33,918 bases of DNA, from assembly GCA_903908165.1 (NCBI GenBank), contig CAIVQX010000168.1:1-33918 (forward strand), read 5' to 3'. How positions within the stretch are numbered: position 1 is the first letter of the stretch; the number at the start of each line of letters is the position of its first letter. The notes under the pieces were generated by a model, which did no database searches, was not told the DNA's origin, and saw nothing but the letters and a program-made list of their open reading frames with translations. Positions 1 through 33,918 of the stretch are shown here, one piece after another. The DNA is from an uncultured Methylococcaceae bacterium (GTDB lineage Bacteria > Pseudomonadota > Gammaproteobacteria > Methylococcales > Methylomonadaceae). The translations under genes and the position numbers were made by a program.

Positions 1-179
1 CAAAAAACAGCTATCGATTTTACAGCAGGCCATTTATTTTTTAGGCATTGAAAAACTTCATGCCCTGCTCTGCTCATTAATTCAATACCTGAAATATTAG
101 CTTGTTGTATGGCCCTTTGATCAAGTTCCCTAACTTGATCTCTACGATATAGCGTAATAGGCAGTTTTTGCATAGTCAT
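1..179 (-). CDS. nnr: NAD(P)H-hydrate repair enzyme (YjeF/Nnr family), 5' part only
   Basis: Reading the minus strand from about 179 gives a protein beginning MTMQKLPITLYRRDQVREL, followed by DQRAIQQANISGIELMSRAG; the frame stays open to the window edge. This matches the N-terminus of YjeF-type NAD(P)H-hydrate epimerases (pattern QVRELD..AI...GISG.ELM.RAG), which repair hydrated NAD(P)H and in many bacteria are fused to the ADP-dependent dehydratase. Only about 59 codons are visible, so the fusion cannot be checked. Two in-frame ATGs (179 and 173) are possible starts. The gene lies downstream of purM on the same strand, 173 bp away, a gap that includes a short AATCAA-rich run near 250-266. 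Family call is good; the rest is outside the window. Confidence 0.8.
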   Translation of the reverse strand, partial: MTMQKLPITLYRRDQVRELDQRAIQQANISGIELMSRAGHEVFQCLKNKWPAVKSIAVF

Positions 180-352
180 TGTCTAAGTTTTAAACATTTG
201 CTTGCTAAAAGCTAAACTGATATTGCATCAGTATAGAAAAAGAATCTTAATCAAAATCAAAATCAAATGGTATAAGCAACCAGATGCCATCGCGCCTGAA
301 CCATTTTTTCACTAATGACTGCATGCCGACCAGAAAAAAGAAATCTGTGGGA

Positions 353-1408
353 TTACAAAATAGGATGTATATAGTTAACTTCTGGCTTGCCCGCAGATTC
401 AACCAATTCACCTATTACATAAACCGTTTCACCAGAAGAACGAAGTGCGTCAAGAGTCGCTTTTTCATCTTCTGCAGCAACACAAACAATCATACCAATT
501 CCGCAATTAAAGGTTGTTAACATATCTGCCTGAGACACGTTACCTTGTTTCTGCAACCATAAGAAAATTTCTGGAAATGTCCATGCAGAAAGATCAATAT
601 TGGCATTAATTCCTGATGGCAATACCCTCGGTAAATTTTCCGTCAACCCACCACCTGTAATATGTGCTAATGCATGCACAGGAATTTTATCCAATAAGGA
701 TAATAATGATTTTACATAAATTTTAGTGGGTGTAAGTAATACTTCGCCTAACGTTTTGCCAATAAATGAATCAGTCAGCGCAGAATTACTGTGGGTAATT
801 ATTTTTCTAATTAATGAGTAGCCATTAGAATGCGGTCCAGACGAAGCAATACCAATTAATTTATCTCCCACGTTAACTTTGCTACCATCTAAAACCTTGT
901 TTTTTTCTACGATTCCAACGCAAAAACCTGCCAAATCGTACTCTCCATCAGCATACATGCCAGGCATTTCAGCAGTTTCACCACCGACCAAGGCAGCGCC
1001 TGCCAATTCACAGCCCTTACCAATACCTGCAATGACTGAAGCAGCACTATCAATATCTAATTTACCAGTGGCAAAATAATCAAGAAAAAACAACGGTTCC
1101 GCACCTTGAACAATGATGTCATTAACACACATCGCTACCAAGTCGATACCAACCGTATCATGAATACCTAAATCGATTGCCAGCTTTAATTTGGTGCCAA
1201 CGCCATCAGTACCTGAAACCAAAATAGGATTCTGATAACGATCTAATGGCAATTCAAACATTGAACCGAACCCTCCTAATCCTGCCATCACACCTGCCGT
1301 GCGAGTTTTGGCCGCTATAGGCTTAATACGCTCAACTAATTCATTGCCTGCGGCAATATCAACGCCAGCACTTTTATAATTTAAGCTTTCTTGGTCTTTT
1401 GCGTTCAA
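353..1408 (-). CDS. purM: phosphoribosylformylglycinamidine cyclo-ligase (AIR synthetase)
   Basis: PurM closes the imidazole ring in purine synthesis (FGAM + ATP to AIR) in the cytoplasm. The protein matches the family end to end: [11 protein letters not shown] near the start, [12 protein letters not shown], the [13 protein letters not shown] nucleotide-binding segment, [47 protein letters not shown] and the C-terminal [12 protein letters not shown]. The open frame runs back to a TTG at 1513 (386 aa), but family members are about 345 aa and begin just before SLNYK. I therefore place the start at the TTG at 1408-1406, giving 351 aa. That TTG overlaps the TGA of a small upstream ORF (1494-1405), which suggests translational coupling. 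No in-frame ATG exists upstream of the conserved part. Identity is certain; the start is less so. Confidence 0.93.
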
Positions 1409-1494
1409 TGTTTCTGTCTCTTCAAAATATAAACTTTGGTTATTGTACAAGACATCGTTGTTTTTTGTGAAGGATATGAAAAAAGCTTGTCCAT
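1405..1494 (-). CDS. possible 29-aa leader ORF coupled to purM
   Basis: An ATG at 1494-1492 is preceded by a strong purine-rich Shine-Dalgarno (AAGGGGGG, about 5 nt away). It opens a 29-codon frame beginning [13 protein letters not shown] and ending KRQKH, stopping at TGA 1407-1405. That stop overlaps the TTG proposed as the purM start (TTGA). The encoded peptide resembles nothing I know. Two readings are possible: a leader peptide whose translation delivers ribosomes to the weak purM TTG, or a frameshift, natural or from sequencing (there is an A6 run near 1464-1469), that splits the true PurM N-terminus. Since PurM homology starts only after this point, the leader reading is the more economical. 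Confidence 0.4.
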
Positions 1495-1620
1495 ATTTGC
1501 CCCCCTTCTTCAAGTTGTTAGCGAATTAGTTGAATTTAATTAAAAATATAATTAAAGTAACCTCGTGTAGCAGTTGGTTAATCTATAAAGAGAAAATCAC
1601 ATAATGACTAAGGAATTAAC

Positions 1621-2025
1621 ATGAAAGTAACGAAAATATTTACATCCGTTCTGTTTTTTACAACAGTTCTTTTTAGTGTCTCGGCAACTGCCTACAGCCC
1701 AGAGGAATTAGAAAAAACGTGCAAGAAACCAAAATTCACTGACTTTAACCTTCCAGAATATAAAGCACCCAGTAATATTGAAATTCCCCCAGAATCTGAA
1801 CTTATTGTAAAAATATCGGCTTGGGCAGATCCTACTACTATACAATTAAGTGCCAAAAAAGTACCGCTGGATTTTACGGTTGAAAGCACTAGCACCTTTC
1901 ACAAAATCAAAGCCAAATTGCCAGCTTCATTGAATGGTAGTTTTGCCAGAATTAACGTAAGCGCACAAGCCATAACTGGCTGTGATAACGCCTTTGGCTG
2001 GCTAATTAAGGTTGCGGACAAATAA
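1621..2025 (+). CDS. small exported protein of unknown function
   Basis: A 134-aa protein with a clear Sec signal peptide: MKVTK, then a hydrophobic core (IFTSVLFFTTVLFSVSA), with probable cleavage after ATA before YSPEEL. The mature part of about 110 residues has two cysteines, one near its start (TCKK) and one near its end (TGCDNAFG), which could form a disulfide in the periplasm. The rest is rich in beta-type alternation. The ATG is preceded by AAGGAATTA, an acceptable ribosome-binding site. It is divergent from purM and stands alone, with a hairpin about 65 bp downstream. I do not recognise the family. Confidence 0.75.
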   Translation: MKVTKIFTSVLFFTTVLFSVSATAYSPEELEKTCKKPKFTDFNLPEYKAPSNIEIPPESELIVKISAWADPTTIQLSAKKVPLDFTVESTSTFHKIKAKLPASLNGSFARINVSAQAITGCDNAFGWLIKVADK

Positions 2026-2381
2026 AACCCTCAACAAATAGCCCCTTCTTTTAGCATTCGTTTTATATCTAAAAAAAACATTTTCCGTATAACCTGGAGT
2101 TTAGAAAAACTTCAGGTTTATCATGCAAACCTCTTTCAATTGACTATATTTAGCTTGTAAATGAGCATTCCTTTTATGTTCACTTAGCACTATACCAATC
2201 AAATCATCCTGATTAAAAGGCCATTATCACTTTCTTTTCGTGCCATTTAATAAGCTTCTTAAATATTACCCTTCTTCATTTTACCTATTAGCTTTGCAAT
2301 AGAAATTGACTTATATTTCCATAAATACTAAAGCTTGACGATATTAAAGCAAACTGAAGAACCATCATCACATTTAGATAA
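2026..2381. other. 356-bp AT-rich intergenic stretch
   Basis: No convincing ORF. It holds one good hairpin (2091-2118, listed separately). A TTGACT at 2306-2311 has no matching -10 at the right distance, so I call no promoter. The following gene lacks an obvious Shine-Dalgarno. Confidence 0.6.
2091..2118 (+). terminator. hairpin, possible terminator of the 134-aa gene
   Basis: AACCTGGAGTTT (2091-2102) and AAACTTCAGGTT (2107-2118) form a 12-bp stem with one G-U pair and an AGAA loop. It lies about 65 bp after the preceding stop. The downstream sequence (TATCATGC) has no T-run, so an intrinsic terminator is uncertain; an mRNA-stabilising 3' hairpin is equally possible. Confidence 0.4.
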
Positions 2382-4385
2382 ATGACTTTTTTAAAAGTAG
2401 CCTTACTGAAACACCACAAATTAGTAGCTGTTTTAACGACTGTTATTATTATCAATATTTTTGAATTAGGTCTTATTAATTATAAATATGATATTTTTAC
2501 AGGTGGATTTTTACAGCCTTATTCTTATAAAGGAATATCGGAACGCTCTGTTTTTATTATCTTATCATTATTTTTTGATTTTTCTCTATGTAGCCTTTTA
2601 GCAAGCCTTTGGTTTTTTATTGCTAATAAATTCAATAAAAGAAGCATCATTATCTCTATTAATTTTACAGCTTCCGTTGTTTTATTGATGGGTTTTTGGT
2701 TAGTCCTTAAGTTTAAAATTTTGTCTTATTTTAGTGATACTATCAATCTCAACATAATAAAAAATTTAGGCGGTGGCAGCTTAAGAGAAGCGTTACTTTA
2801 TGCAAGTAACGAGATTTTTTTGTTTGCAAGCATAGCCCTTTTAATGATAGTCACACTTCTTTTTTCTATCACCTTAGTTAGAACAAAACTACAAAACTTA
2901 TCTTTTAATTTCAAAAACGAACAATCGACCCGCTATTTAAAATTAATTGTTTTAATTTTGTTTTTACTGCCTGTAATCACTTATTTTGTTTCTAACAATT
3001 CTTCTTTAAGGTACGGTGCTGAGAAAAAGACATCTTATCGACTGATAAGCAATAGTTTAGATAGGCTATCAGATTTTGACTCCGACGGAGTTGGTAGCTT
3101 TTCATACCCTAAAGATAAGGCTATTTTTAATGACGCTATTTATCCCAATGCCCTTGATATACCCAACAATGGAATTGATGAAGATGGTTTTCTAGGTGAT
3201 GCTATTTTACCCAATAAAAACAAAGACCATCTGGCTGATATAACGCCACAAAAGGGTAAACACATTATTCTTATAGTTTTAGAAAGTGCTAGAAGTGACT
3301 TACTAAATGCGCAATTACATGGCCGCTATGTAGCACCAATAATGAGAAAATTAGCAAAAGAAGGCGTTTCTGCCAGCTATGCATATAGCCACACCGGCTA
3401 TACAACAACATCTCTTAAAGCTCTGTTTAACAGAGAATTAGTTGACACAAAAGAAACCCTTGGCTTAATTACTTTCTTGCAATCTTCAGGGTATAAAATT
3501 TCTATCATATCGGGCCAAGATGAATCATTTGGTGACGTTGCTCTAAAAGTAGGGATGAAAAATGCTGGAGTTAATTACTTTGATGCAAGAACGGCGATAA
3601 ATGATCGTGTTTTTCCCAGTAAAGAAGCTGCCAGTCTCCGACTCAGTGAAACTCGCATAATTAGGGAATTTCAATCAGAAATCAATCGTCTTGATTTTAA
3701 CCAACCACAATTTTTATATCTGAATTTCCAAGCGGCTCATTTTCCTTATTCCAATCCAAAAATGACCAAACAACTTGTTAATGACTTTATTCCTCGCTCA
3801 GAAATTAAACAAGAAAACAAAGGCTGGGTTGATGCTACTTATTGGAATGCCATAGCTAGTGCGGACTGGGGCATTGGAGAAATCATTAAATCATTAACGG
3901 TGCGAAACCTTATAAAGAACACAACAATTGTTATTTTGGGTGATCATGGAGAAGCTTTATTTGATAATGGTTTTCTGGGGCACGGACATGCCATTAACGA
4001 TGTACAAACAAAAATACCCCTCATCATCAATGATCGCGATATTATTTTCGATGAACCGATAGGACAAATTGATGTCGCTGAAATAGCTATCAGATCTGCA
4101 CTTGGCTTGAAAAATCATTGGGTACAAAAAAATAAAGCAGTATTTCAATTAGTGGGAAGTTTATCTCAACCGGAGTTAATTGCTCATGTTGAACATAATG
4201 GAGTAAGAACTGTTTTTGACTTTCACTCGGAGCAAGTTTTTTTTAGCGAATTACAACTATGGAGGCCCTACAAAGAAGTCTTATTAGATCCTCTAAACAA
4301 TGAACGGGTTATTAAATTAATTCGCAACTGGGAGGCCCTGCTTTGGAATGAGCACACTGCTCAAAAAAATAACGAGGGAAGGTAG
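2382..4385 (+). CDS. membrane-bound sulfatase-family enzyme (LtaS/phosphoethanolamine-transferase-like)
   Basis: 667 aa. About five hydrophobic segments fill the first 205 residues (roughly 12-32, 56-82, 88-110, 144-166, 186-204), followed by an alkaline-phosphatase-superfamily catalytic domain outside the membrane. Catalytic features: HIILIVLESARSD with metal-ligand Glu301; the HTGYTTTSLKALF segment, where a Thr (341-343) should be the nucleophile; NFQAAHFPY; and GDHGE at 520-524 followed by GHGHA. This layout is that of LtaS/EptA-type transferases, so the substrate could be a lipid headgroup, lipid A, or a glycan; sulfate ester hydrolysis cannot be excluded. Between membrane and catalytic parts lies an acidic segment, DFDSDGVGSF...PNNGIDEDGFLGD, resembling calcium-binding loops. 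The start is ATG 2382 without a clear ribosome-binding site. It stands alone. Confidence 0.82.
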   Translation: MTFLKVALLKHHKLVAVLTTVIIINIFELGLINYKYDIFTGGFLQPYSYKGISERSVFIILSLFFDFSLCSLLASLWFFIANKFNKRSIIISINFTASVVLLMGFWLVLKFKILSYFSDTINLNIIKNLGGGSLREALLYASNEIFLFASIALLMIVTLLFSITLVRTKLQNLSFNFKNEQSTRYLKLIVLILFLLPVITYFVSNNSSLRYGAEKKTSYRLISNSLDRLSDFDSDGVGSFSYPKDKAIFNDAIYPNALDIPNNGIDEDGFLGDAILPNKNKDHLADITPQKGKHIILIVLESARSDLLNAQLHGRYVAPIMRKLAKEGVSASYAYSHTGYTTTSLKALFNRELVDTKETLGLITFLQSSGYKISIISGQDESFGDVALKVGMKNAGVNYFDARTAINDRVFPSKEAASLRLSETRIIREFQSEINRLDFNQPQFLYLNFQAAHFPYSNPKMTKQLVNDFIPRSEIKQENKGWVDATYWNAIASADWGIGEIIKSLTVRNLIKNTTIVILGDHGEALFDNGFLGHGHAINDVQTKIPLIINDRDIIFDEPIGQIDVAEIAIRSALGLKNHWVQKNKAVFQLVGSLSQPELIAHVEHNGVRTVFDFHSEQVFFSELQLWRPYKEVLLDPLNNERVIKLIRNWEALLWNEHTAQKNNEGR

Positions 4386-4442
4386 AATAAATTGGGGAGA
4401 AAAGGTATTTAAATCAAATAACCGTAAAATGAGTAAAAGAAC

Positions 4443-4472
4443 CCCTCCCTCGTTAAACTCTACGAAGGAGGG
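4443..4472. terminator. bidirectional terminator between convergent genes
   Basis: CCCTCCCTCGT (4443-4453) pairs with ACGAAGGAGGG (4462-4472): 11 bp with one mismatch and an 8-nt loop. On the minus strand it follows the stop of the 69-aa gene by only 8 nt and is followed by a T-rich run (TTCTTTTACTCATTTTA). On the plus strand it ends the sulfatase-family gene. A second copy of the left arm's complement (AACGAGGGAAGG) sits at the end of the sulfatase gene near 4371, so an alternative longer hairpin is possible. Confidence 0.7.
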
Positions 4473-4480
4473 TAATAACT

Positions 4481-4690
4481 TTATTTGCCTGAGATTTGTT
4501 CTGCAGTGCTGTTATTAGAAGTATGTCTTTTCTCAATTTTAGAGAAAACTTCTGCATTACTTTGAGCTACTGCACCACTTTGCAAATGCTTAGTCTCGTC
4601 TTTCTTCAATAAAACAACTAACAATATAATTGCAGCGATACAAACACCAACGATTACCCATGTGTTATCTTTTTCTTGTGCTTCAGCCAT
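4481..4690 (-). CDS. 69-aa single-pass membrane protein, unknown function
   Basis: The short protein begins MAEAQEKDNTW, then has one transmembrane segment (about residues 11-28, VIVGVCIAAIILLVVLL) followed by KKDE, so the C-terminal 40 residues should be cytoplasmic by the positive-inside rule. That tail is hydrophilic (Ser, Asn, Gln, Lys). A good Shine-Dalgarno (CAGAGGA, about 6-7 nt from ATG) and a terminator directly behind the stop argue that it is real and separately transcribed. I do not recognise the family; it has no partner on its strand within the window nearby. Confidence 0.7.
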   Translation of the reverse strand: MAEAQEKDNTWVIVGVCIAAIILLVVLLKKDETKHLQSGAVAQSNAEVFSKIEKRHTSNNSTAEQISGK

Positions 4691-5143
4691 TTTAAAATCC
4701 TCTGTAGTTATTAATATTTATTATTCCCTCTCCTCAAGAGAGCAATTCAAAAATAATATTTGATGAATTGATTGCCGAATTAACTTTCAACAATGGTGCA
4801 ATTTTTATCATGAGATAGTAGGCCATGTCAAAGCTATAAATAAAAAAATATCGAATAGTATTAATTTTTTTGTGAAACAGCTGTTTTTTTAGCCTCCAAC
4901 AAGAAAAAAAATACAATATAACTTAATGATATATATAGATATACAGGTAAATATAAGAAAAACTAAATTTAGTTAAAATATAAGAATCAGTTAAGACATG
5001 GATGCCTATAAATAAACCGATCAAATTAACTAATTAACACCAAGTTGCAGCTAAAATTTTAATAAATTGTGAACCATAACTTATTAAATTACTCTAGATC
5101 AAAATACACTTGATAACAGATACCTTGTAGAGTCTTCATAACA
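4691..5143. other. 453-bp AT-rich intergenic stretch
   Basis: This is the upstream region of two divergent genes. It contains a small inverted repeat (CTCTC at 4728-4732, GAGAG at 4738-4742) in the leader of the 69-aa gene. A 60-codon minus-strand frame at 4734-4916 is rich in Lys, Phe and Ile, as expected of random AT-rich sequence, and has no good ribosome-binding site. I see no other feature. Confidence 0.55.
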
Positions 5144-5854
5144 ATGAAATTTTCCATTATCATTCCAACCTTAAATGAAGCAAACAGCATCCAGACCTGC
5201 TTATTAGCATTACAACCTATAAAAAAAGATTGTGAAATTATCATTGCGGATGGCGGTAGCTCAGATAACACAGTTATTTTTACCAAACATCTTGCTGACA
5301 AAACTATAATTTGCTCCAAAGGTCGTGGCCGTCAAATGAACAGTGGTACAAATCATGCGACCGGCGATGTGCTTATATTTTTACATGCCGACACCTACTT
5401 ACCCGAGAATGCCTTAACTCTAATCGAACAACACATTAATCAACATGCACAATGGGGGCATTTTGATATATCCCTAAATGGCAATTCATTGATGTTAAAA
5501 ATCATTGCCTTCTTTATGAACTGGCGATCTCGATTAACTGGAGTTGCGACAGGCGATCAGGTTATTTTTGTCACACAACAATTATTTAACCAAGTTGGTC
5601 AATATCCCGAAATCAGCTTAATGGAAGATATCGCCCTTTGTAAAATATTAAATAAAATTAGCCTACCCATTTGCCTTAACGCCAAAGTAAACAGTTCTGG
5701 TCGTAGATGGGAATATAATGGTATATACAAGACTATACTGCTCATGTGGTTTATTCGCCTTAGTTACTTTCTTGGCACTGACCCTCAGAAATTAGCGATT
5801 CTGTATTCTGAAAACATATTTACACAATTTAAATTGAAAAAATTTTGGAAATAG
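5144..5854 (+). CDS. glycosyltransferase family 2 (TIGR04283-type, 'selenodomain-associated transferase 2')
   Basis: 236 aa with the GT-A fold signature at the N-terminus: FSIIIPTLNEANSIQTCL, then the nucleotide-binding IIIADGGSSDNT, CSKGRGRQMNSGTNHATGD, and the metal-binding LIFLHADT. Later motifs GVATGDQVIFV and MEDIALCKIL fit the TIGR04283 subfamily, which in many bacteria is next to a TIGR04282 transferase, as here (two genes downstream). The sugar donor and acceptor are unknown. A hydrophobic stretch near the C-terminus (TILLMWFIRLSYFLG) may associate with the membrane. ATG 5144 has only a weak ribosome-binding site. Likely first gene of a three-gene unit running to 7334. Confidence 0.85.
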   Translation: MKFSIIIPTLNEANSIQTCLLALQPIKKDCEIIIADGGSSDNTVIFTKHLADKTIICSKGRGRQMNSGTNHATGDVLIFLHADTYLPENALTLIEQHINQHAQWGHFDISLNGNSLMLKIIAFFMNWRSRLTGVATGDQVIFVTQQLFNQVGQYPEISLMEDIALCKILNKISLPICLNAKVNSSGRRWEYNGIYKTILLMWFIRLSYFLGTDPQKLAILYSENIFTQFKLKKFWK

Positions 5855-5916
5855 ATATATCCTTCAAAGCATAATTAATACTACGACAAAAATATTGCCT
5901 ATTATCGGAGAATCTC

Positions 5917-6705
5917 GTGGAAACTATTATTCGCCTAACTGCTTCAATAGCTATTTTTTGTATCATGATTTTTTGGGAATACTTAAGCCCTAGAAGGGTT
6001 CAGCTTATCAAACGTAAAACACGTTGGCCGGTTAATATTGGGCTAGCTATGTTTAATATGATTTTAATGCGCTTAACTGTCGGTAGCATTGCCTATCTTA
6101 GTGCCGTTAATGCTGATCAACATTCTTGGGGAATTCTAAATTGGTTCGCACTCCCCGGATGGTTATCGATAACTATCACATTAGTATCTCTCGATTTTGC
6201 TATTTATTGTCAACATATTGTTTCGCACAAATGGCAACCACTTTGGCACTTGCATAAAATTCATCATACTGACCTAGAATTTGATGCCACCACAGCAGTG
6301 CGCTTCCATCCTTTAGAGATTATGATTTCGATGTTTTACAAAGTCTTATGCATTTATTTAATAGGCGCTGACCCTTGGGCCGTTATACTATTTGAAATTA
6401 TTCTCAATGCGGCAGCAACATTTAATCACAGCAATATCAACATACCTTTGGTTCTTGATAATAAATTACGCTGGCTACTGATTACCCCTGATATGCACCG
6501 AATCCATCACTCAACACTTGAGTCAGAAACTGATAGCAATTACGGTTTCTCCCTTTCCTGTTGGGACAGACTTTGCAAAACCTATTTAGCCAACCCAAAA
6601 CAGTCTCAGACAACCATGCCAATAGGCTTACCCGCTTTCAGGCAACAGCATGAACTTGGAATTGTATCGTTATTGTTATTGCCGTTTAAATCAATGCGAC
6701 AATAA
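5917..6705 (+). CDS. sterol desaturase / fatty-acid hydroxylase family membrane enzyme
   Basis: 262 aa, with membrane segments at about 3-20, 45-65, 80-100 and around 140-160. The histidine clusters of the di-iron fatty-acid-hydroxylase superfamily (PF04116) are present in order: HIVSH (HxxxH), HLHKIHH, NHSN, and HRIHH. Members hydroxylate or desaturate sterols, fatty acids or other lipids using O2. The start is GTG 5917, supported by GGAGA 6-7 nt upstream; no nearby ATG fits. The next gene starts 2 bp after its stop, so it is co-transcribed with the flanking transferases. The substrate is not readable from sequence. Methanotrophs make sterols and hopanoids, but many members of this family act on other lipids. 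Confidence 0.85.
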   Translation: METIIRLTASIAIFCIMIFWEYLSPRRVQLIKRKTRWPVNIGLAMFNMILMRLTVGSIAYLSAVNADQHSWGILNWFALPGWLSITITLVSLDFAIYCQHIVSHKWQPLWHLHKIHHTDLEFDATTAVRFHPLEIMISMFYKVLCIYLIGADPWAVILFEIILNAAATFNHSNINIPLVLDNKLRWLLITPDMHRIHHSTLESETDSNYGFSLSCWDRLCKTYLANPKQSQTTMPIGLPAFRQQHELGIVSLLLLPFKSMRQ

Positions 6706-6707
6706 CT

Positions 6708-7334
6708 ATGAAAGTTAAATACCCTAATGCCGTAATAATGATTTTCTGTAAAGCCCCCATTATCGGCCAAGTAAAAACTCGTTTAATCTCCCAATTAACT
6801 GCTGAACAAGCCGCCGAGGTTCACATTAAACTCGCCGAAAGAACCTTACAATTAGTTACTCTTAATCAATTATGTGCTGTGCAACTCTGGTGCACACCCT
6901 CAATTAACCATCCTTTTTTCAAAGCATGCGCACTAACTTATCCCATCAGTCTCCTACAACAAACAGGGCTTGATTTAGGTGAACGGATGAGCAACGCTTT
7001 TTGCATGGCATTGATTAATTATTCTTGTGCATTATTAATCGGCTGTGATTGTCCGTCATTAATGCAAGAAGATTTGGAAGAGGCTTTATTTGCATTACAC
7101 CAAAAAGAATCTTGCGTACTAGCTCCTGCAGAAGACGGCGGCTATGTTCTGATTGGTCTTAACCAACCGCACCCTGAACTCTTTCTTAACATTGAATGGG
7201 GAACTGATCAGGTCTTTGATCATACCTGTAGGCTTATCAAACAAAACAACCTTAATTATCATGCTCTCAATCAACAGTGGGATATAGACACGCCGGAAGA
7301 TTTAGCAAGATATCAAGCGCTCCACTTAAACTGA
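6708..7334 (+). CDS. TIGR04282-type nucleotidyl/glycosyltransferase (DUF2064)
   Basis: 208 aa. The N-terminal VIMIFCKAPIIGQVKTRL is the family's nucleotide-binding segment (K.P..G..KTRL), followed by LIGCDCPSL (metal site), LAPAEDGGYVLIGL and the late IEWGTDQVF and WDIDTPEDLARY motifs. These place it in the 'selenodomain-associated transferase 1' / arsenosugar-biosynthesis-type group. It starts 2 bp after the membrane hydroxylase and shares the unit with the TIGR04283 transferase. Its TGA (7332-7334) directly abuts the reverse-strand TGA of glgA. Biochemical role unknown; a cell-surface glycolipid or small sugar conjugate is plausible. Confidence 0.85.
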   Translation: MKVKYPNAVIMIFCKAPIIGQVKTRLISQLTAEQAAEVHIKLAERTLQLVTLNQLCAVQLWCTPSINHPFFKACALTYPISLLQQTGLDLGERMSNAFCMALINYSCALLIGCDCPSLMQEDLEEALFALHQKESCVLAPAEDGGYVLIGLNQPHPELFLNIEWGTDQVFDHTCRLIKQNNLNYHALNQQWDIDTPEDLARYQALHLN

Positions 7335-8771
7335 TCAAAGTTTTTCATATAAGGCTAAATATTCTTTAGCACTTCTATTCCAAGAATAATCTTTTTTCAT
7401 CCCATTAATTTGTAACTGTTTCCAGTCCTTTGAGTTTTCATAAACGATAAGAGCGCGCTTAATTGCCTCCATTAAAGAACCAACTGTTGGCGCATTAAAA
7501 ACAAAGCCTGTTGCAGTCTTATTTTTAAGAGTTTCTGGCAAGGTATCCACGACAGTATCTGCCAGACCTCCAGTTCTTGTGACTATTGGAACAGTTCCAT
7601 ACCGTTGACTATATAATTGATTTAGACCACAAGGTTCAAATCGTGAGGGCATTAAAAAAATATCCGCACCCGCTTCAAACTGATGAGCAAGCGCCTCATC
7701 ATACCCCAGATTAACTACCATTTTTTCAGGATATTTTTTTGAAAACCGGAATAATTGTTGCTCAAGTAACTTATCACCTTTGCCCAGTAACACAAATTGC
7801 AGAGGCAAATTAAGCATTTCAGGAAGACACTCTAATAAAAGATCTATGCCTTTTTGTTCTACCAAACGGCTAATTAGAACAAAAATAGGGATATTTTTAT
7901 CTACAGGCAAAGCATATTTAATTTGCAAGGCCGCCTTGTTAAGTTGTTTTTTGTGTAACGATGTCGCATCGTAACATGCACTAATATTAGTGTCAGTTTG
8001 AGGATTCCACTGATCTACATCTATACCATTTACAATGCCCGTCAAATATTCTTGTCGATAACTCAATAAGCCTTCAACCCCATAGCCAAAATCAGCTGTC
8101 TGAATCTCATTAGCATAGGTGGGACTTACCGTTGTAATACGATCCGCATAAACTATACCGCCCTTAATAAAGGACAGCATTCCATTAAACTCAACACCAT
8201 TCGAACTCCATAGTCGACTTGGCAAATTCAACATGACCCTAGTCTCTTTAGGAAATAAGCCTTGATACGCCATATTATGTATTGTAAAAATCGTGGCAGG
8301 TCGAAGATCTTTCTCTAAAGAAAGTAGAGCTGGCACAAGTCCTGTCTGCCAGTCATTGCAATGAATAATGTCAGGCCTCCATTCTAAATAACCTCTATTC
8401 ATTGCTACTTCAACAACAATTCGGCAAAAAAACGCAAAACGTTGAGCACTGTTTAACCAAGGCTTACCTAACTCATCAACGTAAGGATTACCTGGATAAT
8501 CAAAGAATTCGGGGCAATCTAACAACCAAACAGGTACTTTAGTTCCTGGCAACCGAGTTTCCAAAATATGTGCATTAATATTATTAACTCGTATTGTACT
8601 TTTGTAATAAATTTCCTCTGTCGTTTTTATGGCTTGATAATTTGGCATAATCAAACGCACATCGACACCCATTTCATTCAATACCTTAGGCAAACTCCCA
8701 GCGACATCAGCGAGCCCTCCCGTCTTAATCAAAGGGTGTGCCTCACTGGTCACAAACAGTATTTTTCTCAT
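7335..8771 (-). CDS. glgA: glycogen (starch) synthase, GT5 family
   Basis: GlgA adds glucose from ADP-glucose to growing alpha-1,4-glucan. From MRKILFVTSEAHP the protein is 478 aa, the usual length. Motifs: the KTGGLADVAGSLPKVL donor-binding loop, HCNDWQTGLVPALL, FTIHNMAYQG, TVSPTYANEIQT, VNGIDVDQWNP, the second-domain LISRLVEQKGIDLL, MPSRFEPCGLNQLYSQRYG with the catalytic Glu, and TRTGGLADTV. An ATG five codons upstream (8786) is also possible; neither has a good ribosome-binding site, and I chose 8771 because homologues start at this point. It follows the TauE/SafE gene by 12-27 bp on the same strand. Type I methanotrophs store glycogen made from RuMP sugar phosphates, which fits the window. 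Confidence 0.93.
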   Translation of the reverse strand: MRKILFVTSEAHPLIKTGGLADVAGSLPKVLNEMGVDVRLIMPNYQAIKTTEEIYYKSTIRVNNINAHILETRLPGTKVPVWLLDCPEFFDYPGNPYVDELGKPWLNSAQRFAFFCRIVVEVAMNRGYLEWRPDIIHCNDWQTGLVPALLSLEKDLRPATIFTIHNMAYQGLFPKETRVMLNLPSRLWSSNGVEFNGMLSFIKGGIVYADRITTVSPTYANEIQTADFGYGVEGLLSYRQEYLTGIVNGIDVDQWNPQTDTNISACYDATSLHKKQLNKAALQIKYALPVDKNIPIFVLISRLVEQKGIDLLLECLPEMLNLPLQFVLLGKGDKLLEQQLFRFSKKYPEKMVVNLGYDEALAHQFEAGADIFLMPSRFEPCGLNQLYSQRYGTVPIVTRTGGLADTVVDTLPETLKNKTATGFVFNAPTVGSLMEAIKRALIVYENSKDWKQLQINGMKKDYSWNRSAKEYLALYEKL

Positions 8772-8798
8772 GGCAAATTTTGGCATAACACGAACATA

Positions 8799-9608
8799 CT
8801 AGTGCAAAACAAATTTAAGCCCAATTAATAATAAAATAGAAGCTAAAACTGGACGTAAAAATTTTTCAGGGATCTTTGCACTTAAATGGCTACCTATCCA
8901 AATTCCTGGTAAAGAACCAATCAATAGACTACCTAACAAAACCAAATCCACATTGCCCAAACTTAGATGCCCTATACCTGCAACTGCAGTTAGCGGAATA
9001 GCATGAGCTAAATCAGTACCTACAACTTTAAGTGTAGTCATTCTGGGATAAAGAAATAATAATGCAACCGTACCTAACGCACCTGCACCCACTGAAGAAA
9101 GCGTTACCAAAACACCCAGTACGGCACCTATTAGGATGGTAACAGGTATTTGAAATTGCTTAAAGCGCCCAGTATTTTGAGGCGTACTGTGCTCATCATC
9201 AATGGGCGCAAGCTTTTCCTTCCTACTCAGTATCACGCTTCGTACAATCAACGCACAAGCCGTTAATATGAGCGCAATACCTAAGGTAAACGTAATAGCA
9301 CCCGTCGTCTCCTTACCAACCGCCATATACTGTTTGAGTATAAGTAAAGTAATTAAAGCAAAAGGTATACTCCCTAGCCCCATCCAACCCACAATTCTCC
9401 AATCAACCGAACCATGCTTACCATGATGCACCCATACACCACCGGTTTTTGTGATTGCAGCAAACAGAAGATCGGTACCCACAGCAACTGCGGGATTGAA
9501 ACCAAATAAAAAAACCAATAAAGGTGTCATCAGAGATCCGCCACCTACACCGGTAACACCCACCAACAACCCTACTGCAAACCCAGAAATCGTATAACCC
9601 AAATTCAT
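8799..9608 (-). CDS. TauE/SafE-family membrane transporter
   Basis: About 269 aa from ATG 9608, chosen because AAGG lies 9 nt upstream; a TTG three codons earlier is possible. Two related membrane halves are visible, as usual for the family (PF01925): GFAVGLLVGVTGVGGGSLMTPLLV near the N-terminus and VTLSSVGAGALGTVALLFLYPRM after a hydrophilic loop (about 125-150). Family members move sulfite, sulfoacetate and other small organosulfur or carboxylate anions; here the substrate is unknown. About eight hydrophobic segments. It lies directly upstream of glgA, possibly co-transcribed, but no functional link is obvious. Confidence 0.85.
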   Translation of the reverse strand: MNLGYTISGFAVGLLVGVTGVGGGSLMTPLLVFLFGFNPAVAVGTDLLFAAITKTGGVWVHHGKHGSVDWRIVGWMGLGSIPFALITLLILKQYMAVGKETTGAITFTLGIALILTACALIVRSVILSRKEKLAPIDDEHSTPQNTGRFKQFQIPVTILIGAVLGVLVTLSSVGAGALGTVALLFLYPRMTTLKVVGTDLAHAIPLTAVAGIGHLSLGNVDLVLLGSLLIGSLPGIWIGSHLSAKIPEKFLRPVLASILLLIGLKFVLH

Positions 9609-9974
9609 TAACACCAACCTTATGGTTTATTTATATTTACTTAAAAGCTATCTGTTTTTTCATTTAATAGCTTAACTATCAAAAAAGATACAATAGTAAC
9701 ATTATGAACGTAACTATTAAGTTTTCATTAATGGGTGATTTTGAATTAAGCACAGGCAATGCCTTAATAGCGCATTAAAAATGCACGTGTATTCAATGTG
9801 ATAAAAGGAAATTAAAATTGGATATCTATCTAGATAGCACTATGGCTTGAATGATAGAAAAATAGAACTAGGAAAATATTGGTCGACAACCTCTGAAATC
9901 AAGTCATCATTACTTAATAAAAATTGATATTTTAGTTTATTTAAACCTTGGTTTAGATAAAAAGCTTACTACGT
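9609..9974. other. 366-bp AT-rich intergenic stretch
   Basis: No supported gene. Two small symmetries: a perfect 12-bp palindrome CTATCTAGATAG at 9826-9837, and TAAACC-TT-GGTTTA at 9942-9955, just downstream of the rlpA-like stop on the minus strand. The latter's two-base centre makes it a poor hairpin. A 24-codon ORF at 9704-9778 has no ribosome-binding site. Confidence 0.5.
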
Positions 9975-10409
9975 TTATCCTCGTTTATTTGCTTTACGAT
10001 TTATCTGTAAACTTGCAAGTGGCTTTATTTCAACAGATCCAGTGCCTCTAATACCGAGTTCCTTAGCTGCAGCATAAGATAAATCCATAGCTCTACTAGA
10101 ATTAAAAGGGCCACGATCATTTATACGCACTATTACACTGCGATGATTCTTCAAATTAGTCACTTCAACATAGGAAGATAGAGGTAACGTTTTATGTGCT
10201 GCAGTCATTGCATACATATTGAATTTTTCGCCATTGGCTGTTCTTTTTCCATGAAACTTGGCGCCATACCAAGAAACAGTACTGTGGTGATGGTTTATTG
10301 ATTTATGCTTATGTGCGTTATGACGGGAAGACGCCGCAGCTGATTGAATCGGATTAGAAAAATAACCAGATATAACAACAAAAAAAACTGCTAACATCAG
10401 TTTATTCAT
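9975..10409 (-). CDS. RlpA-like double-psi beta-barrel protein, exported
   Basis: 144 aa. A signal peptide (MNKLMLAVFFVVISGYFS...) precedes a His-rich linker (HNAHKHKSINHHHS) and then a single RlpA-type barrel: VSWYGAKFHGKRTANGEKF, MTAAHKTLPLSSYVEVTNL, VIVRINDRGPF, RAMDLSYAAAKELG and the final GTGSVEI. RlpA proteins act on peptidoglycan, cleaving denuded glycan strands in some species. This one lacks the lipoprotein cysteine and the C-terminal SPOR domain of E. coli RlpA, so it is a minimal periplasmic form, and septal recruitment by SPOR is not expected. The His-rich linker could bind metal. ATG 10409 is preceded by AAAAAAGG about 10 nt upstream. Monocistronic as far as visible. Confidence 0.88.
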   Translation of the reverse strand: MNKLMLAVFFVVISGYFSNPIQSAAASSRHNAHKHKSINHHHSTVSWYGAKFHGKRTANGEKFNMYAMTAAHKTLPLSSYVEVTNLKNHRSVIVRINDRGPFNSSRAMDLSYAAAKELGIRGTGSVEIKPLASLQINRKANKRG

Positions 10410-10549
10410 AAATAAAAAACCTTTTTTAATTAAAATCTATGGCCAAATTTCAACTGACCATTTATGAAAAACTATATTGTCAGGTTATGTCCAACGCCTG
10501 AGTTTTTCATCTCTTTTATTCAGCAATTATTTTGCTTTCATAATTTTCA

Positions 10550-10568
10550 ACGTTAACTTTATTAACGT
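10550..10568. other. inverted repeat between hyi-like and rlpA-like genes
   Basis: ACGTTAA (10550-10556) and TTAACGT (10562-10568) form a perfect 7-bp stem with a 5-nt loop. In the same gap AAGTAACCCA (10631-10640) pairs with TGAGTTACTT (10652-10661) with one mismatch. Either could end the minus-strand glxR-hyi transcript, but neither has a convincing T-run. Confidence 0.3.
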
Positions 10569-10700
10569 GAAGCGATTTTAATTAAGAAGTCTTAAGGCTA
10601 CCTTAAATTAGATAATGCGCATTTGGCACTAAGTAACCCATTTACAATTAATGAGTTACTTATAACTGGAAAAATACTATTAATCTTTCATGATAATAGA

Positions 10701-11498
10701 TTAACTCGACCTGCTCTCAAACTCTCTAAATTGAAGCCATCCCAAACTTTCAGGTGTCGCCCCAACGGGTTTATATTCAGCGCCTATGTGACCAGAATAA
10801 TTAGTTTTTTCAATACCAGAAAAGATAAACTCAAAATCGATCTTTCCCGTCCCGGGCTGCCCCCGTCCAGGACAATCTGCGAACTGAATATGTCCAATTT
10901 TATCAACGTACTGAGCAATAAATTCCATAACCTTCTCTCCCATCATTTGCATATGATAAATATCATATTGCATATATAAGTGAGCTTGATCTAATTCATT
11001 CAATATACATAACATTTGCTCGCCACTACTGACCAGCACCCCCGGCATATCGATGCTATTGATGGCTTCAAAAACTGTTTTAATGCCGAGAGGCGAAAAC
11101 GCTTCAACTGCAAAATGCAAATTTTCTTTAAAGGTATTTAAGTATTCCTCTTTACGTTTTTTATTAAAGCAACATCCCGACAACACATTAATAAATTGAG
11201 GCTTTACTACTTTCGCATACTCTCTTGCTTGAATGACTGCTTCGCGAAATTGATCTCGCTTTTCAGGCACACAAGCAAGCCCCTCTCCACCCGACAACAG
11301 ATCATCTGCGGCTACATTAAATAACACCAACTTTAACTGTTGTTGCTCTAACATATTTTTCAAAAAATAGGCGTCCAACTCATAAGGAAACTGTATCTCA
11401 ACGGCATTAAAACCTTCATTTTTAGCACTCTTAAAACGATTGATAAGCGTTGTTTCAGTAAACAACAAACTGACATTAGCACTAAAATTAAGCATCAT
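10701..11498 (-). CDS. hyi: hydroxypyruvate isomerase family protein
   Basis: 265 aa TIM-barrel of the AP-endonuclease-2/xylose-isomerase-like superfamily. It matches Hyi/OtnI: NVSLLFTETTLINRFKSAKNEGFNAVEIQFPYE, VLFNVAADDLLSGGEGLA, FINVLSGCC, FEAINSIDMPG (metal-ligand Glu), YMQYDIYHMQMM, IGHIQFADCPGRGQPGTG and IGAEYKP. The family interconverts hydroxypyruvate and tartronate semialdehyde, or related 2-oxo-tetronate sugars. Its start overlaps the end of the upstream reductase by 11 bp, and the two form the classic hyi-glxR pair of glyoxylate/glycerate metabolism. No glyoxylate carboligase is present in the window. ATG at 11498 or the adjacent ATG at 11495; translation is probably coupled. Confidence 0.85.
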   Translation of the reverse strand: MMLNFSANVSLLFTETTLINRFKSAKNEGFNAVEIQFPYELDAYFLKNMLEQQQLKLVLFNVAADDLLSGGEGLACVPEKRDQFREAVIQAREYAKVVKPQFINVLSGCCFNKKRKEEYLNTFKENLHFAVEAFSPLGIKTVFEAINSIDMPGVLVSSGEQMLCILNELDQAHLYMQYDIYHMQMMGEKVMEFIAQYVDKIGHIQFADCPGRGQPGTGKIDFEFIFSGIEKTNYSGHIGAEYKPVGATPESLGWLQFREFESRSS

Positions 11499-12372
11499 AT
11501 TGAGTAAATAATTTAATTAATGTAGATGGATCATGTTCTAAATAACCGTGATTACCATGCAATCGCATAAGTTGTGCCGCCAAAGCAGACATTGGAGTTG
11601 CGCTTCCTTGCTTAACCGATAAATCCAGCGCCATATTTAAATCTTTTAACAAGGTATTTACTCGCCACTTGACCGGCTCAAAGTCTCCTAATGCCATTTC
11701 AGGACCTACAATTTGTAAAGGCTTTGAATCAGCAAAGCCTCCAGATAGTGCTTCCGGGATTTTTTCAGCAGCCACTCCAGCCTTTTTAGCCAAAGCTATC
11801 ATTTCAGCAATAACAATAACATTACAACTAACTATCATCTGATTACAGATTTTAGTGACTTGACCACAACCTAGCTCTCCCATATGGGTAAACTGTTGGC
11901 ATAACGAAGCTAAAATAGTACGAGCAACACTAACGTTTTCAACACTACCACCTGCCATAATAGTCAAATTGCCCTGTTCAGCACCAATAACACCTCCTGA
12001 AACCGGGGCATCCACCCATCCCATACCACATTTATCGCTTAAGATTGATGCCATATGCCTAGTGTTATCCGGATGAATACTCGACAAGTCAATCAGTAAC
12101 TTACTTGATGAACCATTTTCCATAATACCTTTATAAATAACTGACTCAACAGCAGCAGTATCAGTCAGGCATAATAAAATCACTTGCGATACCTTAACTA
12201 ATTCGGCAATAGAAGCACACACCGTAGCACCCGCATCTGCAACTTGTACCAATTTATCAGAACTGCGATTCCATACATTGACGCTATAGCCTGCATCCAA
12301 CAACCTTAGCACCATTGGCCTTCCCATTAAACCAATACCAATAAAGCCGAGCGTCTTTTTTTTATCTGTCAT
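11488..12372 (-). CDS. glxR: 2-hydroxy-3-oxopropionate reductase (tartronate semialdehyde reductase) family
   Basis: 294 aa beta-hydroxyacid dehydrogenase. The N-terminal Rossmann motif is LGFIGIGLMGRPM, then the substrate loop DAPVSGGVIGAEQGNLTIMAGG and the catalytic-Lys segment GCGQVTKICNQMIV, all in their usual order. The C-terminal all-alpha part includes LLKDLNMALDLS. GarR/GlxR enzymes reduce tartronate semialdehyde to D-glycerate with NAD(P)H. The 11-bp overlap with hydroxypyruvate isomerase supports that role over other 3-hydroxyisobutyrate-dehydrogenase relatives. ATG 12372 has a weak AAGA ribosome-binding site. The gene is divergent from yceD, with a 278-bp shared upstream region. 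Confidence 0.82.
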   Translation of the reverse strand: MTDKKKTLGFIGIGLMGRPMVLRLLDAGYSVNVWNRSSDKLVQVADAGATVCASIAELVKVSQVILLCLTDTAAVESVIYKGIMENGSSSKLLIDLSSIHPDNTRHMASILSDKCGMGWVDAPVSGGVIGAEQGNLTIMAGGSVENVSVARTILASLCQQFTHMGELGCGQVTKICNQMIVSCNVIVIAEMIALAKKAGVAAEKIPEALSGGFADSKPLQIVGPEMALGDFEPVKWRVNTLLKDLNMALDLSVKQGSATPMSALAAQLMRLHGNHGYLEHDPSTLIKLFTQYDA

Positions 12373-12612
12373 AATTATTCTTATTTCATTAATTTAGGTA
12401 TTTTTGCTGTTTAAATCTATAAAGCTAGAGCAAAAGGACAACACAAATAATACCAAAAACTCATTGTAGCCTTCACAAACTAACCATCTCTAAACGTCAC
12501 CTGCTTTAAAAAAAGCAAGTCGTCCGAATGAAAGCTAACCCTAATATAACCAACAAATGTCTCCTGAGAGGCTCTTAGTAGATATTATCTTAATAATAAT
12601 TCTATTTAGAAT

Positions 12613-12641
12613 TTGACGCCTTTATTTTTTCTCTATATTAT
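12613..12641 (+). promoter_or_regulatory. sigma-70 promoter for yceD-rpmF
   Basis: TTGACG (12613-12618), 17-bp spacer, TATTAT (12636-12641); each box differs from consensus by one base. Transcription would start near 12648, only about 3 nt before the yceD ATG, implying a leaderless or nearly leaderless mRNA. No Shine-Dalgarno precedes the ATG, which fits. Confidence 0.7.
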
Positions 12642-12650
12642 TTATCAGTT

Positions 12651-13178
12651 ATGTTAGATCGATTACCCGAATATATAGACCCCTTACACTTAGCTGATAA
12701 ACGTGGCCAATTAAAGGGAAAACTGCCATTAAGAAGCTTGGATCGCCTAGCAAACATGCTAACAAACGATTCTGGAGCAGTTCTTGTTGATCTTTTTTTT
12801 GGTCGCGAAGGTCGTCTAGCTAAAGTTGAAGGTCACATAGAAGCAGTTTTAGAGCTTGAATGCCAAAACTGTCTTGAGGCTTTAATATGGCCTATTGACT
12901 GTGAAATCAAACTGGGCATTGTTACATCAATTGATCAAGCCAATAGATTACCTGAAGAGTATGAACCTTTAATAATTGATGAAGAAAAAACTCCTCTTAA
13001 AAAAATTATTGAAGACGAGATACTACTAAATTTGCCGGCATTTCCAAAACACCAGCATAATTGTATTATCAAAAAAAATAACAATATCAGCGTAAGTCTA
13101 TTAGAAAATGACAAGCCGTCATTTTCTGAAAACCCTTTTTCCGTTTTAGCCAAATTTAAAAATACTGGAGATTTATAA
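12651..13178 (+). CDS. yceD: YceD/DUF177 family protein (23S rRNA accumulation)
   Basis: 175 aa. The N-terminus [20 protein letters not shown] and the central [13 protein letters not shown] (the CxxC of the family), [29 protein letters not shown] and the final [10 protein letters not shown] follow the gammaproteobacterial YceD pattern. The protein is needed for normal 23S rRNA levels in E. coli and in plant plastids. Its stop overlaps the rpmF start by one base (TAATG), the conserved yceD-rpmF arrangement. Homology begins at this ATG, so the start is firm even though no ribosome-binding site is present. Confidence 0.9.
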
Positions 13179-13360
13179 TGGCCGTACAAAAAAGCAAAGT
13201 ATCACGCTCTAGACGTGGACAGCGTCGTTCACACGATGCTTTAACAAGCAAAGCATTATCTCAAGACCCAATTACTGGGGAAATGCATTTACGTCACCAC
13301 GTTACACCAGGCGGTTACTTTAAAGGACGCCAAATTGTAGGCGCAAACGACGAAGATTAA
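13178..13360 (+). CDS. rpmF: 50S ribosomal protein L32
   Basis: 60 aa: [20 protein letters not shown], then [14 protein letters not shown] and [17 protein letters not shown]. This is the zinc-free (C-minus) form, with no cysteines, as in most gammaproteobacteria. It overlaps yceD by one base and is followed by two hairpins before plsX, so part of the transcription may end or be processed there, allowing ribosomal protein and lipid genes to be expressed at different levels. Confidence 0.97.
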
Positions 13361-13410
13361 TAATCTTCGCATACTGAAATGATGTTATGCCGAACTAAAT
13401 CTGGTTCGGC
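13351..13410 (+). terminator. two hairpins between rpmF and plsX (attenuator or processing site)
   Basis: CGAAGATTA (13351-13359) and TAATCTTCG (13361-13369) form a perfect inverted repeat that includes the rpmF stop. GCCGAAC (13389-13395) and GTTCGGC (13404-13410) form a perfect 7-bp stem with an 8-nt loop, followed by TTCCTTC. The second could act as a weak terminator, giving more rpmF than plsX mRNA. Confidence 0.45.
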
Positions 13411-13442
13411 TTCCTTCAATAACTGCGGAGTTATTCTTCAAC

Positions 13443-14471
13443 GTGAGTTTAACAATTTCAATTGATGCAATGGGCGGGGACCATGGGCCTCAAGTCACTA
13501 TTCCAGCATCATTGGATTGCTTAAAAAACAATCCAGAATTAAAACTAATCTTGGTTGGCAACGAGACCATTATTCAACAGTTGCTACCAAAAGATCTGAC
13601 TGTCTTCCAAGATAGACTCACAATTCAACATGCATCGCAATATGTGGAGATGGATGAATCTCCTTCTAAGGCTTTAAAAAACAAAAAAGACTCCTCAATG
13701 CGCGTCGCCATCAATCTAGTTCGTGACGGTCATGCAAATGCTTGTGTTAGTGCTGGAAACACTGGCGCATTAATGGCAACAGCTCGTTTTGTTTTGAAAA
13801 TGATTCCAGGAATTGATCGTCCCGCTATTATTTCTACACTACCTTCAATTCACGGTCACACCCATATGCTCGATTTAGGGGCCAACGTTGACTGCACCGC
13901 AGAACATCTTTTTCAATTTGCCATTATGGGCAATGAATTAGTAAAAGCCTTAGAAGGGATTGATAATCCAAAAGTAGGTTTATTAAATATCGGCGAAGAA
14001 GACACAAAAGGCAATGAGCAAGTCAAAGCAGCTGCAAAACTTATAGAAAATTCATCATTAAATTATATTGGTTACGTAGAAGGCAACTCTCTAAATGCTG
14101 GGCCGATAAAAGTTGATTTAATTGTCACTGATGGTTTTGTTGGTAATGTGGCACTGAAATCTATTGAAGGCGCTGCCAAGATGATCGGCACAACATTAAA
14201 AGAAGCTTTTGGAAAAAACATTTTTACCAAAATAGCTGGCTTAATTGCATCCCCAGTCCTCAAATTATTCAAGCAACGCATAGACCCACGCCTTTATAAT
14301 GGCGCAAGCTTTTTAGGTCTGCGCGGACTAGTTATTAAAAGCCATGGTGGCGCCGATACTCTTGCATTTAAAACTGCTATTCAACTCGCCGAAATTGAAG
14401 TAAAAAATGATGTTATTAGAAAAATTAGCGAGCAAGTCGAAAAAATATTGGCCCATAGAGAAATCGCATGA
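13443..14471 (+). CDS. plsX: phosphate acyltransferase PlsX
   Basis: PlsX makes acyl-phosphate from acyl-ACP for phospholipid synthesis. 342 aa, full length: [19 protein letters not shown] at the start, [73 protein letters not shown] and [18 protein letters not shown]. The start is GTG 13443 with GGAG 12 nt upstream, a rather long spacing. It begins the lipid-synthesis run, and its stop overlaps the fabH start (ATGA). Confidence 0.96.
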
Positions 14472-15436
14472 TTCGTTATTCAAGAGTAATTGGTACAGGC
14501 GGCTATCTGCCAGAAGAAGTTCGCACAAATGAACAAATATCTGAAACTGTTGACACTTCAGACAGTTGGATTTATGAACGAACCGGCATCAAAAGTCGTC
14601 GAATTGCTGGCCCACACGAATCAGCAGCAAGCATGGCTGAAATTGCTGCTAGACAGGCCATCGATGCTGCGAGATGTGATCCGCAAACCATTGATTTAAT
14701 AATTGTTGCAACGGGTACGCCTGACCTTATTTACCCGAGCACAGGCTGTTTACTTCAACAGCGGCTGGGCATCAAAAATGCCGTTGCGTTTGATATACAG
14801 GCGGCTTGTTCAGGATCAATTTTTGCCTTAAGTATTGCTGACCAATATATTAAATCAGGTGTCGCTAAAACAGTACTTGTCATTGGTTCTGAAATTTGCT
14901 CGCGTATTGTCGACTGGACCGATCGAGGCACCTGTATTTTATTTGGAGATGGTGCTGGCGCCCTTTTATTAACTGTTGCAAATGAGCCCGGTGTATTATC
15001 TACGCACATCCATTCCGATGGAGAGTTCAAAGATCTTTTGTACTGCCCAATCCCACAAGTAGACACCAATAAAAATAAACACAAAGCCAGTTATATCAGT
15101 ATGCGTGGCAACGAAGTATTTAAAGTTGCCGTTAACACATTAGGTAGAATTGTCGATGAAACGCTAGAAGCAAATAATATGGATATGTCTGAAATTGATT
15201 GGCTAGTTCCCCATCAGGCAAACATAAGAATTATTGCAGCTACCGCTAAAAAGTTAAAAATGCCTATGGAACAAGTTGTGGTGACACTCGAAAGTCAGGG
15301 CAACACCTCATCAGCTTCGGTTCTTCTTGCCTTCAACGAAGCCGTGCGTGACGGTCGTATCAAACGAGGACAAGTAGTGCTACTCGAAGCCTTTGGAGCA
15401 GGATTTACCTGGGGCTCTGCATTAATTAAATACTAA
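14468..15436 (+). CDS. fabH: 3-oxoacyl-ACP synthase III (KAS III)
   Basis: FabH condenses acetyl-CoA with malonyl-ACP to start fatty-acid synthesis. 322 aa with the triad Cys114 ([11 protein letters not shown]), His249 ([11 protein letters not shown]) and Asn279 ([11 protein letters not shown]), plus the GTGGYLPE N-terminus and the family's [13 protein letters not shown] end. The ATG overlaps the plsX TGA (ATGA), so translation is probably coupled. Confidence 0.97.
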
Positions 15437-15447
15437 TTAGATTTCTT

Positions 15448-16404
15448 ATGAATATGCACGAACAAACAAACCATTTAGCTTTCGTTTTTCCTGGTCAAGG
15501 CTCTCAATCCTTAGGCATGCTGAAAGACTTAGCGGCTAGCCATGTTGAAATAAATCACACTTTTGAACGAGCATCTGATGCATTAGGTAAAGATTTATGG
15601 GCTATCGTTACAAATGGCCCAGAAGAAACACTTAATCAAACACAAAACACCCAGCCTATCATGTTGGCTGCCGGTTTTGCAGTTTGGGAAGTGTGGTGCA
15701 AACACAGCGCTATTAGACCAAAATGGATGGCGGGCCATAGTCTTGGTGAGTATACAGCACTAGTTTGCTCAGGCGCACTGACCTTTGAAGATGGTATAAA
15801 GCTCGTTGCGGTGAGAGGACAATTAATGCAAGATGCTGTACCGTTAGGCATTGGTTCGATGGCTGCAATATTAGGACTTGAAGATCAACAAATTGTTGAT
15901 ATTTGCGCTCAAGCTGCCGAACATGAAGTTGTTTCTGCCGTTAATTTTAATGCCCCCGGTCAAGTTGTCATTGCTGGCAATCTAACTGCAGTTGAAAGAG
16001 CTATAATCGCCGCAAAAGATGCAGGCGCTAAACGGGCTATATTATTGCCAGTTAGCGTCCCATCTCATTGTGAATTAATGAAATCAGCTGCCGAAAAACT
16101 TGATACATATCTCCTTAACACAGTTATTGCTGAGCCTAAAATGACTGTAATTCATAATGCAGATATTGCCTCGCATCACTCCCCAGAACAGATTCGCATT
16201 GCACTAACACAGCAACTATACAAACCTGTTCGCTGGGTAGAAAGCATTAAACTATTGAATGAGCAGGGGGTTACATGCTTTGTCGAATGCGGTCCCGGCA
16301 AAGTGTTAATTGGTTTAAATAAACGTATAGCCAAAGATGCTGAGCATTTTTCTATTTATAATTCTGAAACATTAATTGAGGTATTGGAGCAATTCAATGA
16401 CTAA
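15448..16404 (+). CDS. fabD: malonyl-CoA:ACP malonyltransferase
   Basis: 318 aa, usual length. FVFPGQGSQSLGML forms the oxyanion part, MAGHSLGEYTALV carries the nucleophile Ser98, and the catalytic His segment is ILLPVSVPSHCELM. The end has VECGPGKVLIGLNKRI. It loads malonyl groups onto ACP. The start, ATG 15448, is 11 bp after fabH and has no clear Shine-Dalgarno; a second ATG two codons in is also possible. Its 3' end overlaps fabG by 8 bp. Confidence 0.96.
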   Translation: MNMHEQTNHLAFVFPGQGSQSLGMLKDLAASHVEINHTFERASDALGKDLWAIVTNGPEETLNQTQNTQPIMLAAGFAVWEVWCKHSAIRPKWMAGHSLGEYTALVCSGALTFEDGIKLVAVRGQLMQDAVPLGIGSMAAILGLEDQQIVDICAQAAEHEVVSAVNFNAPGQVVIAGNLTAVERAIIAAKDAGAKRAILLPVSVPSHCELMKSAAEKLDTYLLNTVIAEPKMTVIHNADIASHHSPEQIRIALTQQLYKPVRWVESIKLLNEQGVTCFVECGPGKVLIGLNKRIAKDAEHFSIYNSETLIEVLEQFND

Positions 16405-17125
16405 GCAAATAGCTCTCGTAACTGGGGCAAGTCGAGGTATCGGCAAAGCAATTGCCGAAAAATTAAGTGAAGATGGTTTTTTTGTTGTAGGCACTGCAAC
16501 ATCCGATACGGGTGCTGACTCAATTTCTGCTTATCTAGGTGATAATGGCAAGGGTCTTAAGCTTGACGTAGCTGATAGCGACTCAATAACTGCTGTTATT
16601 AAAACAATTAATGATGACTTTGGAGTCCCTACAGTATTAGTTAATAATGCAGGTATAACTAGAGATAATCTATTAATGCGAATGAAAGATGATGAATGGG
16701 ATGATATTATTAATACTAATTTGACGTCCGTTTTTCGCATGAGTAAGGCCGTTTTACGTGGCATGATGAAAGTTAAATCAGGGCGTATAATAAATATTTC
16801 ATCCGTAGTAGGCTTTACCGGTAATGCAGGGCAAGCCAACTACGCAGCAGCAAAAGCCGGGATGATCGGTTTTGCCAAATCAATGGCAAAGGAAGTCGGT
16901 TCAAGAAACATTACTATTAACACCGTTGCACCTGGATTTATAGATACTGATATGACCAGAGAATTAAGTGACGAAATTAAGGATGCCTTATTATCATCGA
17001 TTCCGCTGAATCGTTTAGGAAAGGGCAAAGAAATTGCTCATGCTGTAGCATTTCTTGCTTCGGCTGGTGCAGGTTATATTACGGGCGAAACAATTCACGT
17101 TAATGGTGGAATGTTTATGCCTTAA
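16397..17125 (+). CDS. fabG: 3-oxoacyl-ACP reductase
   Basis: NADPH-dependent short-chain dehydrogenase of 242 aa: TGASRGIG cofactor loop (10-17), LVNNAG, and the catalytic Ser136, Tyr149 and Lys153 (ISSVVGFTGNAGQANYAAAK). I chose ATG 16397 because GGAG lies 7 nt upstream and the length then matches E. coli FabG (244 aa). A longer frame from 16376 adds seven unrelated residues. The gene overlaps fabD by 8 bp. Confidence 0.97.
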   Translation: MTKQIALVTGASRGIGKAIAEKLSEDGFFVVGTATSDTGADSISAYLGDNGKGLKLDVADSDSITAVIKTINDDFGVPTVLVNNAGITRDNLLMRMKDDEWDDIINTNLTSVFRMSKAVLRGMMKVKSGRIINISSVVGFTGNAGQANYAAAKAGMIGFAKSMAKEVGSRNITINTVAPGFIDTDMTRELSDEIKDALLSSIPLNRLGKGKEIAHAVAFLASAGAGYITGETIHVNGGMFMP

Positions 17126-17129
17126 TAGG

Positions 17130-17157
17130 GTGACATTGCTGTAATATTAAGTATAAT
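17130..17157 (+). promoter_or_regulatory. sigma-70 promoter for acpP
   Basis: GTGACA (17130-17135), 16-bp spacer, and a perfect TATAAT (17152-17157), starting 5 bp after the fabG stop. The expected start point (about 17164) falls inside the hairpin at 17159-17190, so the transcript would begin with part of that structure. This would let acpP be expressed above the level of the fab genes. Confidence 0.65.
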
Positions 17158-17158
17158 T

Positions 17159-17190
17159 GCCACGCCATCTGGATTTGCCAGATACGTGGC
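17159..17190 (+). other. hairpin in the acpP upstream region
   Basis: GCCACG and ATCTGG (17159-17172) pair with CCAGAT and CGTGGC (17178-17190), separated by a small internal loop (CC/A), with an ATTTG terminal loop. No T-run follows, so it is more likely to slow read-through from fabG or stabilise mRNA than to terminate. Confidence 0.45.
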
Positions 17191-17265
17191 TCCAGTAAAA
17201 ACTAATAACAATACCAATGTAAGTTTCAGAAACTGAACAACTATCATTGTTTGAGGAAAATAATT

Positions 17266-17496
17266 ATGAGTAACATTGAAGAACGAGTAAAAAAAATTGT
17301 CGCTGAGCAATTAGGTGTTAAAGAAGATATCGCTAATGATGCTTCATTTGTAGATGATCTTGGTGCTGACTCTCTTGATACCGTTGAACTCGTTATGGCT
17401 CTTGAAGAAGAATTCGAATGTGAAATTCCAGATGATGAAGCCGAAAAAATCACAACCGTTCAACAAGCTATTGATTACGTAGAAAAAAACGCGTAA
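17266..17496 (+). CDS. acpP: acyl carrier protein
   Basis: 76 aa acidic protein with the phosphopantetheine site [15 protein letters not shown] (Ser36), starting [17 protein letters not shown] and ending [11 protein letters not shown]. It carries all fatty-acyl intermediates. ATG 17266 has GAGGA 8-9 nt upstream; a TTG five codons earlier is unlikely. It is flanked by its own promoter and a strong terminator. Confidence 0.98.
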
Positions 17497-17505
17497 GACT
17501 GATTA

Positions 17506-17546
17506 TCAGTGGATAAGCATAACTTATCCACTGAATAGCTGTTTTT
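17506..17546 (+). terminator. intrinsic terminator after acpP
   Basis: TCAGTGGATAAG (17506-17517) and CTTATCCACTGA (17523-17534) form a perfect 12-bp stem with a CATAA loop. A T5 run follows at 17542-17546, 7 nt after the stem. It lies 10 nt after the acpP stop and should largely separate acpP from fabF. Confidence 0.75.
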
Positions 17547-17678
17547 AAACAACATCTATAGAAAATATCTGATAATACATCAGGTATTTACCATAAGAAA
17601 TTGTTACCGTTGTTTTAAGCAGTATTTAAATCAACTCCTCGCTAACCACCTCTTCACTTTATCTTACGGTACATTACA

Positions 17679-18923
17679 TTGAGTAAACGTCGAGTTGTTA
17701 TAACTGGATTGGGTGCGGTTACATGTTTAGCCAACACTGTCACAGAAACATGGAATGGTATTCTTAATGCCAAAAGCGGCATAAGTCCAATAGACTCTTT
17801 TAATATAAGTCCTTTTGCCAGCACTTTTGGCGGAGTTATAAGAGATTTTGATATTACACAATATATTCCTGAAAAAGATGCAAAACGAATGGATGGGTTT
17901 ATCCACTACGGTATTGCTGCAGGCTGTCAAGCAATTGAGGATTCTGGAATCGAAGTAACTGAAGCTAATGCAGAGCGAATCGGAGTAGCAATAGGCTCTG
18001 GAATTGGTGGTATCACAGGGATTGAAGAGTGCTATGCAACCTACGAAAAAAATGGGCCACGCCGCATATCTCCTTTCTTTGTTCCTGGCAACATTATTAA
18101 TATGATCTCAGGTAACCTTTCAATCATATACGGCTTAAAAGGTCCTAACTTTTCAATTGTTACCGCCTGCGCTACAGGCACCCATAATATTGGCGATGCC
18201 GCTAGATTAATCAGTTATGGTGATGCTGACGTCATGGTTGCCGGTGGCGCAGAGCGCTGCACAACATCTCCGACTGCAATGGGAGGATTCGCATCTGCCA
18301 AGGCATTATCTCGTCGTAATGATGACCCACAAGCCGCAAGCCGTCCTTGGGATAAAGACCGCGATGGTTTTGTATTAAGCGATGGAGCCGGTGTAGTTGT
18401 TCTTGAAGAACTGGAGCATGCTAAAGCCCGTGGCGCAAAAATTTATGCTGAATTAATTGGTTATGGTATGAGCGGTGACGCCTATCATATAACAACACCA
18501 TCAGCCGGCGGAGAAGGTGCTGCAAGATGTATGAAAAATGCCCTGCGTGATGCAAAATTAAATACAACTGAAGTTGATTACATCAATGCACATGGCACTT
18601 CAACTCCAGCAGGCGACGTTGGTGAAACCCATGCGATGAAAGCAGCACTTGGCGATCATGCTTATAAGGTTGCTATTAGCTCTACAAAATCAATGATTGG
18701 TCACATGTTAGGAGCCGCAGGTGGTATTGAGGCGGTTCTTACCGCCTTAAGTATTAAAAATCAAATCGCCCCACCAACAATAAACTTAGATAACCAAGAT
18801 CCAGAGTGCGACCTTGATTTTGTTCCTAATACTGCAAGAGATATGAAAATTGAAGTAGCCATATCCAATTCGTTTGGTTTTGGCGGCACTAATGGGACCT
18901 TGATTTTTAAACGTTACGATTAG
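17679..18923 (+). CDS. fabF: 3-oxoacyl-ACP synthase II (KAS II)
   Basis: 414 aa, matching E. coli FabF along its length. Cys164 lies in [13 protein letters not shown]; the two catalytic histidines are in [11 protein letters not shown] and [15 protein letters not shown]; and the end has [17 protein letters not shown]. It elongates acyl chains and controls unsaturated chain length. The start is TTG 17679 ([12 protein letters not shown]), exactly where homologues begin. Only a weak ACGG precedes it and no ATG is available. The 182-bp gap to acpP contains the acpP terminator; I found no clear promoter for fabF. Confidence 0.96.
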
Positions 18924-18953
18924 GATTTAGAAGTCAAAGTCACGCCTCCGCTA

Positions 18954-19787
18954 ATGAATCTAATTAATGGTGAATTTAGGGAATACATAGAGGTAGCTGA
19001 TAGAGGCTTCCAATATGGAGATGGCTTATTTGAAACAATTGCTGTAATTAATCAACAACCTGTTTTTCTTGATAGACATATCAATAGGATAAAAGCAGGT
19101 TGCTTTAGGCTTCAAATTCCTTTCCCATCTATTGACCTTCTAATTACTGAAGCTCATCAACTATCCAAGCAATCAACCAACGGTATTCTTAAATTAATAC
19201 TTACTCGCGGATCAGGAGGTAGAGGCTACCGAATGCCTGATATTATCAACACCACTCGTGTCTTTAGCTTGTTTCCACCTCCAAATTATCCGGTCTCCCT
19301 CAGAGAGCAAGGTATAATTGCCCGTTTTTGTGACACCCGTTTAGGTTTAAATCCACTATTAGCAGGGATCAAACATTTGAATCGGCTAGAACAAATAATG
19401 GCTCGGTCTGAATGGACAAATCCAGATATTAAAGAAGGTATTATGCTTGACATAAATGGGCATATCATTGAAGGAACAATGACTAATCTTTTCTATTATA
19501 AAAATAATACACTTTATACCTCAGTACTCGAATCTTCAGGCGTTGCTGGAGTGATACGTGGCGTTATAATAGAAATTTGTTCTAATGCAGGCTTTCCTGT
19601 AATAGAACATACCTTTACTAAAAAAGAGCTTCTATCTGCTGAAGAAATATTCGTCTGCAACTCGATTATTGGCATTTGGCCAGTAAAACAAATTGAACAA
19701 ACATGCTTTAAGGTTGGATCGGAAACACAGAAACTGCAAAATAAGTTGGCTCAATTCCAAATAAAGGCGCATAAAGGTGATGATTAG
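18954..19787 (+). CDS. pabC: aminodeoxychorismate lyase
   Basis: 277 aa fold-type IV PLP enzyme that makes p-aminobenzoate for folate and, in organisms with this C1 pathway, probably for the pterin carriers too. Signatures: ADRGFQYGDGLFETIAV, LTRGSGGRGYRMP, the PLP lysine at about residue 140 in AGIKHLNRLEQIMA, and EGTMTNLFYYKNNTLYT. Lower-likelihood alternatives are branched-chain or D-amino-acid aminotransferases; the position between fabF and mltG is the conserved pabC place. ATG 18954 is 30 bp after fabF. The end overlaps mltG by 11 bp. Confidence 0.92.
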   Translation: MNLINGEFREYIEVADRGFQYGDGLFETIAVINQQPVFLDRHINRIKAGCFRLQIPFPSIDLLITEAHQLSKQSTNGILKLILTRGSGGRGYRMPDIINTTRVFSLFPPPNYPVSLREQGIIARFCDTRLGLNPLLAGIKHLNRLEQIMARSEWTNPDIKEGIMLDINGHIIEGTMTNLFYYKNNTLYTSVLESSGVAGVIRGVIIEICSNAGFPVIEHTFTKKELLSAEEIFVCNSIIGIWPVKQIEQTCFKVGSETQKLQNKLAQFQIKAHKGDD

Positions 19788-20808
19788 AATCATCACCTTT
19801 ATTTTTATTGCTCTTTTTTTAGTATGTAACTGGGCTTGGCATGATTTCAAAATAGCTACAAGTTCACCTGTTCTTGCTACTGGCCCCATTACAGTAGAAA
19901 TTAACAAAGGCGCTTCTTTTAATCAAATAACTAAAGAACTACTAGACCATAAAGTAAACTTTAAACCATTTTGGTTTAAAGTTATTGCTGTTCAAAAAAA
20001 GTCATTTAAAAACCTTAAGGCAGGTGAATATGAATTAACTACGGGCATTACACTGCCTGAAATATTAGATATGTTTGTGCAAGGTAAAACCAAACAACAC
20101 ACCATAACCTTCCCTGAGGGACTGAGCTTTAAAGAAATAGCAAAGGAAATTGAAAACAATTCTAATCTGGACCACACCACGCAACACATTAAATATGACC
20201 AAATAATGATGCAAATAAGCTCTATCAAGCAAAATGCACCACAATATTTCGGCATACCTTCTAACCTACCTGAGGGTCTTTTTTTTCCAGACACCTATTA
20301 TTTCGAAAAACATACTTCTGACATTGCCTTATTAAAAAGAGCTCACGATAAAATGTTAAAAGTATTGGAAGCAGAATGGAAAAATAAAGCTGATAATTTA
20401 CCCTTAAAAACACCTTATGATGCTTTGATACTTGCATCAATTGTAGAAAAAGAAACTGCACAGGTCACAGAAAGACCGCTCATAGCAGGCGTCTTTATAC
20501 GTAGACTCCAAACAGGTATGTTACTTCAAACAGATCCTACCGTTATTTACGGTATGAGTGATAATTATAAGGGCAATATTAGTTCTACAGACTTAAAAAC
20601 AACAACTCCTTATAATACATACCAAATAAAAGGCTTACCTCCAACACCAATCGCAATGCCGGGGCGTGAAGCAATTAATGCATCCTTGCATCCAGATAAT
20701 AGCAATAATTTATATTTTGTAGCTCGTGGAGATGGTACTCACCAATTTTCTGCTACATTGAGCGAACATAATCTAGCAGTCAATCAATTTCAAAGGAAGC
20801 AGAAATGA
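19777..20808 (+). CDS. mltG: endolytic murein transglycosylase MltG (YceG-like)
   Basis: 343 aa with one N-terminal membrane anchor (IITFIFIALFLVCNWAW), a LysM-like region and the YceG catalytic domain: LPEGLFFPDTYYF, the catalytic Glu near 224 in LASIVEKETA, AGVFIRRLQTGMLLQTDPTVIYG, TPYNTYQIKGLPPTPIAMPG and the end of the domain YFVARGDGTHQFS. It cuts nascent glycan strands at the inner membrane. GTG 19777 has AAAGG 9 nt upstream; ATG 19780 is the adjacent alternative. It overlaps pabC and tmk (ATGA). Confidence 0.95.
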   Translation: MMIRIITFIFIALFLVCNWAWHDFKIATSSPVLATGPITVEINKGASFNQITKELLDHKVNFKPFWFKVIAVQKKSFKNLKAGEYELTTGITLPEILDMFVQGKTKQHTITFPEGLSFKEIAKEIENNSNLDHTTQHIKYDQIMMQISSIKQNAPQYFGIPSNLPEGLFFPDTYYFEKHTSDIALLKRAHDKMLKVLEAEWKNKADNLPLKTPYDALILASIVEKETAQVTERPLIAGVFIRRLQTGMLLQTDPTVIYGMSDNYKGNISSTDLKTTTPYNTYQIKGLPPTPIAMPGREAINASLHPDNSNNLYFVARGDGTHQFSATLSEHNLAVNQFQRKQK

Positions 20809-21425
20809 TACGAGGTAAATTTATAACACTAGAGGGTGGAGAAGGTGTAGGGAAGACAACCAATTTAGCATTTATAAAATCATGCTTAGAGCAATATAAA
20901 GTTACTGTTACTTTAACCAGAGAACCAGGAGGCACAGAGCTAGCAGAAAAATTACGCCAATTACTGCTTAATAAAGACGGCGAAGCAATTTCAGAACAAG
21001 CTGAACTATTGATGATCTTTGCCGCTCGTGCCCAACACATTAAACACGTAATCGAACCGGCTTTAGCAAAAGGCAACTGGGTACTTTGCGATCGCTTTAC
21101 TGATGCGACTTACGCATACCAAGGTGGTGGAAGAAATATAAATAGATGCTCTATTGAATGGCTAGAGAATCTAGTTCAAAAGAAGCTGAAGCCGGATTTA
21201 ACAATATTACTTGATGCTCCAATTGAAATAGGATTAGCGCGAGCAAAGAAGCGAGCCAATCTTGATCGCTTTGAATCTGAGAAAACCATTTTTTTCGAAC
21301 AAGTAAGGCAATCTTATCTATTTCAAGCAGCACAATATCCTGAACGAATTAAATTAATTAAAGCCGATCAACCCTTAACCCTTGTACAAAATGAGTTAGC
21401 AGAAATTATTGAGACCTTTTTTTAA
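20805..21425 (+). CDS. tmk: thymidylate kinase
   Basis: 206 aa: P-loop EGGEGVGKTT (10-19), the TREPGGTELAEKLR segment, the DRF motif with LCDRFTDATYAYQGGGR, and the lid region ARAKKRANLDRFE. It phosphorylates dTMP to dTDP. The ATG overlaps the mltG stop and its TAA overlaps the holB ATG by one base, in the standard mltG-tmk-holB order. Confidence 0.97.
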   Translation: MIRGKFITLEGGEGVGKTTNLAFIKSCLEQYKVTVTLTREPGGTELAEKLRQLLLNKDGEAISEQAELLMIFAARAQHIKHVIEPALAKGNWVLCDRFTDATYAYQGGGRNINRCSIEWLENLVQKKLKPDLTILLDAPIEIGLARAKKRANLDRFESEKTIFFEQVRQSYLFQAAQYPERIKLIKADQPLTLVQNELAEIIETFF

Positions 21426-22420
21426 TGGCCGCATTACCTTGGCAACATAGAAATTGGGCTCATCTTTGTGATTACAGGCAACAAAATCGCATTCCTCAGG
21501 CTTTACTTATTACCGGAAACAAAGGACTTGGAAAATTCCATTTAGCTAATCAATTTGCATTTTCACTACTTTGTAACGAGCCCACAATTGATGGCTTAAA
21601 CTGTGAGAAGTGTAGCTCGTGTTTACTAATTAAAGCCGAAACGCATCCAGATTTTATCATCGTAAGGCCTGAAGAGCCAAGCAAAGGCATCAATATAGGG
21701 CAAATTCGTAACCTGTTGACTTACCTAACATTAAAGCCTCAATTTGAAAAGTACCGCATCGTCATCTTAAACCCTGCTGACCTTATGAATAATGCGGCAG
21801 CGAATGCCTTTCTAAAATGTTTAGAAGAACCTACAGAACACACTGTTATTATGCTAGTTAGTGAAAAACCATCTCACCTTCCTGCAACTATTGTCAGCCG
21901 CTGCCAAAAATTATGTGTAACTAAACCTGATATAGAAACGTTCACTAGTTGGCTTACAGCAAGGAATACTAAAACAGCAATAAAAGATATTTTAAGTATA
22001 TATAAGCTAACACAAGGCTCACCATTTCTAGCTTTAGACTATATTAATAGTGAATCGTTAACACTTCGTGATTCATGCTTTAAAGCATGGATAGATATCG
22101 CCCATAAAAAAATACATCCCGTCATTGTCGCTGAAGGTTGGCATAAACTGCCAGAATCACTGCTATTATCCTGGATTACATCTTGGATTATTGACATTAT
22201 TAAATGTTATTATCGAATAAATGGTGACCAACTTAATAATCCAGATTTAAAAGAATCATTTGAAGAGCTAGCGCAACAAGTGGAACTGGAAAAACTTTAT
22301 TTATTGTATGACTCAATTCTTCTGAGTCAAGATCGACTCAGTACGTCAATAAATAAGCACGCAATGTTCGAAGAAATTCTAATACAATGGAACCAGCTTA
22401 ACATAAACAAAACAACATGA
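21425..22420 (+). CDS. holB: DNA polymerase III subunit delta'
   Basis: 331 aa clamp-loader subunit. ITGNKGLGKFHLANQFA is a P-loop remnant lacking the final Ser/Thr, as expected since delta' does not hydrolyse ATP. Four cysteines (LLCNEP...CEKCSSC) form the zinc site. Further matches are HPDF, IGQIRNLLTYLTLKPQ, NAAANAFLKCLEEPTEHTV, and the SRC motif in ATIVSRCQKL. One-base overlap with tmk; ATGA overlap with the PilZ gene. Confidence 0.95.
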   Translation: MAALPWQHRNWAHLCDYRQQNRIPQALLITGNKGLGKFHLANQFAFSLLCNEPTIDGLNCEKCSSCLLIKAETHPDFIIVRPEEPSKGINIGQIRNLLTYLTLKPQFEKYRIVILNPADLMNNAAANAFLKCLEEPTEHTVIMLVSEKPSHLPATIVSRCQKLCVTKPDIETFTSWLTARNTKTAIKDILSIYKLTQGSPFLALDYINSESLTLRDSCFKAWIDIAHKKIHPVIVAEGWHKLPESLLLSWITSWIIDIIKCYYRINGDQLNNPDLKESFEELAQQVELEKLYLLYDSILLSQDRLSTSINKHAMFEEILIQWNQLNINKTT

Positions 22421-22767
22421 CTGACTCCTCATCAAGACAAGGCATATTGACAATTACGATCAAAGACAAGAGTACATTATATGCTGCATATATGTCTTTT
22501 GTTATCAATGGAGGCTTGTTTATACCAACTAATCGTGACTATGAAATAGGACAAGAGATTTTTATCTTATTAAATCTCATGGATGAGCCTAATCGCCTTC
22601 CTATTAGCACTAAAATAATATGGAAAACACCTCCCCGGTCAGGAAGCTATAAATCCAGTGGCATTGGAGTACAATTCATTGACCAAAATGCGATCATTGT
22701 CCGCAACAAAATAGAGACCTATTTAGCAGGTGCTATAGCATCTGATCGACCAACTTATACTATGTAA
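22417..22767 (+). CDS. pilZ: PilZ domain protein (type IV pilus-associated)
   Basis: 116 aa. The sequence ILTITIKDKSTLYAAYMSFVINGGLFIPTNRDYEIG...IFILLNLMDEPNRLPISTKIIWKTPP...GIGVQFI matches the PilZ of Pseudomonas-type type IV pilus systems. The N-terminal RxxxR part of the c-di-GMP site is absent, as in that group, which binds partner proteins rather than c-di-GMP. The holB-pilZ-tatD order is conserved in gammaproteobacteria. ATGA overlap with holB. Confidence 0.92.
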   Translation: MTDSSSRQGILTITIKDKSTLYAAYMSFVINGGLFIPTNRDYEIGQEIFILLNLMDEPNRLPISTKIIWKTPPRSGSYKSSGIGVQFIDQNAIIVRNKIETYLAGAIASDRPTYTM

Positions 22768-22779
22768 TCCCAATACTTT

Positions 22780-23550
22780 ATGCTAATAGACTCTCACTGC
22801 CACCTTGATCGTATTGACCTTAAGCCCTATGAAAATGACTTTAACTGCTTCATGATAGAGGCAAAGGCGAGTCAACTTGAGCACCTTTTATGTATAGCCA
22901 TAGATTTAGAATCTTATCCAGCTATGCTAGAGCAAGTATTTAGTCACCCACAAATCTCAGTAACGGTTGGCGTTCATCCAAATGTTAAAGAATGCATAGA
23001 TCCAAGTATTGATGAGCTCGTTACATTAGGCAAACTAAATAAAGTGATTGGAATAGGTGAAACTGGCCTTGACTATTTTCGAAGTGATGGTGACTTGAAC
23101 TGGCAGCATCAACGCTTTAGAAATCATATTAGAGCAGCAAAAATCTTAAAAAAACCATTAATTATTCATACTCGTGAAGCCAAAACTGATACATTGAAAA
23201 TTCTAAAAGAAGAAGGCGCTGAAGAAGTTGGAGGGGTTATTCACTGCTTTACAGAAGACTGGGAATTCGCTCAAAAGGCATTGGATTTAAATTTCTATAT
23301 TTCATTTTCTGGAATAATAACATTCAATAATGCAGAAACAATTAAAGATACTGCGAAAAAAATACCGTCCGACAAATTTCTTATAGAAACAGACTCTCCC
23401 TATTTAGCGCCTACACCTTATAGAGGCAGGCCAAACTATCCAACGTACGTCCGTTATGTAGCGGAAAAAATAGCTGAATTAAGAGGTATTTCAGAACATA
23501 AAGTAGCAGATATGTCGACCAAAAATTTTTATACTCTATTCAACTTATAA
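22780..23550 (+). CDS. TatD family metal-dependent hydrolase (YcfH type)
   Basis: 256 aa amidohydrolase-fold protein: metal ligands in MLIDSHCHLDRIDL, VGVHPN, the Glu of IGIGETGLDYF, IIHTREAKTDTLKIL, GVIHCFTEDWEFAQKAL and the late FLIETDSPYLAPTPYRGRPN. E. coli relatives have 3'-5' DNase activity, and some act as D-aminoacyl-tRNA or quality-control hydrolases. Closest in pattern to YcfH, which occupies the same place after holB. It starts 12 bp after pilZ and ends this block. Confidence 0.93.
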   Translation: MLIDSHCHLDRIDLKPYENDFNCFMIEAKASQLEHLLCIAIDLESYPAMLEQVFSHPQISVTVGVHPNVKECIDPSIDELVTLGKLNKVIGIGETGLDYFRSDGDLNWQHQRFRNHIRAAKILKKPLIIHTREAKTDTLKILKEEGAEEVGGVIHCFTEDWEFAQKALDLNFYISFSGIITFNNAETIKDTAKKIPSDKFLIETDSPYLAPTPYRGRPNYPTYVRYVAEKIAELRGISEHKVADMSTKNFYTLFNL

Positions 23551-23607
23551 TAACCAGTCATAATTTTTCTAAAAATGCAGTATAATTGAATAGATTAACT
23601 ATCGTTT

Positions 23608-23627
23608 CCATTTATAAAGATAAATGG
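23608..23627 (+). terminator. weak hairpin after tatD
   Basis: CCATTTA (23608-23614) and TAAATGG (23621-23627) form a perfect but AT-rich 7-bp stem with a 6-nt loop, 58 bp after the tatD stop. No clear T-run, so low confidence as a terminator. Confidence 0.3.
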
Positions 23628-23741
23628 TTAAATTCCTTTAAAATAGATTGACACACTAAATAACATTATGATTTTAAATGAAAAAAAATAGTTTTTCCTT
23701 TTGCGTACTCTAATTAGAAATTGCTTAACATTCATTTAGAA

Positions 23742-23771
23742 TTGACATGCGTCCCCTTTCTACTTTACAGT
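23742..23771 (+). promoter_or_regulatory. sigma-70 promoter for hps-phi
   Basis: A perfect TTGACA (23742-23747), 18-bp spacer, TACAGT (23766-23771, four of six matches). Predicted transcript start near 23778 gives a leader of about 58 nt before the hps ATG, which has CGGAG 9 nt upstream. A second TTGACA at 23648-23653 lacks a correctly spaced -10. Confidence 0.5.
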
Positions 23772-23835
23772 TATGTCCGCAAAACAAATACGTAACCAAC
23801 CATAACAATTAATATAACCCTTCGGAGCACTTATC

Positions 23836-24477
23836 ATGGCAAAACCATTAATACAAATGGCATTAGATTCACTGGATTTCGACGCAACCGTAGGTCTTGC
23901 TACCTTGGTAGCACCTCATGTTGATATTTTTGAAATTGGAACTCCTTGCATCAAGCACAATGGTATAAATTTAGTTAGAGAATTGAGAGCAAGATTCCCA
24001 GATAAATTATTGTTAGTTGATCTTAAAACAATGGATGCTGGCGAATACGAAGCAACTCCTTTCTATGCAGCTGGCGCTGACATATGTACAGTACTTGGCG
24101 TTTCTGGATTGGCAACTTGCCAAGGTGTTATCAAAGCAGCTAATGCTCATGGTGCTGAAGCACAAATTGACTTGATCAATGTTGAAGACAAAATAGCATG
24201 TGCAAGAGCAACTGCTGATGCAGGCGCACAAATCATGGGTATTCATACAGGTCTTGATGCTCAAGCTGCTGGCCATACTCCATTTGCTGACTTGAACGAC
24301 ATTGCTGCATTAGGTTTACCAGTAAGAATTTCAGTAGCTGGCGGCATTAAGCCTTCAACTGTTCAAGATGTTGTAAGAGCTGGCGCAAACATTATCGTAG
24401 TTGGCGCTGCCATCTATGGTGCAGCTTCCCCTGCAGATGCAGCTCGTGAAATTCGCGAATTGGTTGACGCGGTTTAA
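23836..24477 (+). CDS. hxlA: 3-hexulose-6-phosphate synthase
   Basis: Hps condenses formaldehyde with ribulose 5-phosphate, the first step of the RuMP pathway. 213 aa TIM-barrel of the OMP-decarboxylase suprafamily: IQMALDSLDFD, EIGTPCIKHNG, LLVDLKTMDAGEYE (the D-x-K-x-x-D signature), VLGVSGLATC, MGIHTGLDAQAAG and VRISVAGGIKPST. Strong ribosome-binding site. Two bases separate it from phi. This gene is diagnostic of formaldehyde assimilation by the RuMP route (or, in some other organisms, detoxification); here its neighbours support assimilation. Alternative name hps. Confidence 0.96.
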   Translation: MAKPLIQMALDSLDFDATVGLATLVAPHVDIFEIGTPCIKHNGINLVRELRARFPDKLLLVDLKTMDAGEYEATPFYAAGADICTVLGVSGLATCQGVIKAANAHGAEAQIDLINVEDKIACARATADAGAQIMGIHTGLDAQAAGHTPFADLNDIAALGLPVRISVAGGIKPSTVQDVVRAGANIIVVGAAIYGAASPADAAREIRELVDAV

Positions 24478-24479
24478 TC

Positions 24480-25013
24480 ATGCATCAGCAACTTATCATA
24501 AAAAAGATTTCAGGTGTTCTTGAAGCTACAGATGATACGTATGATGTAAAGCTAACCAGGATACTTGACAAGGCTAAACGCATTTTTATTGCTGGTGCCG
24601 GTCGCTCTAAACTGGTTGGAAATTTCTTCGCAATGAGACTTGTCCATGGTGGCTACGATGTCAGTGTCGTAGGAGAAATTGTAACGCCAAGCATTAAAAA
24701 TGGTGACTTATTGATCGTGATTTCTGGATCTGGAGAGACTGAACAATTAATCGCTTTTACCAAAAATGCAAAAAAAATAGGGGCTAACATCGTCCTGATT
24801 TCTGCTAAAGATGAATCAACTATCGGCAATTTAGCTGATGACGTAATTCAAATTGGTAATAATGAACAATATGGTAAAGTTTTAGGCATGCCAATGGGGA
24901 CTGTCTTTGAACTATCTACCTTGTTATTTTTGGAAGCTACTATTTCTCATATAATTCATGAAAAAGGAATTCCTGAAGAAATAATGCGAGAAAGACACGC
25001 TAATCTAGAATAA
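24480..25013 (+). CDS. hxlB: 6-phospho-3-hexuloisomerase
   Basis: 177 aa SIS-domain isomerase converting hexulose 6-phosphate to fructose 6-phosphate. Signatures: FIAGAGRSKLVGNFFAMRLVHGGYDVSVVGE, LLIVISGSGETEQLIAFTKNAKKIGA, LISAKDESTIGNLADD, GTVFELSTLLFLEA and the C-terminal ERHANLE. It follows hps by 2 bp with no separate Shine-Dalgarno, suggesting coupling, and a strong terminator lies just behind. The genes are separate here rather than fused into one hps-phi protein as in some methanotrophs. Alternative name phi. Confidence 0.95.
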   Translation: MHQQLIIKKISGVLEATDDTYDVKLTRILDKAKRIFIAGAGRSKLVGNFFAMRLVHGGYDVSVVGEIVTPSIKNGDLLIVISGSGETEQLIAFTKNAKKIGANIVLISAKDESTIGNLADDVIQIGNNEQYGKVLGMPMGTVFELSTLLFLEATISHIIHEKGIPEEIMRERHANLE

Positions 25014-25020
25014 CTACAAA

Positions 25021-25054
25021 AAAGCGAGTGGCTATGACCACTCGCTTTAATTTT
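25021..25054 (+). terminator. intrinsic terminator after phi
   Basis: AAAGCGAGTGG (25021-25031) and CCACTCGCTTT (25038-25048) form a perfect 11-bp stem with a 6-nt loop, followed by AATTTTG, eight bases after the phi stop. The preceding A-run makes it partly bidirectional. It should cut hps-phi transcription before tkt. Confidence 0.8.
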
Positions 25055-25091
25055 GTAATTGTTATTATGAATGGCATTAAATTTATTTTTC

Positions 25092-25122
25092 GTGACGAGA
25101 TCTGAAAACAGATAGAAGTCAC
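25092..25122 (+). other. hairpin in the tkt leader
   Basis: GTGAC (25092-25096) pairs with GTCAC (25118-25122), and inside it ATCTG pairs with CAGAT around an AAAA loop. It lies 37 bp before the tkt ATG. Possibly a 5' stabilising or regulatory structure; no known riboswitch is recognised. I found no convincing promoter between the terminator and this point. Confidence 0.3.
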
Positions 25123-25158
25123 TACACGTAATTTATAAAAATAATAAAGGAGAATAAT

Positions 25159-27153
25159 ATGACTTCGCGCCGAGAATTAGCGAACGCCATACGCGCTTTG
25201 AGCATGGATGCCGTTCAAAAAGCAAATTCTGGACATCCAGGAGCACCAATGGGAATGGCGGATATAGCCGAGGTTTTATGGAACGACTTCATGAGCCACA
25301 ACCCAACCAATCCACAATGGTCTAATAGAGACCGTTTTGTGCTTTCGAATGGTCATGGCTCGATGCTGATTTATTCATTATTACACTTAACTGGATACGA
25401 TCTTCCAATTGAAGAACTGATGAACTTTCGTCAGCTTCATTCTAAAACACCCGGTCACCCAGAATATGGTTACGCTCCAGGTGTCGAGACAACAACGGGT
25501 CCTTTAGGTCAAGGTATCACAAACGCAGTAGGTATGGCGATTGCTGAAAAAGCATTGGCAGCCCAATTTAACAGACAAGGTCACACTATCGTAGATCACA
25601 ACACATTCGCTTTCTTAGGTGATGGTTGTTTAATGGAAGGTATTTCACACGAAGCGTGTTCTTTAGCTGGAACATTAGGATTAGGTAAATTAATTGCATT
25701 CTGGGACGACAACGGTATTTCTATTGACGGGCATGTTGAAGGCTGGTTCACTGATAATACAACTTTACGTTTCGAATCCTACGGTTGGCATGTGATTGCA
25801 GATATTGACGGACATGACCACAGCGCAATCACTAAGGCAATTGAATTAGCAAAGTCAGTTTCAAGCAAACCTACATTAATTTGTTGTAAGACTACCATTG
25901 GCTTTGGATCTCCTAATAAAGCAGGGAGCCACGCTTGTCATGGTGCAGCACTAGGTCAAGACGAAATCAATCTAACAAAAGCAGCATTAGGCTGGGATCA
26001 TGAGGCGTTCATTATTCCTGATGACGTTTATGCTGGCTGGGATGCAAAAGTAAAAGGTTCTAAATCAGAAAGTGATTGGAATGAAAAGTTTGCAGCTTAC
26101 AAAACAGCATATCCTGAATTGGCTGCAGAATATAAGCGTCGTATCTCAGGTGACTTACCGAGTAACTGGAAAGCACAAGCTGATGCATTTGTAAGTGCTA
26201 TTAACGCAGAAGCTAAGACTACTGCCACAAGACTTTCATCATTAGCAGCCATTGAGGGTTTTGCAAAAATATTACCTGAAATTTTCGGTGGATCAGCTGA
26301 CTTAGGCTGCTCTAACATGACTGAATGGTCAGGTTACAGACCGATGCGTGCTGATAAACCAGATGCAAATTACATCAATTATGGTGTACGTGAGTTCGGT
26401 ATGTCTGCAATCATGAATGGTATTGCCTTGCACGGTGGATTAATTCCATTTGGCGCAACATTCTTAATGTTTTCAGAGTACGCACGTAATGCATTACGAA
26501 TGGCCTCCTTAATGAAGATTCGTTCAATTTTCGTTTACACCCATGATTCTATTGGGCTAGGTGAAGATGGACCAACACATCAACCAATTGAACAGACTGC
26601 AACTCTACGCCTAATTCCGGGCATTCAAGTATGGCGTCCATGTGATGCAGTAGAAACAACTGTTTCTTGGAAAGCGGCATTTGAAAGACAAGATGGACCG
26701 TCTATTCTTGTATTCTCACGTCAAAACTTACCTCACATAGATCGTACCCCAGCTCAAATTGAATTAATTTCACGTGGTGGATATGTATTAAGTGACAGCG
26801 AAGGTCAACCAGATGCAATTATAATTGCAACAGGATCTGAAGTTGAGCTTGCAGTAAAAGCTGCTGTTGAATTAAGAGCGACTGGCAAAAACATACGTGT
26901 TGTATCTATGCCTTCAACTAACATATTCGACGCACAAGATGCGGCATATAAAGAATCAGTTCTCCCCTCAGCTGTTACTAAACGTGTTGCTGTAGAAGCT
27001 GGTGTAACTGGAGGCTGGTGGAAATATGTTGGCACAAACGGCAAAGTAGTGGGCATAGATCATTTTGGTGAATCTGCACCCGCTGGACTACTTTTCAAAG
27101 AGTTTGGCTTCACAGTTGAAAATGTAGTTAAGAACGTAGAAGCAGTAATTTAA
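25159..27153 (+). CDS. tkt: transketolase
   Basis: 664 aa, standard bacterial length. TPP domain: [49 protein letters not shown] and the GDG-N metal motif [18 protein letters not shown]...[10 protein letters not shown]. Pyrimidine domain: [25 protein letters not shown] with the catalytic Glu, [16 protein letters not shown]-terminal GGWWKYVG. In the RuMP cycle it regenerates ribulose 5-phosphate from fructose 6-phosphate and triose phosphate. Strong AAGGAG ribosome-binding site. Gap of 145 bp to phi with a terminator, 105 bp to the repeat-protein pair. Confidence 0.97.
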
Positions 27154-27197
27154 TTTAAAGCCAAATATAGAGTAGTTATACACAATAAATTTAGAGA

Positions 27198-27226
27198 GAG
27201 AGTTCGAATTGCTACACAGAACTCTC
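27198..27226 (+). other. hairpin between tkt and the repeat-protein genes
   Basis: GAGAGTTC (27198-27205) and GAACTCTC (27219-27226) form a perfect 8-bp stem with a 13-nt loop, followed by a pyrimidine-rich stretch (CCCTCTTCTTCC) rather than a T-run. It may be a partial terminator or an RNase processing point that sets the ratio of tkt to downstream mRNA. Confidence 0.4.
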
Positions 27227-27258
27227 GACCCTCTTCTTCCGACTTTTAGGTGAACAAC

Positions 27259-27945
27259 GTGAAAATGAATAATTTGACCAAAGGTACCTTTGCAGTACTA
27301 CTTTTATCAAGTGCTGTAGCTAGCGCTGATCCACAGTATCCTGCTGCAGACTTTCAACCAGAAGTGCTTTATCAAAATAGTGACTATATTGCTCCGCAAT
27401 CAACTGCCACTAAAGCTGCTCCAGCTCATAAGTCCACATCAAGTGAATCAGCTACAACTACACATGATGATAAATATCCAGCTGCGGACTTTCAACCAGA
27501 AGTTTTATACCATGATCCAAATTACAAACATACCGAATCTGTGAAGTCAGCTTCGGCTAGAACTGCTTCACCTAGTTCTTCGGATGAGCAAGGATCAATT
27601 TCTACTGCCACTACTGAAGAAAATTCATCGATGTCAAGTTACATGATTGGATTAATAATACTTGCAATGGCAGGATTTTATTTTTTCAAAAAATCAGCAT
27701 GTACCTCGGGACATAAAAAAAATACAGCACCAGTTAGAAAATCTTATGCTGTAAATACAGGAGTAGCAAAATACCTTAATAAAATATCAGGTACAGGCGT
27801 TTCAAGATATTTAGATTCGCAGGTTAAATCTGTATCTGCAGCAACCGGTGTTGCTAAATATATGGCAAAACAAGCAGTATCTACAAAAGAATCTGTGAAT
27901 AAAGCTGCAACTGGTGTTGACAAATACATGCGCGACCGAGGCTAA
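27259..27945 (+). CDS. membrane-anchored protein with four GVxKYL motifs (repeat protein A), unknown function
   Basis: 228 aa from GTG 27259, chosen because AGGTGA lies 5 nt upstream; GTG 27250 and ATG 27265 are alternatives. Order of parts: signal peptide with cleavage likely after AVASA (about residue 23); two copies of YPAADFQPEVLY (27-38 and 73-84) joined by a Ser/Thr/Ala-rich linker; a low-complexity Ser/Thr stretch; one transmembrane segment (about 128-143, YMIGLIILAMAGFYFF) followed by KKSACTSGHKK; then four motifs: TGVAKYL, TGVSRYL, TGVAKYM, TGVDKYM. With the positive flank after the membrane segment, the first half should be periplasmic and the motif half cytoplasmic. Only 2 bp before repeat protein B and inside the RuMP gene group. 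I do not recognise the family and assign no function. Confidence 0.82.
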   Translation: MKMNNLTKGTFAVLLLSSAVASADPQYPAADFQPEVLYQNSDYIAPQSTATKAAPAHKSTSSESATTTHDDKYPAADFQPEVLYHDPNYKHTESVKSASARTASPSSSDEQGSISTATTEENSSMSSYMIGLIILAMAGFYFFKKSACTSGHKKNTAPVRKSYAVNTGVAKYLNKISGTGVSRYLDSQVKSVSAATGVAKYMAKQAVSTKESVNKAATGVDKYMRDRG

Positions 27946-27947
27946 TC

Positions 27948-28736
27948 ATGAACAAGAAAAACTCGAATAGTTTTTTCCCTTTAGTTGCGGGTTTGTTTTT
28001 TTTCATGAATAAACCTCGATCTGAGGACATCTACAGGGATAAAACGGAATATCCTGTCTACAGCAAAGATCCAAGCGGTATGACAGGAGTTTCAAAGTAT
28101 TTAGATAAACAAAATGCTTTAATTCTTGCACATAGCGTAATAGAAGAACCTACTCAATTAGTGAGCGGTGTCGCCAAGTATTTAGTTGCTTTGGATGAAA
28201 CTCCTGCTAGTGGTGTTTCGAAATATATTTTAAGACAGGCCATTGCAGATAAACAAAACAGACTATTAACTAACGAACCTGAAGCTACAGGTGTTGAGAA
28301 ATACCTGAAGAATAAAAAACCAGCTCCAGAACTCACTGGAGTAGCAAAATATATGAAGCATCAGGCCAGCTTGCCACAACCCAGTAATGTTGAAAAATAT
28401 CTATCAAAACAAGCAGCCATAAATGCTTTACAAGTAAAACAAACGAAAGTTGTAGTCTCTGGAGTTTCCAAATATTTGCAAACCCAAGAAAACCTACCAC
28501 AACCTAGCAGAGTTGCTAAATACATGGCAAAACAAGCTGCTTTAGCTGCTTTAACAGCGAAACAAACAAAGGAACCAGCTATTTTAACAGGTGTTGCCAA
28601 GTACCTTGATGATCAGGCAAAACTGCCTCAGATTAGTAGAGTCGCAAAATACATGGCAAGACAAGCTTTAGTTGAAAAGCAAAATCCTGAATCAATTGAA
28701 ACAGGCGTTCAAAAATACATGCGTCACCAAGCTTAA
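27948..28736 (+). CDS. protein with eleven GVxKYL-type motifs (repeat protein B), unknown function
   Basis: 262 aa. A short basic N-terminus (MNKKNSNS) and a 12-residue hydrophobic stretch (FFPLVAGLFFFM) could be a weak membrane anchor. From residue 46 on, the motif [STR]-[GNR]-V-x-K-Y-[LMI], often followed by xxQ, occurs eleven times, with Lys-Tyr at 50, 77, 92, 118, 134, 150, 175, 191, 218, 234 and 256. The linkers are Lys/Gln/Ala/Pro-rich (LPQPS recurs). No cysteine and no enzyme motif. Each motif could form a short amphipathic helix ended by Pro or Gly, typical of a multivalent binding protein rather than a catalyst. GAGG 8 nt before ATG; 2 bp after protein A. Family unknown to me; a scaffold role is inference only. 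Confidence 0.82.
   Translation: MNKKNSNSFFPLVAGLFFFMNKPRSEDIYRDKTEYPVYSKDPSGMTGVSKYLDKQNALILAHSVIEEPTQLVSGVAKYLVALDETPASGVSKYILRQAIADKQNRLLTNEPEATGVEKYLKNKKPAPELTGVAKYMKHQASLPQPSNVEKYLSKQAAINALQVKQTKVVVSGVSKYLQTQENLPQPSRVAKYMAKQAALAALTAKQTKEPAILTGVAKYLDDQAKLPQISRVAKYMARQALVEKQNPESIETGVQKYMRHQA
28335..28700 (+). repeat. three degenerate tandem units of about 41 codons inside repeat protein B
   Basis: Units at 28335-28457, 28458-28586 and 28587-28700 (41, 43 and 38 codons) each contain two GVxKYL-type motifs separated by 16 residues with LPQPS or LPQIS between them, then an Ala/Gln/Lys-rich spacer. The DNA still shows similarity 123 bp apart (for example AAAACAAGC at 28406 and 28529), so the gene grew by in-frame duplication and has since diverged. 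Confidence 0.75.
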
Positions 28737-28745
28737 TAAATCCCC

Positions 28746-28805
28746 GAGAGAATAAACAGTTTGAGTATTAATAAACCCTAAGCTGTCGATTCTCTCCCAA
28801 TTTTT
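28746..28805 (+). terminator. terminator-like structure between repeat protein B and tal
   Basis: GAGAGAAT (28746-28753) pairs with ATTCTCTC (28789-28796); inside, ACAG and CTGT extend the structure. CCAA and a T5-6 run (to 28805) follow. It lies directly after the stop of repeat protein B. The long loop makes its strength uncertain. Confidence 0.5.
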
Positions 28806-28908
28806 GGGTAGATGTCATAAGTCAATATATTATGAGATCCAGACTCAATCCATCGTGAATATATTTTATACAGCGATTACTCTAATTTTTAATATAAAGG
28901 CACCTATC

Positions 28909-29895
28909 ATGGGAAAAAATTTACTAGAACAACTAAAAGAAATCACTGTTGTTGTGGCTGACACAGGCGACATTCAAGCGATTGAAACTTTCACTCCACG
29001 TGACGCAACAACTAATCCATCATTGATTACTGCTGCAGCTCAAATGCCTCAATACCAAGGTATTGTAGATGATACATTAAAAGCTGCTCGTGTAACTTTA
29101 GGCGAATCAGCAAATGCTAATGAGGTTGTATCACTCGCATTTGATCGTCTTGCCGTTTCATTCGGCCTTAAAATTCTTGAAATCATTCCTGGTCGAGTTT
29201 CAACTGAAGTCGATGCACGTCTATCATTTGATACTGATGCAACAATTGCTAAAGGTCGTGATTTAATCGCACAATACGAAGCTCACAACGTTTCTCGTGA
29301 ACGAGTATTGATTAAAATAGCGGCAACTTGGGAAGGTATTCAAGCAGCAGCAGTACTAGAAAAAGAAGGCATTCACACCAACTTAACTTTGTTATTTGGT
29401 TTACACCAAGCAGTTGCTTGTGCTGAAAATGGCATCACGTTAATCTCACCATTTGTAGGTCGAATTCTTGACTGGTACAAAAAAGATACAGGCCGTGACT
29501 CATATACTCCAGCAGAAGATCCAGGTGTTGTATCTGTTACTGAAATCTATAATTACTACAAAAAATTCGATTACAAAACTGAAGTTATGGGAGCAAGCTT
29601 CCGTAACGTTGGAGAAATTACTGAATTAGCGGGTAGTGATTTATTAACAATTGCTCCTTCTTTATTAGCTGAATTACAAGCGACTGAGGGAGAATTGCCA
29701 CGTAAATTAGATCCAGATAACGCTGCAAGTTTATCAATTGAAAAATTATCAATTGATAAAGCAACTTTTGAAAGAATGCACACTGAAAATCGCATGGCTA
29801 CTGACAAATTGGCAGAAGGCATCAATGGCTTTGCAACTGCTTTAGAAGCGCTAGAAGAATTACTTGCAAACCGTTTAGCTAGCTTAGAAGGCTAA
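28909..29895 (+). CDS. tal: transaldolase
   Basis: 328 aa, TalB-like. [14 protein letters not shown] carries the conserved Asp, [15 protein letters not shown] the Schiff-base Lys136, then [63 protein letters not shown] and DKLAEGI. It moves dihydroxyacetone between sugar phosphates in the transaldolase variant of RuMP acceptor regeneration. ATG 28909 is chosen because AAAGG lies 8 nt upstream and homology begins there; the open frame upstream to 28804 adds 35 residues of no family resemblance. A terminator follows. Confidence 0.97.
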
Positions 29896-29911
29896 TCTGA
29901 AGCATCAACTT

Positions 29912-29941
29912 GGTGGTTATGACTTCATAAGCACCTTTTTT
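29912..29941 (+). terminator. intrinsic terminator after tal
   Basis: GGTGGTTATG (29912-29921) pairs with CATAAGCACC (29926-29935) with one mismatch and a 4-nt loop, followed at once by T6 (29936-29941). It lies 16 bp after the tal stop and only about 50 bp before fba, so fba likely has its own promoter or depends on read-through. Confidence 0.8.
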
Positions 29942-29989
29942 ATTGCTTTAATTTTCTTTTAACAGCTATAACCATCAATAGGACTCATA

Positions 29990-31069
29990 ATGTCACAAAA
30001 AATCTTAGACGTAGTAAAACCAGGTGTTGTTACTGGTGCTGATGTACAAAAAGTATTTGAAATTTGCAAGGCAAATAAATTTGCTTTGCCCGCTGTTAAC
30101 GTAATTAACACCGATTCAATCAATGCTGTTTTAGAAGCAGCTGCTAAAGTTAAATCAGCTGTTTTTGTACAATTCTCTAACGGTGGTGCTGCATTTGTCG
30201 CTGGTAAAGGTCTAAAAGCTGAAGGTCAACAAGCCGCAATCTTAGGTGCTATTTCAGGTGCTAAACATGTACACTTAATGGCTGAAGCTTATGGCGTACC
30301 CGTTATTTTACATACTGACCACGCTGCTAAAAAATTATTACCATGGATTGATGGTTTATTAGATGCAGGTGAAAAACACTTTGCAGAAACTGGCAAACCA
30401 TTATTCAGCTCACACATGTTAGATTTATCTGAAGAAAGTCTAAAAGAAAACATTGAAATTTGTAGTCAATATTTGGCCCGTATGTCTAAAATGGGCATGA
30501 CACTTGAAATTGAACTAGGTGTAACCGGTGGTGAGGAAGATGGAGTTGATAACAGCAATTTAGATCACTCATTACTTTACACACAACCAGAAGATGTTGC
30601 GTACGCTTATGAAGAATTGAGCAAAATTAGCCCGAACTTTACTATCGCAGCATCTTTCGGTAATGTTCATGGTGTTTATAAACCAGGTAATGTTAAATTA
30701 ACACCAACAATTTTGGACAACTCACAAAAATATGTGTCTGAAAAATACGGCGTTCCTGCTAATACTTTAAACTTTGTTTTCCACGGTGGTTCAGGCTCAA
30801 CAGCTGCAGAAATTGAAGAATCAATTAGCTACGGTGTTGTAAAAATGAACATTGATACTGATACTCAATGGGCAACTTGGGAAGGTATCATGAACTACTA
30901 CAAGAAAAATGAAGGTTACTTACAAGGCCAAATCGGTAACCCAGAAGGCGACGATAAACCAAACAAAAAATTCTACGATCCACGCGTTTGGCAACGTGAA
31001 GGTGAAGTTGGAATGGTTGTACGTTTAGAGCAAGCATTCAAAGAATTAAACGCAGTTAATACTTTATAA
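29990..31069 (+). CDS. fba: class II fructose-bisphosphate aldolase
   Basis: 359 aa, very close in pattern to E. coli FbaA (class IIA). DVVKPGVVTGADVQKVFEI, QFSNGGAAF, the zinc and catalytic HTDHAAKKLLPW, LEIELGVTGGEEDGVDNS, AASFGNVHGVYKPGNV and NFVFHGGSGSTAAEI are all present. It interconverts fructose 1,6-bisphosphate and triose phosphates; in RuMP organisms with the Embden-Meyerhof route it cleaves the C6 product, and related enzymes also handle sedoheptulose bisphosphate. ATAGGA 6 nt before ATG is a good ribosome-binding site. Convergent with fhcC across a strong terminator. Confidence 0.97.
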   Translation: MSQKILDVVKPGVVTGADVQKVFEICKANKFALPAVNVINTDSINAVLEAAAKVKSAVFVQFSNGGAAFVAGKGLKAEGQQAAILGAISGAKHVHLMAEAYGVPVILHTDHAAKKLLPWIDGLLDAGEKHFAETGKPLFSSHMLDLSEESLKENIEICSQYLARMSKMGMTLEIELGVTGGEEDGVDNSNLDHSLLYTQPEDVAYAYEELSKISPNFTIAASFGNVHGVYKPGNVKLTPTILDNSQKYVSEKYGVPANTLNFVFHGGSGSTAAEIEESISYGVVKMNIDTDTQWATWEGIMNYYKKNEGYLQGQIGNPEGDDKPNKKFYDPRVWQREGEVGMVVRLEQAFKELNAVNTL

Positions 31070-31091
31070 GTAAACCTTTTTCTAATTAACA

Positions 31092-31123
31092 AAAAAAGCC
31101 GATGTTTTGACATCGGCTTTTTT
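31092..31123. terminator. bidirectional terminator between fba and fhcC
   Basis: AAAAAAGCCGATGT (31092-31105) and ACATCGGCTTTTTT (31110-31123) form a perfect 14-bp inverted repeat with a TTTG loop; the A/T flanks give a T-run in both directions. It should end fba on the plus strand and the fhc genes on the minus strand. Confidence 0.9.
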
Positions 31124-31148
31124 GTTTGTATCAAATAAAAATTAAAAA

Positions 31149-31961
31149 TTACAGCTTAACCAGTACTTCTCCACGACCCATTTCGGACATATCACCCGCA
31201 TAACGCTGTACGCGATTAAAAGCTAGTGAAGTATCCGCAAACCTTGAATTTAATGTCTTAAATGATCGAAATAGGATAGGCAAAAAAGCTAAAGTATGCG
31301 CACCACAATCATTAAAACTAGCAGATAACTTGGGTTGATTCCACAATAATAAAGTACCACGACGCATTGCATAACCTAAGTAACGTCCAGTTTGTCCCAT
31401 CACGGCAATAGTACCTGCAGTCATACGAGAACCACAATAGTCACCTGCATTCCCTTCAATTAAGATATTACCGCGACGCATATGATCGCCTGCTCTCTCA
31501 CCAACATTACCTTTAACTAAAATAGTGCCGCCTTTCATACCCATTTTATTACCTGGCAAAGCAGCGCCTAAAAAATCCCCCACATTACCAGAAACTTCTA
31601 AGTAACCTTTCTTCATTTCACAAGCGGCATAAAGGCCAACATTACCAGAAACTTTAATGTCTCCAGACTTCAAACCAAATGCTAAATAAGCCCCTACATC
31701 ACCATTAACAGTAATACGACCGCCATCTAATTCTTTGCCTATAAAATCAAGGTTATCAGCACTATTATTAATCACTATATCTTGTGTATCTGTGCCTACA
31801 ATTGTAAATAACTCATCCACACGCAATTTCAATTTGCCACTTTGCAAGGTTAGTGCACTTATTTCAGTCACAGATAAGCCAGCCAAATGCTGACAGACTA
31901 ACGATGACATATCGACCCGCTGCGCAGGTTTATACTTTAAGGTTAATGTTAAAGCACTCAT
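31149..31961 (-). CDS. fhcC: formyltransferase/hydrolase complex subunit C (FwdC-like)
   Basis: 270 aa. The right-handed beta-helix repeats are obvious: GDVGAYLAFGLKSGDIKVSG, GNVGLYAACEMKKGYLEVSG, GNVGDFLGAALPG, GNVGERAGDHMRRGNILIEG, GNAGDYCGSRMTAGTIAV and GQTGRYLGYAMRRGTLLL. It is the counterpart of archaeal formylmethanofuran dehydrogenase subunit C. In methylotrophic bacteria Fhc hydrolyses the formyl group, carried by methanofuran, to formate. Last gene of the visible fhcA-D-C set; its start overlaps the fhcD stop by 4 bp (ATGA). Confidence 0.95.
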   Translation of the reverse strand: MSALTLTLKYKPAQRVDMSSLVCQHLAGLSVTEISALTLQSGKLKLRVDELFTIVGTDTQDIVINNSADNLDFIGKELDGGRITVNGDVGAYLAFGLKSGDIKVSGNVGLYAACEMKKGYLEVSGNVGDFLGAALPGNKMGMKGGTILVKGNVGERAGDHMRRGNILIEGNAGDYCGSRMTAGTIAVMGQTGRYLGYAMRRGTLLLWNQPKLSASFNDCGAHTLAFLPILFRSFKTLNSRFADTSLAFNRVQRYAGDMSEMGRGEVLVKL

Positions 31962-32854
31962 GCCATAATCTCCTGTAAATGAAAGTGGAATGGGCCCAAT
32001 TTCCCTCCGTAATTACCCGCACTAATACGTTTAATGCCATTTCCCGCGCCCAAATCACATACTGCTTGTATACCCGCTCTCATTGCTTTATCGATATCTT
32101 CTTTCGTTAAACCATCAATAACAATTTCCATCACCGATTCTATTTCAGGGGATAAATCTGTCTTAGTCATCCCTTTTAAGGTCGGGCAAAATGCATCATT
32201 AGTTGAAGCTCCCAATGATTTATATTTTGATCCCACTTTAGAACCTGAACGCACTACTCCCCCAGGGAACGGCATAATCACATTAGGCACTTTACGCATT
32301 TCGTCAATAGCTACTTCGCAGGCTAACAAAGCTTGCGGCTGAGACTCAGCTAAAACCAGGAAATTTCCGCCCCCAATTGCATCTACTTGGCCGGTTGTTG
32401 CTTCTGTTAAAAACTCACCATCCATCACAGGTATACGCCAATAGCGTTTACCGCTAATTTGCTTAGAGACCTGAAAACCATCACCGAAATAACGTAGATT
32501 CTTACCTAAAGGAATTCTTATACCGCCATCAATACCCGAAAATAATGCTGAAGTAGGTGACGTTAATACGCACTGCCCAGCTCTAGTTTCTAATTGCTTT
32601 GCTAAACCTTTGCCACCCATTGCAAAGATCATAATTGCCACACCAGGGCGTCCATCAGGGGTCTCAGAAGGATCTAATACTCTTTCTATAGCACCTTCAC
32701 ACCCACAAGCAATAACCGAAGTAGCAAAACCAGTCATAGCTTGGGCAGAAATCATCGCCCATTTCTCATTTTGCGCCGTAATAATTGCACGAGTTGCTTT
32801 CATAGGGAAGGCTTCGGCAAACGTTGCATCAATACTGACACCGTTAATAATCAT
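31958..32854 (-). CDS. fhcD: formylmethanofuran--tetrahydromethanopterin formyltransferase
   Basis: 298 aa Ftr homologue: IINGVSIDATFAEAFPMKATR at the start, CGCEGAIERVLDPSETPDGRPG, LTSPTSALFSG, RYFGDGFQVSK, YWRIPVMDGEF, VMPFPGGVVRSGSKVGSKY, GAGNGIKRISAGNYGGKLG and the end FHLQEIM. It moves the formyl group between H4MPT and methanofuran. It overlaps fhcA and fhcC by 4 bp each (ATGA), so the three are translationally coupled. The methanopterin route works alongside RuMP to oxidise or detoxify formaldehyde. Confidence 0.96.
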   Translation of the reverse strand: MIINGVSIDATFAEAFPMKATRAIITAQNEKWAMISAQAMTGFATSVIACGCEGAIERVLDPSETPDGRPGVAIMIFAMGGKGLAKQLETRAGQCVLTSPTSALFSGIDGGIRIPLGKNLRYFGDGFQVSKQISGKRYWRIPVMDGEFLTEATTGQVDAIGGGNFLVLAESQPQALLACEVAIDEMRKVPNVIMPFPGGVVRSGSKVGSKYKSLGASTNDAFCPTLKGMTKTDLSPEIESVMEIVIDGLTKEDIDKAMRAGIQAVCDLGAGNGIKRISAGNYGGKLGPFHFHLQEIMA

Positions 32855-33918
32855 GCTACATCTCCCTTAAGTGGATGCACAGTAATGCTGCCTCGTCCAT
32901 CTTCAGTGATCTCATCATCGCTGATTCTAAAATTACCTAACTTCATAGTCAGATAACGATCGAAATAATCTTTTAAACCTTTTTCTACTGAAGCATCAAA
33001 TTCGGGTTTAACAACATGAGTAGTGCCCCACTTAGTAGAGACTACTTTACCATCAACAACCACTAATTGACCGTCTTTAAACACATAATCGGGTTTTTCA
33101 AACATTTTTTGACGATCAAAATTATCGGTATATACCGTTATATCTGCCCAATTGCCGGCGCTTAAACCACCCCTGTCTTTTAAACCAATCAGTTTAGCCG
33201 CACCCGCACGCGTCATAATAGCAATTTCTTGTAGCGTATATTCACGTTCAATTGATGCCAACGTCGTCATTTTTTGAGCTTCGGGATGAATGGTTAATAA
33301 CATCTCATTACGGAAACTTCTATCCATTAGCAAGCGTATCAAATGTGGATAACTGGTAAATGGAGCACCATTAGGATGATCAGTCGTCAAAAAAATACGC
33401 CAAGGGTCATCAACTAGCAAAAAGGTCTCAAGACCAATTGCCCATTGGAGTGCATTGACAAAATTCTTATCCTTATATTTGAAAGGAACAACACCACAAC
33501 CCGCATCACACTCAATATCCATTGTGACCCATTTATTTGGACTCGCATGCTTATGATTTGCATGTTGACGCATGTTGTCACCCGATGCCGTTACTGTTTG
33601 ACCAAACAGAATTTGACCGACATCAATGGTTATATTTTTATTTTTATTAATTGCTTCGGCAATCTGCGCAGCACCAGAAGAAAATTTAAAATCCCCTTCC
33701 GTGCCATAACTATGGAATTGGATATGCGTTAAATGCATAGGCAACCCCCCAATCCCCTGAATGGTATCTAGTGTTGTTTGAACATTGCCAGGGACGCCTA
33801 AATTACACCCATGGACATGCAACGGATGTGTAACTCCAATTTCTTTGACGGCTGTTGCCAACACCTGCAAAATCTGGCGAGGAGTTACGCCGTAATGACA
33901 GTTTTGCTCATCCAGATC
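32851..33918 (-). CDS. fhcA: formyltransferase/hydrolase complex subunit A (FwdA-like), 3' part
   Basis: 355 codons are visible and the frame is open through the window edge (reading DLDEQNCHYGVTPRQI before the TTG at 33870, which is not the true start). It is the C-terminal two-thirds of an amidohydrolase-superfamily subunit: PLHVHGCNLGVPGN, MHLTHIQFHSYG, FTTDHPNGAPFTSYPHLIRLLMD with the catalytic Asp-His segment reading LTTDHPNG, IMTRAGAAKLIGL, and LSAGNWADITVY. The subunit hydrolyses formylmethanofuran. The N-terminal metal site lies outside the window. Overlaps fhcD by 4 bp. Confidence 0.95.
   Translation of the reverse strand, partial: DLDEQNCHYGVTPRQILQVLATAVKEIGVTHPLHVHGCNLGVPGNVQTTLDTIQGIGGLPMHLTHIQFHSYGTEGDFKFSSGAAQIAEAINKNKNITIDVGQILFGQTVTASGDNMRQHANHKHASPNKWVTMDIECDAGCGVVPFKYKDKNFVNALQWAIGLETFLLVDDPWRIFLTTDHPNGAPFTSYPHLIRLLMDRSFRNEMLLTIHPEAQKMTTLASIEREYTLQEIAIMTRAGAAKLIGLKDRGGLSAGNWADITVYTDNFDRQKMFEKPDYVFKDGQLVVVDGKVVSTKWGTTHVVKPEFDASVEKGLKDYFDRYLTMKLGNFRISDDEITEDGRGSITVHPLKGDVA

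Follow-up and report, generated by a model that had tools for sequence, protein, structure and literature searches.

RuMP genes and a motif-bearing gene pair

The window (the whole stretch of 33,918 nucleotides analysed here) contains a group of RuMP-cycle genes, all on the forward strand. Among them are hps (23836..24477), encoding a 3-hexulose-6-phosphate synthase that belongs to the Pfam OMPdecase/HUMPS family and scores above the TIGR03128 cut-off, and phi (24480..25013), encoding a 6-phospho-3-hexuloisomerase recognised by its Pfam SIS domain and its position behind hps. From the sequence of their translations and from orthologues at the equivalent place, we take tkt (25159..27153) to encode transketolase and fba (29990..31069) to encode fructose-bisphosphate aldolase. 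The tal gene (28909..29895) encodes transaldolase (Pfam TAL_FSA); its listed open reading frame opens at 28804, and the ATG at 28909 is the probable start. Translated open reading frames of the window place two further genes, encoding protein A (27250..27945) and protein B (27948..28736), between tkt upstream and tal downstream. The original prediction had this arrangement and the coordinates of the pair right, including the gap of 2 bp between the end of A at 27945 and the start of B at 27948. Judged from its sequence, the most likely start of A is GTG 27250 rather than ATG 27259, because the resulting N-terminus, MNNVK, is present in close relatives. By eye, inverted repeats GAGAGTTC/GAACTCTC and GAGAGAAT/ATTCTCTC can be seen on either side of the A-B pair (window positions 27190-27230 and 28745-28805); Rfam at gathering scores gave nothing in the window, these inverted repeats included.

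Protein A consists of a signal peptide, two YPAADFQPEVLY repeats that were overlooked in the original prediction (27337..27372 and 27475..27510, forward strand, both predicted to be periplasmic), a Ser/Thr-rich linker, a predicted transmembrane segment around YMIGLIILAMAGFYFF with KK behind it (27634..27690, forward strand), a basic stretch and four motifs. The motif copies, GVAKYL, GVSRYL, GVAKYM and GVDKYM, begin at 27760, 27796, 27847 and 27913 (span 27760..27930, forward strand), and the last ends 3 residues before the C-terminus. Signal peptide and membrane segment were called by eye and from hydropathy; the segment is the hydropathy maximum of the protein and is hydrophobic in the A1 rows. 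By the positive-inside rule, the repeats are predicted to lie outside the membrane and the motifs inside.

Motif-less relatives of A were also found. Two f5 homologues (G293, G294) keep the repeats and the membrane segment, lack the motifs and have no labelled RuMP gene nearby, and an f6 match to the A profile (G303) has the outer repeats without motifs. At L138 and L150 (f5) and L143 (f6), we observed A-type outer repeats and no motifs; L138 and L150 have a membrane segment and, where the motifs are absent, an acidic tail with basic residues at its end. Elsewhere in Methylococcales, small secreted proteins (L207, L209, L210 and L075:91-363) carry two or three YPAADFQPxVxY-like repeats and no GVxKYL, and one secreted protein of this kind lies just upstream of an unlinked B in Methylomonas.

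Protein B has a conserved hydrophobic N-terminal segment, FFPLVAGLFFFM (27972..28007, forward strand), and eleven motif copies beginning at 28086, 28167, 28212, 28290, 28338, 28386, 28461, 28509, 28590, 28638 and 28704 (span 28086..28721, forward strand). The copy number of B-type proteins ranges from 7 to 17 in the larger loci that we read. N-termini differ between groups: B has FFPAVAGLFFFMKRPK and B proteins of Methylomonadaceae open with FFPAVAGLFFFM-like segments, whereas the proteins of f10 (by inference probably Methylophagaceae) open with MSEKGFFSSICGLFKGIFSS or similar segments. A hydrophobic or amphipathic N-terminal segment is present in most B types read, and a protein of f4 (probably Methylococcaceae) that is unlinked to RuMP genes, at L220, has a clear hydrophobic stretch. 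The anchor is not universal, because no such segment is seen in the tiny f4 protein of G237 if the nearest Met is its start. The architecture originally proposed for the pair, a hydrophobic segment together with motifs set in low-complexity linkers, was recovered in most types read; the tiny three-motif f4 proteins have no clear anchor. Two unlinked B-type proteins (L222:2734-3519, reverse strand; L223:8442-9272, forward strand) have in common a Cys/His-rich end, CQAxTxKGTQC...FTVCxQH, which is perhaps a zinc-binding domain.

Conservation and specificity of the motif

The expression [ST][GRN]Vx[KR]Y[LMI] occurs four times in A and eleven times in B, as first counted, and in 5000 shufflings of each protein never more than one motif arose. 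Synonymous codons vary between the copies, which rules out a DNA artefact or a recent DNA duplication as the source of the repeats. A degenerate DNA pattern approximating [ST]GVx[KR]Y[LMIF], with CGN arginine outside the pattern, matched the 2.78-Mb genome at 12 places on the forward strand, all of them in A and B, and at none on the reverse strand; the same pattern read backwards, as a control, matched 5 times.

In a 42-row alignment of B (the window and loci L032-L072, with the more divergent L073 and later excluded), the mean conservation of the window residue was 1.00 for both V and Y of the motif, 0.84 for K, 0.82 for Q at +8 and 0.80 for G; the linker positions averaged 0.42. Motif statistics come from 292 copies in 73 distinct A proteins and 616 copies in 58 distinct B proteins; V and Y are invariant in them because the search expression requires both. 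In 99% of these copies the residue at -1 is T or S, Q stands at +8 in 40% of A and 78% of B copies, and R replaces K in 25% of A and 17% of B copies. The script defined the A class as having exactly four motifs, so that a count of four is partly by construction; an unsorted listing of all open reading frames with at least two motifs also gave four in every A-type frame of Methylomonadaceae, and the script found two to four in A of other genera and families. No full-length open reading frame labelled as a RuMP enzyme contains the motif.

The composition of the motif raises the question of whether it reacts with formaldehyde directly, as a Lys-Tyr-Gln-rich sink or sensor that would become cross-linked or form a gel as formaldehyde rises. 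Formaldehyde can bridge Lys, Tyr and Gln residues, which the motif combines, and the genes lie in one group with that of the formaldehyde-fixing enzyme. However, Lys gives way to Arg at the frequencies above (25% in A, 17% in B) and V is kept as well as Y, and we regard such a chemical role as very improbable.

In searches of family libraries, neither A nor B gave a credible match to any known family. A match to a characterised family with another role would have told against the original prediction, and the libraries searched returned no credible one. The only match above any curated cut-off was that of PF12220 (U1 snRNP) to B (25.8 bits, cut-off 23), which we judged spurious and compositional. 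Matches of B to the XopAD/skwp effector (19.6 bits against a cut-off of 2000; XopAD was matched by 5 of 22 B-type proteins at E values up to 0.001), of A to an LPXTG/sortase surface protein (13.4 bits against 15.9), and weak or below-cut-off matches to SCFA_trans, CEND1, Tpg and DPC2 were likewise judged compositional. PADLOC returned nothing for A, B and one f10 protein, solved structures nothing for the B profile, and plasmids nothing for one f10 protein. In the literature, titles and the openings of abstracts, a scope outside which most subscription papers fall, held nothing on such a motif protein; in the accessible text of PMC5802761 and PMC6220066, "metabolon" is the name of a company.

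Linkage to RuMP genes across rearranged clusters

Genes in other loci were labelled for the five RuMP enzymes only. The typical orders are hps-phi-tkt-A-B-tal-fba in Methylomonadaceae, where named loci include Methylobacter, Methylovulum, Crenothrix and Methylomonas, A-hps-phi in f4 and, in another order, hps-B-tal in f10. For Methylomonadaceae, A loci were counted among L032-L098, which had been found with B as query: the order tkt-A-(B)-tal is present in 47 of 64, and each of the remaining 17 loci stops short of one of the two neighbours (15 upstream, 2 downstream). In all 36 A loci with at least 4.6 kb of upstream sequence, hps, phi and tkt lie no more than 6 kb from A. Within the same range of loci, B lies between tkt and tal in 42 of 49, with one side missing in 4 and neither side present in 3; in Methylomonas, B was found in three loci (L075-L077), each time away from the RuMP cluster.

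Other families show further arrangements. Most f4 loci read have hps immediately downstream of A; two f4 genomes (G237, G238), in which hps and phi are the only RuMP labels in the stretch read, have a three-motif open reading frame of 77-89 aa between A and hps. In G230 there are two neighbouring copies of A-hps-phi, which resemble the direct repeat of phi, hps, tal, fba and tkt described for Methylococcus capsulatus Bath (PMC517821), an account that, in its accessible part, names enzymes only. The order is tkt-A-small B-tal in f3 and tkt-A-tal in f7, and G010 has hps-phi-tkt-B twice, followed by hps-phi-tkt-A-tal-fba. A motif match was found in 54 of 57 f10 genomes, and in a small open reading frame in 46 of the 57. 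When 30 f10 loci (L157-L186) were read, 28 passed the motif filter (L162 and L174 were dropped); the small motif protein stands as hps-B-tal in 27 of these 28, and the remaining one, close to a contig start, has no labelled upstream gene. Finally, 23 larger loci, chosen in part for holding hps, gave 26 open reading frames that pass a three-motif filter (none from L204 and L226), with hps and phi within 8 kb of 22 of the 26.

The predicted link with RuMP genes thus held strongly, through three gene orders and in the presence and absence of the genes described below. Encoding beside RuMP genes persists across rearranged clusters, and the exceptions, motif proteins without labelled RuMP neighbours, are L075-L077, L199, L220, L222 and L223. 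Homologues without a RuMP link, named in the original prediction as a finding that would speak against it, exist as a minority of the loci read, and most are linked. As a separate observation, loci from genomes of different assigned families (L129, G295:C1; L130, G218:C285) contain a RuMP stretch with identical printed motif open reading frames; cross-binning of contigs is possible.

These gene orders bear on the proposal that A and B are structural proteins which shape or stack intracytoplasmic membranes by means of a self-associating motif. Internal membranes are common in methanotrophs, to which many of the members belong, and both proteins carry hydrophobic segments. However, the genes to which the pair is linked are RuMP genes, and a motif protein is present in f10, a family that we infer is probably not methanotrophic. 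A role in shaping membranes is improbable on this evidence.

Presence and absence of the motif proteins relative to Hps

A sequence search with B matched 177 of 201 genomes of Methylomonadaceae. In a sample of the class, the B profile matched 5 of 369 genomes, namely 5 of the 6 with Hps above the cut-off (G000, G010, G233, G310, G461 and G652) and 0 of the 363 others, so that B-profile matches in this sample are confined to Hps-positive genomes; the B-profile and Hps runs had equal settings and 369 genomes each, presumably the same set judging from its size and the listed handles. One further genome, G548, has an Hps match under the cut-off and no B match. G233, the Hps-positive genome without a B-profile match, contains a homologue, detected by the A profile, whose coding sequence is broken up over several reading frames, as is that of the hps next to it (L149, L250, L252), and, elsewhere, a 433-aa open reading frame with Hps above the cut-off (L240). 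In a sample of the phylum, the B profile matched 1 of 397 genomes, the window itself, and 0 of the 396 others.

Within the order, the A profile matched 269 of 305 genomes. The 36 without a match are 17 from f2, 10 from f4, 2 from f6, 2 from f8 and 5 from f1, and an Hps match is also absent from all of them except 7 of the 10 f4 genomes. For the five f1 genomes a missing contig is likely, since they are 73-84% complete. Across 79 genomes, comprising all 73 outside the family and 6 family members in which the A match was weak or absent, 40 have A and Hps, 3 have A only, 7 have Hps only and 29 have neither. The A-profile matches without an Hps match in the order are those of G303, which has no motifs, G301 and G092. 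A motif protein does not occur wherever Hps does, as the 7 f4 genomes and the hps loci of f5 demonstrate. Hps is present in 9 of 10 f5 genomes, and no motif protein was seen in the hps stretches read, which cover all 9 of these and 6 of the 7 A-negative, Hps-positive f4 genomes, some with flanks of only 1.5 kb. These results suggest that the RuMP pathway probably works without the motif protein.

The motif in ChpA-type kinases

The f10 genomes also carry the motif in large proteins, with a match in an open reading frame of 733-2065 aa in 34 of 57. Of the two that we read, one (L201:3745-9852, reverse strand) is a ChpA-type kinase with Hpt, HATPase, CheW and receiver domains, and the other (L200:1-2549, reverse strand) is a contig-cut ChpA relative beside an MCP, CheW and a receiver/response regulator protein. 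In both of these pilus chemotaxis kinases, T[SG]VxRY[IL] recurs several times between the Hpt domains. This occurrence was not predicted by the original model. No motif was found in 12 fragments, taken from 23 matches in genomes of the order, that surround ChpA-like kinases and do not in every case reach the N-terminal part.

Two explanations can be given: in f10, ChpA makes use of the RuMP client, or the two kinds of protein share a hub. If the latter, the motif would dock not on a RuMP enzyme but on a general hub, such as a polar, cytoskeletal or membrane protein, that f10 ChpA shares; A and B would organise the membrane or pole, and their location in the RuMP cluster would reflect co-expression. 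The large-protein matches in 34 of 57 f10 genomes, of which the two read are ChpA-type, and the few B-type proteins without a RuMP neighbour are consistent with such a hub. A general hub would, however, lead one to expect the motif in Hps-negative genomes too, whereas co-occurrence with Hps in the class sample is near-perfect, linkage is kept through three gene orders, and the 12 ChpA-like fragments of the order, subject to the same N-terminal coverage, show no motif. We consider a general hub unlikely.

A candidate membrane scaffold for RuMP enzymes

The hydrophobic segments, the repeated motif, the variable linkers, the varying copy number and the lasting RuMP association lead us to read A and B as a multivalent membrane scaffold that acts on RuMP enzymes. 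We give this reading a probability of about one half, held down chiefly by the motif in the f10 ChpA kinases. As scaffolds of the RuMP cycle, A and B would be membrane-tethered and largely disordered. A would cross the membrane once and present its four motifs to the cytoplasm, and B would be held on the membrane by its hydrophobic N-terminus and present eleven. Each [ST]-G-V-x-K-Y-L-x-x-Q would probably form one short amphipathic helical turn, a putative docking element for a folded, oligomeric RuMP enzyme. Many motifs meeting many subunits may then produce a cross-linked layer at the membrane that would capture formaldehyde as it enters.

Among possible clients Hps is the likeliest, followed by Phi, Tal or Tkt. 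Hps is weakly favoured because, together with Phi, it is common to every linked arrangement in the larger loci, because it lies nearer to the motif gene in f4 and f10, and because it uses formaldehyde. Since Phi is an equally constant neighbour, we name Hps as the direct client only tentatively and would sooner expect the assignment to fail than to hold. No docking-site signature emerged from comparison of 80 linked with 27 unlinked Hps sequences, in which only 2 columns are conserved in the former and changed in the latter. An Hps tree requires 4 changes of linkage, where shuffled labels require 21.5, and visual inspection places several unlinked groups at the end of long stems; the pattern may reflect paralogy, and for that reason we do not take the tree as proof.

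EPYC1 and CsoS2 are linkers of Rubisco that carry repeated short motifs. Like A and B, in which a short motif is repeated at intervals in low-complexity sequence, they are low-complexity proteins with spaced motifs and are tied, genetically or functionally, to one carbon-fixation enzyme. A and B differ from them in having another motif, RuMP neighbours and, in most types, a hydrophobic or amphipathic segment. Library matches of A and B name neither the EPYC1 nor the CsoS2 family, and none of the ten window proteins scanned with Pfam is a Rubisco or carboxysome protein. The likeness, drawn by analogy, is one of design and not of sequence, and we claim no family membership.

Engineered assemblies of Mdh, Hps and Phi (Price et al. 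2016, as cited in PMC8879981) have, as described there, the same aim of keeping formaldehyde close to Hps-Phi. By that description they are man-made fusions or complexes, whereas A and B are a natural gene pair with a putative function. The motif could serve as a tag for engineered methanol use.

Gammaproteobacterial methanotrophs take in carbon mainly through the RuMP pathway, and formaldehyde is toxic when free; the question of how it is handed from its source to Hps is, to our knowledge, still open. A conserved member of the RuMP cluster that resembles a natural scaffold, with no credible match in the libraries searched, makes this handover directly testable. Methanol dehydrogenase makes formaldehyde in the periplasm, and a bolder version of the scaffold reading, which we think rather unlikely, would make A a transenvelope formaldehyde relay, its periplasmic YPAADFQPxVxY repeats holding something outside and the motifs of A and B holding Hps and other RuMP enzymes inside. 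If such a relay exists, it would physically link the oxidation of methanol to the fixation of formaldehyde across a single membrane in most methanotrophs of the Gammaproteobacteria; in f10, the motif would also connect the RuMP pathway with the pilus kinase ChpA.
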